From NCBI RefSeq assembly GCF_000007485.1, contig NC_004572.3:682001-746000 (forward strand): a DNA stretch of 64,000 nt. The letters run 5' to 3'. Positions within the stretch are counted from its first letter, which is position 1. Each line of letters begins with the position of its first letter. The translations under genes and the position numbers were made by a program. The notes beneath the pieces were generated by a model, which did not search any database, was not told where the DNA came from, and was given only the letters and a program-made list of their open reading frames with translations. Source of the DNA: Tropheryma whipplei str. Twist. GTDB lineage: Bacteria > Actinomycetota > Actinomycetes > Actinomycetales > Microbacteriaceae. This document shows, piece by piece, positions 1 through 64,000 of this stretch.

Positions 1-59
1 CCACTTGCAGTGCTGAATAACAGTCAAGCGCTATTAAGTGGAAGAAGAGACGCAAATTG

Positions 60-1265
60 TCACACAACCATCTGGGTTAGCGGCATAATCGATACGGGCG
101 AAAACCTTGAATGACTCGGATTGTATCCCAGCTGCATAAGCCACGAGCCAGCGGCGGCAATCATTGCACCATTATCGGTGCACAGCGCAATAGGTGGGAT
201 CTTTACGTCCAAGCCGTGGATTTTCGCTCTTTCGCAAAGCATCTCTCTAATGCGATTATTTGCAGCTACCCCACCACCCATAACTATTAGATCCACATCA
301 CTGGCCAAGGCAGCCGCTACAGTTTTTGCTGTCAAAACATCTGCAACGGCTTCCTGAAAACTTGCAGCAATATCTTCTATCTTGGGTATCGAATGGGCTG
401 GATTACTCTTTATTCTTTCAACAACCCTACCAACCGCGGTTTTCAACCCTGAAAAAGAAAAACTATACCTGTTGTGTTCTTCAAAATGCGTCAACAGCGC
501 CCTTGGAAACTCCACGGCATTGGGGTTACCCGAACTGGCAAGCATCTCAATCGCAGGACCTCCGGGATACTGAAGGCCCATAAGTCTTGCGATTTTGTCA
601 AACGCCTCACCGGCTGCATCATCCAGTGTCTCACCTAAAAGCGATATCTTATTGTTATGTATTTTCAACAGACAGGAATGCCCACCTGATGCAAGCAAAA
701 CAACTGAATCTCTGACATGCATATACTTACAAACATCTCGTAAAACACGCCGGGGAGGTGTATAGACACACAGGTTTGAATGTCTGTTTACCTGCGTTGT
801 ATGCGTATGTGAGTGTGTCGAACTGGCGTCATTCTCAATTCCATTAGATCCGATACTGTCCCTGCGGTGAATAACACCAAGGCCATCATTAGTGTAATCA
901 TCCAGAAAAGCCGATACGGCATGTCCAACAAGATGATTTACACCATAAACAGGCGTCCCCGTAGATAATCCCAAAGCCTTGGCCGCAGAAACGCCAACAG
1001 AAAGACTGGTAACAAGTCCAGGGCCTGCGGTAACAGCTATACCATCAATATCTTTAATACAGAGCTGTGCCGTCTCAAGCGCCAATTCAAGCAAATTTGG
1101 CAAATACTCAAGATGCGCCCGAGCAGCTATTTCGGGGATAACACCGCCAAAAGGTTTATGGCGTAAGCTTGATGAGGCAACCTCATTTGCAAGAACAGTT
1201 GAACCAGACACTATGCCAACACCTGTTTCATCGCAAGATGTTTCGATTCCGAGGATAATAGACAC
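60..1265 (-). CDS. tsaD: tRNA N6-adenosine threonylcarbamoyltransferase TsaD
   Basis: TsaD transfers threonylcarbamoyl to A37 of ANN-decoding tRNAs, working with TsaB and TsaE. The N-terminus has the family's IETSCDET segment. Metal-binding histidines lie at residues 111 and 115 (HLVGH), the glycine-rich ASGGHS is near 192, and a late CTDNGAM carries the metal-binding aspartate. The protein has 401 residues, against about 335-350 for the family. The excess is one hydrophilic Ser/His/Thr-rich insertion at roughly 123-185, between conserved blocks. Its GTG start shares one base with the TAG stop of the upstream tsaB-rimI gene, so the two are probably translationally coupled. The product is certain; the role of the insertion is unknown. 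Confidence 0.95.
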   Translation of the reverse strand: MSIILGIETSCDETGVGIVSGSTVLANEVASSSLRHKPFGGVIPEIAARAHLEYLPNLLELALETAQLCIKDIDGIAVTAGPGLVTSLSVGVSAAKALGLSTGTPVYGVNHLVGHAVSAFLDDYTNDGLGVIHRRDSIGSNGIENDASSTHSHTHTTQVNRHSNLCVYTPPRRVLRDVCKYMHVRDSVVLLASGGHSCLLKIHNNKISLLGETLDDAAGEAFDKIARLMGLQYPGGPAIEMLASSGNPNAVEFPRALLTHFEEHNRYSFSFSGLKTAVGRVVERIKSNPAHSIPKIEDIAASFQEAVADVLTAKTVAAALASDVDLIVMGGGVAANNRIREMLCERAKIHGLDVKIPPIALCTDNGAMIAAAGSWLMQLGYNPSHSRFSPVSIMPLTQMVV

Positions 1266-2770
1266 TATAACTCTTTCTTCATAGTTATTGCATCAACGCC
1301 GTTATAGTACTTTGGTCGCCGACCCAGGGTAACAAAACCGTGTTTTTTATACATTCCAATAGCTGGAAGATTACACACCTTGACTTCCAAAAAACACCTT
1401 TTCACGCCAGCATCTCTCGCATATTCAAAGAGATGTCGCAATAAAATACCCCCCAATCCCTTACGACGCCAAGCAGGATCAATCGCTAATGTTTCAAGAT
1501 CAACATCCTCAAACCTCGGGTGCGATATCCCGGCATACCCAACCGGCATATCGCTGACCTTTAGCACAAAATAGCTACCCAAGCGCAGCTGCTGTAGCAT
1601 GGTCGCAGATGACCATTCTTCCCCGGTAAAGGACCCGCGTTCAATCTTCATAATATCGGGCAAATCATGTAAGGACGCGGGGTGAATAGAGACTAAATCC
1701 TTATTGATTTCGCCCGATGGCACCCTAAGAGTTACATCGGCACGGCGCATATAGAATGGTTCAATCCTTGAACAGGCCCTTTTTGCCTTGAGTTGCAAAT
1801 ACGCCAACTTACCCAAGATAACAGGATTAACAGCGCTAACAGGCAGGATGGGTTGGGTATTCGGACGGTCAGATGTGATCGATTTGTCAATCGAGGCGTC
1901 TGTTTTTAGAGTATCTGTTTCACGCATTGAATTTTTTGACACTACGTTGATTGCGCAGTCGTGTGCTTGCGGAACTCGTGCGCGGAATATTCCGGGGGGT
2001 ATTGTAGATGACACATTTGGTGGACAGGAACCCCGATCGATATGCCGCCCTGTCCGGCGCGGTCTTGGCGATCCGGTTAACGTGCCATTTGACTCTTTCT
2101 GTGCCTCAAACTGGGGTTCGTGTGCGCTTGCAACAAATACCGGATTGAACGGGAAGTCCTGAGACAAAATATTTATATCGCAAGAATCGATTAGTCCTGG
2201 ACCTGCATAAATAATAGGTAGTCCGTCATTATCAAGTCCCGTATAGCGACTCCAATAAAACTGCCTGCGACCCGCTGGTGTAATAATTGTTCTTGCAATA
2301 GATGGCACATTTCGATGTATAGCGTCGCCCATGGAATATGTATTCCTGTCACAGAATTCTTCATGATTGGCTCCATCGGCGCTTTTGCTGACAGGTTCAT
2401 GATGTGAAAAAACCTGCGATGTATGCAACCCTCGGTCGCAGAAAACATGTTCTTCGCAAGAGAGATAACCCATATAAATCGCATCATGCGCCATGACACC
2501 GTAAACAGGGATAGATAACGACAGTCCAAGGATGCGCGCAGCAACCAAGCCAGACCTCAAACCTGTATAGAACCCCGGACCCAAGCAAACAGCGATAAAT
2601 GATAATGACTGCAGCTCTGAACATGCCTGACTGATTGCCTCTGCTATAAGTTCTGAATGCAGACGGCCAGAATCCTCTATACACTTCCCAACCGTTGTAA
2701 TACGATTATTGTCAATTTCGAGGCACGCAATAGCCAAGCGCGAGGATGTATCTATTGCCAAAATCTTCAT
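1265..2770 (-). CDS. tsaB-rimI: TsaB-RimI fusion: t6A accessory protein plus ribosomal-protein N-acetyltransferase
   Basis: Residues 1 to about 230 are TsaB-like (LAIDTSS start, CLGPGFYTGLRSG motif), the ASKHA-fold partner of TsaD in t6A synthesis. Residues about 355-501 are a GNAT domain like RimI, with the acetyl-CoA loop RRKGLG at about 435-440 and a terminal YYNGVDAITM segment. A hydrophilic, low-complexity linker of some 120 residues joins them, and the TsaB half also contains an extra His/Ser-rich stretch. In many actinobacteria tsaB, rimI and tsaD are separate adjacent genes, so the fusion follows gene order. It lies 20 bp downstream of acpS-tsaE and overlaps tsaD by one base, forming one minus-strand operon. 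Confidence 0.92.
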   Translation of the reverse strand: MKILAIDTSSRLAIACLEIDNNRITTVGKCIEDSGRLHSELIAEAISQACSELQSLSFIAVCLGPGFYTGLRSGLVAARILGLSLSIPVYGVMAHDAIYMGYLSCEEHVFCDRGLHTSQVFSHHEPVSKSADGANHEEFCDRNTYSMGDAIHRNVPSIARTIITPAGRRQFYWSRYTGLDNDGLPIIYAGPGLIDSCDINILSQDFPFNPVFVASAHEPQFEAQKESNGTLTGSPRPRRTGRHIDRGSCPPNVSSTIPPGIFRARVPQAHDCAINVVSKNSMRETDTLKTDASIDKSITSDRPNTQPILPVSAVNPVILGKLAYLQLKAKRACSRIEPFYMRRADVTLRVPSGEINKDLVSIHPASLHDLPDIMKIERGSFTGEEWSSATMLQQLRLGSYFVLKVSDMPVGYAGISHPRFEDVDLETLAIDPAWRRKGLGGILLRHLFEYARDAGVKRCFLEVKVCNLPAIGMYKKHGFVTLGRRPKYYNGVDAITMKKEL

Positions 2771-2790
2771 ACGCCTACTGCGTGAGTGCC

Positions 2791-3633
2791 CTACTGTGAC
2801 TGAGACATTGTGTGTGACTGAGACATTGTGTGGGTTATGAATGCAAGTTCTTTGATATCAAAACCCTTTGCATGCAGTGTAAAAATACGGGTATTATCCT
2901 TGGATGTAAAATCAATCTTGAAGCTAAGATACCTCGGCAAATTCCAAAAGAAACTCAGGGGCCATTCGACAACAGTGACTCTATTATCTAGGTCAAGATC
3001 AAAATCATCAAAGTCATGAATAAGCCTGTAACAGTCAACATGATTCATTCCGCCGTTTTGAGCAACATGCTCCCTTACCAAGGTAAAGGTCGGGCTAACA
3101 ACCGCACTCTCAATTCCAAGACCGGCAGCTATACCCTTTGTAAAGGTGGTTTTTCCTGCACCAAGCTCACCAACAAGCAAGACAACATCTCCCGGTTTTA
3201 AGACACTTCCCAAAACATAACCAAGACATTCTGTTGCACCACAAGTTGGGACTTGTATGCTCCATGGAGGATGCGAAATAGTTGTATTGTGCTGAGCAAC
3301 AACATTCGCAATTGCAAAACCGGATGAGTGGGTTACGCTGGCCGCCCATTCATTCAGGCCCAATTCATCTGCTTTGAGCAGCATACTACCAGAAAGAGAT
3401 ACAGAGATTGGCAAGTGTGTCCCGCCGGATGTTTGGATATCGTGCCATGTACCAGCAAGACCGCCAAGGGCTTTTATAACACTCTCCTTGAGGGCAAATC
3501 TAACAGAAAGGGCCTTTCTGTTATAAGAATTCGATAGCTCGGTTGGCGCAAACAAACGCTCAAGAAGGCGATTGGATCTGTCTATCTTTTTTTTGAAGTC
3601 GATGATGTCAACAAGATCCACTCCGGTGCGCAT
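2791..3633 (-). CDS. acpS-tsaE: AcpS-TsaE fusion: holo-ACP synthase plus t6A ATPase
   Basis: Residues 1 to about 115 are holo-[acyl-carrier-protein] synthase: GVDLVDI at 4-10 and the FALKES helix with Glu50 are the metal/CoA-binding signature of AcpS, which loads phosphopantetheine on ACP. Residues about 130-265 are TsaE, with Walker A GELGAGKTT at 155-163, SPTFTLV, and a VDCYR segment typical of the family. The fusion joins lipid-synthesis activation to tRNA t6A modification. I know no functional reason for it; acpS, alr and tsaE are commonly neighbours in actinobacteria. The last residues repeat HTMSQS twice because of an 18-bp tandem duplication at 2796-2831. The start is the ATG at 3633. 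Confidence 0.92.
   Translation of the reverse strand: MRTGVDLVDIIDFKKKIDRSNRLLERLFAPTELSNSYNRKALSVRFALKESVIKALGGLAGTWHDIQTSGGTHLPISVSLSGSMLLKADELGLNEWAASVTHSSGFAIANVVAQHNTTISHPPWSIQVPTCGATECLGYVLGSVLKPGDVVLLVGELGAGKTTFTKGIAAGLGIESAVVSPTFTLVREHVAQNGGMNHVDCYRLIHDFDDFDLDLDNRVTVVEWPLSFFWNLPRYLSFKIDFTSKDNTRIFTLHAKGFDIKELAFITHTMSQSHTMSQSQ
2796..2831. repeat. 18-bp in-frame tandem duplication at the acpS-tsaE 3' end
   Basis: The unit GTGACTGAGACATTGTGT occurs twice back to back. It adds six residues (HTMSQS) to the TsaE C-terminus without breaking the frame, and is one of many short tandem duplications in this window. Confidence 0.85.
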
Positions 3634-3945
3634 ACGCAGTTCAGTCTAACATGCGGGCGTATATCTATACTTCCTGTTATGGTTCCAGAGGTAAAGCTTA
3701 GTCCTTTAGGTAGACCCGTAGATCCTGATGTAGCACCTGTTGTATCTACTAATACATATGTGGATATAGAAAAGCTTCCGTAGAGTATAGGTGTAATACT
3801 TACATTACTCTGACTCTGTGTGTACAGTAATACACGTGCTTTTAGGCTTGGATTAGCGTATGAGTATATAGTGTGGCTGACTGAGTATACAATACGGACA
3901 GCAAGGTACGGAACAGTGTTGAAGCTAATATTAGCAAAGCTGCGG
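3634..3945 (-). repeat. WiSP-derived repeat fragment between acpS-tsaE and typA
   Basis: No intact gene. On the minus strand the stretch encodes broken pieces of the WiSP Ig-like module (STGLPKGLSF followed by GTITGSIDI), then loses the frame. It lies directly upstream of acpS-tsaE and reaches the typA stop, so it probably entered at the intergenic boundary. Confidence 0.8.
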
Positions 3946-5790
3946 TCACCTTTGCTTACTGCGCACCGATTGACTGAGTTCAATCTTACGAATCCTAATA
4001 GCCTCTGGTGTTACCTCAACACACTCATCCGGTCCCGCGAACTCAAGACATTCTTCAAGTGACAAATGTCTGGCGGGGACTATTTTCTCCAGCTCTTCAG
4101 CCGTGGAAGAGCGGGTATTAGTAAGTTTTTTTCCTTTTGTAACATTAACATTTAGGTCGCCGGGACGAGAGTTTCTGCCAACAACCATACCTTCATAAAC
4201 CTGCTCGGATGGGGATACAAAAAACAAGACCCTCTCCTGAAGCCCAAGGATTGCATAAGATGTCACATGCCCTGCCCTATCGGCTACGGCTGATCCTTGT
4301 GCTCGCTGGTTAATCTGACCGGACCACGGAGCATAGGAATGAAAAATCGCATTTGCAGTCCCAGTGCCGCGAGTAATTGTCAAAAACTCAGTACGAAATC
4401 CAATTAACCCCCTTGAAGGGACAACAAAATCAGCATTTGTCCACCCGGCATTGGATATAACGCTCTCCACCCTACCCTTCCGTTCGGCAAGTAATTTTGT
4501 CACTGAACCAAAATACTCGTCCATGAGGTTTACGGTCAATAGTTCATATGGTTCATGGAGACTACCATCTACAATACGTGTTACGGCGCTGGGCTTTCCA
4601 ACGGTTAGCTCAAACCCTTCTCTTCGCATTTGCTCGATAAGAACTGCAAGGGCCAGCTCTCCTCTACCCTGCACTTCCCAGGCATCGGTTCCCCGGGTTG
4701 GAATGACCCGTATAGAAACATTGCCAATTGTCTCTCTGTCAAGTCGCTCTTTTATTTGCGTTGCCGTGAGCTTATGGCCCGGGACACCCCCTGCCAAAGG
4801 AGATGTGTTGACACCGATAACAACCGAAATTGCCGGCTCATCAATGGATATACCGGGCAGGGGTCTGACATCATCAGGGTCGCATATGGAGTCACCTATC
4901 ATTACATCCGGTATGCCAGCGATGGCGACTATATCACCAGCAGAGACTGAAGGGACGGGCACGCGATCCAAAGCAACTGTCTTGAGCAGCTCAGTTACCC
5001 TGACATTCACCCGCTGTTTAGATGAGGCATTTACCCAGCAAACTGTCTGCCCCTTTGATATGCTGCCGTTATAAATTCTTGTAAGAGCAAGGCGACCCAA
5101 GAACGCCGAGGCATCGATATTGGCAACATGTGCTTGGAGCGGGGCGTTTTTATCATATTCCGGTGCCGGGATATAGCTTATTATTTTTTCAAATAGGTCA
5201 TCGAGATTATTTCTATCTGGCAATTGTCCATTATCTGGCTTATTTATGCTCGCCCGGCCTGCCCTGCCAGAAACATATACAATCGGGACATCAAGGATAC
5301 TGTATAGGGCCGGATCGTTTATCTCTTCTGCCAGGGATATTAATAAGTCCTGAAATTCAGAAACAACATCATCTATACGAGCATCACTTCTATCTGTTTT
5401 ATTAACCGCAAGAACAATCGGAAGCTTTTTGAGTAATGCCTTTTTCAGAACAAAGCGGGTTTGTGGAAGTGGGCCTTCGCTTGCATCAACCAGTACAACA
5501 ACACCGTCGACCATAGACATTCCCCGTTCGACCTCTCCGCCGAAATCCGCATGCCCGGGTGTGTCGACTATATTTAGTGTCACAGATCTTCCGGATGACT
5601 TGTAGGTAACTGCGGTATTCTTTGCGAGAATCGTGATTCCCTTTTCACGCTCGAGCTCATGCGAGTCAAGCACCCTATCTTCTGCAGTGGTTGAATCGCT
5701 CGTCTGTTGAAGCATCGCGCTAATCAGGGTTGTCTTGCCGTGGTCTACATGTGCTACAACAGCAATATTTCTTATATCCTTGGTTATCAC
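3946..5790 (-). CDS. typA: Ribosome-associated translational GTPase TypA/BipA
   Basis: A 614-residue translation-factor-type GTPase that acts on the ribosome, linked to 50S assembly and stress growth in other bacteria. The N-terminus has the G1 loop AHVDHGKTT (about 13-21), the switch segment REKGIT, the G3 DTPGH and the G4 NKTD. EF-G-like domains follow, then the BipA-specific C-terminal domain with [11 protein letters not shown]. Length is normal for TypA and unlike EF-G or LepA. The GTG start at 5790 has AAGGA about 11 bp upstream. WiSP repeat DNA flanks both sides, and a 17-bp tandem duplication lies just upstream at 5811-5847. Confidence 0.96.
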
Positions 5791-7320
5791 AGATATGTTT
5801 TCCTTATAAGTAACACAGTTAAATAACTGGTAACACAGTTAAATAACACAGTAATAGCTTGTTCAGTATATATACAGCACTAACAGTTGTACTACTAAGG
5901 GTTGTAGCAGAGGAAGTATAGGAAGGTGCAGTACCTGTTACTACTACTGTATATATACCTTGGCTAACACCTGTATCTATGCTTCCTGTTATGGTTCCAT
6001 TGGTTCTGTCAAGGGTTACTGGTATCAATATTGATGGTTACGGTGTTACTGTCTGTGGTTAGGGTGGTTGGGCTTATTGTGTAACTGGTTATAAAACCTG
6101 TTACAGATAAGCTGACAGGTGTTGTTGTGTATATGGTTATGGTTGTACCAGATAGAGATGGTGCTGTACTGGTAACAAGAAATGTATATGTTGCACTAAC
6201 ACTTGTACTAGTAAGGGTTGTAGCAGAGGAAGTATAGGAAGGTGCAGTTGCAGTAATAGTTACTGTATATGTTCCAGGCACAATACTTGGGGTGATTGTT
6301 ATATTGCCATTGGTTTTATCAATACCTAGTCCTTTAGGTAGACCTGTGGCATTAGTTCCACCAGATGTAGCATCTGCCATATATAACATTTATGGGTGTA
6401 GCTATATAAGACAGATTGGTGTATGTTGTTGTGAGTTACAGGTGACATAACAGGCGTAACAGGTCGCGCACCGCAGGGGCGACGTGTAGCACAACACACA
6501 GGTTACCGGTAACTCTGTAATGGGTTACAAGTCGTGCATGCATGGGTTACAGATTCACGGTTACAGGTCGGTGCAGGTATAGGTTACAGGTAACTCTGTT
6601 GCGGGTTACTCTGCTACTGCGGCTGGTTCTGTGTGTTTGCTGTGCAGTGTCTGTTTATACACTTACTTGCACCTACGGTTATGACAATCCATGTCTGTTG
6701 GGTAGATGATGTTGAGTTTTTATAGGCAGTAATGATTAGGGTTACAGTACCCTGTGTCTGGTTTGTTTTACCACTTCCCGTGTATGTCCATGTGTTACTG
6801 ACCGTGTCTATGGTGAAGTTAGATAGAGATTGGGTAGATACAGGGATTGGGGTATAACCTTCTCCACCCTCGGTTAGTTGATCTGTGGGGTATAGGAATG
6901 TATCACTGCCATTTGCTCCACGCGAAGGCACATCACTGATACTTACCGCTTGATACTGTGCCACAGTGTTATCCATGACACAGTGTAATCCATGGCACAC
7001 CACCCCTGCCAGAGCCTGTTTGATGTGTATACACCTGTGTTAGCAACTGCATAAGAAGTTATATAACCCGTTGTCTTGGGTGTAATAGTTATAGTACTCT
7101 GACCTATAGATACACCTGTGGCTTGGTTAGATAGAGATGGTGCTGTACTTTGATCAACAAGAAATGTATGTTGTACTCATAAACGTAACAGAAGCTGTTC
7201 TATTTGGTGAAGTTAGTGCATGAACACTACTACTATTACTGGGTAATACATAAAAGGTATATGTAACAAGATAAGAAGGTATACGAGACTTGGTAATATC
7301 AGCGGCAACAGGTGAACAGA
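5791..7320 (-). repeat. WiSP-derived non-coding repeat tract 1
   Basis: About 1.5 kb without an intact gene. Minus-strand translation gives scrambled WiSP modules. Ig-like units (ATGLPKGLGIDKTNG, then TATAPSYTSSATTL) lie at about 5880-6390. A frame-breaking 16-bp insert is at 6012-6027. Thr/Ser-rich extracellular-type sequence is at 6614-7003. GTTAC-NN-GTAAC dyads occur at 6502 and 6583. The left edge has a tandem duplication (5811-5847). No signal peptide, start region or anchor is present, so this is a silent fragment collection. Confidence 0.85.
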
Positions 7321-8517
7321 TTAACCTTCATCGAGTTTCTCTCCAAGATCTGCGTTTATCTCTGACATAACATCCACACAATCGGCATCCTTGCTGGCCA
7401 AACATTCCTCCATATTCTTCCTAAGCTTTTCAGAAACCTCAGACCTTTTACGAGATTTACCGGTTTTACTAGGCTTTTTGAATGTTCCTTTAGATTTTAC
7501 GTATCCGGGTTTTTCTGATTTTCTCTCATTATCCTCTCCTGAGTTATTCGGGATAACCATCAAAAGAACAACAAATACAGATACGAACAGTGCGATAAAC
7601 AACACAGAAGGACGTTTTAGTTTACCGAGGATGGCAGCAACGTATTTGTTATCAGTTAGTTTCAGAATAATCTGTGATTTTCCGGTCTGTCTATTAGAAT
7701 CAACAGGATTGGGTGATTCGCGTAAGTTATACCCAGAAGTATCATGCAAAGAAATTGGGTGTTCAAACCTGAGTGGCTGGGGATCGGCCAGCCTGAAAAG
7801 ACTTGCCTCGACCCATGCGGGTAATTCCGGATCAAATGGATCAAGTCTTTTTCTTACCCCTGCGGATATTTGCAACATTTGTTCTTGTTTTTCGTTTATG
7901 AGTACTGCACACCCCCGCAACAAGGAATAAAAATCAAGCCAGTCTGCATTAGGTGGGGCATGCTTTCTGGCAGAGCTAAACCCGGTCAGAACGGGCCTTC
8001 CAATATCATCGAAACGAATATTGCCAGGCCATACAGCACCATGAGCATAGCCTGCTGATGAAATCCTTGCGAGGGTTGCGACAAGGGAAGCAAGAATTGT
8101 AACCATTTCCCCAGGACTCAAACTGCCCCTGGTTTCCCATAAGTCAACAAGTGCGGGTCCATGCAAAGCCCGCATCACAAGACCCCTTTTATCCGGCAAA
8201 TTTAAGACATCACGCAATTCAACAACACCCGGACCCCTGAGTGAATCCAGAGCATCAGCTTCAATTGCAATGTGTTCAGAAGTAACACCCGCCCGGTACA
8301 TTTTAAGGGCGACGAGATTTACTAATTCACCGGGATCCATGAATGATTGGCGGGCTACCATTCCCGGATCTCCGCTTATCTCCTGTGCAAGGTAAATAAC
8401 CGCGCGGTCAGATTCATGCAGAGTTTTTATGACACGATAATTACCTATTATTTGACGGGCTTTCTCTGTGTCTTTGTCATCTGTTGAACGCGTGTGTTTG
8501 TTGAAGAATGGAATCAC
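7321..8517 (-). CDS. Membrane-anchored protein-kinase-like protein, predicted pseudokinase
   Basis: A 398-residue protein. Residues about 25-265 follow a Ser/Thr-kinase fold: the VALKMY lysine near 70, then YAHGAVWPGN where the catalytic loop HRDxKPxN should be, then VLTGFSSA where DFG should be. The catalytic Asp of HRD and the Asp of DFG are both replaced (HGA, GFS), so phosphotransfer is unlikely while nucleotide or partner binding could persist. One transmembrane helix lies at about 303-325, followed by a Lys/Glu-rich tail of about 73 residues with a Cys pair. It is divergent from the DUF4191 gene and flanked downstream by WiSP repeats. GTG start. The partner is unknown; actinobacterial pseudokinases such as the one in MviN bind phosphoproteins. 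Confidence 0.75.
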   Translation of the reverse strand: MIPFFNKHTRSTDDKDTEKARQIIGNYRVIKTLHESDRAVIYLAQEISGDPGMVARQSFMDPGELVNLVALKMYRAGVTSEHIAIEADALDSLRGPGVVELRDVLNLPDKRGLVMRALHGPALVDLWETRGSLSPGEMVTILASLVATLARISSAGYAHGAVWPGNIRFDDIGRPVLTGFSSARKHAPPNADWLDFYSLLRGCAVLINEKQEQMLQISAGVRKRLDPFDPELPAWVEASLFRLADPQPLRFEHPISLHDTSGYNLRESPNPVDSNRQTGKSQIILKLTDNKYVAAILGKLKRPSVLFIALFVSVFVVLLMVIPNNSGEDNERKSEKPGYVKSKGTFKKPSKTGKSRKRSEVSEKLRKNMEECLASKDADCVDVMSEINADLGEKLDEG

Positions 8518-8611
8518 ATACTCGAATATCGCGCATATTGTTTTGCACCTTAGCGAATAAGCACAAATTGTTGAAAACTAAAGTATTCTGGTACCCTGAG
8601 GTGGTTTAGAA

Positions 8612-9310
8612 ATGCCAAAGAGTAACAAGAAAGCACCCGGGCGCATTGCGCAGATAATGCAGGTTCTTCGTATAGCCTGTTCGGGTAGGCCAAAGGTGGT
8701 TGTTTATCTGATAGCAGCCGGTATCACTCCGCTGGTCGCGGGGATTAGTGCTGCCGTTATTTTGGCCTATACCTCGATATTAGTGTTTATTCTTTTGATT
8801 CTAATCTCTGTTGGTGCTGCATTGTTAAGTTTTATGATCACACTTGGTAAACAAGCTGAAAAGGTCGCGTATAGCCAGGTGGAGGGCCGCCCCGGGGCAA
8901 CGGGGGCTGTTATAAAAACCTTTAGAGGATGCTGGCAGACCAGTGAGATACCAGTTGCTGTGAACCCTAAAACTGCAGATGCAATATACAGGGCAGTTGG
9001 TAAATGTGGGGTTGTTCTGATTATCGAGGGAATGAGACAAAGGGCCCAGAAAATGCTGGCCGAAGAACAGCGCAGGGTAAAACGTGTGCTTCCTAACATA
9101 CAGATCCATGTTCTGAATGTAAACCATCTAGATCCAAAGTCCGTACCATTGAATAGACTTGGTAAAAAAATGAGGTCCCTAAAGAAAACCCTTCATCGAA
9201 GCGAAGTGTGGAAGGCTGGCAAGCTTCTGGATGCCATTCCAAAAAATTACATGCCAGTACCAAAGGGAATGGATCTAAAGAAACCAGTCAAGCGACCTTC
9301 ACGGGGTTGA
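8612..9310 (+). CDS. DUF4191 family membrane protein
   Basis: A 232-residue protein with a basic N-terminus, two adjacent hydrophobic helices at about 30-55 and 58-80, and a basic cytoplasmic tail rich in Lys/Arg. The layout and segments such as the EGRPGATGAV turn and the GVVLIIEG block match the actinobacterial DUF4191 family, whose function is unknown. In other actinobacteria it lies near lipA/lipB and glnA; here those neighbours are absent. The ATG start has GAGGTGG upstream. It is transcribed away from the pseudokinase and followed by WiSP repeat DNA. Confidence 0.85.
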   Translation: MPKSNKKAPGRIAQIMQVLRIACSGRPKVVVYLIAAGITPLVAGISAAVILAYTSILVFILLILISVGAALLSFMITLGKQAEKVAYSQVEGRPGATGAVIKTFRGCWQTSEIPVAVNPKTADAIYRAVGKCGVVLIIEGMRQRAQKMLAEEQRRVKRVLPNIQIHVLNVNHLDPKSVPLNRLGKKMRSLKKTLHRSEVWKAGKLLDAIPKNYMPVPKGMDLKKPVKRPSRG

Positions 9311-10310
9311 GTATCGTACACGGTCAGATCGCTCGGTACGTAACCTGAGTCACGCTGCACGCATCATACATAGTTAGTGCATTTTGGGTATTTGAGTTTG
9401 TTATTTACATACTTTGTTACCTACATGCACAGCAGTAACATCCGGTAATGCAGTACTGCCGTTTGACAAAGTCGAAGCAGTAACACTTGGCACAGGATTA
9501 ACACTTGGCAGTGTTACCAGCTAGGCTATCCCAGATGCCTCTGGGTGATCGTGTGGGGGCAGGCATCAACCAGACTTGTTACTGCGGTAGGTAGGACACC
9601 TGCAAGACCGGCAAGGAGGCCTGGGTTTGTTGTGGACTGTGACTAATAAAGTCTGATGTCTATCTCTCCATTGGTTTTATCAAGGGTTAGTCCTTTAGGT
9701 AGACCTGTAGCATTAGTTCCACCAGATGTAACACCTGTAGGTGTAGCTATATAACTGGATGGGGCACCTCTTGCGTTGGGTGTGACTGTATAAGACAGAT
9801 TGGTGTATGGGGCTGCGTTACAGGTTCCATAGCAGGAGTTACCAGTTACACACCGGGGGTTACCAGTAACGTGGGCATGCGTAGCCACGTAACACAATAT
9901 AGGTAACCACGTAACACAACACACGAGTTACCAGTCGCGCTGGTATGAGTTACACGTAACACAACAGGGGTTACAGGTTACACGGTTACATGTTGCGCTG
10001 TGCCATATAGAGATGGTGTAGTACTAGAGCCCAGGAAGGAGCCTACGATACCGCCTATGCTACCGAGTAGGTTGCCAAAGATGCTTCTGGGTGAGTATCT
10101 GGATGATCGTGTGGGGGTGGTTAGGGTGGCCATGCATTCTGCCACCACCTGTCCAGACATATTCTGCTGTAAATGGCTATTGTTGTGGGCTCTGGAAAGG
10201 GGAGTCCTCTCGTAACAAACATTTGACATTAAATGTATTACAATGGACGAAATACTGTTACCAGTGTACTCCTCAGAACAGAAGGAGTCTTGTGATATCG
10301 ATTAGGAGAA
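9311..10310 (-). repeat. WiSP-derived non-coding repeat tract 2
   Basis: About 1 kb without an intact gene. On the minus strand it holds an Ig-like unit at about 9655-9790 (TNATGLPKGLTLDKTNGE), a glycine-rich module at about 10000-10130 (GNLLGSIGGIVGSFLG after SPRS), and many GTTAC/GTAAC words with dyads at 9859 and 9949. It carries repeats only and no start region. Confidence 0.82.
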
Positions 10311-10352
10311 AAATGAGAAATCTTGAGATCATCGAAGTTGCCACACTAGACA

Positions 10353-10637
10353 GTGATCGTACTGCAGTTCCGTGTTTTCACCATCATCATTATTCTGGGC
10401 CGCAGAAAGGTTTTACCTGGGCTTAAATCGCAGAGATACGAGTATTATCGTGCGCTATTGCCGATAATGTCGCTGTATATTTGTGTGGAGCTAAGGCCAC
10501 TATCTTGCGGACGCGCCCTCTTGACATGCGCAGATGGAGCCCATCTCATTCTTGACACGTCTGTTGGTGAGGTTGAGAGTATGCTACGGAAAGCGACCGC
10601 CAAACAGTCGCCTGGACCTCTTGGGGTCAAACTATAG
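10353..10637 (+). CDS. Hypothetical short ORF upstream of the ABC exporter genes
   Basis: A possible 94-residue frame beginning at GTG and ending 16 bp before the proposed start of the exporter gene. I do not recognise it. The C-terminal half (ADGAHLILDTSVGEVESML) looks protein-like. A second frame beginning with ATG at 10314, behind a good AGGAG, runs into a stop at about 10426. A single frameshift would join the two, so this may be a decayed gene. Confidence 0.3.
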   Translation: MIVLQFRVFTIIIILGRRKVLPGLKSQRYEYYRALLPIMSLYICVELRPLSCGRALLTCADGAHLILDTSVGEVESMLRKATAKQSPGPLGVKL

Positions 10638-10653
10638 GAGTTGTGATTCTTTA

Positions 10654-12405
10654 GTGTTAAGCGAAAAATTACGTGTTATGCGTGCCGGTAAAATAACCAT
10701 CCGGTTATTGCTGCCACCCGTTTTAATGAATCTGCTGTCTTTCGGAGCGTATATTGTTGCCGGAGTTTTTAATGCCCTCCTTTTTACCGAACTTCTCTCG
10801 CAGCGCAGGTTGTTTGAAATTACTATTCTTATTGGTGGTATTGCCCTGACACTAATTGCTCGTCCACTTATTAGTGTGGGTGAAGCTGTTCTTGAAACCC
10901 GTGCTGGTACAAGAGTCAAACAGAATCTTAGACAAGCTCTATTAACTGAGCTAGATAGGCGCGGCCCAATGCGCGTGGGGTTTTGGCGATCGGGCAAAAT
11001 ACAAGCCCTAATCAGTGATGGCATTGAATCTATTGATTTGTATTTTGTTAAGTATTTTGTGCATTTTATAACAACAGTTGTTTCTGGAATTGTAATAGTC
11101 ATTATCATTTGGCAAATCAATTGGATTATTGCCGTTGTGTTGTTGTTTTGCGCCATTGGAATGGTTGGCATCCCAAGGCTTTGGGATAAAGCACTAGGGA
11201 AAAAGGGGCAAGAGCACTGGGTTGCTTATGAAAACATGAACGCAGATTTCATCGACGCAATGATGGGCATGTCAACTTTGAAATCTTTCGGGGCAGCCGA
11301 ACGATATGGCAAAAAACTGGAGGAGCAATCAAACAGGCTCCTTTCTTCTACGCGCAGACGGCTAAGAATATCATTGGGTGAAAATGGACTCAGATCGCTA
11401 ATGCGTGCATTGGGGCCTGCACTCGGCTTGGTAATTGCCATTTTTCAAATCCGCGCCGGTCATATGGAGATTGGTCAGCTGTTCTTGGTTATCAAGTTGT
11501 CAATAGAATTATTCCGCCCACTCAACACCCTAGTTATTTTGTATTATGGGGCGTTTTTCGGGATTGCAGCTGTCTCTAGTATAAATGAGATACTTGAAGA
11601 GAGATCTCACAGTGTTGCACATAATAATCATGAGACTCCCTCGCTAACTGGACTAACAGGCTTTGATAGGGTTTCATATACATATATCGGTGCTGATAAA
11701 TCCGCCCTAACGCACACTACATTTTCAATTCCATCCAACAAGACAACAGCAATTGTTGGCTTATCTGGATCAGGTAAGTCAACTGCGCTGGGCTTGCTGA
11801 TGGGGTTTGATAGACCCAATTCTGGGCAAATCAGGGTTTTTGGAAATGACCCAGTCAGTATTGATACAACCAAGGTAATGACACTTGTGCCGCAGGATCC
11901 TGTTATTTTCCCCGGAACAATCCGTGAAATACTCGCTAGTGCAAACCGAAAAGCAACAGAGGCAGAAATGATTGAGGCTCTACGCTATGCGCAAGCAACA
12001 ACTCTGCATCTTGAAACAGAACATGACGAACTGGATATACTCGACGTCTGTATATTCGAACACGGAAAGAACCTTTCAGGGGGTCAAAAACAACGATTGG
12101 CCATTGCAAGGGCGCTTATCAGGAATACGCCGATTCTAGTATTAGACGAGTCAACATCCGCGCTTGACACCATGACGGAAAGTGCTTTACTAAAGGCTAT
12201 CAGAACCGCACGGCCAGATTTAACACTGTTGATTGTTACGCACCGAATTGACACAGCAGCTAAAGCTGACCAGGTGGTTGTTATGGCCAATGGCAGTGTT
12301 ACCTGTGCCGGTGCTCCGCAATTGCTTGCGCGGGATAAAGACTCTGTCTGGTCAAAACTGGTAAAAGCACAGTTAGGTGATGTAAATGTCGAGCGCATTG
12401 AATAA
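10654..12405 (+). CDS. ABC exporter half-transporter, subunit A (membrane plus ATPase domain)
   Basis: About 583 residues in the type IV exporter layout: an N-terminal six-helix membrane domain (about 20-310) fused to a nucleotide-binding domain. The latter shows Walker A GLSGSGKSTA, the signature LSGGQKQR and Walker B ILVLDES. GTG at 10654 is preferred because AGGAG lies at 10636-10640, though the 13-bp spacing is long; ATG at 10678 is possible. A 20-bp overlap with the next gene implies a heterodimer. The substrate cannot be read from sequence; peptide, lipid, siderophore or thiol export are all compatible. It lies between two WiSP repeat tracts. Confidence 0.85.
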   Translation: MLSEKLRVMRAGKITIRLLLPPVLMNLLSFGAYIVAGVFNALLFTELLSQRRLFEITILIGGIALTLIARPLISVGEAVLETRAGTRVKQNLRQALLTELDRRGPMRVGFWRSGKIQALISDGIESIDLYFVKYFVHFITTVVSGIVIVIIIWQINWIIAVVLLFCAIGMVGIPRLWDKALGKKGQEHWVAYENMNADFIDAMMGMSTLKSFGAAERYGKKLEEQSNRLLSSTRRRLRISLGENGLRSLMRALGPALGLVIAIFQIRAGHMEIGQLFLVIKLSIELFRPLNTLVILYYGAFFGIAAVSSINEILEERSHSVAHNNHETPSLTGLTGFDRVSYTYIGADKSALTHTTFSIPSNKTTAIVGLSGSGKSTALGLLMGFDRPNSGQIRVFGNDPVSIDTTKVMTLVPQDPVIFPGTIREILASANRKATEAEMIEALRYAQATTLHLETEHDELDILDVCIFEHGKNLSGGQKQRLAIARALIRNTPILVLDESTSALDTMTESALLKAIRTARPDLTLLIVTHRIDTAAKADQVVVMANGSVTCAGAPQLLARDKDSVWSKLVKAQLGDVNVERIE

Positions 12406-14155
12406 CACGAGATTGAGTAAGGGTGTAACAAGAAAAATGCTAAAAGATCTCTTGATCCTAGCTGGCAAGTTACGCAAATGCCTGGGGCTATTTACCCTTG
12501 CAACACTTGTCCTGATTATATGGAATCTGGCTGAGACCGGGATTGCGGTTGTGTCCTTATTTATAAGTTCGGCATTCTTTTCAGATACTCAGGCTGAACT
12601 ACAAGGGCTTTTCATCTTGTTATTCTCACTGGTTGTGGTTTATTCCGTGTTTAATCTATTGGATATATGGTTGGCACATGATGTTGCGAACAGGATCCTG
12701 CATATCCTTCGAGTCAGCACATATTCAGCTATAAACCGTATTGCTCCATTAGGTTTACAAAACAAACGAACGGCTGATATTGCATCAGCTGCATTGAGCG
12801 ATACCAGTGAGTTGGAATGGTTTTACACACAAATACTTCCGTCCGCAATATTTACGATAGTGAACTCGATTATTTTTACCACCATATTAACTTGGTTAAT
12901 CGGTCCAATTGGGCTATTTATGATTATCCCAATGATCCTGACAATTATATTTCCATTTGTGCTAGTGCCCATACAGAGACGTCAAGGTGTTGCATCGCGG
13001 GAAACCCTAGTTGACCTGCGCGCAGCGGTTCTGAATGCCGTTCAGGGACAGCGCGAATTGCGATCTCTGGGAATGGTGAAGAAACAGCATGAAGTAGTTA
13101 TTGCAGCAACAGAGCGGGTTCAGAAAATCAAGAATGCACATAACCTGCGAAAGGCTTTAGAGCTTGCCTTTTCTTCATTAGTCACAGCTGCTGGGTCAAT
13201 AATCCTGCTAATAATCTTGACCGACAGGGTGTTAAATGGGCAACTTGATGGGCGGATTCTACCGGTTGCAATACTTTTAGCGGGGCTAAGTGTAATACCG
13301 AGTTATATTCTTGCTGACGCAATGGGAAGAATGGGAGACTTTGGTGCATGTGCAATGCGAATAAACAAGATACTGAAAGCTAAAGATCCCATTCCAACTG
13401 AACCTAGGCGCGGCTTAGAAAAGCATCATAATGAGGATAATACCCTCGTGGCGGATGATATAGGGTTTTCGTATGATTCTCAACCTGTATTATCCGGCGT
13501 TAATTTAACAGTCAGTCCGTCAAGATCGGTCGCCATTGTTGGGCATTCCGGCGCAGGTAAGAGCACACTTGCCAATTTGGCAATGCGATTCCTTGATCCC
13601 GATGATGGTGAAATGAGGTTTGATGGGCTAAATTTACACGGCTACAACCCTGATGTTTATCGGCAACGCTTGTCTCTTGTGCCGCAAGATTGTCATATCT
13701 TTGCGGGGACAATCAGACAAAATCTAGAATTGGCAAAAGATGGGGTCAGTGATGATGCAATCTGGGAGGCGCTAAAGCTAGCTGATATTGCTACATTGGT
13801 TGAATCACTTGGTGGCCTAGATGCACCGGTTGGTGACCGTGGTACAACCCTATCGGGCGGTGAACGTCAGCGTATTGGAATTGCCAGGGCATTTCTGCGT
13901 AATCCAGATATGCTAATCCTTGATGAGCCGCTGGCAAATATAGATCCACTGCTTGAGGCGAATATCGCAGCCAATGTTCGCAGACTCCGCGGAGGGCGAA
14001 CCACCATAGTTATCGCACATCGCCTGGCATCAATCCGCATAGCTGACCACATAATAGTGCTGGACAATGGCGGGGTTGTTGCGCAGGGCACTCACAAGAA
14101 ATTACTGAACAACATGCATTATCTGGAATTACTCGGAAACCAAATACAGCAGTAA
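12386..14155 (+). CDS. ABC exporter half-transporter, subunit B (membrane plus ATPase domain)
   Basis: A 589-residue partner of the preceding half-transporter. Six predicted membrane helices (about 20-310) precede an ATPase domain with Walker A GHSGAGKST, Q-loop VPQDCHIF, signature LSGGERQR and Walker B MLILDEP. The Walker B motif ends in Asp-Glu-Pro, whereas subunit A ends in Asp-Glu-Ser, so neither site lacks its catalytic glutamate by inspection. The ATG at 12386 lies inside the end of subunit A, with AGGTG just upstream, which suggests translational coupling. The stop is followed immediately by WiSP repeat sequence. The substrate is unknown. Confidence 0.85.
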   Translation: MSSALNNTRLSKGVTRKMLKDLLILAGKLRKCLGLFTLATLVLIIWNLAETGIAVVSLFISSAFFSDTQAELQGLFILLFSLVVVYSVFNLLDIWLAHDVANRILHILRVSTYSAINRIAPLGLQNKRTADIASAALSDTSELEWFYTQILPSAIFTIVNSIIFTTILTWLIGPIGLFMIIPMILTIIFPFVLVPIQRRQGVASRETLVDLRAAVLNAVQGQRELRSLGMVKKQHEVVIAATERVQKIKNAHNLRKALELAFSSLVTAAGSIILLIILTDRVLNGQLDGRILPVAILLAGLSVIPSYILADAMGRMGDFGACAMRINKILKAKDPIPTEPRRGLEKHHNEDNTLVADDIGFSYDSQPVLSGVNLTVSPSRSVAIVGHSGAGKSTLANLAMRFLDPDDGEMRFDGLNLHGYNPDVYRQRLSLVPQDCHIFAGTIRQNLELAKDGVSDDAIWEALKLADIATLVESLGGLDAPVGDRGTTLSGGERQRIGIARAFLRNPDMLILDEPLANIDPLLEANIAANVRRLRGGRTTIVIAHRLASIRIADHIIVLDNGGVVAQGTHKKLLNNMHYLELLGNQIQQ

Positions 14156-16644
14156 CAATTGTGCTAGTAAGGGTTGTAGCAGAGGAAGTATAGGAAGGTG
14201 CAGTTGCAGTAATAGTTACTGTATATGTTCCAGGCACAATACTTGGGGTGATTGTTATATTGCCATTGGTTTTATCAATATTGATGGTTACGGTGTTACT
14301 GTCTGTGTCTGTTGGGGTGGTTGTTTTTATTGTGTAAGGGTGTGTATGTGACACCTACAAGCTGTCCACTGATGCTTGGCACCTTGTTTTTGCCAGCACC
14401 TGCCTTGGTATATGGTTGTGGTTACGGGCTGTATTACAAGTCTTGCTGGTAAGGGTTACAGGTAACACCCCGGGGGTTACAGGTAACACGGTTACGGGTT
14501 ACCAGTAATGCGGGCAGAGGTTACAGGTTGCGCTGTGCCATATAGAGATCCACCAAAGATGGAGCCTAGGCCATTGGTAATGCTATCCCAGAAGCCTCTG
14601 GGTGATCGTATGGGGGCAGCTCTCTTAGATCTGTGTGTGTAACCTGTCACACAACAGGGGTAACTGGTTCACGGGTGTGTGGGGTAACAGGTTACACGGT
14701 TACAGGTTGCGCTGTAACTGCAGTTGGTGCTGTCTGTTTGGTGTGCTGTGTGCGTCTATACACTTACCTGCACCTACTGTTAGACAGTCCATGGTTGTAC
14801 CAGATAGAGATGGTGTAGTACTGGTAACAAGAAGGGTATATGTTGCACTAACAATTGATGTTTTTGATGCAGTGGCAGTTACTACTACTGTATATATACC
14901 TTGGCTAACACCTGTATCTATACTTCCTGTTATGGTTCCAGAGGAATTAAGGGTTAGTCCTTTAGGTAGACCTGTGGCATTAGTTCCACCAGATGTAGCA
15001 TCTGCCATATATAACATTGATGGATGTAGCTATATAACCGGATAAAGGGGCACCTTTTGACTTGGGTGTAATAGTTACAGTACTCCCCTACTAACCAGAC
15101 TGGTTACTTGAGTGGGTAGGACAGCGTTTGCAAGTGTGACTGGTAAGGGTAACAGTAGAGGGTAAGACTATCAGCGGCAGTGACAGTGGAGGTAACAGGT
15201 TACTGCTTACGGGTGTGGAGTAACACGTAACACAACATAGGTAACTACGTAACACAACACACGAGTAACCAGTCGCGCTGGCAGAGGTTACAGGTAACCC
15301 TGTGGCGTATGCAGATCCAGGAGGGAGTTTGCGAATCCGCCTAGGCCACTGCCTAGGACACTGCTTAGGCTGTCCAAGAAGCCTCTGGGTGATTGTGTTA
15401 CCAGTTACACAGTTACAGGTTGCGCAACACAGGTTACTGCTTACGGGTGTGGAGTAACACGTAACACAACATAGGTAACTACGTAACACAACACACGAGT
15501 AACCAGTCGCGCTGGCAGAGGTTACAGGTAACCCTGTGGCGTATGCAGATCCAGGAGGGAGTTTGCGAATCCGCCTAGGCCACTGCCTAGGACACTGCTT
15601 AGGCTGTCCAAGAAGCCTCTGGGTGATTGTGTTACCAGTTACACAGTTACAGGTTGCGCAACACAGGTTACTGCTTACGGGTGTGGAGTAACACGTAACA
15701 CAACATAGGTAACTACGTAACACGGCACCAGATGTTACCAGTCGCGCAGGTGCGTGTTACAGCTTACACGTAACACACCGGGGGTTACAGGTTACTCTGT
15801 GGAATTAGTTGTGTCGTATGTTGATCCAGGAGGGAGCTTACGATACCGGTTAGGGCACCGGCTATGGCACTGCCTAGGGCGCCCACGAGGTTTCTGGGTG
15901 ATTGTGTGGGGTGGCTCTACTAACCAGACTGGTTACTTGAGTGGGTAGGACGGCGCCGGCAACAGCACCAAGGAAACCTTGGGTTGTTGTGTGGTGGACT
16001 GGGGTGTGGCAGATAGAGATGGTGTAGTACCGGAGCCCAGGAATCCGGCTATGGCACTGCCTAGGCTGTCCAAGAAGTATCTGGGTGATCGTTACACGTA
16101 ACACAACATAGGTAACTACGTAACACGGCACCAGATGTTACCAGTCGCGCAGGTGTGGGTTGCAAGTTACACACCGAGGGTAACAGGTTAGATCTGAGAG
16201 ATTAGTTGTGTCGTATGCAGATCCAGGAAGGAGCCTGCGATACCGCTTACGAGTCCGGCTATGCCACCGGCTAGGGCATTGCCTATGTCGCCCCAGAAGT
16301 ATCTGGGTGATCGTGTGCGGGCAGCTCTCTTAGATCTGTTATGGGTTGTAAAGGTATATGCATGTGCCACCTACGGTCGAAGTCGCAGGATAAATACTTG
16401 GCAGTGAATCAATACTTGACACAGTGTTTGTGCCATTTGGGTCAGGTGTGCCACTGATACTTGACACTGATGCTGTGTCACTGATCTACGGCACAGTGTT
16501 TCCAGCACTTATGTAGGCGTATGGGCTGTGTGTATTACAGGTTACTGTGAGTTACAGGTTCCATAGAGCAAGCACAACCCCCTCAAGGTTAGACCGGCAC
16601 GCAGTTGTTAACGCATTACACGCGTGACCCTTCTCGGTCAAAAA
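14156..16644 (-). repeat. WiSP-derived non-coding repeat tract 3
   Basis: About 2.5 kb with no intact gene, the longest uninterrupted tract. Minus-strand modules include an Ig-like unit near 14200-14290 in which the frame through NIDKTNGN is unbroken. RSKRAAP junction pieces followed by SPR lie at about 14600 and 16310. Glycine-rich modules are near 14540, 15310, 15545, 15830, 16040 and 16210. A second Ig-like unit is at 14875-15010. A 234-bp exact tandem repeat is at about 15197-15730. Dyads GTTAC-NN-GTAAC lie at 14455, 14476, 15287, 15521 and 16091. These are fragments without start region or anchor. Confidence 0.88.
15197..15731. repeat. 234-bp tandem repeat, two full copies plus a partial third
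   Basis: The landmark AGGTTACTGCTTACGG occurs at 15197, 15431 and 15665, spacing 234 bp each time, and the two full units look identical. 234 is a multiple of three, so the minus-strand frame stays open through all copies and repeats a 78-residue block. Each unit holds one glycine-rich module and one GTTAC-NN-GTAAC dyad. Confidence 0.92.
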
Positions 16645-19035
16645 TCACAGAGGGGTATAGGGCAAAACGTATATAAAAAGCGTATCTTTTTTCCTAATTT
16701 TAAATACATCAAGAGAAATATTTACCGTATATAGCCCAGGGCGGACATTACGATTCACCTGCCCTCTTACAACCCCAACGGCTGTGTCAATAAAAAGGCC
16801 AGAAGGTAAACCGACCCCAGGTTCGGTTCTATCTGTTTCTGTAACAGACAATGTGTAAAAGCTGGATGATGGAAGTGGAATATAGACGCTACTCTGTCCA
16901 ATTAATACACTCGTCTTGATACTCGTTGTAGATATATCGGTGTTGTATACGGTTATATACACCGCATCCACAGCAATTGTAAAAACAGCAAGAGCTGTTA
17001 TATACGCAATATACACCCCTTGGGTAATACTGGGATTTATAGATCCCGTTATATATTTTCTGTATCGATCAAGAGTAAGGCCTTTGGGTAGGCCAGATCC
17101 GGGTGATGTCAGGGTAGTGTACGTATACTGAGAAAACAACAGAAAGAATGGTGGGACAGGAAGAGAGATCGACACTCTCTTTGCCCCCAAAGATGCATAA
17201 GTATGCACAGTATTTGTCTTGAGTTGCCCCAAAACGGTAAAGATATATGTAACAACGGCGAGCTCAGGAGTTATAACAGTGGATAATGTTGTATAAACAT
17301 CCTTTGGCATGTGCTCAAAAATAGCGGTTTTGCGCGAACAGGTATTGCATATACCCTTCAGAAATACATTCGTACTACTTGTCCCGTGTTTTGAATACTG
17401 CCCGATTGTTGCTGTTCTCGCGTAGGTTACAACATATTCATACACTCCGGGCGGACCTGCAACGATTCCTGTTATAGAACGGCTTACAAGATTTAACCCG
17501 GATGGCAGACTGCCGGCTGTATGCAACAATGTCATTGCATAGCGTGATGGAAATGGTGCGGTTAGACTAAGATTCTGTCCCTGAATAAGGGTTATATACA
17601 GGCTATTGCTTTCCCTGTACGTCACATAGATCTGATATGTGGCAGTGGTATACGAGTCAGACAGCGTAAATGTATAGGTCCAATTTTTCCCAAAAAATGG
17701 ATTAACATAGCTCAGTGTTTTTCCAAAAAATGCAGTTACGACAAATTGATATAGACCGGGGGTGACGCTCTTATCTATAGACCCTGTTATCTCTCCGTTG
17801 CTTGTATTAAGGGTTAGTCCTGAGGGCAAGGAGAACATAGAGTTCATTCCATTTGTGATTACATTACTTGTGTTTATAAGAAATGATGTTGGGGTGGCAT
17901 ATGACTTGGCAAAACCAGTGCCATGAAGCCATCCATGACTATCGGTAGATGTGCGAATTATTTTTCCTGGTATAGACCAGGATGGTGAAATGGTTATGGT
18001 TGATTGATTTACAGAAACAGTAGTTGTGATATTGCTTATATTGGGTGTTAGCATAAGGTAACCGTAATACCTGATAATAGGTTCGTTTCCGCCATTACAT
18101 ATAGTGAGTTCAGAACACCATTTGTCCAAAGAGGTATTGATAAGAGCTCGATCCTGCACCTTGAGGGGCGATCTATTCACGTGGGGATTTTTTATCTGCC
18201 TATCTTGCATCTCTCTCTTAGATCTGTGAGAGGTTGTTGGGTTGTGTGTATCTATTGCATAGGTGATATGGGTGGTTGTGTCTCTGTTTATGGCTATGGC
18301 TGTTATGGGAGATGTTGGTAGGGATGAGAGATGTATCTGTCCGGTGTATCTATCTATGGTTATGTCTTTGTTTGGGTGTGTTAGAGAGAAGGTGTATCTG
18401 GAGTTTCTGAGTGATGGTATGTCTGAGAGATATGTGTTATCTATCTGTTTGTGTATGGGAACAGTTATCTTTGGTTTCTCTGTTACATGTATGTCAAAGA
18501 AGAAGATGTTACGGGTTGTTAGGAGAGCTATGAGATTGGTTGTTGTCTTTGTTATGGAGATTACTTTCTCATCTCCGTATGGGGTTGCTATGTCTGTATG
18601 AGGGAAGGTTAGGAAAGATGATGGATCTGCTTTCTTATCTGTGTAATAGAGAGATATATGTGTGTTGGTTATATATGGGACATATAGGTATGAGGATGTA
18701 TCTGTGTATGGGACATATATATGTGTCTGTGGTTGGGGTAAGAGAGATGGGGTGCAGGACAGGGTTTGTTTTGTACTGCTTGTAACAGGATCTATTAGGA
18801 GAGATACATTTGTGTTAGTTGTTACACATACTTCTTGTGTATTTGTATTACTTACTCTTGTGTATTTGGTATTAGATGAAACAGATGTAGATGAAACAGA
18901 TGATAGGAGGGATAGAGCAGGAGGTGTCTGTCTGGCAAAGGCTGTTTCATATTGTAGGGATGATAGGAGGAGAAGGGTTAATAGTAAGGTAAAGGCTTTG
19001 GTGAGGTAAGAGAGAGGGTTAGGCGATGTTGGCAT
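16645..19035 (-). CDS. WiSP family surface protein (WiSP1)
   Basis: About 796 residues. The N-terminus (MPTSPNPL, then a Leu-rich core and AFARQ) is a signal peptide. Residues to about 275 form a constant domain nearly identical to WiSP2 and WiSP3. It ends in SHRSKR, after which the sequence is unique. The variable part carries Ig-like repeats (LPSGLTLNTSNGEITGSID; later LPKGLTL and LPSGLFID copies), typical of He_PIG-type domains, and is Thr/Ser/Tyr-rich. Unlike WiSP3 it ends in YVLPYTPL with no membrane helix, so it may be secreted or truncated. ATG 19035 is preferred over TTG 19059 because a TATAAT box overlaps the latter. Known family role: surface antigens. Confidence 0.9.
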   Translation of the reverse strand: MPTSPNPLSYLTKAFTLLLTLLLLSSLQYETAFARQTPPALSLLSSVSSTSVSSNTKYTRVSNTNTQEVCVTTNTNVSLLIDPVTSSTKQTLSCTPSLLPQPQTHIYVPYTDTSSYLYVPYITNTHISLYYTDKKADPSSFLTFPHTDIATPYGDEKVISITKTTTNLIALLTTRNIFFFDIHVTEKPKITVPIHKQIDNTYLSDIPSLRNSRYTFSLTHPNKDITIDRYTGQIHLSSLPTSPITAIAINRDTTTHITYAIDTHNPTTSHRSKREMQDRQIKNPHVNRSPLKVQDRALINTSLDKWCSELTICNGGNEPIIRYYGYLMLTPNISNITTTVSVNQSTITISPSWSIPGKIIRTSTDSHGWLHGTGFAKSYATPTSFLINTSNVITNGMNSMFSLPSGLTLNTSNGEITGSIDKSVTPGLYQFVVTAFFGKTLSYVNPFFGKNWTYTFTLSDSYTTATYQIYVTYRESNSLYITLIQGQNLSLTAPFPSRYAMTLLHTAGSLPSGLNLVSRSITGIVAGPPGVYEYVVTYARTATIGQYSKHGTSSTNVFLKGICNTCSRKTAIFEHMPKDVYTTLSTVITPELAVVTYIFTVLGQLKTNTVHTYASLGAKRVSISLPVPPFFLLFSQYTYTTLTSPGSGLPKGLTLDRYRKYITGSINPSITQGVYIAYITALAVFTIAVDAVYITVYNTDISTTSIKTSVLIGQSSVYIPLPSSSFYTLSVTETDRTEPGVGLPSGLFIDTAVGVVRGQVNRNVRPGLYTVNISLDVFKIRKKDTLFIYVLPYTPL
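18213..19034 (-). repeat. WiSP 5' constant block, copy 1
   Basis: An 822-bp block that appears identical to 31176-31997 (WiSP2), offset 12,963. Its part from 18256 matches 50199-50977 (WiSP3) with one silent CAT/CAC difference. All copies are in direct orientation, so recombination would delete, duplicate or convert rather than invert. Confidence 0.93.
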
Positions 19036-19058
19036 ATTTACAGAAACGACGGAACACA

Positions 19059-19085
19059 ATTATAACGATCGTAGGTAAAGAACAA
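19059..19085 (-). promoter_or_regulatory. Possible WiSP1 promoter
   Basis: The minus strand reads TATAAT at 19064-19059, 24 bp before the ATG, with TTGTTC 15 bp further upstream as a weak -35. No clear ribosome site precedes the ATG. This region is unique to WiSP1; the other two WiSP loci have a poly-G tract here instead. Confidence 0.4.
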
Positions 19086-20276
19086 GGAACATCTGCCTGA
19101 AATACTTACCTGAGAACATTTGTTCATTCACACAGACATGCATCTTAGTCTTGATAATTCAGATTATGTATATATAGGTAACCACACACATGACACAGTA
19201 ATACTGTGTTACATGTGGGCTGGTGTCGCCGGGGGTTGCGCGGGCAGGGGTTACAGGTTGCGCTGTGCCATATAGAAATGCGGATCCACCAAAGAATGAG
19301 CCTATGCCACTGAGTAGGCCGTCAAAGAGGCCTCCGGATGATTGTGTGGGGGGTGGATACTAACCAGTGTTGTTACTGCGGCAGGTAGGATGGCGTTTGC
19401 AAATGTGACTGGTAAGGGTGATAAGGGTGTCGGCAACAGCAGCATCAGCGGGACAAGGCCGGCAGTGACAGTGGAGGTAACAGGTGGGAGGGTAAGGGCT
19501 CCCCTCTGCCAGTGGTATAGATAACAGTCATTGGTGCAGATGTTGGGTTTGACGAATAACCTGATCCGCCCTGTGTTAGGTGAGTGGGGTATGTGAGGTT
19601 GGTATTTGGGCCCTCTGTGGCACTTATGCTTGTCACTGATCCATGACACAGTGTTTTTGCCAGCGCAGTGTAATCCGTGTTAACAGTAATCTGTCCTAAC
19701 ACCTGTATCTATACTTCCTGTTATGGTTCCATTGGTTCTGTCAAGGGTTACTGGTATCAATATTGATGGTTACGGTGTTACTGTCTGTGGTTAGGGTGGT
19801 TGGGCTTATTGTGTAACTGGTTATAAAACCTGTTACAGATAAGCTGACAGGTGTTGTTGTGTATATGGTTATGGTTGTGCCAATGCCTATGTGTTACATG
19901 TAATGGGTTGCACAGTATAGGTTACAGGTTACATAGCAGGGGTTACAGGTTGCGCTGTGATAGATAGAGATGTACCAAAGAGGGAGCCTATGCCACTGAG
20001 TAGGCCGTCAAAGAGGCCTCCGGATGATTGTGTGGGGGCAGCTCAGTAGCAGCGGGTTGCGCAAGTTTAGCAGGAGCAGGTTTTGCTGCAGCAGGTTAGG
20101 GTGGTTGGGTTTATTAGTGTTTGCAACAGATGTAACAGGTTACACACCGGGGGTTACAGGTAACTCTGTGGGATTAGTTGTGTCGTATATATCACAGATA
20201 CATCGGTTCTCTGATATAGATACGTATATAGTAATAGAACGTAGGAAGGTTCATTCTGTATGATTTCCATCTTTCT
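19060..20276 (-). repeat. WiSP-derived non-coding repeat tract 4
   Basis: About 1.2 kb. After the WiSP1 promoter it holds glycine-rich modules at about 19270-19345 and 19965-20035. An anchor-like TTLV segment is near 19360, and Ig-like remnants at 19700-19800 include the frame-breaking 16-bp insert (19744-19759). A short PAKP-rich fragment lies at 20041-20096, and a dyad at 20153. No gene. It ends at the tRNA cluster. Confidence 0.82.
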
Positions 20277-20349
20277 GGCCCCATCGTCTAGAGGCCTAGG
20301 ACCCCGCCCTTTCACGGCGGTAGCACGGGTTCAAATCCCGTTGGGGTCA
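20277..20349 (+). tRNA. tRNA-Glu (anticodon UUC)
   Basis: Acceptor strands GGCCCCA and TGGGGTC pair (one G-U), and the anticodon loop is CTTTCAC with TTC. The T-arm is CGGGTTCAAATCCCG. 73 nt, no encoded CCA. First gene of a Glu-Asp-Phe cluster. Confidence 0.95.
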
Positions 20350-20361
20350 CCCTTATTCTTT

Positions 20362-20435
20362 GGCCCTGTGGCGCAGTTGGTTAGCGCGCCGCCCTGTCAC
20401 GGCGGAGGTCGCGGGTTCGAGTCCCGTCAGGGTCG
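20362..20435 (+). tRNA. tRNA-Asp (anticodon GUC)
   Basis: Acceptor GGCCCTG pairs with CAGGGTC, the anticodon loop is CTGTCAC with GTC, and the discriminator is G as usual for Asp. 74 nt. Its anticodon arm differs from that of the neighbouring tRNA-Glu by one base, which matters for the chimera at 48742. Confidence 0.95.
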
Positions 20436-20440
20436 CTCAT

Positions 20441-20513
20441 GGCTCTGTAGCTCAGTTGGTAGAGCGTTCGACTGAAAATCGAAAGGTCACCGGATCGATA
20501 CCGGTCGGAGCCA
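20441..20513 (+). tRNA. tRNA-Phe (anticodon GAA), copy 1
   Basis: Acceptor GGCTCTG pairs with CGGAGCC, and the anticodon loop is CTGAAAA. 73 nt. An identical second copy lies at 48821-48893, offset 28,380, as part of a larger duplicated segment. Confidence 0.95.
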
Positions 20514-20528
20514 CAACTGTATCTCTCT

Positions 20529-21107
20529 TTATAAGAGGAAGGGGAGGGCAGCCAGTCCAGATCCTAGTAATAGACCTGATAATCCAGTGATCATCACTAA
20601 CCACCATGGGGCTGATGGTTGTGCTGATAGTTGAGTGGATTGATTATGGGTGGTGGGTTGATTAGAAAGGTCACGGCGCTTGCGTACCTTACCGGTGCTA
20701 CTTGACTGAGAAGGAGAAACAGTAAAGACATAGGTATATGTTGCAGCAATAGGGGTTGCCACAGCAGTTGTCGTGGTGTAGACGGGGGTGGGAGAATTTA
20801 CCACATAGGCAATTGCCTGTGGTCCTAAACAGGCACGACATGTACCGGATAGATAGTCACCTGTATAGACACCATTTGATCTAAGTCCTGTGGTTTTTGT
20901 GGTAGTTCCATATGTAACTGTGTATGTGGTTACAGATTGCGCAGTGTGCGTTACATGTAACACGGCGGGGTTATATGTTGCATTACAGAAAACCTGTTAC
21001 GGGTTGCACGGTTACGGGTTACACAGGTGTGAGTTACATGTAACGCTGTGGTGGTTCCATATGTAACTGTGTATGTATATGTGCCTGAGGTGGTTGGGGT
21101 TCCTGGA
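20529..21107 (-). pseudogene. WiSP C-terminal cassette (anchor-encoding fragment)
   Basis: It encodes the same C-terminus as WiSP3: Ig-like remnants, a basic KVRKRRD motif, a Ser/Gln-rich stretch and the final hydrophobic anchor (WWLVMITGLSGLLLG then ALPFLL). Up to 20927 it matches 48909-49307 with a G/A-type change at 20683 giving Arg instead of His. It has no start region. A 149-bp insertion flanked by a 23-bp direct repeat (20905-20927 and 21054-21076) breaks the module, after which the match resumes to about 21107. Best read as a silent donor cassette or the relic of a deleted WiSP gene. Confidence 0.88.
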
Positions 21108-21194
21108 TATAACACTCTTGAGTGTTTGAATCATAAGTGAACATAACACAGTTAGCACGTAATTGTGTCACGTGTTATGAACACATGTTAAAGC

Positions 21195-22289
21195 TTAGTG
21201 GTGACCAAAAAAGAGTGTGAGGATAGATGTCAGAATGGTTGCTAAGGCACCTATTATTAGTTGTCGTAAGGCTTTGATGATTATGTTTGATCCTGATAAA
21301 AGGGCAATTACTGCACCTGTTATTAAAAGACAGAGAGTAAAGAGGGTCAGTGAGGTTGGTAAAGCAAGATGAATGGGAATTGGAATTAGGAATGGCAAGA
21401 GAGGGATAAGGGCGCCTGTAGCAAACAGGATAAAACTTGTAATGGCAGCGGTCCATGGGTTGCCAAGGGCCTGGTTATGATCGTTTGGTAGACCTGTAGT
21501 ATTGGAGTGATGTTGGTTCAGGTTGGATGTGATTGGATCGGGCACGTGAAGGCGGAGATTGTCTGTGTGGCGCACTATTTCAAGGACACGGTTGGCGCGA
21601 TGCTGAGCTTGGGCAGGAGTCATGCCCCTTGCACGGTATACAAGAGACAGTTCGTTTGCATCTATTGATAGGTTGCTAAGGGCTTTGTAACTTTCAGGGT
21701 CAGGTGTGTTGGAGTTTATGAGTTCTTTTTGACTTGTGACAGAGACATATTCACCAGCAGCCATTGATAGACTGCCCGACAAGAGACCGCCAAATCCAGT
21801 GAGGAGCAGGAGGGTTATATTGTCTGTAAAAACTGCCATTGTTACTATCAAAGCTGTATTCGAGACGAGGCCATCATTTATACCAAAAACGGCCGCACGG
21901 AAGGGCCCGGATATACTTTGTCTGTTTGGGGCAGCAACAGCGCGAATTACCTCTTTGTGTATTGTTTCATCTGCTGCCATATGAACGGCATTTACATCCC
22001 TGAAATAGGGTGCCTTTGCTTCGGCTCTTTGCAGAAAGGATAATACAATTACCTTGCTACCGTATTTTGCCATTAGGCGCAGCAAGAAATCCTTTGGTTT
22101 TGGGTCCGGCTCGTTGCCGAGCAAGTTACGCCAGTGTTGTGCGTGGCGCTTTTCTGCCTTGGCAAGATCGAGAAAGATCTGCTTTTGTTTAAAACGGGTT
22201 GCGAGTATTTCGTATATGCGCGCCTCGGTTATTTCTCTGCGTAGATACCGGCGCCACTTTTTTCTTTCCCTGTCATGGTTATCTTTCAT
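21195..22289 (-). CDS. VIT1/CCC1-family iron/manganese transporter with ferritin-like N-domain
   Basis: 364 residues. Residues about 15-125 form a ferritin/rubrerythrin-like helical domain with EITEAR and AEKRHAQHW metal-ligand patterns. From about 130 the protein follows the VIT1/CCC1 family: GINDGLVSNTAL, GLLSGSLSMAAGEYVSV, then three hydrophobic helices at about 275-360. Related fused proteins (membrane-bound ferritin, MbfA-type) export iron or manganese from the cytoplasm, and the N-domain senses or collects the metal. The ATG is at 22289. It stands alone between WiSP repeat tracts, so no operon partner suggests its regulation. Confidence 0.88.
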   Translation of the reverse strand: MKDNHDRERKKWRRYLRREITEARIYEILATRFKQKQIFLDLAKAEKRHAQHWRNLLGNEPDPKPKDFLLRLMAKYGSKVIVLSFLQRAEAKAPYFRDVNAVHMAADETIHKEVIRAVAAPNRQSISGPFRAAVFGINDGLVSNTALIVTMAVFTDNITLLLLTGFGGLLSGSLSMAAGEYVSVTSQKELINSNTPDPESYKALSNLSIDANELSLVYRARGMTPAQAQHRANRVLEIVRHTDNLRLHVPDPITSNLNQHHSNTTGLPNDHNQALGNPWTAAITSFILFATGALIPLLPFLIPIPIHLALPTSLTLFTLCLLITGAVIALLSGSNIIIKALRQLIIGALATILTSILTLFFGHH

Positions 22290-24066
22290 GTTTTAATGTA
22301 ATATCTCCGTTTCGTAACAGTCTAAGTTTTGCAGATATACCCCGCTGGCACAATAATTTGCAGATGTTGGGTTTGATGCATAACCTGATCCGCCCTTGGT
22401 GAGTGCATTGGTGGGGTTAGTACACTTGTGGGGCTGTGTCTGTGACACTGCCATCTGACCCTGATCCATACATACAGCATTAACACTTGGCACAGCAGTA
22501 ACACCTGGCAGTGAATTTGCCACCTGGGTCAGGCGTGGCACTGATACTTGGCACCCCATAAATCCATAGCGCAGTGTTTCTGCCATCAGATGTGTAGTTC
22601 CACAGGGTAATGAGTGAATGTGTTATGTGTTGCTGACTATGTTACGTGTTGCGCTGATGCTGTGTCACTGATCCACGGCACAGTGTTTGTGCCAGCACAG
22701 TGTTACTGTCATTTGACAAAGTCGAAGGCACAGCAGTAACACTTGGCAGCATGTGTCATTTGGGTCAGGCGTGTCACTGATACTGTGGCTGTGAATGTCT
22801 CTCTGCCACCTGGCAAAGGCACAGGCACTTCCCTGATACTTGACACACCACCCTTGCCAGAGCCTGTGTTAGGTGTATGGGGTTGTTGGGTTATTGGTTA
22901 CCGGTTACACAGCACATGGGTTGGTGCAGGTAGATATATAGTACGGGTATAAGAAGTAAAGAATGTACGATATGCGGTATATGTCAGGGTAGCCGTGTGA
23001 TGTGTTGTGCCCTCACCTTTAAATATATGTTTGTGGTGGTTACAGGTGGCACAGCATGGGGTTACATATAACTCTGTGTGTGTTACAGGTCGCGGGTGTG
23101 GGGTAACCGGTTGCACACAGGCAGGGGTTACATGTCACTCTGTGGTGAAGTCAGTGTATCTCTGGTGTTGTACCTGTGTTTAGGATAAGGCCTGTGGGTA
23201 AGGATTGCTTCTTGCCAGTGGTATAGATAACAGTCATGTGTGGGATGTGTATTACACAGTAATTACTACTGCGATGGCAAAGCCGGTAAGCAGTAACACG
23301 GGCTTCAACAGGTGCAGCAAAAGCATAAAAGCTTACTTTATACTCTCCAGGTGTAACACCTGTATCTATACTTCCTGTTATGGTTCCATTGGTTGTATCA
23401 AGGGTTACTGGTATCAATACTGATGGTTACGGTGTTACTGTCTGTGGTTAGGGTGGTTGGGCTTATTAGTGTTTGCAACAGATGTAACAGGTGACCGCTT
23501 ACGGGTGTGGAGTAGCCTGTAACACAACATAGGTAACCACGTAACACAACACACGAGTTACAGGTCGCGCACCACAGCGTTACCAGTAATGCGGGCAGGG
23601 GTTACAGGTTGCGCTGTGCCATATAGAGATGCAGATGTACCAAAGAGGGAGCCTACGAGTCCGAGTAGGCTGCCCAAGAAGCCTCCGGATGATTGTCTGG
23701 GGGCAGCTCTCTTAGATCTGTGAGAGGTTGTAAGTCTTGCTCAGGTATGCATTAATACTTGGCACACCTACAGGTGTAACATCTGTAGGTGTAGCTATAT
23801 AACTGGATAAAGGGGCACCTCTTGTCTTGGGTGTACTAGTTATAGTACTCCCCTACTAACCAGACTTGTTACTGCGGAACCTACGATACCGCTTAGGCCA
23901 CCGGCTATGCCACCTAGTAGGCCGCCCCAGATGCCTCTGGGTGATCGTTGGGGGCAGCTTGTTTTTGTTGATAGTTTTCAGCAAAATTAGACGTGAAAAT
24001 ATTCAACAAAATAAAATATGCAGAAATTATCAATAACAAATCACTTACAATCCGATTCATAAAAGC
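22290..24066 (-). repeat. WiSP-derived non-coding repeat tract 5
   Basis: About 1.8 kb. Between about 22430 and 22870 it has an unusual set of near-repeats of the type CACTGATACTTGACAC and CACAGTGTTTGTGCCAGC. An Ig-like unit with the frame-breaking 16-bp insert follows (23401-23416). Glycine-rich modules lie near 23640 and 23890, with an RSKRAAP junction piece near 23705. The last ~110 bp (23955-24066) are unique AT-rich DNA and probably contain the ispE promoter. No intact gene. Confidence 0.82.
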
Positions 24067-25470
24067 ATGATGATAAAAAAAATAACCAGAGTAAGCGTCC
24101 CAGGAAAAATAAACCCAATCTTATTGGTTGGACCAAAGCGACCAGATGGGTATCATGGGCTTTTTACCGTATATCTTGGGATATCGCTTTATGAGCACAT
24201 AAACATTACGCTTGATGATTCTTACAATAGGTCCCGCGAGATGAAAACCGATGGTGGTAATACCTGGCGCGCCAGCCATAGCAAGCCATTAAATACTGCA
24301 AATACTATGGGGGAACCTTTTAGTCATTCTGAATATTCAGTGCATGCGGATCAATCTGAATTCTATCTAAATGAATTGACAGAACATTCTGGTCAGGATA
24401 ATCCCTGTATGAACACTAGCAGGCTGAATACTAACAGATATGGCCATCCTGTTGTGCATCCATGTCCCAAAATACACTGCATTTGCACACAGTCAAATAT
24501 CGCTGCTATTGGGTCAGATTGTACGGGGTGTGTGGATATTGCCCAGGCGTGCAAAATGCTGCGAGGTGGACTGGGGTGCACACAAGACCCATGCGTAAAA
24601 AACCCTCACACACAATGTTTTACGGACGTGTCAAACCATGCTATGCGTAATGTTTTACCGCTGAATGTATCAAATACAGAGCAATTCCCGATACAAATAG
24701 AATACGCAAACGGCCGAAATCCCGTCTTGAATCCAATGGATGATCTCGCGATGCGTGCAGCCCTTTTACTATCTAAGGATATAGATCTTCAAAATACACA
24801 TATTTTACCCAGTACGCGTATTTCGATTGAGAAGAATATTCCGGTTGCCGCTGGTCTGGCGGGGGGTTCAGCTGACGCTGCAGCGGTCTTGCTTGGGATA
24901 AACAGTGCATGGCAAACAAATTATTCTAGATGTGATTTGCTAGGAAAGGCAGGTGCACTCGGTGCAGATGTACCCTTTTTAATCTGGGGTGGGGCTGCCT
25001 ATGGAAGCGGAACCGGTTCATGTGTGACTTTTTTTGAAACACAAACTCTGTACTGGGTTTTATGCTTTTCAAAGCATCCTCTATCCACTCGCAAGGTATT
25101 TCAAGAGCTCGATCGACAGCGCAGTGGTGCCGGATGCAATCATCACCCTGTTTTTTCCAACCCAGCAGAGTGTGCAGAAATGCTAAAAAAGGCAATAAAA
25201 AGAGGGCCAGAAGCGCTAGCAGCTCTTTTGCATAATGATCTTACAAGCGCCGCAAAGATGCTTATGCCAGAAATTGCAGAGCGGATCAAAGCAGCAGAAA
25301 GATGCCCTGGGATTCTGCGAGCAATCATAAGCGGATCCGGACCGACCCTTGCCCTGTTGGCAGAAGACGCAGAGGCGGCTAATAGGGCATGCAGTATCCT
25401 GAAAGACACGGGTGTTATCTGCAAAGCAGTATCATCTCCGGCGTATTCGAGTATATACTGGCAGACGTAA
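24067..25470 (+). CDS. ispE: 4-diphosphocytidyl-2-C-methyl-D-erythritol kinase IspE with a large insertion
   Basis: IspE phosphorylates CDP-ME in the MEP isoprenoid pathway. The N-terminal PGKINPILL and RPDGYH blocks (residues about 12-30) and the GHMP ATP loop PVAAGLAGGSADAAA (about 260) identify it, as does the late SGSGPTLALL. Length is 467, against about 290-310 for the family. The extra sequence lies between residues about 55 and 215, after the first beta-strands and before the helix that precedes the ATP loop. It is hydrophilic, Asn/Thr/His-rich and holds around ten cysteines. All catalytic blocks remain, so activity is plausible. The start is one of two adjacent ATGs; tRNA-Gln follows 3 bp after the stop. 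Confidence 0.93.
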   Translation: MMIKKITRVSVPGKINPILLVGPKRPDGYHGLFTVYLGISLYEHINITLDDSYNRSREMKTDGGNTWRASHSKPLNTANTMGEPFSHSEYSVHADQSEFYLNELTEHSGQDNPCMNTSRLNTNRYGHPVVHPCPKIHCICTQSNIAAIGSDCTGCVDIAQACKMLRGGLGCTQDPCVKNPHTQCFTDVSNHAMRNVLPLNVSNTEQFPIQIEYANGRNPVLNPMDDLAMRAALLLSKDIDLQNTHILPSTRISIEKNIPVAAGLAGGSADAAAVLLGINSAWQTNYSRCDLLGKAGALGADVPFLIWGGAAYGSGTGSCVTFFETQTLYWVLCFSKHPLSTRKVFQELDRQRSGAGCNHHPVFSNPAECAEMLKKAIKRGPEALAALLHNDLTSAAKMLMPEIAERIKAAERCPGILRAIISGSGPTLALLAEDAEAANRACSILKDTGVICKAVSSPAYSSIYWQT

Positions 25471-25473
25471 TAA

Positions 25474-25544
25474 TCCGCTTTGGTGTAACGGCAGCACAGC
25501 AGCCTTTGGAGCTGTTGGTCTAGGTTCGAATCCTAGAGGCGGAG
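25474..25544 (+). tRNA. tRNA-Gln (anticodon UUG)
   Basis: Acceptor TCCGCTT pairs with AGGCGGA, and the anticodon loop CTTTGGA contains TTG. T-arm is TAGGTTCGAATCCTA. 71 nt, discriminator G, no encoded CCA. Confidence 0.93.
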
Positions 25545-27828
25545 CGCTTCGTGTTTCTCCTTACGTGTTTATCGGTAAAAGTTTAGAAACTGGGTATGCT
25601 GGATACTTCTGTGCCCGTACTAACACCTGTATCTATGCTTCCTTGTATGCTTCCTTGTATGGTTCCTTTGGTTGTATGGTGTAGCCAATATACGTAACTG
25701 TGCAATTCAACAATAAACAATTCCATAACATACACTGCAGCGCCCATAGGTAGGGTTATGTCGTTACCTGTCTGGATATATGTTGTTGTGGTTCCATTGG
25801 TTCTATCAAGGGTTACTGGTATCAATATTGATGGTTACGGTGTGGGTTTTTTGACTGGATGTGGTTAGGGTGGTTGGGCTTATTGTGTAACCGGTTATAA
25901 AACCTGTTACAGATAAGCTGACAGGTGTTGTTGTGTATATGGTTATGGTTGTACCAGATAGAGATGGTGCTGTACTGGTAACAAGAAATGTATATGTTGC
26001 ACTAACACTTGTACTAGTAAGGGTTGTAGCAGAGGAAGTATAGGAAGGTGCAGTTGCAGTAATAGTTACTGTATATGTTCCAGGCACAATACTTGGGGTG
26101 ATTGTTATATTGCCATTGGTTTTATCAATACCTAGTCCTTTAGGTAGACCTGTGGCATTAGTTCCACCAGATGTAGCATCTGCCATATATAACATTTATG
26201 GGTGTAGCTATATAACTGGTTGGAGAACCTCTTGCGTTGGGTGTAATAGTTATAGTACTCTGACCTATAGATACACCTGTGGCTGTGGCAGATAGAGATG
26301 GTGATAAACCCAAGAATCCGCCTATGCTACCGAGTATGCCGCCAAAGAAGCTTCCGGATGATTTACCTTATAACCACGTTGGTTTATAGAGTTAGTTTAC
26401 ACGTCGGTTACTGCGGTAGGTAGGACGGTGCCTGCAACAAGACCAAGGAAACCTTGGCTTGTTTGGACTTGAGTGCGGTGCCTTGCTATGCGATGGATTG
26501 GGCTGTGGCAGATAGAGATGCAGATCCACCCAGGATGGAGCCTGTGAGTCCCGGCTAGGGTATTGCCTAGGTCACTGAGTGGGTCTCTGGGTGATCGTAT
26601 TACCAGTCGCGCTGGTATGAGTTACACGTAACACAACAGAGGTGACATGTCACGCAACAGGGGTTACCGGTTCGCGGGTGTGGAGTAACCTGTAACACAA
26701 TATAGGTAACCAGTAACGCTGGCAGAGGTTACATGTAACTCTGTGGGATTAGTTGTGTCGTATGTTGATCCAGGATGGAGCCTGCGATACTGCTTAGGGC
26801 ATTGGTAATGCCGCCCAAGAAGCTTCCGGATGATTGTCTGGGGGCAGTGCAACCCTGGCGGCTCATACATTCACAAACACGAATGACCCGCACGTACAGG
26901 CGCACACACAGAAGGTGTCCGAACCCCTTATCAGCGGCTAGCTCAAGGGCAAAGATCTGCAGGGGTACTATAGATAAAAGTGGCTCAAAACTGTAACGCG
27001 TAAGCGGTATCCTCAAAACGCTATCAGTGACAGTGGAGGTAACAGTGCTAATTGTGGCACTTGGTATGGTTACTGCAGTGTGATATACACTGTGACACAG
27101 ATATACACAGCGGCGCGGATACCCATAACAGGGGTAAGGTCAGCAAAGGTCTTGTAACACTAGCGGGGGCAGTGTTGTTACTGCGGCAGGTAGGAGGGCG
27201 TTTGCAAATGTGACTGGTAAGGGTGATAAGGGTGTCGGCAACAGTAACATCAGGGGATAAGGCTATCAGCGCGTGGTAAAACAGCCGAGTCGCCCTCTGC
27301 AGCAATAGCAATGATGGGGATTTTATTTCTCGAATAGGGGCAAGGTTCACTCAACTGTAACGCTTTTGGCCAGATTTCTGGGGCGATCGACATCAAACCC
27401 CTTATCAGCGGCTAGCTCAAGGGCAAAGATCTGCAGGGGTACTATAGATAAAAGTGGCTCAAAACTGTAACGCGTAAGCGGTATCCTCAAAACGCTATCA
27501 GTGACAGTGGAGGTAACAGTGCTAATTGTGGCACTTGGTATGGTTACTGCAGTGTGATATACACTGTGACACAGATATACACAGCGGCGCGGATACCCAT
27601 AACAGGGGTAAGGTCAGCAAAGGTCTTGTAACACTAGCGGGGGCAGTGTTGTTACTGCGGCGGGTAGGACGGTGCCTGCAAGACCGGCAAGGGTGACTGG
27701 CAGGGTAATAAGGATGGCGGCAACAGTAACATCAGGGGATAAGGCTATCAGCGCGTGGTAAAACAGCCGAGTCGCCCTCTGCAGCAATAGCAATGATGGG
27801 GATTTTATTTCTCGAATAGGGGCAAGGT
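25545..27828 (-). repeat. WiSP-derived non-coding repeat tract 6, with glmS 3' copies
   Basis: About 2.3 kb. It begins with a short WiSP-like stretch in which TGCTTCCTTGTA repeats (25635-25660). Ig-like units follow at about 25790-26190, with the frame-breaking insert at 25809-25824. Glycine-rich modules lie near 26300, 26530 and 26780, and dyads at 26621 and 26728. From 26922 to 27828 two mosaic units alternate pieces of the glmS 3' end with WiSP anchor-type sequence. No intact gene. Confidence 0.85.
26922..27828 (-). repeat. Duplicated glmS 3'-end segments
   Basis: The glmS terminal segment 27878-27985 recurs as 26922-27029 and again within 27341-27503. The second copy includes the true stop region. 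A further upstream glmS piece (around 27990-28060) recurs near 27269 and 27749 with a short internal deletion. Each copy then passes into the same non-glmS sequence (ACAGTGGAGGTAACAGTGCT), so a unit of about 475-480 bp has been duplicated in tandem next to the functional gene. Confidence 0.9.
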
Positions 27829-29679
27829 TCACTCAACTGTAACGCTTTTGGCCAGATTTCTGGGGCGATCGACATCAAACCCCTTATCAGCGGCTAGCTC
27901 AAGGGCAAAGATCTGCAGGGGTACTATAGATAAAAGTGGCTCAAAACTGTAACGCGTAAGCGGTATCCTCAAAACGCTATCAGTGTGTGGTAAAACAGCC
28001 GAGTCGCCCTCTGCGGCAATAGCAATGATCCTAGCACCACGGGATTTTATTTCTCGAATATTCGAAATAACCTTCGCGTGCAAAATTGGCGAACCAACCG
28101 GTGATGGAACTATTACAAAAACTGGCTGTCCCGGCTCAATCAAGGCAATCGGGCCGTGTTTCAGCTCACCGGCAGCAAATCCCTCAGCATGTATATACGC
28201 GAGCTCTTTTAGCTTCAGTGCTGCTTCTAGTGCAATCGGATAGCCTGCATGTCGACCTAAAAACAGAATTGAGCGAGAATCGCTCATCCAATGCGCAAGC
28301 TGACGAACACTTTCATAAATCTCCAGAACCTGTTTCAGTTTTACCGGCAAGCGATTTAACTCGCAAACCGCTTTCTGTCTTGGAAAAATCGACCGAAAGC
28401 CACGCAACTGTCCAAGGTATAGTGCCAACAAGTACAAAACAACAATTTGACAGACAAAAGACTTTGTACTCGCAACAGCTACTTCGGGGCCGGCTTTGGT
28501 ATATATCACAGCATGACTTTCTTTTGGAATAGAACTGTCCATTACATTACAAACAGAAATGGTTTTGACCCCAGCCTGCCGCGCATACCGAACGGCCATC
28601 AGGCTGTCCATGGTTTCCCCGGACTGACTTATAAATACAGCTAAAGTTTTTGAATTAAGAACCGGTTCGCGGTATCTAAATTCGTGGCTTAACTCAACAG
28701 ACACTGGTAAACCTGCCCAGGCTTCGATAGAGTAACTAGCAGTCATTGCCGCGTAGGCGGCCGTTCCGCAGCCCACAAGCACTACCCTATCTATTGCAAG
28801 CAGGTCATCCCGGATGTGATCACATTCTGGCAGGATGACTGTGCCATCCTCCGTGCGCCCTTTCAGGGTATTCTCAACAGCTTGTGGTTCTTCAAAGATC
28901 TCTTTAAGCATAAAAGATGACCAGCCGGAACTATCAACAGATGCCGGATGCCAGCTTACGGTATGTACTTCATAATCGACAGGGTGCCCAGCAAAATCAG
29001 TTATGTAAACAGAATCACCTGATAGAGCGACTATTCGCTCTTGATCAATATTTGCCACACGCTGTGTATATTCTGCAAATGCAGCAATATCACTGGCCAG
29101 GAAATTCTCACCCTGACCAAATCCTAATAGCAGCGGTGAATTATTTTTGGCAGCAACAATGGTATTCGGCTGATCTTTGTGAATTGCAACAACTGCAAAC
29201 GCACCTTCGAGTCGCTGCGTAACTTCTACAAATGCTTGAACCAGATCTTGTGTTTTCTTAAAAGCGTCAGACAGTAAATGCGCAACGACCTCTGTGTCTG
29301 TTTCACTTGTGAAGCTTTTTCCCGACGCAAGTAGTTCCCTTTTTAAAACATCGCTGTTTTCTATGATCCCGTTGTGAACTATTGCTAAGCTCTGTTCTGT
29401 ATCCATATGTGGATGCGCATTTCTATCACTGGGTTCGCCGTGGGTTGCCCATCGCGTATGACCAATTCCTGTAGACCCAACAATGGGTGTTGTGCGCCTT
29501 TCAAGGCATGTTTTTAGGACATTAAGCTTTCCGGATTTCTTTACGCTCTCAATATAAGCTTTATCTGTTACAACCGCGATACCTGCAGAATCGTAGCCCC
29601 TGTATTCAAGGCGCTCTAAGCCTTTTAACAGAACCTCTGCCGCAGGGCGCGGGCCAGAATAACCAATGATCCCACACAT
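27829..29679 (-). CDS. glmS: Glutamine--fructose-6-phosphate aminotransferase (isomerizing) GlmS
   Basis: A 616-residue enzyme that makes glucosamine-6-phosphate from fructose-6-phosphate and glutamine, the first step to UDP-GlcNAc and peptidoglycan. Cys2 (MCGIIGYSG) is the N-terminal glutaminase nucleophile after Met removal. GHTRWATHGEP and the NGIIEN loop follow. Two SIS sugar-isomerase domains come next (GCGTAAYA, SQSGETMDS; later LGRHAGYPIALE, ELKHGPIALI), and the C-terminus is DRPRNLAKSVTVE. Length is normal. No ribozyme-like sequence is obvious upstream. Its 3' end has been copied into the repeat tract just downstream, but the gene itself is intact. Confidence 0.97.
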   Translation of the reverse strand: MCGIIGYSGPRPAAEVLLKGLERLEYRGYDSAGIAVVTDKAYIESVKKSGKLNVLKTCLERRTTPIVGSTGIGHTRWATHGEPSDRNAHPHMDTEQSLAIVHNGIIENSDVLKRELLASGKSFTSETDTEVVAHLLSDAFKKTQDLVQAFVEVTQRLEGAFAVVAIHKDQPNTIVAAKNNSPLLLGFGQGENFLASDIAAFAEYTQRVANIDQERIVALSGDSVYITDFAGHPVDYEVHTVSWHPASVDSSGWSSFMLKEIFEEPQAVENTLKGRTEDGTVILPECDHIRDDLLAIDRVVLVGCGTAAYAAMTASYSIEAWAGLPVSVELSHEFRYREPVLNSKTLAVFISQSGETMDSLMAVRYARQAGVKTISVCNVMDSSIPKESHAVIYTKAGPEVAVASTKSFVCQIVVLYLLALYLGQLRGFRSIFPRQKAVCELNRLPVKLKQVLEIYESVRQLAHWMSDSRSILFLGRHAGYPIALEAALKLKELAYIHAEGFAAGELKHGPIALIEPGQPVFVIVPSPVGSPILHAKVISNIREIKSRGARIIAIAAEGDSAVLPHTDSVLRIPLTRYSFEPLLSIVPLQIFALELAADKGFDVDRPRNLAKSVTVE

Positions 29680-29833
29680 GGAACTTCAGTGTATCATCTT
29701 GGTTGTTCAGATTTTTGTAATTTCTTTATTGTAAGCGAACAGAGCTTCACACATAACCAAAAATAGACGAATTTCCGGATTTATTCTGCTAACAGAAGCA
29801 TTCCACTTACCGAGCTAGATAAATGGAAACCCT

Positions 29834-29880
29834 AAAAAAAATTTTTCCGTGCGGTTTCACATTAAAACCGCACGGAAAAA
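29834..29880 (-). terminator. Rho-independent terminator after WiSP2
   Basis: A perfect 16-bp inverted repeat (29842-29857 with 29865-29880) with a 7-base loop and a run of eight T on the minus strand beyond the stem. It lies just 3' of the WiSP2 C-terminal frame and upstream of glmS, so it ends WiSP2 transcription. The stem is flanked by A/T runs on both sides and may also work from the other strand. Confidence 0.9.
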
Positions 29881-29902
29881 TCTAAATTCATAATAAAACA
29901 CC

Positions 29903-32100
29903 CTAGAACCATAAAGTTAACAAAGTCAAAGCTAGGGCAAACAACCCTGGCAAAAGCGTTCGCCAATTACCAGTGAAATAATTACGAATAATACCTGACA
30001 AACTTGAATTATTTGAATTAGATCCCGAACCGGATGATGAAGCTGGCTTTTTAACTAATTTACCATAAAGATAAAACGGCAAGAAATAAACACCTCCAAC
30101 AGAAACAGCAGACATAAAAGCTCGGAAAAACTTACCACCCCAGCCAGAAAAACTAGGTAAATGGGCAGATATCTTTCTATACAAGGCCTTAATGCCAACT
30201 TGCCCATATAGAGATGCTGCTGGATAGGCATAGCTTTTCCAGTCATAACATGCATCTGAATTATGTGCTGCAGAGTAAAAAGCATTGTAGGCATCAACCA
30301 GTGTTGTTACTGCGGCAGGTAGGAGGGCGGTGGCAAGACCTGCAAGGATGCCTTGGGTTGTTGTGTGGTGGACTGGGGTGCAAGTGTGAGAGAACCAACT
30401 GTATATGGCTTTGAATGGCTTGGTTATATAGTATTTGACCCTTTGGAAGAATTTCATACTACTTAGCACAAGGGTATATACAGCAGTAACAGTTGTACTA
30501 GTAAGGGTTGTAGCAGAGGAAGTATAGGAAGGTGCAGTTGCAGTAATAGTTACTGTATATGTTCCAGGCACAATACTTGGGGTGATTGTTATATTGCCAT
30601 TGGTTTTATCAAGGGTTACTGGTATCAATATTGATGGTTACGGTGTCTGTTTTTTGACTGGATGTGTCTGTTGGGGTGGTTGGGTTTATTGCGTAACTGG
30701 TTATAAAACCTGTTACAGATAAGCTGACAGGTGTTGTTGTGTATATGGTTATGGTTGTGCCAGATAGAGATGGTGTAGTACTGGTAACAAGAAGGGTATA
30801 TGTTGCACTAACAATTGATGTTTTTGATGCAGTGGCAGTTACTACTACTGTATATATACCTTGGCTAACACCTGTATCTATACTTCCTGTTATGGTTCCA
30901 GAGGAATTAAGGGTTAGTCCTTTAGGTAGACCTGTAGCATTAGTTCCACCAGATGTAACACCTGTAGGTGTAGCTATATAACCGGATAAAGGGGCACCTT
31001 TTGACTTGGGTGTAATAGTTATAGTACTCTGACCTATAGATACACCTGTGGCTTGGTTAGATAGAGATGGTGTAGTACTGGAGCCCAGGATGGAGTTTGA
31101 GAGTCCGCCTGCAACTCCGCTTAGGCCATCGATTATGCTGCCAAAGATGCCTCCTGGGTGATCGTATGGTGGCAGCTCTCTTAGATCTGTGAGAGGTTGT
31201 TGGGTTGTGTGTATCTATTGCATAGGTGATATGGGTGGTTGTGTCTCTGTTTATGGCTATGGCTGTTATGGGAGATGTTGGTAGGGATGAGAGATGTATC
31301 TGTCCGGTGTATCTATCTATGGTTATGTCTTTGTTTGGGTGTGTTAGAGAGAAGGTGTATCTGGAGTTTCTGAGTGATGGTATGTCTGAGAGATATGTGT
31401 TATCTATCTGTTTGTGTATGGGAACAGTTATCTTTGGTTTCTCTGTTACATGTATGTCAAAGAAGAAGATGTTACGGGTTGTTAGGAGAGCTATGAGATT
31501 GGTTGTTGTCTTTGTTATGGAGATTACTTTCTCATCTCCGTATGGGGTTGCTATGTCTGTATGAGGGAAGGTTAGGAAAGATGATGGATCTGCTTTCTTA
31601 TCTGTGTAATAGAGAGATATATGTGTGTTGGTTATATATGGGACATATAGGTATGAGGATGTATCTGTGTATGGGACATATATATGTGTCTGTGGTTGGG
31701 GTAAGAGAGATGGGGTGCAGGACAGGGTTTGTTTTGTACTGCTTGTAACAGGATCTATTAGGAGAGATACATTTGTGTTAGTTGTTACACATACTTCTTG
31801 TGTATTTGTATTACTTACTCTTGTGTATTTGGTATTAGATGAAACAGATGTAGATGAAACAGATGATAGGAGGGATAGAGCAGGAGGTGTCTGTCTGGCA
31901 AAGGCTGTTTCATATTGTAGGGATGATAGGAGGAGAAGGGTTAATAGTAAGGTAAAGGCTTTGGTGAGGTAAGAGAGAGGGTTAGGCGATGTTGGCAATC
32001 CCCCCCCCCTTCTGTTTTGTTTTCTGTTTTGGGGGGTTTGAAACAGCGCACACATGCATCTAGCTACCACCTTAACCATAATTACACCCCTCGCACTCAT
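29903..32100 (-). pseudogene. WiSP family surface protein gene (WiSP2), broken by two frameshifts
   Basis: Reconstructing three minus-strand frames gives one full WiSP of about 725 residues. The first frame (from ATG 32100 or better ATG 32079 with AGGGG ahead) passes through a G10 tract into the signal peptide and constant domain, ending in RSKR. An extra base in CCTCCTGGG (about 31153, where sister modules have CCTCTGGG) shifts it. The second frame is open from there (HPGGIFGSIIDGLSG, two Ig-like units) to TGA at 30611, caused by the 16-bp insert 30612-30627. The third frame runs to the anchor (GLFALALTLLTLWF) at 29903 and a strong terminator. As it stands only a ~347-residue fragment can be made. 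Confidence 0.85.
31997..32038 (-). promoter_or_regulatory. Homopolymer G10 tract and facing C tract at the WiSP2 start
   Basis: The plus strand has ten C at 32000-32009, then about 21 bases and a run of six G. On the coding strand this is C6, spacer, G10, able to form a hairpin next to the constant-domain start. With G10 the upstream ATG (32079) is in frame with the WiSP reading frame. Confidence 0.8.
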
Positions 32101-32261
32101 AACAACCCACGTCTGTAAGATCTATCAGTGTGTGGCAATTCTAGCATATTTTACTGCTTAGTGTGTGATAAATAATGAATGACACTTTAGCGACAAATTT
32201 TGGATGTGACATAAGTTTTGAATAAGAAGCAGGCATTTGCACGCACACGCAGAATATAAAG

Positions 32262-33167
32262 TCATGATATACGAAAAGATTTATTGAGAATAGAACGAAT
32301 CTGTTCATATGCAACAGACATATCCGTTGTGTCGACAATGTGTTGTCCGGAATATCGTCTAAACCACTTGATCTGCTTATTCGCGAGCCTAATAGTCTCC
32401 TGAAGGGTGCTATCCTTTGCATCCGCGCAGCTGATTTCACCCGCCAAATACATAATTGCCTGCTTGTACCCAATTGCCTTAGCGGCTGTTCTGCCAAGGA
32501 CGTATTTCTCCTGCAGCAGTCTTACCTCATCAATCAGGCCATTGTCATAGAATGACTCAACGCGTTTTTGAAGACGGATATCCAAAGTTCCTTTATCACA
32601 AATAAGATTTATGACAATAAAATTATTTGCTCGATTTTGTAACGGAAGAACGGGGTTGGGGGAACGGCCCGTTATATATGCCACTTCAAGGGCCCTGATA
32701 ATCCGCCTTCGGTTGCCCCTGGAAACTGTAAATCCGGGATGGAGCTTTAGCAGCCTGTCATGTAGTACGCCAATGCCGCTCTTATCAGCCTCGTCCTCAA
32801 GTAACTTTCTGACTCTGCCATCTGTTGGAGGAAATTGCAAATTGTGGACTACAGATGAGACATATAAACCCGACCCTCCAACAAGAAACGGAATACTATT
32901 GAGGGCGTGAATGTGCTTAATGCAAGTCTGGGCAGAGAGCTTATAGCGGGCCACACTGGCTTCACTACTTGGGTCAATCACGTCTATCTGATGGTGTGGT
33001 ATGCCTTGTCGGGCGCTGTGAGACAATTTTGCGGTCCCAATATCCATATCACGGTAAAGCTGCATTGAGTCAGCATTCACTATGTGCCCGTTGAAGTCAC
33101 GGGCTGCATCAAGTGATAACAAACTCTTTCCCGTACCGGTTGCGCCTACAAAAGCTACAGCTAACAC
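32262..33167 (-). CDS. miaA: tRNA dimethylallyltransferase MiaA
   Basis: MiaA adds a dimethylallyl group to A37 of UNN-decoding tRNAs, using DMAPP. GATGTGKS (residues 8-15) is the P-loop; NADSMQLYRDMDIGTAK and GGSGLY are family blocks; GNRRRIIRALEV lies mid-protein. The 301-residue length is normal. The GTG start at 33167 follows miaB by 75 bp, so the two enzymes that modify A37 in sequence (MiaA then MiaB) are adjacent and likely co-transcribed. The DMAPP substrate comes from the MEP pathway to which ispE in this window belongs. A 160-bp stretch without features separates its end from WiSP2. Confidence 0.95.
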   Translation of the reverse strand: MLAVAFVGATGTGKSLLSLDAARDFNGHIVNADSMQLYRDMDIGTAKLSHSARQGIPHHQIDVIDPSSEASVARYKLSAQTCIKHIHALNSIPFLVGGSGLYVSSVVHNLQFPPTDGRVRKLLEDEADKSGIGVLHDRLLKLHPGFTVSRGNRRRIIRALEVAYITGRSPNPVLPLQNRANNFIVINLICDKGTLDIRLQKRVESFYDNGLIDEVRLLQEKYVLGRTAAKAIGYKQAIMYLAGEISCADAKDSTLQETIRLANKQIKWFRRYSGQHIVDTTDMSVAYEQIRSILNKSFRIS

Positions 33168-33242
33168 TTATGAAATAGAAAACCAGGAAACAAATCCATA
33201 TAGCGCTGGTAATACCGAATTCACGGTATCGAATAATCTATG

Positions 33243-34655
33243 TTATCGAATTCTTGGCATACCCAACGACACAAGCTGCGCTGATCGCGTGTCGTTCTTC
33301 TGAATCCAGACATCGCCCGCTGGTGTTCTGCGTACCGTAAGCGCATTATCCCCGATCAGGTGGTACGGCGCGGCGTAAATAATTTTTACGGTTGCAAAAT
33401 CGCCCGGGCGCAGTTGGTGTAGGCACGAAAAGTGGACGAGCCTACCACAGGGTGTTCTACCTGTATACCGATTATCCAGCATAGAATCTTTCCTGCCACC
33501 AACAGTAACAAGAAGCTCCACCTCCTTTCCAATCAGCTTCCGATTCTCCTCAAGGGCTATTCTATTTTGCAAGTCCAGTAAACGTTCATACCGTTCTTGG
33601 ACAATATCACCTGGTATTTGGTTAGGCATAGATGCAGCAGGGGTTCCTGGGCGAGGAGAGTACTGAAAGGTAAACGCCGATGCGAAGCGTACCTCGGCTA
33701 CAAGGTTGAGGGTGTCCTGAAAATCCTCTTCTGTTTCGCCCGGGAAGCCAACAATGATATCTGTTGTAATTGCGATATTGGGTATCTTGTTGCGGGCCTC
33801 AGAGATTATTTTCAAGAACTTGCCTGCTCTATACGAACGGCGCATCGCGCGTAAAATGCGATCCGAACCGGATTGAAGAGGCATATGCAATTGCGGCAGA
33901 ACAGCCTGGGTATCGTGCATCGCATCTATAACGTCACTCGTAAAAGCAGCTGGATGCGGGCTTGTAAACTTGAGTCGCTCAAGACCCTCTATAGCTCCAG
34001 CTTTCCTGAGAAGGGATGCAAAAGCGCTCCTATCACCAAATTCAACTCCATATGTATTGACATTCTGTCCAAGCAGGGTAACCTCGAGAACACCTTCAGA
34101 GACTAGAGCACTTATTTCCGCTAGGATGTCACCCGGGCGCCTGTCGCGCTCTTTGCCGCGCAAGCTTGGAACAATACAAAAAGTGCACGTGTTGTTGCAT
34201 CCAACCGAGATAGACACCCATGCTGAATAATTGGATTCACGTCTTACCGGTAAAGAGGATGGGAAAGTCTCAAGAAAATCCTTTATTTCTATTTCTGCAG
34301 TTTTATTGTGTCGCGACCTGCGCAACAGGGCAGGAAGAGAGCCCAAATTGTGGGTTCCGAATACAACATCAACCCACGGGGCTTTTTCAAAAATCTTATG
34401 CCGATCTTTCTGGGCCAAACACCCACCAACTGCTATCTGCCTGATCCGACCGTTATTCTTTTTTTGAAGAAGCTGCCCCAAATTGCCATAAAATCTGTTA
34501 TCAGCATTCTCTCTGACCGCACAGGTATTAAGAACAACAACATCCGCATCGTCACTACCGGATTTTACATAACCCTCATCCTCCAGGACCCCAGCAATAC
34601 GCTCTGAGTCATGGACGTTCATTTGACATCCATACGTTCTAACGGTATAGGTCAA
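33243..34655 (-). CDS. miaB: tRNA-2-methylthio-N6-dimethylallyladenosine synthase MiaB
   Basis: A radical-SAM methylthiotransferase that adds the 2-methylthio group to i6A37. The N-terminal cluster-binding cysteines are in [14 protein letters not shown] and GGCLAQ. The radical-SAM motif is CNNTCTFC (about 153-160). A TRAM domain ends the protein. 470 residues, normal. It lies 14 bp downstream of recA and upstream of miaA, an order common in actinobacteria, where recX often lies between recA and miaB; recX is missing here. Confidence 0.96.
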
Positions 34656-34669
34656 CGGTTTTGGGATAA

Positions 34670-35983
34670 CTAACCCTTTCTCTTAACACTTTTTCCATTA
34701 CCCGCGGGCTTTTGATTATGTGTAGCATCACTTATCTTAGACGAAACAGTATCAGTCGATACGTCACGATTTACAGATAAGTTTAAAGGGCCCTGGCCAG
34801 CCGGTGTATCGCCACCAGTAGAGTCGCGTGAATTGTTTACAGCACCGGAGGCAGTACCTTTGCCGGCGGACGGGCTACCGGATGTTGTGTGTACGGCGCC
34901 AGTTCCACTCACTTTACGGGAATTTGTGTCAGGACTAGTGCGCACAGCGGCATCATGATCTGGCAAATCACCGAACTCGTTCGACCTGAAACCTAAAAGG
35001 CTGATTATTTTATTCTCGATCTCATCCGCGACGCTCTTATTCTCTAAGAGAAACCGACGAGCATTCTCCTTACCCTGCCCCAACTGATCATCGCCATAGA
35101 CGTACCACGATCCTGATTTTTTAATGATTCCCCTATCAACTGCAAAATCGATCAAGCCGCTTTCTCGGGAAATACCAACCCCGTACAGAACGTCGAACTC
35201 GGCCTGTTTGAAGGGCGGTGCAACTTTGTTTTTCACCACCTTAACGCGCGTACGGTTTCCAACAGCCTCTGTGCCCTGCTTGATGGTTTCGACTCGACGA
35301 ATATCAAGCCTAACTGAAGCATAAAACTTTAGAGCACGGCCGCCGGGAGTTGTTTCTGGACTGCCAAAAAAAACACCAACCTTTTCACGAAGTTGATTGA
35401 TAAATATAGCGGTCGTTCCGGTCTGATTCAGCCCGGATGTTATCTTTCTCAGAGCCTGAGACATGAGCCGTGCCTGGAGGCCAACATGCATATCCCCCAT
35501 ATCACCCTCAAGTTCAGCTCGCGGGACAAGCGCAGCAACGGAATCTATGACAATCAGGTCAATTGCTGTTGAGCGAATTAACATATCCGATATCTCCAAT
35601 GCCTGCTCGCCGCTATCAGGTTGGCTGACAAGAAGCGCATCAATATCAACCCCAAGTTTTTTTGCATACTCCGGATCAAGTGCATGCTCGGCATCTATGA
35701 ACGCAGCAATGCCACCAGCGCGCTGGACACTTGCTATTGCGTGTAGAGTCAAAGTGGTTTTACCGCTTGATTCAGGACCGTATATCTCAACAATCCGGCC
35801 GCGAGGCAGACCTCCAACCCCAAGTGCATAATCAAGTGCAATGGAACCAGTTGGTATAACGTCTATATACGCTTTCTGGGCATCGTTCATGCGCATAACA
35901 GCGCCTTTGCCATATTGGCGATCTATATTTGCTAAAGCAAGCTCTAGCGCGCGCGTGCGATTTATCTGATCGTTAGATGACAC
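34670..35983 (-). CDS. recA: Recombinase RecA with extended C-terminal tail
   Basis: RecA catalyses strand exchange and would be the main enzyme for recombination among the WiSP repeats. Walker A is [21 protein letters not shown] and the [11 protein letters not shown]2 segment follow. The GTG at 35983 (VSSNDQ) is favoured over GTG 36013 because the family core starts here and GGGAGG precedes it by 12 bp. That gives 437 residues, against about 350. The extra ~95 residues are a Ser/Gly/Asp-rich tail ending in KSVKRKG. I saw no convincing LexA box upstream. Confidence 0.95.
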
Positions 35984-36177
35984 CGTTATTCCAAACCTCC
36001 CGTTTCCGTACACAAGAAAAATACATGAATACCGGGTAAAAAACTAGCAAAAACACCATCTTGTGCATAAGTTAACGTCCACAAGGATAACAAAACCTCA
36101 CACCCGGGCGATACGTTGAGGTGAATAATCATAAAAGAGTATTTCACAGAAGGGATTACAATTTTCAGGCATCAAGC

Positions 36178-36783
36178 TTAGTGTTTGAGCCTACAAGCTG
36201 CAACACAATACACAATACCCGTACAGGCAGTTATAAAAACTGCAGCAAAAATAAGTCCGGTCCTCACAAAAGAAAGCCCCGTGGAAATGGGCGGAAAAAA
36301 AATCACCGAATCGCCTAATCCACCAACATAATCGCTGAGTGACGGGTTTGAAGAATACATCTGATCCGGTGCTGCAAAAATCGGCAAGAGGGCAACGGAA
36401 AAAGCAAGTGTCTGCACTACTGTCTTAGCCTTGCCCCACGTGTTTGCAGAAATTACTTTCCTCTTTGCGACAATCAGACGAAAAATGGTTACTGATACTT
36501 CCCGCAAGAAAATAACTACAAATACCCACCACGGTATCTCACCAAGAATGCAAAGCGGGAGAACAACTGAAGCAACAAGAATCTTGTCAGCAATTGGGTC
36601 TAGCAAAGCACCAAATTTGCTGACAGAATTGTATTTACGTGCAATAAATCCATCAAGCCCGTCCGTTAGCATCCCAATAAGGAAGAGGCAAAGTGTGAGC
36701 CAGCGAAAATCCTTATCAAGACATAGAAAAAAAAGCGGAAAAGCAAAAGCAATTCTTGTACAGGTTATAACGTTTGGCAGCAC
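36178..36783 (-). CDS. pgsA: CDP-diacylglycerol--glycerol-3-phosphate 3-phosphatidyltransferase PgsA
   Basis: An integral membrane enzyme of phosphatidylglycerol synthesis, 201 residues. The CDP-alcohol phosphotransferase motif DG-x2-AR-x8-G-x3-D-x3-D is complete in the segment beginning DGLDGFIARKYN and ending LLDPIAD (about 41-66). Four or more hydrophobic helices surround it. GTG start at 36783. In related actinobacteria ftsK, pgsA, cinA, a clgR-type regulator and recA follow one another; here cinA and the regulator are missing and 195 bp of non-coding sequence separates pgsA from recA. Confidence 0.93.
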   Translation of the reverse strand: MLPNVITCTRIAFAFPLFFLCLDKDFRWLTLCLFLIGMLTDGLDGFIARKYNSVSKFGALLDPIADKILVASVVLPLCILGEIPWWVFVVIFLREVSVTIFRLIVAKRKVISANTWGKAKTVVQTLAFSVALLPIFAAPDQMYSSNPSLSDYVGGLGDSVIFFPPISTGLSFVRTGLIFAAVFITACTGIVYCVAACRLKH

Positions 36784-37310
36784 ATGTTGCAGTGTATCAA
36801 AATGCGATTTTTCATGTTCGCGACTGAATGTGTTGCTTTTTGCGGTAGGTGGTCAATAATCAAAAGCCACAACACCGGCAAGAAAGCATTGGCAAGGAAG
36901 GCCATTCAGGGCAGGTGCAGAAGGTGGTTGTGTAGGCTGGTTTGCCTGAGTAGGTTTGGCAGGAGCGTGGGTTGCCTCAGTAGGCTTACCAGGTTTACCA
37001 GGAGCAAGCTTGGTTGCCTGAGTATTTGCAACAGTGGATGAAGGCTTAGCTGCGGCGGGTTTAGCAGGTGCGGGTGGTGCAGGGGCCGCAGTAGGTGCAG
37101 GTGGTTTTGCTGATGGAGCAGCAGGCCTGGCAGGAGCAGGCTTAGAAGGTGCTGCAGGCTTGGCTGCAGCGGGTTTGGGTGCCGATGGTGCAGCAGCCTC
37201 AGTAGGTGCAGGGGCCGCAGGCTTGGCAGGAGCGTAATAAGTCCACAGGTCAAGTTGTAACTCAGCGCATTCAGTAAAACAGGAAATGCAAACAGGAAAT
37301 GCCTTGCACT
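36784..37310 (-). repeat. Pro/Ala/Lys-rich repeat relic between ftsK and pgsA
   Basis: Between about 37237 and 36860 the minus strand has one long open frame encoding PAKPAAPAP-type repeats, ending in a short hydrophobic VVAFDY. There is no ATG, GTG or TTG to start it; the frame extends upstream into the end of ftsK, out of frame with it. Similar sequence occurs at 45020-45371 and 20041-20096. It could be the remains of a wall-spanning or DNA-binding tail. No function can be assigned. Confidence 0.6.
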
Positions 37311-39536
37311 CTAATCGAGTTTAGAGTCACTTACAGAAGCTGATATTCTCGCCAATGTCGAATCAAGATCCTGAGGGGTAACCAAAACTTCCCGGGCCTT
37401 CGAGCCCTGACCCGGACCAACGATTCCCATACTCTCCATAAGGTCCATTAGCCTGCCAGCCTTAGCAAATCCGACTCGAAGCTTTCTTTGCAACATTGAT
37501 GTTGACCCGAGCTGTGAGTTTATAACCAGCTCTGTAGCCTTCAATAACAAAGGCATATCATCACCTATATGCGAGTCTATATTGCCCTGATTCTGCACCT
37601 CAAGCACATAATAGTCGGGGTGAGCCTGCGATTTTACGTATTCAACTACCCTTAAAATCTCATTTTCCGTTACCCAGGATGACTGGATTCTAATAGGCTT
37701 ACCGGCGCTAATTGGTAAAAATAAGCCATCACCCTGACCAACCAGTTTTTCAGCACCCGGACGGTCGAGTATAACTCGCGAATCCACCAAACTTGATACG
37801 GCAAATGCTAAGCGACTCGGGACATTTGCCTTTATAAGGCCTGTTACAACATTTACACTTGGTCTCTGTGTTGCCAAAACAATATGAATTCCACTGGCAC
37901 GCGCAAGCTGGGTAATACGTACTATCGATTCTTCGACATCCTTTGCGGCAACCAGCATAAGGTCGGCCAGCTCATCAACTATTACCAGAAGATACGGATA
38001 AGGCGTTAGCTCTCTCGAGTCGGATGCAATCTTTTTGGCACGCACTGCAAGATTAAAGTCATCTATATGCCTAAAACCGAAACTTGCCAGGTCATCGTAT
38101 CGCCTTTCCATTTCCTTTACAACCCATTGCAAAACCTCAGACGCCTTTTTCGGGTCTGTGACAATCGGAGTTATAAGATGCGGAACACCAGAATAAATCG
38201 CAAGCTCGACGCGTTTTGGATCAATTAATACCAAACGCACTTGACTTGGATGGGCCCGAAGCAGAATGCTCGTGATCATGGAGTTAACAAAACTAGATTT
38301 CCCAGAACCGGTCGCACCGGCAACAAGTAGGTGTGGCATAGTGGTGAGGTTGGTTAGAACAAAACCTCCGCTTGAATCTTTTCCAAGCCCAACCGTCATT
38401 GGATGTGCATCTGGATGAATAGACTGCAAAACAGAACCCAGGGCAACAAGTTCTCTCTTTTTATTAGGTATTTCAATGCCAATTGCACTTTTTCCTGGAA
38501 TAGGGGAAAGAATACTTACCTTGTCTGATGCAACAGCATAGGATATGTTTTTTGTAAGGGCAATAATCCGTTCAACTTTTACACCTTCACCGAGTTCTAA
38601 TTCGTACTGCGTAACTGTCGGGCCCCTCGAAAACCCCGAGAATCGCGCGTTGACGCTAAATTGCCTAAGAACGCCGGATAGTGCCGTAATCACCTTCTCA
38701 TTTTCTGCATCATCATGCTTGGCCGGAGGATAGGAATTGAGGATATCCAAACTCGGAAGCGCATAATCTGAAGATTCACCATGATATTCAGATACGGGTG
38801 AGCCGGTCAATGAGGTTCCGCTCAACACGGTTACTGTTTCATCATGCCTATTGTCGCCTGCGGTATCAGGCATATCCCTGCCAGTTAATTCTTGGTGCTC
38901 ACTCGATGAACTGACTGAGCTATTTGGGGAAGTTTTTACACTGTCGGAATTGAAAAGCCATTTTGCATATCTAAAAATAACTCGCACTATCTTTGATATT
39001 GGTGTTTTGCTAATAACAGACACTGAGAGAACAATAAATATAATGCAGACAGTCTTAGCTAGGTAGCTAGGCAATGTAGTAAGTGGTAAACCTACAAGCC
39101 ACCCAATAATCCCACCCGCGGTAGATAAAATCCGGATTCCAGAAGATGGATAAGGAAATCCAGCAGAAAAATGTAAAAATGCTGCCGAAAAGCTTGAAAA
39201 CATAAATAGACCAATAGATACACGGATATTGTCATGCGTTTTTTGCGGATTACGAAAAAGCCAAATTGAAAACCCGATTAGCAAAATCGGAAGAACGATT
39301 GAAAAGCCGCCAAAAAATGCAGCAACGGTATATTCAGAAACAATGCCAGAAAGCCAGTTACCATACAAAAACCACTGAAAGACAGCACCGACTAAGCCGA
39401 ATAAAAACAGGGCAAAGGGCAACTGATCCCTTCGATCCCTACGGGCAAGTGATTTCTTTGAAAACACTCTGGCACAAGACCCTGCTGCCCCGGCAAGGCC
39501 GCGCCATACTTTCAGATACGACTTCTTTGCACTCAA
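37311..39536 (-). CDS. ftsK: DNA translocase FtsK/SpoIIIE
   Basis: A 741-residue septal DNA pump. About four membrane helices lie at residues 40-175, followed by a Ser-rich linker. The motor has Walker [10 protein letters not shown] (about 398), Walker [12 protein letters not shown] and a [10 protein letters not shown] block. The C-terminal winged-helix gamma domain ([20 protein letters not shown]) that reads polar DNA motifs is present. The TTG start lies inside the TGA stop region of rnj (TTGA), so the two genes are coupled. Length is within the shorter FtsK range. Confidence 0.95.
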
Positions 39537-41170
39537 ACAGTAACAACCAGAGGAACGATAACCGGATGCCTTCGTATCTTACGGCCAGCCCATGAACCAA
39601 CAACACGCCTAACAATCCGTGTGAGATCATGTTCATCCAAAACCCCAGATCCGATTGCGTGTTTCAATTCACTAACTACCTCATTTACAACATCCTCAAA
39701 TACCTCATACCCCTCGGCAAAACCCCTCGTATAAATATGCGGAGTTGAGACAATTTCCCCCGAATCTTTGTTAACGACAACCGTAATCGAAATAAACCCA
39801 TCCTCAGACAGGGCCAATCTGTCCTTAAGTTCCCGATCGGTTACAATATTGTTCCCATCAACATAAACAAGCTCGATGTCAACCTGATCAACAACCCGAG
39901 CACCCGAGTCATCCAGCTGAACAACAGTTCCATTACTTGCCAAAATAACAGAATCAGAAGACATGCCGCTTTTTTCAGCAACCCGTTTATTAGCAACCAA
40001 ATGCCGGCGCTCACCGTGGATTGGCATCGCAAATTTTGGCTTTAGGATGTTATAGCAGTACAGCAGTTCACCCGATGCACAGTGCCCAGAAACATGAACA
40101 AATGCGTTACCCTTGTGTGAAACCTCAGCACCAAGGTCGTAGAGCTTGTCCATCAGTTTATAAACAGATGACTCATTACCCGGAATTAAACTAGATGCAA
40201 ATATAACCCTATCCCCAGGACCGGGAACAATTTGGAAAGTCCCGTCAGCCATACGACTTAGAACGGCAAGAGGTTCGCCCTGGGAGCCCGTGCAGACATA
40301 CACCACACGATCGTACGGTAAAGTCTCGGCGATAGCAGCATCTATCAAAACACCATCCGGAACCTGCAAAAAGCCCAATTGTGCCGCGATTGACATATTG
40401 CGGATCATGGAACGACCTAGCAATGCCACCTGCCTGTTATTGGCAGCGGCGGCATTAAGCACCTGCTGCACCCTGGCGACATGACTTGAAAAGCAGGCAA
40501 CTATCGCGCGACCCTCTGTTTTTGCAATAAGAGAATCCAGAACCGGACCAATATCCCGCTCATAGGGAATATACCCAGCAATATCTGCGTTGGTCGAGTC
40601 GCACATGAATAAATCGACACCTTCGGCGCCAAAGCGAGCAAACGAAGGCAGATCGGTCAATCTGCTATCAAGAGGCCACTGATCAAGTTTAAAGTCCCCA
40701 GTATGAAAAATATTCCCCGCAGAAGTGCGAATAAAAACAGCCATTGCATCCGGAATCGAGTGATTCACAGACACAAACTCAAGGTCAAAGTCACCAACCT
40801 TCAAGCGGTCTAATGGGGCCACACGGCGCAAGTTCGGAGAAAGTCTCTGCTCCTTGCACTTCTCTTCAACAAAAGCCAAAGTAAGAGGTGAGCCGATTAG
40901 CGGGATATCGCTTCTGAGGCGCAACAGGTACGGAACTGCGCCGATATGATCCTCATGCCCATGAGTCAAAACCAGAGCCTCTACCTTATCGAGCCTATCG
41001 CGTATTGGCGCAAAGTCTGGGAGAATAAGATCAACACCCGGTTGTTGGAGATCTGGGAAAAGAACACCACAGTCAACCAGCAAAATACGACCGTCTAATT
41101 CAAAAACAGTCATATTACGACCGACTTCACCTAGTCCACCAAGGGGCATTAACCGCAAAACACTACTCAC
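39533..41170 (-). CDS. rnj: Ribonuclease J
   Basis: A 545-residue beta-CASP metallo-beta-lactamase nuclease (5'-3' exo and endo activity) for mRNA decay and rRNA maturation. The metal motif HGHEDH is at about 74-79, followed by the family FHTGDFKLD and the beta-CASP blocks ([21 protein letters not shown]-type [11 protein letters not shown]). GTG start at 41170. It overlaps ftsK by four bases. In most actinobacteria thyX, dapA and rnj are contiguous; here dapA is absent and 130 bp separate thyX from rnj. Confidence 0.95.
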
Positions 41171-41300
41171 AGAAATTTACTCTCACACTAGACAAACAAA
41201 GAAGAGCCGCTAAGCAAACGGACAGTACGATAATAGCAAAAGCAGGCACCATGACTTAACATGTATGCAAGACAGACAGATGACATCAGACGTAAGGAAT

Positions 41301-42011
41301 TTAAGGAGCAACCCTGCCCTGTTTTTCAAATGCTGCGTGAGTTTCGGGCATAAGACCTTTCCATATTTCCTCAATTCGATCAGCACATAATTCAATTTCC
41401 CTCTGTGGATAGGAGTGAAAAGCACTATTGGCGCGCGAGGTTCTAACACTCAGAAAATTCATCAGAGATCTGGCATTTATGGTCACGTACATTGTTGAAT
41501 AGAGATTCAGGGGTAGAATCATGCGAGCGACTTCGCGAGCTATACCGCAGGCAAGAAGCCTCTTGTAGGTATCGTATGCCGCAAGCGATAATTCTTTCAT
41601 CTCCTCTATTAAAAGACCGTATTGCTCAGAAGTTCCCTCTTCGAATTTATAAGCACCTGGAGCGCCAATTTGGACAAGTTTACGCTTTTCATCAGGGATA
41701 TAAAAAACAGGATCAAGGTTTTTATAACGCCCAGACTCTTCGTTGTAACTTGCAATCCTGTGGCGCATAAACTCACGAAAAACAAATATCGGAGCGCTAA
41801 TTCTGAAAGTCATATGACTATGCTCAAAAGGAGAGCCGTGTCGTTCGCGCATCAAAAAGGTAATCAGCCCAATATCCCGATTCGAAAGGCAGTCAGTCAC
41901 TGCCACGAAAGAGCCTAGTGTAGAAACCCTTGCCGAAAATACAACATCGGAATCGCTGGCAGAATGCTTAACAAGCTCGACTGTTATTTCCGAAAGAAAA
42001 ACAGGATCCAT
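41301..42011 (-). CDS. thyX: Flavin-dependent thymidylate synthase ThyX
   Basis: ThyX makes dTMP from dUMP using FAD and methylene-tetrahydrofolate. The signature RHRxxSxNExSxR is complete in RHRIASYNEESGRY (residues about 87-100). The ATG at 42011 (MDPVFLSEITVEL) is favoured over an upstream TTG at 42035, since family proteins start near this segment; it gives 236 residues. Neither start has a good ribosome site. The terminator of the surface-protein gene lies just upstream. Confidence 0.94.
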   Translation of the reverse strand: MDPVFLSEITVELVKHSASDSDVVFSARVSTLGSFVAVTDCLSNRDIGLITFLMRERHGSPFEHSHMTFRISAPIFVFREFMRHRIASYNEESGRYKNLDPVFYIPDEKRKLVQIGAPGAYKFEEGTSEQYGLLIEEMKELSLAAYDTYKRLLACGIAREVARMILPLNLYSTMYVTINARSLMNFLSVRTSRANSAFHSYPQREIELCADRIEEIWKGLMPETHAAFEKQGRVAP

Positions 42012-42029
42012 CACGAAAAACAAACATTG

Positions 42030-42071
42030 CAACAAACAAAAACCGGGCTACGAGAAACCCCGCAGCCCGGT
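42030..42071 (-). terminator. Rho-independent terminator after the LAxTG gene
   Basis: An 8-bp stem ACCGGGCT / AGCCCGGT (42042-42049 with 42064-42071), followed on the minus strand by a T-rich run interrupted by two G. It is 17 bp past the stop of the LAxTG surface-protein gene. Confidence 0.8.
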
Positions 42072-42087
42072 CGAAAAATACAGGAGC

Positions 42088-43245
42088 CTAAAGGACAACC
42101 CCTTCGCCATCGGAGGAAGAGTTATTCCTGCGACGAGCAAACACATAAGCGCCGGCACCAACAGCAACAGCCAAAGTACCCAGGCCAAATATACCCCAAC
42201 CAAGGTCTAGACCTGTATAAGCAAGCCTACCGGTACTTGGAACAACCGTCACAGACTGCTCAGCCTTAGACTGAAGTCCCTGCGGGTCAGTATAAAGAGC
42301 CGAAACTGTAAAAGTCCCCTCTTTCTTGAGAGTGACGACAGCAGACGCCTTACCCTCGTCAAGGGAAACAGTTGCAACACTATCAGAGCCAATAAAGAAG
42401 GAAACGGTACCCCCAGAAATGGGCTCAGCCTTAATCGCGGAGAGCGCAAACGCGCCACCGAAACCGCCACGAGGAAGGGCCTGCGGTAGCCGCCCGGTAG
42501 AGATAGACGGAGCATTAGCCGGGGTTGTCGTGGGGGTAGATGTAGCAGACTGAGTCGTCGAGCCGACCGCACCGGCAGACGTGGCAGGAGAAGTGGTGGT
42601 CAGCACGCAGTTACCCTCGGGGTCAACAAGGTCAGTAGGACCGCAGGAAGCGGAAGAAGTTGTTGGAAGAGGTAAGGGCTGAAGGGGCTGAGCGGGATCC
42701 TGGGTAGAAGGGGAAGTAGGTCTAGAAGAACCACCGGTTGTGCCACTGGTTGTGCCACCGGTTGTGGGTGTTGGAAAAACTGTCGGAATAGTAGGCACAG
42801 TGGGTGTATCACGGGTCACAGTCGCAGACAAAGTAATCTTCTCACCGACCTTCAGATTCTTCAGGTCGACTTTCTCACCCTTAGGGCCAGAAATCGATAG
42901 GGAAACCTGATAATCACCCGGAGCGGGCAGAGGTGGGATGGTATGCGGGGAATGCGTTGGAACAGAGCTGGGATTGGGCGCAACAGTGGGTGCAGGAACA
43001 GGACCGCACACGTCACCGAAACCGCCGGCAGCGACAAGACCGGAAACAGTCGGGCCATTCGGACCGCACACAACCAGAACACCACCAACATCAACCGTTC
43101 TGGCGGGGCCAGGCTGGCCAGGGGCACCCGGGGCGGGTGTAGAATCTGCGAAAGCACCAGGCACAATAAAAGCCAAACCAGACGCGATAGCGGCGGTGGC
43201 ACACAACCCCGCAAGGGAACCGCGGGTACCAAGAGGATTTTTCAT
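42088..43245 (-). CDS. Secreted, LAxTG-anchored surface protein
   Basis: About 385 residues. The start is ATG 43245, with GGAGA ten bases upstream; it gives a typical signal peptide (MKNPLGTRG, hydrophobic core, cleavage after AFA). The mature part is Pro/Thr/Ser/Gly-rich, with two CGP segments and a low-complexity Thr-Pro stretch. An Ig-like domain (FTVSALYTDP, VTVVPSTG) comes near the end. The C-terminus is LAYTG, a hydrophobic helix and FARRRNN: a sortase sorting signal of the LAxTG type used by class E sortases in actinobacteria. No sortase gene lies in this window. The family is otherwise unknown to me; a cell-wall-linked adhesin or stalk is the likely role. Confidence 0.85.
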   Translation of the reverse strand: MKNPLGTRGSLAGLCATAAIASGLAFIVPGAFADSTPAPGAPGQPGPARTVDVGGVLVVCGPNGPTVSGLVAAGGFGDVCGPVPAPTVAPNPSSVPTHSPHTIPPLPAPGDYQVSLSISGPKGEKVDLKNLKVGEKITLSATVTRDTPTVPTIPTVFPTPTTGGTTSGTTGGSSRPTSPSTQDPAQPLQPLPLPTTSSASCGPTDLVDPEGNCVLTTTSPATSAGAVGSTTQSATSTPTTTPANAPSISTGRLPQALPRGGFGGAFALSAIKAEPISGGTVSFFIGSDSVATVSLDEGKASAVVTLKKEGTFTVSALYTDPQGLQSKAEQSVTVVPSTGRLAYTGLDLGWGIFGLGTLAVAVGAGAYVFARRRNNSSSDGEGVVL

Positions 43246-43964
43246 GACGTGAATATCTCCAATCTCCGGAAAAACTACGCGGCAACCACCGCAGACAAGA
43301 ATGGTAACACAGAAACCTGAAAAACTCAAAGATGAAGAGTAACCCCGAAGAAGGAACCCTAAGAAAATCACGGAATGCATTGATTCTCGGGCAAGCCCTT
43401 TAACCAAGCCTATATGTTTAGTGTATATATACACTTTTATTTATATATTTCTTTTATACTGTCGGTCTGAGTTTCCCTGGGTTGCAGAATTTGTCGGATT
43501 CATGAGTGGGGAATAATCATGAATTGGGAATAATGGAGTGTGGTGCGTTTATAGCACCAGCGTGACTCATGCTGCAAGCGTAATTTCTGTGTACATGTCG
43601 CTGGGGCGCTGCTATTGTGACATGCTGTTTCAGACAAAAGCCTTTTAAGGGTGACAGAGCATAGGTTTTACAGAGCATAGGTTTTACAGAGCATAGGTTT
43701 TACAGGGCGTGGGGTTTTCAACAATAATCTTTCGATTATTTCCTGACGCCCTGTGCAGTAGCAACAGATGCAGTAGCAACAGATACATTGCAAAAGACAT
43801 ATCTGGCCCAGACGTGCCCAATGGTACAGTAACACTTGCGCTGGGATATAATACTTGCGCTGGGATATCAGTGCAAGTGTGTCATTGCAGCAGAATATCT
43901 GCCTGCTTACGGTAGAATCTGCGTAGTTTGGGGTGACTCCCGTTGGATTTTTGGAGGCAACGTT
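43246..43964. other. Intergenic region with short tandem duplications
   Basis: The divergent gap between the LAxTG gene and the WhiB-like gene. It holds three exact copies of CAGAGCATAGGTTTTA (43655-43702), two of TGCAGTAGCAACAGA (43754-43783) and two of ACTTGCGCTGGGATAT at 19-bp spacing (43834 and 43853). TATAAT at 43847-43852 may be a -10 box for the WhiB-like gene. No further gene seen. Confidence 0.75.
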
Positions 43965-44225
43965 ATTAACTGGCGTGACAAAGCAGCCTGCTTGACGGTT
44001 AATCCGGAATTGTTTTTTCCTGTCGGAAATACCGGTGCTGCGTTGGAGCAGATACAGAGGGCAAAGGCTGTTTGTGCTCGGTGCACTGTAGCGAATTCCT
44101 GTCTGCAGTTTGCATTAGAGACAAACCAGGATTCTGGTATATGGGGTGGCCTCAGTGAGGAAGAGCGGCGGGCACTGAAGCGCAGAGGAAATAGGGCGCG
44201 GCGGGCTAACTTCAAAGCTCATTAA
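43965..44225 (+). CDS. whiB1: WhiB1-type iron-sulfur transcription regulator, proposed ATT start
   Basis: It has the four cysteines of WhiB proteins (one in KAAC, then CARC and NSC), the PELFFPVGN block, the turn GIWGG and the basic tail ERRALKRR. The closest remembered relative is mycobacterial WhiB1, an essential 4Fe-4S, NO-responsive regulator. WhiB1 starts MDWRHKAVC; here the matching codons are ATT-AAC-TGG-CGT, with GGAGG seven bases before ATT. No ATG, GTG or TTG is in frame near this site. The start would yield 86 residues, against 84 for WhiB1. The next in-frame start upstream (43836) would add 43 unlike residues. Confidence 0.85.
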   Translation: MNWRDKAACLTVNPELFFPVGNTGAALEQIQRAKAVCARCTVANSCLQFALETNQDSGIWGGLSEEERRALKRRGNRARRANFKAH

Positions 44226-44655
44226 TTCAGATTCGCGCTTCACGTTGACCTGATCGTGCTGTGACCTGATCGTACTGCTGGTCCGTTAGGCGTGTGCGTG
44301 GGTTGCGCGTGTGTGATTGATGTGGGTGCTAAGTTATCCTTTGGGTTATCCTTTGGCACATGCTCAAGAGGTGCCTGAAATGGATGATTGGTTGCTGCGG
44401 ATTGCCTATTTGTCTTGGTTTTTGACACATCGAATCATCTGTTACCAGAACCATCTATCACTTTGTAAGGATCCTGGGCTTGTTTTTGTGGAATGAGTTT
44501 TTATGGAATGAAATGTGTTAATGAAATGTGTTACCCCGAATATATTAGGTGGGTGAACGAATACATTAGGTGGATGAAATAGTAAACATACCTGGCTAAA
44601 CTAGCCTTATTCTTGGCTTTGCATGACGGAATATTTAACGGAATGTTTAACTGAA
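44226..44655. other. Gene-free gap with short duplications
   Basis: 430 bp without a convincing gene. It shows imperfect doublets such as GTGACCTGATCGT (about 44250 and 44268), TTATCCTTTGG (44333 and 44347) and AATGAAATGTGTTA (44510 region). Nothing else recognised. Confidence 0.6.
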
Positions 44656-44736
44656 GCGGGAGTGGTGAAATTGGCAGACACGCAGGATTTAGGTTCCTGT
44701 GCCTTTGGCGTGGGGGTTCAAGTCCCCCCTTCCGCA
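44656..44736 (+). tRNA. tRNA-Leu (anticodon UAG)
   Basis: Acceptor GCGGGAG pairs with CTTCCGC. The anticodon stem CAGGA/TCCTG encloses loop TTTAGGT with TAG. A short variable arm and a G-rich T-arm are present. 81 nt. Confidence 0.92.
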
Positions 44737-44847
44737 CACCGTATGCATGCAGGCCGTATGCATACGGCCTGTTTACGCGTGAAATACTGATTATGAACAA
44801 AACACTAAATATCTAGCGCAGTCTTGGGTAAAGGCACTGCGCTCCAA

Positions 44848-44959
44848 ACCATACTGTGCTAACCATACTGTGCTAACCATACTGTGCTAACCATACTGTG
44901 CTAACCATACTGTGCTAACCATACTGTGCTAACCATACTGTGCTAACCATACTGTGCTC
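44848..44959. repeat. 14-bp minisatellite, eight copies
   Basis: ACCATACTGTGCTA repeats eight times head to tail; only the last copy differs, at its final base. The array is bounded on both sides by GCTCCAAACCAT, so expansion occurred within an existing sequence. It lies 110 bp past tRNA-Leu. Confidence 0.95.
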
Positions 44960-45019
44960 CAAACCATGCGGAGACACTTTTACACAGAGATGCATAGCAC
45001 ACACAAGGATTACCTGGGG

Positions 45020-45371
45020 GTCATGCGGCAGGTTTGGCGGTTGCCGATGGAACTGCAGCAGGTACGGAGAATGTCATATTCTCCCACTTAGGCTTACTGT
45101 TGGCTGTATCCAAAGAACAGTATGGTTGCAGGAACTGCTGTGCCTGCGGTAGATGTAGGTGAGTTAAACGCTTTATCCCGATACTTGCAACCCAATGCAA
45201 AATGGCCTGTGCAGGCTGGGTTGTCTGGGTAGGTGCAGAAGGTTTAGCGGTAGGTTTTGCAGGTGGTTGTGCTGATGGAGCAGCGGGTGCAGGTACTGCA
45301 GGAGCAGGTGTGGCAAGAGCAGATGGCCGTGCAGAATGATGGATATTCACAGGCGCGGATGGCGGTAGCAT
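45020..45371 (-). pseudogene. Pro/Ala/Lys-rich fragment, possibly a decayed gene
   Basis: The minus-strand frame (about 116 residues) begins MLPPSAPVN and has PAPAVPAPAAPS and QPPAKPTAKPSAP segments like the relic at 36860-37237. It then shows a less biased stretch (LTHLHLPQAQQFLQPYC) and ends in PSATAKPAA. No recognised domain or signal peptide. No strong ribosome site. It could be a small real protein, but the shared repeats suggest a duplicated fragment. Confidence 0.4.
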
Positions 45372-45406
45372 GGTAGCATTCGAATGGTTTTATCCACGGT
45401 CAATCA

Positions 45407-46081
45407 TTGGGGTGTGTTTTGCGGAGCGTGCAAGTCGGGTTTCTGTTACCACTCGGTTGGTTTGATGTAGAGAGTTTGGCCAATACTTTTGGGCCATGGA
45501 CTCTTCTTGTTGCGTGCGGGATGATCTTTGCCGAAACTGGGCTTCTTATAGGTTTCTTTTTACCTGGGGATACTTTACTAATCACAATTGGTCTGCTGAC
45601 AAGCGCAGGGTCTATCGGGGTTCCGATTTGGCTGACATGTTGCCTGGTCTCGGCAGCAGCATATATTGGAGGGGATGTTGGGTATTTTATAGGCCGCCTG
45701 GCAGGTCCAAAGTTATTCGAGAAGGACAGCAGATCCTTTGCGAAGAAAAGCGCTGAACGAACCAGCGAGTTTTTTAGAAAATACGGTGTACTGACTGTTA
45801 CGATCGCGCGCTTTTTTCCGATTATTCGCACATTTGCCCCAGTTGCAGCGGGTATATCAAAAATGCGGTACTCGGTTTACAGCATTTGCAACCTGCTCGG
45901 AGCAGTTATCTGGGGTACTGGTGTAACCCTGCTCGGGTTCTTCCTGGCAGGAATACCTATTGTCCGAGACAATATTGAAATAGCAATCCTGCTAGCTGTC
46001 GGTCTCGTTATACTGTCAGCTGTATTACATTATGTCACGCGTGGCAAGAAAAATAAGTCCTCTTCAGAAGAGAGGACATAA
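45407..46081 (+). CDS. DedA family membrane protein
   Basis: 224 residues with several hydrophobic helices. The DedA signatures are present: ETGLLIGFFLPGDTLLI near 45-60, GDVGYFIGRLAG, and the re-entrant motif ARFFPIIRTFAPVAAG near 145-160 with its conserved arginines. DedA proteins act in proton-dependent membrane homeostasis, and some flip undecaprenyl phosphate or phosphatidylethanolamine. The start is uncertain: TTG 45407 is used, but a TTG at 45419 is also possible. Its last 47 bp overlap the end of the convergent rdgB gene. Confidence 0.88.
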   Translation: MGCVLRSVQVGFLLPLGWFDVESLANTFGPWTLLVACGMIFAETGLLIGFFLPGDTLLITIGLLTSAGSIGVPIWLTCCLVSAAAYIGGDVGYFIGRLAGPKLFEKDSRSFAKKSAERTSEFFRKYGVLTVTIARFFPIIRTFAPVAAGISKMRYSVYSICNLLGAVIWGTGVTLLGFFLAGIPIVRDNIEIAILLAVGLVILSAVLHYVTRGKKNKSSSEERT

Positions 46082-46616
46082 GCCGAAGCGCCTTGTACCT
46101 GTGACTTATCCTGTTCTTTAAGTCAGACCCAAGGCCTGCGGCAGAGACACTGTATCCGTCCGGCAGAAAAACAGGATCATATCCAAAGCCCCCTGTGCCG
46201 TCCGGAGCATGAAGAATCCGGCCGTGCCAAACAGAAGATACGGTTCGCACCTCGGTATTTGGCATAACACACGCGATGGAACACACGAAATGTGCAGTGC
46301 GGTGTACATCCGGCACATCCCGCATCTGCCACAATAGTAAATCAATATTTCTTCCATCTTGCGACCACCGACTCGATAACACACCGGGCATTCCGTTTAG
46401 AGCATCAACGCAAATCCCCGAATCATCGGCCATAATTGGGACGTCCTTTACTGAGCCAACCGCGGCCTGTGCTTTTAGTACCGCATTCTCTGTGAAAGTC
46501 AAACCGGTTTCACGGCACGTCACCCCGCAAAAAATTGACTGAAACCCGAGTGGCAACAGGATTTCGCGAGCCTCGGCAATCTTATTCTCATTTTCTGAAA
46601 CGAATACAATTTCCAT
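46035..46616 (-). CDS. rdgB: Non-canonical purine NTP pyrophosphatase (RdgB/HAM1)
   Basis: It hydrolyses ITP, dITP and XTP, keeping damaged purines out of nucleic acids. MEIVFVSENENKIAEA is the NTP-binding N-terminus, followed by MADDSGICVDALNGMPGVLSSR and GGFGYDPVFLPDG. 193 residues, normal. It is 25 bp downstream of rph in the common rph-rdgB pair. It ends by overlapping the convergent dedA gene by 47 bp, so its last ~15 residues are encoded opposite the DedA tail. Confidence 0.94.
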   Translation of the reverse strand: MEIVFVSENENKIAEAREILLPLGFQSIFCGVTCRETGLTFTENAVLKAQAAVGSVKDVPIMADDSGICVDALNGMPGVLSSRWSQDGRNIDLLLWQMRDVPDVHRTAHFVCSIACVMPNTEVRTVSSVWHGRILHAPDGTGGFGYDPVFLPDGYSVSAAGLGSDLKNRISHRYKALRLMSSLLKRTYFSCHA

Positions 46617-46641
46617 TTAATAGAGTCAATCCAGATTATTT

Positions 46642-47358
46642 TTAATCCAATGAAGCGGCCTGTATCTCCTTTAGGGCTTGGCAACCTGTTTTGGCAAGTT
46701 CCATCATCTGCTCAAACTGTCCATACGAAAAGGGTGATTTTTCTGCAGTACCCTGAATCTCTACTAATTTACCGCTTCCAGTAAAAACAAGATTAATGTC
46801 AGCCTGTGCATTTGAGTCCTCCGAATAATCCAGGTCTAGAAAAATCTGGTCGCCGACTAGCCCAACAGACACAGCGGATACAGAATCAGTCAGAGGATGC
46901 TTTGAAAGTATCTTTTGATTTTTAGCCCAGACAAGGGCATCGTAAAGCGCAATATACGAACCGGTTATAGCGGCGGTGCGCGTCCCGCCGTCGGCCTGTA
47001 GGACATCACAATCTAGGATAATGGTATTCTCCTCCAGAGCATACCGATCCAAAATTGCACGCATACTTCGGCCTATGAGGCGACTGATTTCATGACTGCG
47101 ACCGCTAATTTTCCCCTTAACAGATTCACGGTCAGATCGCTCGGTACCAGATCGCGGGAGCATAGCATATTCTGCCGTTATCCATCCAGATCTCTGTCCG
47201 CGTAAAAACGGCGGAACTCCGCGCTGAAAGGTTGCATTACAAAGAACCCTGGTATTGCCAAAAGCAATTAGGGCTGATCCCTCTGCATAAATATTCCACC
47301 CGCGGATAATTTTTACGGGTCGAATTTCGTCATGTGCCCTAGAATTCTTCCTCAACAC
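46642..47358 (-). CDS. rph: Ribonuclease PH
   Basis: A phosphorolytic 3'-5' exonuclease that trims tRNA 3' ends. The blocks RPVKIIRGWNIYAEGSALI, GNTRVLCNATF and DCDVLQADGGTRTAAITGS, and the catalytic region are all present. Starting at GTG 47358 gives 238 residues, the family norm, with the family-like N-terminus LRKNSRAHDEIRPV. A frame to 47412 would add 18 hydrophobic residues not seen in RNase PH. It is divergent from pncB. Confidence 0.93.
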   Translation of the reverse strand: MLRKNSRAHDEIRPVKIIRGWNIYAEGSALIAFGNTRVLCNATFQRGVPPFLRGQRSGWITAEYAMLPRSGTERSDRESVKGKISGRSHEISRLIGRSMRAILDRYALEENTIILDCDVLQADGGTRTAAITGSYIALYDALVWAKNQKILSKHPLTDSVSAVSVGLVGDQIFLDLDYSEDSNAQADINLVFTGSGKLVEIQGTAEKSPFSYGQFEQMMELAKTGCQALKEIQAASLD

Positions 47359-47435
47359 AGAGCAAATAATACAACAAAACAGCATATACACCGCCAGCGA
47401 GGTGACAGACACGTAACTCCATATACACTTATCAT

Positions 47436-48764
47436 GTGGGCGGTGCAGGTCTCCTAACAGACCAATACGAGTTGTCGATGGTCAACGCAGCACGAATATC
47501 AGGGATAGCTGCTAAAGAATGTGTTTTTGAGGTTTATTCTCGCGCATTGCCACCTGGCAGGCCATTTGGTGTGTTTGCAGGCCTTGAGAGGCTGCTGGAA
47601 AAAATCGAAAATTTCTCCTTTGCAGATGACGAAATTACATGGCTTAGAGAAAAGAATATCGTTGATAATGAGACACTTGACTGGCTCCGGGGGTATAGCT
47701 TTTCTGGGTCAATTTCTGGCCACAAAGAGGGGGAAATCTTTTTCCCCAATACACCCGTTCTAACTGTTAGAGCACCATTTGCAGAAGCAGTAGTTCTCGA
47801 AACCCTGATCCTAAGTTGCATAAATTTTGATAGCGCTATTGCGTCAGCGGCGGCACAACTTGTGTATCGCGCAAAAAACAAACCAGTTTATGAAATGGGC
47901 TCCAGAAGAACAAATGAACAGGCCGCTGTAGCAGCGGCGCGGGCTGCGTACATTGCTGGGTTTGCCGCAACAAGCAATCTGGCAGCTGGGAAGATTTGGG
48001 ATATACCAACCGTTGGAACTATGGGTCATGCATTTATACTTGCTCATAAAACGGAGAGTGAAGCTTTTTATGCACAGCTCAAACAGGGTGGGGGAAACAA
48101 TATAACCCTCTTGATTGATACATACGATATCCAGGAAGCAATTGACAGTGCGGTAACTGTCGCAGGCAAAAATCTTGCAGCTGTAAGAATAGATTCGGGA
48201 AACCTACCAGAAGTGGTGCACGATGTACGCAGAAAGCTCGACCTCGCGGGTGCAACTGAGACAAAGATCATTCTCACAGGCGACCTTGATGAGGCCTCAA
48301 TTAGGCTCGTAAGCACCGCACCGGTTGATGCACTCGGGGTTGGAACATCTCTGGTAACTGCGGGAGGATTTCCATCTGCAGGCTTCGTTCATAAACCGGT
48401 GGCATGCAGAGAAAAAAACAGATGGAGAATGCTTTCGAAAAAATCAAAAAACAAAGTTAGCACCGGCGGGCAAAAAAATGTCCAAAGAGTTCTTGACAAA
48501 AACAAGAAGATTATCAAAGAGCAAGTCCTCGTATTTGATCCCGATAATCCCCCAGTGACAACCTATGACACGAATGTATTACAGATTACGAGTGAACATA
48601 TAAGGCACGGAAAAAGAGTTGCAATAAACTCAACAAATGAAATAAGGGCGTATCACAAATCGGTTATCAATCAAATCCCAGAAGAAGTATTCAACCTTGA
48701 GGGCAAAATAAATACCGAGCGGATCTCCTGGCATAGTGTGCAAGGCCATCGTCTAGAGGCCTAG
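47436..48764 (+). CDS. pncB: Nicotinate phosphoribosyltransferase PncB, C-terminus supplied by tRNA-derived DNA
   Basis: It converts nicotinate and PRPP to nicotinate mononucleotide in NAD salvage. LLTDQYELSM at residues 6-15, EMGSRRTNEQAAV, RIDSGNLPEV and the later LGVGTSLVTAGG are family blocks. 442 residues, near normal. The last six codons and the TAG stop lie in sequence identical to the start of tRNA-Glu (CCATCGTCTAGAGGCCTAG), so the natural 3' end was replaced when the tRNA-WiSP segment joined. Few residues seem lost and the enzyme is probably functional. GTG start at 47436. Confidence 0.93.
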   Translation: MGGAGLLTDQYELSMVNAARISGIAAKECVFEVYSRALPPGRPFGVFAGLERLLEKIENFSFADDEITWLREKNIVDNETLDWLRGYSFSGSISGHKEGEIFFPNTPVLTVRAPFAEAVVLETLILSCINFDSAIASAAAQLVYRAKNKPVYEMGSRRTNEQAAVAAARAAYIAGFAATSNLAAGKIWDIPTVGTMGHAFILAHKTESEAFYAQLKQGGGNNITLLIDTYDIQEAIDSAVTVAGKNLAAVRIDSGNLPEVVHDVRRKLDLAGATETKIILTGDLDEASIRLVSTAPVDALGVGTSLVTAGGFPSAGFVHKPVACREKNRWRMLSKKSKNKVSTGGQKNVQRVLDKNKKIIKEQVLVFDPDNPPVTTYDTNVLQITSEHIRHGKRVAINSTNEIRAYHKSVINQIPEEVFNLEGKINTERISWHSVQGHRLEA

Positions 48765-48815
48765 GACCCCGCCCTTTCACGGCGGAGGTCGCGGGTTCGA
48801 GTCCCGTCAGGGTCG
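48742..48815 (+). pseudogene. Chimeric tRNA relic: 5' half of tRNA-Glu joined to 3' half of tRNA-Asp
   Basis: Bases 48746-48785 equal tRNA-Glu from its acceptor end through the anticodon arm (anticodon TTC). From there to 48815 the sequence equals the 3' half of tRNA-Asp. The junction lies in the nearly identical anticodon arms and removes 85 bp relative to 20281-20435. The acceptor strands (AAGGCCA against CAGGGTC) pair at only two positions, so it cannot fold as a tRNA. Confidence 0.92.
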
Positions 48816-48820
48816 CTCAT

Positions 48821-48893
48821 GGCTCTGTAGCTCAGTTGGTAGAGCGTTCGACTGAAAATCGAAAGGTCACCGGATCGATACCGGTCGGAGCCA
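48821..48893 (+). tRNA. tRNA-Phe (anticodon GAA), copy 2
   Basis: Identical to 20441-20513, with the same flanks on the 3' side. It is part of the duplicated tRNA-WiSP segment and structurally intact. Confidence 0.94.
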
Positions 48894-48908
48894 CAACTGT
48901 ATCTCTCT

Positions 48909-50978
48909 TTATAAGAGGAAGGGGAGGGCAGCCAGTCCAGATCCTAGTAATAGACCTGATAATCCAGTGATCATCACTAACCACCATGGGGCTGATGGTT
49001 GTGCTGATAGTTGAGTGGATTGATTATGGGTGGTGGGTTGATTAGAAAGGTCACGGCGCTTGTGTACCTTACCGGTGCTACTTGACTGAGAAGGAGAAAC
49101 AGTAAAGACATAGGTATATGTTGCAGCAATAGGGGTTGCCACAGCAGTTGTCGTGGTGTAGACGGGGGTGGGAGAATTTACCACATAGGCAATTGCCTGT
49201 GGTCCTAAACAGGCACGACATGTACCGGATAGATAGTCACCTGTATAGACACCATTTGATCTAAGTCCTGTGGTTTTTGTGGTAGTTCCATATGTAACTG
49301 TGTATGTATATGTGCCTGAGGTGGTTGGGGTTCCTGTTATGGTTCCATTGGCAAAGGACAGTCCTGAGGGTAATGTACCAGTAGAACCTACAGGGGTCAA
49401 TGTGTAGGAGGATAGGGTGGTAGGTAGTGAAACAGATACTGTCTGACCCTGTGTAACAGTGGTAGAGGTGGAACTGGAAGTTCTTGAGGTTACAAGGAAC
49501 TGGACCTGATATGTGGCCTTATAGCCATTCGTTGTGCTTATGGTAAACGTATGCATTCCACCAAATCTTACAGTGGTTTTTAGTCTCACCGTTACAGTAA
49601 GTTTGTATAGACCGGGGGTGACGCTGCTATCTATAGACCCTGTTATGGCACCATTGGTTGCATTAAGGGTTAGATTCCCTGGGAGCATATTAGTCGGTGG
49701 GGGCACACTTTTGTATAGCGAGACCCAGTCAGTGTTCCAGTCAGTGGCGGTGAAGTACTCATTAATAAAGAAGTCAGTAGGAGTGAAATATTCATTCAAG
49801 ACGATGACGTGTGTTAGGTTTACGCGCCTGCCTGGGAAAAAGCTTGTCTTGAAAAAGCGCTTGGGCGTTGACCATGTTGGGGAAATGGATATTTTCTGAC
49901 CCTGTGAAACAGTGGTTGTTACGTTAGACAGGGTGGGAGTTAATAACTGGGTTCCATAGAACAACGGAGCGCGGGTTGGGGCATAGCAGGGAAAGCCAAC
50001 AGGGAAGCCAAGATTGCAGTAATTAGCCGCATCAGTGTGTCGAGTTGGATATTGAGGTTTTTGAGGGTTGGGTCGACCGGGATAACTGGGAAAGGGAACC
50101 CATGCGCCGGAGAAGTGTGGGTCACTGGGATAGACGGGTAAAGGTCCTCCGACACTTACATGTGAGCGCTTCGTGCGAACACGGGGTTCATCAGCCAATG
50201 CATAGGTGATATGGGTGGTTGTGTCTCTGTTTATGGCTATGGCTGTTATGGGAGATGTTGGTAGGGATGAGAGATGTATCTGTCCGGTGTATCTATCTAT
50301 GGTTATGTCTTTGTTTGGGTGTGTTAGAGAGAAGGTGTATCTGGAGTTTCTGAGTGATGGTATGTCTGAGAGATATGTGTTATCTATCTGTTTGTGTATG
50401 GGAACAGTTATCTTTGGTTTCTCTGTTACATGTATGTCAAAGAAGAAGATGTTACGGGTTGTTAGGAGAGCTATGAGATTGGTTGTTGTCTTTGTTATGG
50501 AGATTACTTTCTCATCTCCGTATGGGGTTGCTATGTCTGTATGAGGGAAGGTTAGGAAAGATGATGGATCTGCTTTCTTATCTGTGTAATAGAGAGATAT
50601 ATGTGTGTTGGTTATATATGGGACATATAGGTATGAGGATGTATCTGTGTATGGGACATATATGTGTGTCTGTGGTTGGGGTAAGAGAGATGGGGTGCAG
50701 GACAGGGTTTGTTTTGTACTGCTTGTAACAGGATCTATTAGGAGAGATACATTTGTGTTAGTTGTTACACATACTTCTTGTGTATTTGTATTACTTACTC
50801 TTGTGTATTTGGTATTAGATGAAACAGATGTAGATGAAACAGATGATAGGAGGGATAGAGCAGGAGGTGTCTGTCTGGCAAAGGCTGTTTCATATTGTAG
50901 GGATGATAGGAGGAGAAGGGTTAATAGTAAGGTAAAGGCTTTGGTGAGGTAAGAGAGAGGGTTAGGCGATGTTGGCAA
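48909..50978 (-). CDS. WiSP family surface protein (WiSP3), phase-variable start
   Basis: 689 residues from TTG 50978. Signal peptide, constant domain (to about 260) nearly identical to WiSP1 and WiSP2, then PRVRTKR at the junction. The variable part is Pro/Tyr-rich, then Ig-like units (LPGNLTLNATNGAITGSID and LPSGLSFANGTITGTP). The C-terminus has KVHKRRD, a Ser/Gln-rich linker and a membrane anchor (WWLVMITGLSGLLLG). The body is intact. A G9 tract (50980-50988) precedes TTG; in frame with it upstream is a stop. With one more G, ATG 51055 (behind GAGGT) would read into the protein. In this sequence only the weak TTG start can work. Confidence 0.9.
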   Translation of the reverse strand: MPTSPNPLSYLTKAFTLLLTLLLLSSLQYETAFARQTPPALSLLSSVSSTSVSSNTKYTRVSNTNTQEVCVTTNTNVSLLIDPVTSSTKQTLSCTPSLLPQPQTHIYVPYTDTSSYLYVPYITNTHISLYYTDKKADPSSFLTFPHTDIATPYGDEKVISITKTTTNLIALLTTRNIFFFDIHVTEKPKITVPIHKQIDNTYLSDIPSLRNSRYTFSLTHPNKDITIDRYTGQIHLSSLPTSPITAIAINRDTTTHITYALADEPRVRTKRSHVSVGGPLPVYPSDPHFSGAWVPFPSYPGRPNPQKPQYPTRHTDAANYCNLGFPVGFPCYAPTRAPLFYGTQLLTPTLSNVTTTVSQGQKISISPTWSTPKRFFKTSFFPGRRVNLTHVIVLNEYFTPTDFFINEYFTATDWNTDWVSLYKSVPPPTNMLPGNLTLNATNGAITGSIDSSVTPGLYKLTVTVRLKTTVRFGGMHTFTISTTNGYKATYQVQFLVTSRTSSSTSTTVTQGQTVSVSLPTTLSSYTLTPVGSTGTLPSGLSFANGTITGTPTTSGTYTYTVTYGTTTKTTGLRSNGVYTGDYLSGTCRACLGPQAIAYVVNSPTPVYTTTTAVATPIAATYTYVFTVSPSQSSSTGKVHKRRDLSNQPTTHNQSTQLSAQPSAPWWLVMITGLSGLLLGSGLAALPFLL

Positions 50979-51016
50979 TCCCCCCCCCTTCTGTTTTGTT
51001 TTCTGTTTTGGGGGGT
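50978..51016 (-). promoter_or_regulatory. Homopolymer G9 tract and facing C tract at the WiSP3 start
   Basis: Nine C on the plus strand at 50980-50988, the same 21-base spacer as at WiSP2, then six G. The tract is one base shorter than at WiSP2 (ten). ATG codons at 51055 and 51046 enter the WiSP frame only with G10. Confidence 0.85.
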
Positions 51017-51123
51017 TACCCTATTAGGGACCAGTTTGCACTTCATAATACTCATAGTACCTCACTATACATGCGTCTGCATACACGCACCTGTGCCGAT
51101 TGTAACACATTTGTGGTTAGTAT

Positions 51124-52386
51124 TTATGTTCCCTTGATCTCCTCAAGACTGGAGAGGGTTACCGTAAGAGATATTTCTTTGCCGTTACGCTCAACCCGGA
51201 TAGGCACCGGGGTACCACCTGGGCGACTGCGAACAAAGGCAACTAGATCAATCATATTTGATATCTTGTTACCCCCGATAGAGAGAAGCAGATCTCCCGG
51301 TTTTAGTCCGGCAGTATCAGCTGGACTGCCCGGGGTTACACTCTTTACAACAGCACCCTCATAGGATTCGTCCCGATCACTGCCATCAGAAACAGATACA
51401 CCAAGATATCCATGAGAGACAGGGCGATTGGCTGCGAGGGCGGTGGCAACACGGTGGACCAAATTGGACGGAATAGCAAACCCAACGCCAACATTTCCGG
51501 AAGAAAATAACCCCGCAGAGGCAATTGCGACATTGATACCTATTAACCTGCCGTTAAGATCAACAAGAGGACCACCCGAATTCCCGGGGTTTATGGCGGC
51601 ATCAGTCTGTATAACAGGAACAGCGTTAACCTGACCGGCAAGGCCAAAGGAAGTTAAATTAATTGACCGCAGGACTGAACTAATAATCCCCCGAGTAACA
51701 CTAAAATCATAGCCCAAGGGTGCACCCACAGCTATAACCGATGATCCCACAGTTACAGCAGAGGAATCACCAAATGTAATCGCTGGTAAAGCACGTGGTT
51801 TTATTCTCACAACAGCAATATCAAGCATTCGATCGACGCCGACAAGAACAGCTTTGTAACGCCTACCGTCGCGGGCAAGAACACGCAGATCTGGCTTGTC
51901 AACCCTTCCGTCCAGCGTAACAACATGAGCATTTGTAACTATGTCACCATTGTCATTGAAGACAACGCCGGATCCCGATCCGGACATGCCATTACCCGCA
52001 GATACCTGGATGGTGACAACGCTGGAGATGACCCTTTTTGCGGTGGCAGATGGCAAGTCCAGTTCTTTTGTGCCACTGGAGTAAATGGGGGGTGTAAGCG
52101 GCAACAGCGGTGATTCCTTTTGCTGGTCGGAAGACAGCAACCGATAGGTTACAACAGAAGAGGTGAAACCCGAAAGGAAAGCCACCGCAACAATCACAAG
52201 TGCAAACCAAACATATTTGTGCAGAATACACTTAGGTTTCATCTTTTTGGCCACAAGCTTGAGCTTCTGGCGCAGCTTAGGTACCTTAAAATTACCCTTG
52301 CCTGAGCTTACTGCAATGCGCCTGGCGGTCGCCAATACCTCGTCTGTTGCATCGCTGCCCGTCACATTTTCAAGTTCATCGCCCAT
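51124..52386 (-). CDS. htrA: HtrA-like membrane-anchored serine protease with PDZ domain
   Basis: 420 residues. A cytoplasmic N-terminus of about 55 residues precedes one membrane helix (WFALVIVAVAFLSGFTSSVV, about 60-80). A trypsin-like domain follows with the catalytic triad in TNAHVV (His), LDIAVVRI (Asp) and NPGNSGGP (Ser). A PDZ domain ends the protein (VTPGSPADTAGLKPGDLLLSI). It is an extracytoplasmic quality-control protease of the HtrA/PepD type. It lies directly upstream of WiSP3 on the same strand with a gap of some 70-145 bp, so the pair may share transcription. tRNA-fMet is upstream. Confidence 0.94.
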   Translation of the reverse strand: MGDELENVTGSDATDEVLATARRIAVSSGKGNFKVPKLRQKLKLVAKKMKPKCILHKYVWFALVIVAVAFLSGFTSSVVTYRLLSSDQQKESPLLPLTPPIYSSGTKELDLPSATAKRVISSVVTIQVSAGNGMSGSGSGVVFNDNGDIVTNAHVVTLDGRVDKPDLRVLARDGRRYKAVLVGVDRMLDIAVVRIKPRALPAITFGDSSAVTVGSSVIAVGAPLGYDFSVTRGIISSVLRSINLTSFGLAGQVNAVPVIQTDAAINPGNSGGPLVDLNGRLIGINVAIASAGLFSSGNVGVGFAIPSNLVHRVATALAANRPVSHGYLGVSVSDGSDRDESYEGAVVKSVTPGSPADTAGLKPGDLLLSIGGNKISNMIDLVAFVRSRPGGTPVPIRVERNGKEISLTVTLSSLEEIKGT

Positions 52387-52522
52387 ATTAACCTCGCCAG
52401 TATTTGTATCTTACAAGGACACTTTTACAGTAAAAAGCTCACAGAAGGCTGTAAAAGCCATACGGAAAAAATGAAAAACAACACAGAGAACCCCGAAAGG
52501 AAGTTCCAAAAACGCCGCGAAA

Positions 52523-52597
<75 letters not shown>

Positions 52598-52636
52598 GCA
52601 AACAAGTAAAGTATAGCAAAAGCCCTAATTCAAAAA

Positions 52637-55514
52637 TTACCCGCGATTCGCATCAAGATACCTAGAAAGAAGCTCATTTAACTTGCTATCTGCCTGAGCA
52701 TACTTTACAAGATCCTTATTTGTTAGCGCATCGACTTTTTCGCGCAGCGCCGCCTTAATTTGGGCGATCAAATCAGAATGTGGCGGAGGGTGTATTGATA
52801 TATCGGAAGTGCCGGAATTCGAAGCGCCAGAATTTCCCGCAAAAAGTGAATCAAGAGCCTGGTTTAACGTGCTTTCAAATGCAATCTTGTTCCCAAACGC
52901 AGCAAGAACTTTTTGCAAAAGTGTATAGCTTGTTGAACCTGTGGACTGAACATAAACAGGCTGGACATACAGAAAGCCGCCACCAACGGGCAGGGTAAGA
53001 AGATTGCCCGGCAAAACTCTGGTTTGGCCACCCTGTCGCAAAATATTCAGCTGATTACCGACCTTTGGGTCAGAGTCAAACGCGTTCTGTATCTGGCCAG
53101 GACCAGGAACTGTTTGATCTTTTGATAAACGCAAAAGAGTCAACTTGCCATAATCTGGGGAAATCTGCCCTGGGATATTGCCAGCATCAGAATTAGCCGA
53201 AAGATATCCTGTCAAAACACTGCGAGAATTCTCACCGGTGCTTTTTGGGATAAAAACAGAGTAAATAGAATAAGCAGCAAGATTTTGCCCGGGCATTCTC
53301 ATTGTCAGATAGTATGGCGGCTGGGCGACAGAAAAAACTGTTCTAGACCTCCTTTGCCCTGTTGACTGCATAACAGGCTCTGACTTCTGAGGATCAATTG
53401 GAATCCCCCACGCATCTTCGTGGCTAAAAAAAACACCGGGATCTGTTACATGGTAACGAGCAAGAATCTGTCTTTGAATATTGAATAACTCAAGAGGATA
53501 ACGAACATGACTCATTAAATCCCCAGATATTTCTTTTATGGGGTGCAGGGTGCCGGGAAATACTTTTTCCCACACTTTCAAAATTGGGTCATTTGGATCC
53601 CAGGCGTATAGTTTCACCTGACCACTATATGCATCAACAGTTGCCTTAACAGAATTGCGAATGTAATTTATACTGTCAGACCCATTGACAAGGGCAGGAA
53701 GACTCTGGCTGTCTTGACTGAGGGTTGTAAAGGAATTCAAATCCGAGTACGGAAATTGATCTGAAGTTGTATACCCGTCAACTATCCATACAATTCTGCC
53801 ATCAACTACAGACGGATACGGATTTCTGTCAAGACGGAGCCACGGTGCGACCTTTCCAACCCTTTTTATCGGATCACGGTCATAAAGTATCTGGGAATAA
53901 TCACCAACCTGGCTTGATAAAAGAATCTGTTCTGAGCCAAATTTCATGGCATAAATAAGCCTTTTCAAAAAGCTATCAAGCTTAGGTCCACCGCTACCTT
54001 TGAAAGTCGTATACGACTCACCGCCAGAACTTGAAGGATAATCGAATTCAAAAGGCGCGGCGCCAGACGGGGCACCAACAATGGAATAAGGTGGAGACTT
54101 TCGGCCGAAATATATTCTTGGTTCGTATTTTCCCAAAAGTCCCGGTTGTTGGGATACCTGACTCAAAAAACTTTGGCTCCCCATCTGGGGTACGGTCATT
54201 ACCATAGGCTGCAACAAGGCCGTATCCGTGTGTATATACCAAAGCCTGGTTAACCCAGGTATTACCCGACCCAAGGCCGCTGAGGCTGAGTTCTCTTAGC
54301 GCAACAACCGCATCCCGTGTCTCACCGCCCAGGTGATAGCGATCAACTGAGAGGTCGTCACCGAATGTATAGTACTGCCTGAATTGCTGAAGCTGCCCAA
54401 AGGCTCTGCTAACAAGTCCCGGATCAAGAATACGTATGCTAGCTGTTGTATGCGCGTCATTACGTAACTGACCGGGTTTTACATCTGTTTTTGCAGAGTA
54501 CAACACTTCATGTGTTTTATCTATGCCATAGGCAAACCGAGTGCTCTCAATATTGCGTTTTATATATTCAGATTCAAGAACGCGGGCATTCGGGTCAACA
54601 TGAAAACGCTGAACACCCCAGGGTAGGGCTGTTATAACAACAAGGGCTGAAACAACGGCAAGCGCAACGCCGATAATGGGCAATCGCCACCTCGAAGTAA
54701 AGGCTGTTATGCAGAAAAGCAAAGCCACACCCAGCGCCACAAGTGCCAAAACTGCAAAGCCCGGAATCAGGGCATTTACCTCAACATAAGCAGCACCGGT
54801 TATAAGGCCCGACCTATCGGACAAAAGGGTATCAAATCTATTTAGCCAGAATTCCAACCCGAGTAATACAAAAATCCCTGCGGCAAGAACAGCGTACTGA
54901 ACTCTAGCACCTTTTGAGAGCCATATTTCTTTTCCGTCAACACGAAGCGCACCGTAAACAACCGATATAAGAATTGACAAAATGCCACCCAGAACAAAAG
55001 TGACAAGCAGAAAAAACAACAAACGTCTATAAAAGGGAAGATCAAAAAAGTAAAAAGAAATATCATTATGAAAAATAGGATCTGATTTCCCGGTTGGCAC
55101 CTTGTTGAGCCACGCCAAAACAATATCCCAACGCGAGGCAGCAAATATTCCGGCAACGGCACCAAGCCCAAGGCTTACAAGCAAAACAACAATTTTTCTA
55201 ATAGGGTCTATTACCTTCTGATAATGACTAAGTACCGAACTAAGGCTTGTATAGCGTGGGCGAAACTTGTGTGCAGAGAACATACAAAGCCACAAAAAAA
55301 TGGATACGAACACGAATGCCAGGCAAAATACAACAAAAATAGCAGCCCATTGGGTAACGATTACCCCGGTAAATCCGAGCTGATCGTACCAGAGATATTC
55401 CGAATAGAAGTGAACCAAGAAGAAGGCAGTAAGCGCAATAAGCACCAGAAAAGCAACCACCGACAGAATCGCTATTGCGAGACTCGAGCGCGGGAAACGC
55501 AGTTTAATGTTCAT
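52637..55514 (-). pseudogene. UPF0182 (COG1615) large membrane protein, single-base frameshift
   Basis: Two overlapping minus-strand frames (55514-54048 and 54274-52637) form one UPF0182 protein of about 955 residues. The N-part has seven or so membrane helices and the FRYFWYDQLG-like YSEYLWYDQLG motif. The C-part is the large soluble region with YEPRIYFGRKSP and YSIVGAP. The frames join at TTTT 54128-54131: dropping one base turns GKIRTK into GKYEPR, the family sequence. The family is found throughout actinobacteria next to YlbL-type genes, as here. The break may be a true null mutation, a homopolymer switch or a base error; the coding sequence is otherwise undamaged. Confidence 0.88.
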
Positions 55515-55547
55515 ATCACCTCGTATGCTGTATACCGCATGCGCAAG

Positions 55548-56582
55548 TTACGCGCAGCGATTCTTCAATTCCTTTTTACCGACCTTCAAATTTTTTATAG
55601 TACTGATGGCCTCGTCAAAACTACTAACAGAATAAGCAAACATATCGTGCGGTGCCACAGAGCGGATCTCTGGACAATTTTCTCTTGGCAAAAGCATAAT
55701 CCGAGAACCTGCACGGTAAGCTGCCCACATTTTTTGCACAGAACCGGCTATTTCTAACACGCGCCCATCAGGATGCAAAGCGCCTGTACCGGAAATGTAC
55801 AAACCATCAGTTATTCCTTGACCTGAGAGTAATTCATACGAAGCAATGGCAAACATCAATCCAGCACTTTGTCCACCAACATCACCATCTACAAACTCAA
55901 TACTAGTTTTAGAAACAGGCTTCTCAAAAACATCAATCCCGAGAAGTGCCCTATCTCCGTCAACCCTTGGAATAAGCTCGATGAGCACAACACGTCCGGA
56001 ACGCAGGATCTCGAGCTTGAGAGGTCTATTCTGAATGGCACCCCTTAGCACTTCAAGCGACGGAACTGGCTTGTTATCAACTGATAGAATCTCGTCTCCC
56101 ATAAATAACTTGCCTTCAGACGCCATACCTTTCCAAACGCGGCGAATAACAACTCTCTTTAGAACGGGAATGCCAAGTCTCTGCATAGCAGTCAGAACAG
56201 CTGTATCACGAGAAGTGTGCATCAGATATCCCTGTACCTGCCCAAAATGTTCTGCGCTTGTTCCGGGGGGATATACCTCATCTAATGGAACTATATTCAG
56301 GTGTCTATCAAACATGCTAAGTGCCACATAAGCAACGGGCAGCCGTGCCTCAGGAGTGCCAACCAATAACACGGAGAGACCGATTAGCTTACCTGTTTTT
56401 GTTTTTAGATTTTTGTTCTTTACAACATCTTTATCACCAAAGCCGACCAGTGGCAGAATGGGTCCTGGTTGCTCTATTAACATACCGCTTGGAGCCAGCC
56501 CTAAAAGCCCAGCGAGGGTGCAGCTCAAAAATAAAAACAACAATCCAATTCTGAAGCGCTTAGAACGTAAACCGCAATGCAT
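55548..56582 (-). CDS. YlbL-like membrane protease (PDZ plus Lon-type catalytic domain)
   Basis: 344 residues from ATG 56582, which has GAGG six bases upstream; a frame to 56624 lacks such a site. One N-terminal membrane helix (about 11-30), then an extracytoplasmic PDZ-like domain (GDEILSVDNKPV), then a Lon-type protease domain with serine in GGQSAGLMFA and lysine in SVQKMWAAYRAG. YlbL proteins are conserved in Gram-positive bacteria, and Bacillus YlbL degrades a cell-division inhibitor after DNA damage. It precedes UPF0182 by 33 bp on the same strand. Confidence 0.9.
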   Translation of the reverse strand: MHCGLRSKRFRIGLLFLFLSCTLAGLLGLAPSGMLIEQPGPILPLVGFGDKDVVKNKNLKTKTGKLIGLSVLLVGTPEARLPVAYVALSMFDRHLNIVPLDEVYPPGTSAEHFGQVQGYLMHTSRDTAVLTAMQRLGIPVLKRVVIRRVWKGMASEGKLFMGDEILSVDNKPVPSLEVLRGAIQNRPLKLEILRSGRVVLIELIPRVDGDRALLGIDVFEKPVSKTSIEFVDGDVGGQSAGLMFAIASYELLSGQGITDGLYISGTGALHPDGRVLEIAGSVQKMWAAYRAGSRIMLLPRENCPEIRSVAPHDMFAYSVSSFDEAISTIKNLKVGKKELKNRCA

Positions 56583-56671
56583 CAGTACCTCAAAGCCAAT
56601 CTCATTATTTCGTGGGATGCACATATATACGGATACTCAAGCATATGAAAAAATACAACCAATACCCCTTT

Positions 56672-58030
56672 TTATGCACGGAGGAATTCTTCAGCTTTGA
56701 GTAGAGCATTTTCAACAACTTCAGTCCCGGCCGGATGGGGCCAATACTGTGACCGGGCAAGCCCCTGAACCTTCAAATTCAGGCTAACCGCCTGAATAAG
56801 CGGCTGGATAATGATACTTGCCTCTGGGCCGATTACAAAAGCACCATTCAGCACACCCGATTTATCAATAAAAAGCTTCACAAATGCGTCATCTGGCCTT
56901 AAACCGAATGCCCATCCATATGCTGTATCTGAATAATTCCCCCTAACAACTATTGAATTATTTGGAAAAGTACCAACCCATGCCACCTGCGGTTCGCTGA
57001 AAACAGCAGCAGCAGGTGGCACAAGATCAGATGCCAACATGTCTCCATTCAGCAAATTATGCCCAACAATGCGAGCTTGGTGGTTTGCAATATGCTTTAG
57101 CTGATTGGGGTCAGAGACATCACCTAGTGCAAAAACATTATCAAGCGGGCGATTGTCGGCCAGAACCCTCTGGTACTTATCAGTTTTCAGGCGCCCATCA
57201 CTGTGAATATCAAATCCAACATCACGGCAACGCAATTTGTCGGCATTGGACACCCTGCCCTGTGCCAGCAGAAGTGCTTGAGCCAAAAGACGCGTGCCCG
57301 ATGAAAGTTCTATCTCAACAGAACTATCTTTTTTGCTAACATTTTGCACCCTCTCCTGTCCTATATGCTTCCACGGAACCTGCGCTGTAAGGCTTTTTGC
57401 AACTTCTGTATCGAAGCTAGATAACAAAAACTCAGAGCGATTAACAGTTGTAGTATCAACACCATATCCAGAAAAGAAGGTTGCCATTTCGACCGCAACA
57501 ACTCCGCCGCCAAGAATAACAAGTGACTCCGGCAATTGCTCAATTCGCATAATCTCCGCCGAAGTATAGATCAGTCGGTTATCAGGTTCTATTCCAAACA
57601 GCCTAGGCCTTGAGCCCGCTGCGATTACAATTTTCTCCCCACTAATCCTATGTCCAGAGGAACTTTGCAACGTTCTTTGATCAATAAAAAAATAGGATTC
57701 TCGATAAACATCTATATTGCTACACCCAAGGCGATATTCGAGACCCGCTGCGCTAATATCGTCAGTTGTTGAAAAAGTCCTAGAGCGGATTTTTTGCCAA
57801 TCAATTCGCGGATCTGAAAAATGAACCCCAAGTTTTGAAGCATGCTTAGCCTGATACGCCAGGGTAGCAGGACGGAGAAGCATTTTTGTCGGAATACACC
57901 CGTAATTTAGGCATGTCCCTCCAAAATGCGCACCATCATCGAGAAGGGCGATTTTAAGGGAATCAAAACGCTGATCAAGAATACTGTTACCACTGCCAGC
58001 ACCAACAACGATTAGATCGTATTCTTCCAA
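56672..58030 (-). CDS. mtr: Mycothione reductase
   Basis: An FAD/NADPH disulfide reductase that keeps mycothiol, the actinobacterial thiol, reduced. GAGSGNS at residues 10-16 (in place of GxGxxG), the redox pair GGTCLNYGCIPTKM, the NADPH fold GGGVVAVEMA, ALGDVSD for FAD, and the His-Pro end WPHPAGTEVVENALL. The N-terminus and the GSGNS motif favour Mtr over lipoamide dehydrogenase. It starts 4 bp after the pyc stop, so the two genes are one operon. 452 residues. Confidence 0.92.
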   Translation of the reverse strand: MEEYDLIVVGAGSGNSILDQRFDSLKIALLDDGAHFGGTCLNYGCIPTKMLLRPATLAYQAKHASKLGVHFSDPRIDWQKIRSRTFSTTDDISAAGLEYRLGCSNIDVYRESYFFIDQRTLQSSSGHRISGEKIVIAAGSRPRLFGIEPDNRLIYTSAEIMRIEQLPESLVILGGGVVAVEMATFFSGYGVDTTTVNRSEFLLSSFDTEVAKSLTAQVPWKHIGQERVQNVSKKDSSVEIELSSGTRLLAQALLLAQGRVSNADKLRCRDVGFDIHSDGRLKTDKYQRVLADNRPLDNVFALGDVSDPNQLKHIANHQARIVGHNLLNGDMLASDLVPPAAAVFSEPQVAWVGTFPNNSIVVRGNYSDTAYGWAFGLRPDDAFVKLFIDKSGVLNGAFVIGPEASIIIQPLIQAVSLNLKVQGLARSQYWPHPAGTEVVENALLKAEEFLRA

Positions 58031-58034
58031 TGTT

Positions 58035-61000
58035 TCAGACCCTTATTTCCATAATCAGATCGCCAATATCCACCTGACGACCCGGTGGAATTGAAATGCG
58101 AATAACCTGCCCGGAGACTGGCGCATTGACCACAGTGGTCATCTTCATAGCTTCAAGTATCGCAACAGCCTGTCCGGAAACAACCTCATCGCCAACGTCG
58201 ACCTTAATTGTAACCTGCCCAGCAAAAGGGGAGGCAATATGACCCGGGTTATTCGGGTCGGCTTTTTCTGCGCGGGAGACCTCGACATTGGCAGATTCAT
58301 CCCTTACCTGTATGGGGCGCAGTTCACCATTGACTGATAGTACAAGCGATCGTTCACCCTTGCTATCAACTCCGCCGATTGCCTCAAGACGCACAAGGAT
58401 GCCAACTGATGAAGAAACGGCTATTTTGTACTCAATGCCAAAATCAAGTCCATAGAAAAACTCTTCACTCCTCAAGATTGATAGGTCGCCGTATTCCGCC
58501 CTATTTGCTTCAAATGCGCGGTAAGGTTCTGGGAAAAGTAGTTTACTTAGGGTTTGCTGCCGTATTTTGCCCGAGGTGGCAAGATTCTTTGAATCATCAC
58601 TGCTCAGTGGGTGTTGTTCAATGCTAATTTCTCTTTCGGCCAGTACCCGGTCTCTAAAATCGGGCCAACCAGCTGGAGGAGTGCCCAGTTCGCCGGCTAA
58701 AAAAGAAATAACAGAATCCGGGATATCATATTTTTTCGGATTCATTTCAAAATCACCCAAATCGGGATTGACAGAAGCCAAATAAAGCGCCAAATCCCCA
58801 ACGACCTTGGAGGAGGGGGTAACTTTTGGTATACGCCCAAAGAGTGTGTTGACATAGGCATACATTTCCTCAATAATCTCAAATCGATCAGAAAGTCCTA
58901 GTGCAATTGCCTGTTGTTTTAGATTAGAGAGCTGACCTCCGGGAATTTCATGGATGTATACGCGACCTGTTGGGGATAGTAAACCAGATTCAAAAGGAAC
59001 ATACAGCCGGCGCACCGCTTCCCAGTATGGCTCCAATTCATTCACACGACTCAGGGAAAGGCCTGTTTCATGCTCTGTATTATCTGTGGCGGCAACAAGG
59101 GACGACATGGAGGGTTGACTGGTTGTGCCAGACATGGGGCCACTGGCAACATCTACCGCATCGACACCCGAATCCGCAGCCGCCAAAAGGGTAGCAAGCT
59201 GTCCTCCAGGAGTATCGTGTGTGTGTAAATGAACCGGAAGGGCAAATTCCCTTTTCAGGGCGCTTACGAGAAGTGTCGCAGCGCGAGGGCGCAGGACGCC
59301 GGCCATATCTTTTATAGCTAAAATATGCGCACCCGCATCAACAATTTTCTTGGCTATCTCGAGATAATAGTCAATTGTGTACACTGTTTCACGCTTATCA
59401 AGGAGGTCACCTGTATAACAGATTGCCACTTCGGCAACGCTGTTCGTCTGTTGTACCGCATCTATAGCTATGCGCATCTGGTCTACATCATTTAGCGCAT
59501 CAAATATACGGAATATATCAATCCCCAAGTCCGATGCCTCGTCTACAAAAGCGCGAGTAACCTGGTCTGGGTAAGGGGTATATCCAACCGTGTTGCGCCC
59601 TCGAAGAAGCATCTGCAGACATATGCTTCCGACCTTTTCACGTATTTTTGAAAGTCTCTCCCATGGATCTTCATACAAAAAACGAAGAGCTACATCATAT
59701 GTAGCACCACCCCAGACCTCCATAGAAAACAGTTCAGGCAAAGCGGCAGATGTGCACTCAGCGGCGCGGGAGAGATCTATTGTTCTAACCCGGGTTGCCA
59801 GGAGGGATTGATGTGCATCACGAAATGTTGTATCAGTTACAGCTAAACCCTTGCGGCATAAAAGCCATTTTGCAAACCCTTGGGGTCCAAGGCGTAAAAG
59901 AACATCTCTGCTTCCCTCCACACTTTTCTTGACCTCAGATGAGTCAGGTAAAAAGTTGGCAATTTTGGAACACGGGTCAACAAGCTCTGGGCGATCTCCG
60001 TACGGTTTATTTACTGTTACATGTCCCAGGTAAGACACCAACCTATCATGCTTATCAAGCAAAAAAGATTGTTGTAGTAAATATCCATTCTTCTCTATAA
60101 ATGTTGTGTCAAAATCTGCATTCAGAAAATTACTGCTATCAAGCAATGTGCGTAAGAAGGAGATATTTGTTGCAACGCCACCAACTCTAAACTCGGCAAG
60201 ACCTCTACGAGCTCTGTTTGTTGCATCCGCAAAGCTATTGCCTCGGCAAGTCATTTTGACAAGCATCGAGTCAAAATAAGGTGTTATCTCTACCCCTGGA
60301 TTTACAGCACTGGCATCAAGACGAATCCCCGCGCCGCCGGGAGATTGATAAGAGGTTATACGCCCAGTGTCCGGTCTAAAGTTTGCATGGGGATCTTCTG
60401 TTGTAATTCTGCATTGCAGTGCAAAACCCCTTCGTTCTATTTTGTCTTGAACAAGTCCAATATCGTCAAGGCTGGCACCGGCGGCAATAAGAATTTGACT
60501 CTGAACTATATCAATATCGGTTATTTCTTCGGTAACAGTATGCTCAACCTGAATCCTGGGGTTCATTTCAATGAAGTAATGATTCATCTTTGAGTCAACA
60601 AGAAATTCAACTGTGCCTGCATTTTCATACTTCACACTTTTTGCAAATGCAATTGCATCACGATAGAGAGTGGTTCTGAGTAATTCTGGAATATTTGGAG
60701 CGGGAGCAATCTCAATAACTTTTTGATGTCGCCTTTGCAGCGAGCAATCCCTCTCAAACAAGTGCACAATGTTACCGAATTTGTCTGCCAAAACCTGAAC
60801 TTCTATATGACGGGGTTTGTCCAAAGCTGTTTCCAGGAAAACGCGCGGGTCACCAAATGATGCCGCCGCTTCTTGAATCGCACTCTCAAGAGAGTTCTTT
60901 AAGGCCGTCCTGTTCTCGACAATGCGCATTCCACGGCCACCACCGCCACTCGCAGCCTTGACAAAAATCGGATATTCAAATAATTCAGCCTCACGGAGTA

Positions 61001-61430
61001 ACTCGTCATAATTGCTACTTGCGGTGCTGGATCTCAGGGTTGGCAAGCCTGCTGCCTGCGCCATATGTTTTGCCAGAACCTTATCCCCTGCACTTTTTAG
61101 GACATCCTTTGGTGGGCCTATAAAAGTTATTCCGTTCTTTTCGGCTTCATCGGCAAGGAGATAGCTTTCTGATAAGAATCCATATCCCGGATGAATTGCA
61201 TCAGAGTTTGACATAAGTGCCACACGAATAATCTCGTGAACATCAAGATAAGCCGCAACAGGGCTGCCAACTTGCCCTATTTGATAGGCTTCATCAGCTT
61301 TTAGTCTGTGTAGACTATTACGATCCTCATGGGCATATATCGCAACCGTTTGTATCTGCCGCTCAAATGCGGCTCTGGAGATACGGATCGCTATTTCACC
61401 GCGGTTTGCTATGAGAATCTTTTTAAACAC
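58035..61430 (-). CDS. pyc: Pyruvate carboxylase
   Basis: 1131 residues. It makes oxaloacetate from pyruvate, bicarbonate and ATP, the main anaplerotic reaction. Biotin carboxylase domain (1-450: ANRGEIAIRI, HPGYGFLSE, GGGGRGMR, FIEMNPRIQVEHTVTE); carboxyltransferase domain (about 530-810: TTFRDAHQSLLATR, HLHTHDTPG); C-terminal biotinyl domain with the modified lysine in EAMKM at about 1094. ATG start. Full length, no breaks. It leads an operon with mtr and is divergent from the ParA-like gene. Confidence 0.97.
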   Translation of the reverse strand: MFKKILIANRGEIAIRISRAAFERQIQTVAIYAHEDRNSLHRLKADEAYQIGQVGSPVAAYLDVHEIIRVALMSNSDAIHPGYGFLSESYLLADEAEKNGITFIGPPKDVLKSAGDKVLAKHMAQAAGLPTLRSSTASSNYDELLREAELFEYPIFVKAASGGGGRGMRIVENRTALKNSLESAIQEAAASFGDPRVFLETALDKPRHIEVQVLADKFGNIVHLFERDCSLQRRHQKVIEIAPAPNIPELLRTTLYRDAIAFAKSVKYENAGTVEFLVDSKMNHYFIEMNPRIQVEHTVTEEITDIDIVQSQILIAAGASLDDIGLVQDKIERRGFALQCRITTEDPHANFRPDTGRITSYQSPGGAGIRLDASAVNPGVEITPYFDSMLVKMTCRGNSFADATNRARRGLAEFRVGGVATNISFLRTLLDSSNFLNADFDTTFIEKNGYLLQQSFLLDKHDRLVSYLGHVTVNKPYGDRPELVDPCSKIANFLPDSSEVKKSVEGSRDVLLRLGPQGFAKWLLCRKGLAVTDTTFRDAHQSLLATRVRTIDLSRAAECTSAALPELFSMEVWGGATYDVALRFLYEDPWERLSKIREKVGSICLQMLLRGRNTVGYTPYPDQVTRAFVDEASDLGIDIFRIFDALNDVDQMRIAIDAVQQTNSVAEVAICYTGDLLDKRETVYTIDYYLEIAKKIVDAGAHILAIKDMAGVLRPRAATLLVSALKREFALPVHLHTHDTPGGQLATLLAAADSGVDAVDVASGPMSGTTSQPSMSSLVAATDNTEHETGLSLSRVNELEPYWEAVRRLYVPFESGLLSPTGRVYIHEIPGGQLSNLKQQAIALGLSDRFEIIEEMYAYVNTLFGRIPKVTPSSKVVGDLALYLASVNPDLGDFEMNPKKYDIPDSVISFLAGELGTPPAGWPDFRDRVLAEREISIEQHPLSSDDSKNLATSGKIRQQTLSKLLFPEPYRAFEANRAEYGDLSILRSEEFFYGLDFGIEYKIAVSSSVGILVRLEAIGGVDSKGERSLVLSVNGELRPIQVRDESANVEVSRAEKADPNNPGHIASPFAGQVTIKVDVGDEVVSGQAVAILEAMKMTTVVNAPVSGQVIRISIPPGRQVDIGDLIMEIRV

Positions 61431-61493
61431 TTCTAGATGATATCCTCAAAGCATTCTGGAGTTTTACCAAATCTGTGTTGTTGGATTGTATAA

Positions 61494-62267
61494 GTGTATG
61501 TTGTAAGCATTAGCTCGCTGAAGGGTGGGGTAGGCAAGACGACTGTTTGTCTCGGTCTTGCCTCCTCTGCTTTGCATCGTGGTATAAAAACTCTCGTTGT
61601 TGACTGCGATCCTCAGGCAGATGCTTCGACGGGTCTTGGGGTTAGCCTGGGAAGCTGTTCTATAACGGACGTACTCGAAAAGCCGCGCAAAGTGACAGAT
61701 GCAATTTGCGCGACATCCTGGGCCGGAGCAAAGACGCTTGATGTGTTGGTTGGCTCTCCGTTGTCTGTAAACTACGACACGCCACAGTTAACTGTTGATC
61801 AAATCTGGGTGCTTGAAGAAGCTTTGAGTATTGTCGAGACGGAATATGATCTTGTCCTGATTGATTGCAATCCATCACTCGGAGCCCTGACACGCATTGC
61901 ATGGGCCGCAAGTGACAAAATTGCCATAGTAACAGAACCTGGGTTGTTTGCAATTTCAGCGGTTGACAGAGCACTGCGGGCAATCAACGATCTTCGATAC
62001 GGCATTTCGCCCAGGTTGCAACCTCTTGGCATTATTGTCAACCGTGTTTACCCAAAGGTGTCTGAGCATCAATTCCGCCTCCGAGAGCTCAAAGATATGT
62101 TCGGTGTTTTGGCTTTGAGTCCGTATTTACCAGAGAGAAGTACCGTTCAGCAGGCACAGGGTGCCTGTCTCCCGATACATTCATGGCCTAATGAGCATGC
62201 AGAGGATTTTGCTAAGAGGTTCGATCAATTACTTGATAAGACCCTAAAGGGTGCACCTGTCGGTTAG
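61494..62267 (+). CDS. ParA-family (MinD/ParA-like) ATPase
   Basis: 257 residues. The deviant Walker A KGGVGKTT begins at about residue 10, DCDPQADAS follows, and the Walker B region is LVLIDCNPSLGALT. The GTG at 61494 is the only close start. There is no parB gene or parS-like site nearby, so this is probably an orphan ParA used for positioning of a protein or DNA cargo rather than the chromosomal ParA. Its C-terminal extension (AQGACLPIHSWPNEHAEDFA) resembles actinobacterial ParA-like proteins. Confidence 0.85.
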   Translation: MYVVSISSLKGGVGKTTVCLGLASSALHRGIKTLVVDCDPQADASTGLGVSLGSCSITDVLEKPRKVTDAICATSWAGAKTLDVLVGSPLSVNYDTPQLTVDQIWVLEEALSIVETEYDLVLIDCNPSLGALTRIAWAASDKIAIVTEPGLFAISAVDRALRAINDLRYGISPRLQPLGIIVNRVYPKVSEHQFRLRELKDMFGVLALSPYLPERSTVQQAQGACLPIHSWPNEHAEDFAKRFDQLLDKTLKGAPVG

Positions 62268-62289
62268 TTATGCAGTACATAACTAAAGC

Positions 62290-63033
62290 TTATGTAGTTA
62301 CCTGTGGATATATCTCATAGGCTTGGGTAACTATATCTGTTAGTTCCTTTGGTATTGGTCCATGTCTTCTTATATGTAGGTTATAGAGGAGTTTGCGGAT
62401 AGGGGGAGAATTGTAACCAAATAGCCAAAGGCAGTAGATAAGAATAACTAATAATAGAAAAACCGTACTCTGAGTGTAAAAGACGGTAGAGAATCCGGGT
62501 AAAAAGGTCGAGTTAAGCCAGAGTAAAAAAAACATCACAGGCAGTAAAGCAAGCATAAGTAGGTCACCTTTAGTCCACCGTGTTCCATATCTTGTAACAG
62601 TGTCAAGCAGGAGGATTTGTCTGCGTTTGGTTGGGTTTTGGAAAGAGGGGGTTTGTGAGTAATAGGAGTAGCGGAGGAGGAAGGATCGTTTATCACCATA
62701 AAACCCACTCGCATATGGAAATAGAATCGCGAAAGACAAAATAGACGAATACAAGAAAAAGGGGAACATGATGCCAGACGATTCATCTATGGTGTAGTAG
62801 CGCCGGTCTACGCCAAATAGGAAAAATATAGAAAACAAGAGTATAAACAATAAAAATACTGCCGCAGAAGCGACGCAAAATACAGCTGCATAGACGGCTC
62901 TGGGTGGATTATTGTGCTTCCTAACTAATCCTGCCATGAACAGTCTTCTCTTATGTGGTCTTGTAAGGAGAAAGAGATAGGTGAAAAGGGTAAAGACAGG
63001 TGGGGTTGACTGTTTGATTGCATCCTCAGTCAT
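62290..63033 (-). CDS. Unrecognised multi-pass membrane protein
   Basis: About 247 residues from ATG 63033 (AGGAG eight bases upstream). Hydrophobic helices lie at roughly 20-35, 52-80, 95-120 and two near 170-220. A basic RPHKRRL loop and a C-terminal basic stretch (LHIRRHGPIPKELTD) suggest cytoplasmic ends. It is rich in Phe, Tyr and Leu. I do not recognise a family. It converges on the ParA-like gene with a 22-bp gap. Confidence 0.7.
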   Translation of the reverse strand: MTEDAIKQSTPPVFTLFTYLFLLTRPHKRRLFMAGLVRKHNNPPRAVYAAVFCVASAAVFLLFILLFSIFFLFGVDRRYYTIDESSGIMFPFFLYSSILSFAILFPYASGFYGDKRSFLLRYSYYSQTPSFQNPTKRRQILLLDTVTRYGTRWTKGDLLMLALLPVMFFLLWLNSTFLPGFSTVFYTQSTVFLLLVILIYCLWLFGYNSPPIRKLLYNLHIRRHGPIPKELTDIVTQAYEIYPQVTT

Positions 63034-63303
63034 TGTTATCTCCTTTGACCTGTTACGGGTTGATTGTAACACGGGGGTTAGATGGGTGTATATCACTGTG
63101 GTGTATTAGGTGATATACATGATTGTGTTTGAGTTAGTCTGGGGGAGATTCCTGGGTGGCACGACGGACAGGGTCGACCTTTGCAATCTGGGCCAGACTG
63201 CGTTACAGCACTGGTTGCATGCTTGACTGACAGACAGTTAGTGCCACGCCAGTATTCAGGGTAATCTGCAAACCAACTGAAGGGGTCAGGGCACTCGGCA
63301 GCA

Positions 63304-64000
63304 TTAGATTGTACTTCTCGTCAATTGCCCAAATGGGATGCTCAGGGTGACCGTTGTTCCTCGAGCTGGCAGTAAATCAGACACCTCAGGTATATCAGAA
63401 GTGTACGGATTTCTATGCCATGAGATCCGCCCAGAAAATTCAGCATCAACTATGGAATTTACAATTCTAGTCCCCAGGCCCTTACCGAGACGGGATAGAT
63501 CTATTCCAACCCCATTATCTGACACAAGCACATGCATAGCATCATCTGTCCGCTGCCCGTAGATAACGAGCTGATCATGTGTGCCAGAAAAGCCGTGCTC
63601 TACAGCGTTTGCCACCAATTCCGTCAGGACAAGCATAAGTGGAACAGCATACTTGCTGTCAAGAAAGCCGAACCTCCCTTTTATTCTGAGGTCTATACCA
63701 TTTTTGTCTAGTTCTGCCAGGCTTATTATTAGCTTGACAAGCTTCGGGAAAAAATCGTCAAAATTTAGATTCTCACTAAGATCCCTTGAAAGAGCATCAT
63801 GTACTTCAGAAACGCCGAGGATCCTGCGTACCGCATCGGCAAATTCGGCACGGACAATTTCTGAATCACTCCGCCTGGATTGTAAGCGAAGGATTGAAGC
63901 AACTGTTTGGAGGCTGTTTTTGATTCTGTGATGAATTTCGCGGATTGTGGCATCGCGGGTCATCAATTGGGTGTGCTGAAACCTCTGAGCGGTTACATCT
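63304..64000 (-). CDS. Sensor histidine kinase, PdtaS-like (partial; runs off the window)
   Basis: The reading frame is open to the window edge, so the 5' part is missing. The visible part has the HisKA_2-type dimer/phosphoacceptor helix TIREIHHRIKNSLQTVASIL with the phosphorylated His, then an HATPase domain with N-box ELVANAVEHGF, G1 SDNGVGID and a GKGLGTRIV region. This resembles mycobacterial PdtaS, whose partner PdtaR is an ANTAR antiterminator. Missing upstream are the GAF/PAS sensor domains. Confidence 0.85.
   Translation of the reverse strand, partial: DVTAQRFQHTQLMTRDATIREIHHRIKNSLQTVASILRLQSRRSDSEIVRAEFADAVRRILGVSEVHDALSRDLSENLNFDDFFPKLVKLIISLAELDKNGIDLRIKGRFGFLDSKYAVPLMLVLTELVANAVEHGFSGTHDQLVIYGQRTDDAMHVLVSDNGVGIDLSRLGKGLGTRIVNSIVDAEFSGRISWHRNPYTSDIPEVSDLLPARGTTVTLSIPFGQLTRSTI

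Follow-up and report, generated by a model that had tools for sequence, protein, structure and literature searches.

The window analysed here comprises 64,000 nucleotides of Tropheryma whipplei str. Twist, the bacterium of Whipple's disease, corresponding to positions 682001-746000 of its closed, single-contig genome of 927,303 bp. Within it, the plus-strand gene pncB (47436-48764), which encodes nicotinate phosphoribosyltransferase, runs into a tRNA-like sequence (48744-48816, plus strand) that ARAGORN labels as tRNA-Glu. An intact tRNA-Phe(GAA) follows (48821-48894, plus strand), and 14 bp beyond it lies, in convergent orientation, a WiSP family gene with a WND domain (48909-50978, minus strand). 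The window also contains an intact Glu-Asp-Phe cluster (20276-20514), composed of tRNA-Glu(UUC) (20276-20352), tRNA-Asp(GUC) (20362-20436), and tRNA-Phe (20441-20514), all on the plus strand and adjoining a WiSP 3'-end ORF (20529-20963, minus strand). The first two genes of this cluster are the parents of the tRNA-like sequence next to pncB.

Two tRNA genes joined in the anticodon arm

The tRNA-like sequence is made of two segments, each of which is identical to a different tRNA gene. The 5' part (48746-48785, plus strand) includes an acceptor remnant, the D arm, and the anticodon arm, and it matches positions 20281-20320 of tRNA-Glu(UUC) at 40 of 40 nucleotides. The 3' part (48777-48820, plus strand) includes the 3' anticodon stem, the variable loop, the T arm, and the 3' acceptor strand of tRNA-Asp, plus the spacer, and is equal to 20397-20440. 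From there, the match continues without gaps through tRNA-Phe and into the WiSP 3' end, forming a duplicated block (48777-49307, common to 20397-20927) in which the sole further mismatch is a private SNP at 49063. An exact match of 40 nt joined to a near-exact match of 500 bp excludes chance as the source of this arrangement.

The two parts overlap by the 9-bp sequence TCACGGCGG (48777-48785), which lies within the anticodon arms common to tRNA-Glu and tRNA-Asp. These arms, CCGCCCTTTCACGGCGG and CCGCCCTGTCACGGCGG, agree at 16 of 17 positions. The base preceding the overlap (48776) is a T, the first anticodon base, and is of the Glu type, which places the crossover in the 9-bp identity. Between the chimera and the intact cluster, the offset shifts by exactly 85 bp, corresponding to positions 20321-20405 on the plus strand. 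If the crossover is set at the other end of the common arm segment, the same loss reads as 20312-20396. An earlier note on this DNA had described a 5' half with the Glu anticodon followed by a 3' half from tRNA-Asp, with 85 bp missing as the result of recombination between the anticodon arms. Both the composition and the length of the missing segment were borne out, and recombination or slippage at the 9-bp identity accounts exactly for the loss. The note had put the locus at 48742-48815; the chimera is indeed there, and the tRNA-like piece itself spans 48744-48816.

Recombination between the anticodon arms is nevertheless only half of the history, as it leaves unexplained a second breakpoint at the pncB end. 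Identity of the Glu part to the intact gene ends at 48746 (20281 in the cluster), and leftward of this point pncB replaces the cluster's own 5' flank. The acceptor remnant of the chimera reads GGCC-ATCG, as compared to GGCCCC-ATCG in the intact tRNA-Glu. Judged from these letters, the left break lies either inside the Glu acceptor stem or at the first base of the stem, with two C's lost. This second breakpoint suggests that the cluster copy is itself a truncated duplication carried along with the WiSP 3' end.

The junction also affects the end of pncB. Its stop codon (TAG, 48762-48764) falls inside the D loop of the chimera, and its final residues (about GHRLEA) are translated across the junction into tRNA-Glu sequence. 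In relatives, the pncB protein stops at or near the position of the Trp in ...TERISW, and that of T. whipplei adds HSVQG-HRLEA. Provision of this stop codon by the D-loop sequence is the only visible effect of the chimera. The own stop codon of pncB was apparently lost, leaving a protein some ten residues longer than those of relatives, with a tRNA-derived end.

Structure and coding status of the chimera

When searched with Infernal against the Rfam tRNA model, the chimera scored 34.9 bits, which is above the gathering cut-off, and aligned to model positions 10-63 only. Within these positions, the D, anticodon, and T arms and their loops are present and all pairs are formed. It is the lowest scoring of the 50 above-cut-off tRNA matches of the genome, the other 49 being full length with at least 52.2 bits. 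The difference lies in the acceptor stem. In the canonical register, the acceptor strands form 2 of 7 pairs, while the shifted register used by ARAGORN gives 5 of 7, at the cost of linker bases 8-9; random 7-mers give 5 pairs in 8% of cases. The claim that no acceptor stem can form therefore holds in the canonical register and is too strong for the shifted one. An acceptor stem is also missing from the minimum-energy fold, and in neither register is the 7-bp stem of a functional tRNA found together with the two-base linker 8-9. Without a matched acceptor stem, the product should be neither matured nor charged, as far as its predicted structure indicates. Considering this structure, unfit for a canonical tRNA, and the intact parents present elsewhere, we regard 48744-48816 with high confidence as a dead chimeric tRNA pseudogene, a recombination scar next to a duplicated WiSP tail.

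The mixed 3' half is not in itself what condemns the chimera. A search for the chimeric junction in 84,980 species returned, outside T. whipplei, only apparently complete tRNA-Glu genes of Armatimonadota. In eight genomes of this phylum, tRNA-Glu(UUC) carries exactly the anticodon-variable-T-arm sequence of the chimera in apparently complete genes, and the acceptor strands look matched in the three that were inspected. Such a 3' half is thus tolerable in principle, so that the junction itself is compatible with function and the defect is the mismatched acceptor. The anticodon-variable-T-arm sequence of these Armatimonadota genes is of the tRNA-Asp type.

These genes lend some plausibility to a functional, non-canonical tRNA-Glu with the shifted 5/7 acceptor stem, as do acceptance by ARAGORN, an Rfam score exceeding the gathering cut-off, and the GG-CC pairs at the end of the stem. 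Nonetheless, such a stem uses up linker bases 8-9 and still leaves two mismatches, the score falls below those of all other tRNA genes, intact copies exist, and the region is reported to be deleted in strain DIG15 (PMC2078596), making a working tRNA very improbable. An assembly error, in which a full cluster was collapsed or misjoined at this locus, is just as hard to credit. In its favour, the sequences of both parents are repeated almost perfectly in the genome, and a collapsed full cluster is what the earlier note had named as fatal to its reading. Yet the left junction to pncB is unique, the acceptor remnant differs by two bases, the SNP at 49063 is private to this copy, and a single Sanger read would easily span the chimera, in a genome closed as a single contig. 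The dead pseudogene hence remains the preferred reading.

Promoter and terminator consensus scans of both loci gave no matches and were uninformative. A match to YrlA (Y-RNA-like) across the chimera and tRNA-Phe reached 38.4 bits, below the 69-bit threshold, and was rejected as the tRNA parts account for it.

tRNA clusters, WiSP genes, and the origin of the locus

A second complete Glu-Asp-Phe cluster is located at 185,165-185,403 of the genome, on the minus strand. The genome thereby holds three copies of tRNA-Phe with identical scores, and two each of tRNA-Asp and tRNA-Glu(UUC). The tRNA-Phe downstream of the chimera is intact, as had been noted earlier, and is one of three copies rather than two, the additional one being that of the 185.2-kb cluster. 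Each of the three copies of the tRNA cluster is convergent with a WiSP reading frame and adjoins its 3' end. A 913-bp arm containing the intact cluster of the window (19697-20609) is 100% identical to an inverted copy at 185.1-186.0 kb. These copies are 517 kb apart and span the whole cluster, which makes this perfect inverted repeat a candidate crossover site for a large inversion.

The 185-kb locus is probably the ancestral site of the cluster, since its divergent upstream neighbour, an NlpC/P60 gene (8400-9632 of the stretch examined there), encodes a protein of which 10 of the 11 relatives examined have a related one encoded next to their own Glu-Asp-Phe cluster. Across the family, the cluster gave matches in all 150 sampled genomes, with the full-length ones being the best. 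Meanwhile, the relatives scanned all lack tRNAs up to a distance of about 1.5 kb from pncB, so that the presence of tRNAs there is derived. The chimeric junction, searched with the diagnostic T fixed, was found in its own genome and in none of 299 other family genomes, in a collection with one genome for the genus Tropheryma. When two mismatches were allowed, ordinary tRNA-Asp genes appeared among the matches listed. Taken together, the family-wide cluster, the tRNA-free surroundings of pncB in relatives, and the restricted junction indicate that the pncB-side copy is derived in the T. whipplei lineage.

Based on these findings, we propose the following history. The ancestral Glu-Asp-Phe cluster became joined to a gene for a WiSP surface protein at its 3' end, as the anatomy of the loci shows. 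A segment made up of the cluster and the WiSP tail would then have been copied to a place directly after pncB, with the observed break in the tRNA-Glu acceptor stem. Within the new copy, the anticodon arms of Glu and Asp, being almost the same, may have slipped or recombined and so lost 85 bp, with the fusion of the Glu 5' half to the Asp 3' half as the outcome. With two intact copies each of Glu(UUC) and Asp elsewhere, the chimera would have been free to decay. We infer the order of duplication and deletion, as well as the donor copy. Nothing in the analysis points to selection for the chimera.

The same dead pseudogene could also have arisen in one step, by template switching, with tRNA-Glu as the first target and the anticodon arm of Asp as the second, during the event that placed the WiSP gene by pncB and with no full intermediate. 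Both breakpoints are in short repeats or microhomologies at most 40 bp apart, and no intermediate is known. However, a simple deletion between direct repeats already yields the 85-bp loss, and template switching is without direct evidence, so we consider this route possible but the less likely one. A further, very unlikely origin is the integration of a mobile element into tRNA-Glu, with the chimera as what is left of its attachment site. In prokaryotes, fragments of tRNA genes are known to arise through element integration (PMC9897764), but the fragment is here a 5' half joined within the anticodon arm to another tRNA, and the homology extends far into the WiSP gene. No integrase was recognised by eye between the copies in the ORF listing, where the recognisable proteins were housekeeping and WiSP. 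We thus retain duplication followed by deletion between the anticodon arms.

The WiSP gene beside the chimera carries at its 5' end a WND repeat of about 764 bp (50199-50962), which has seven long copies in the genome that are nearly 100% identical. These copies, of 720-764 bp, are found in the window at 18256-19019, 31219-31982, and 50199-50962, and in the genome at 182333, 271609, 777666, and 871829. Such practically complete identity implies that gene conversion among them may be ongoing. We tentatively propose that the tRNA cluster, about 14 bp off the WiSP 3' ends in three places, and the 5' WND repeat act together as a homology anchor by which WiSP genes are shuffled or inverted. The 913-bp pair would be one of the crossover sites, and tRNA dosage and broken tRNAs would be by-products of variation at the cell surface. 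This is a possibility to which we give less than even weight.

Relation to strain DIG15 and to other chimeric tRNAs

The ORFs at 31057-32100 (1,044 nt) and 48909-50978 (2,070 nt) have exactly the sizes of TWT608 and TWT624 in PMC2078596. According to the same paper, TWT608-TWT624 is absent from DIG15, a viable isolate, in a 19-kb deletion. These WiSP genes bound a deletion that removes the chimera locus. The interval reported as missing holds the chimera and the adjoining third tRNA-Phe, both of which are thus dispensable. The reported interval also includes recA (34670-36013), along with ftsK, thyX, pgsA, and miaA, which is surprising for a viable isolate.

Chimeric tRNA pseudogenes at points of rearrangement were already known, and the T. 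whipplei chimera is a new example. In the rice plastid, two tRNA genes were fused by illegitimate recombination into an inactive pseudogene (reported in 1989, cited in PMC12371153). The rice case resembles ours in being an inactive fusion of tRNAs at a genome rearrangement point. It differs in being an inversion endpoint, whereas in T. whipplei we see a bacterial duplication in which two neighbouring genes of the cluster were joined by a deletion between them. In Rickettsia peacockii, a chimeric tRNA gene is found at the junction of a tra cluster (PMC2791219). There too, the chimera marks a rearrangement junction in the reduced genome of a host-restricted bacterium, but it is tied to the integration of a mobile element, while that of T. 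whipplei is tied to the duplication of a surface-protein gene.

The listing of partial, non-canonical tRNA genes as canonical is a documented problem (van der Gulik et al. 2023, PMC9897764). Similarly to those fragments, the chimera is a defective tRNA accepted by prediction software, and the predicted extra tRNA-Glu, as a pseudogene, should be dropped from tRNA counts. The chimera is also a readable scar, which shows that the rearrangements linked to WiSP genes, by which strains of T. whipplei differ, carry tRNA clusters with them. It might be of use as a marker for strains. Copies of the tRNA cluster at WiSP 3' ends, of which we found no mention in the available portion of PMC2078596, are a by-product of this analysis that is more interesting than the chimera itself.
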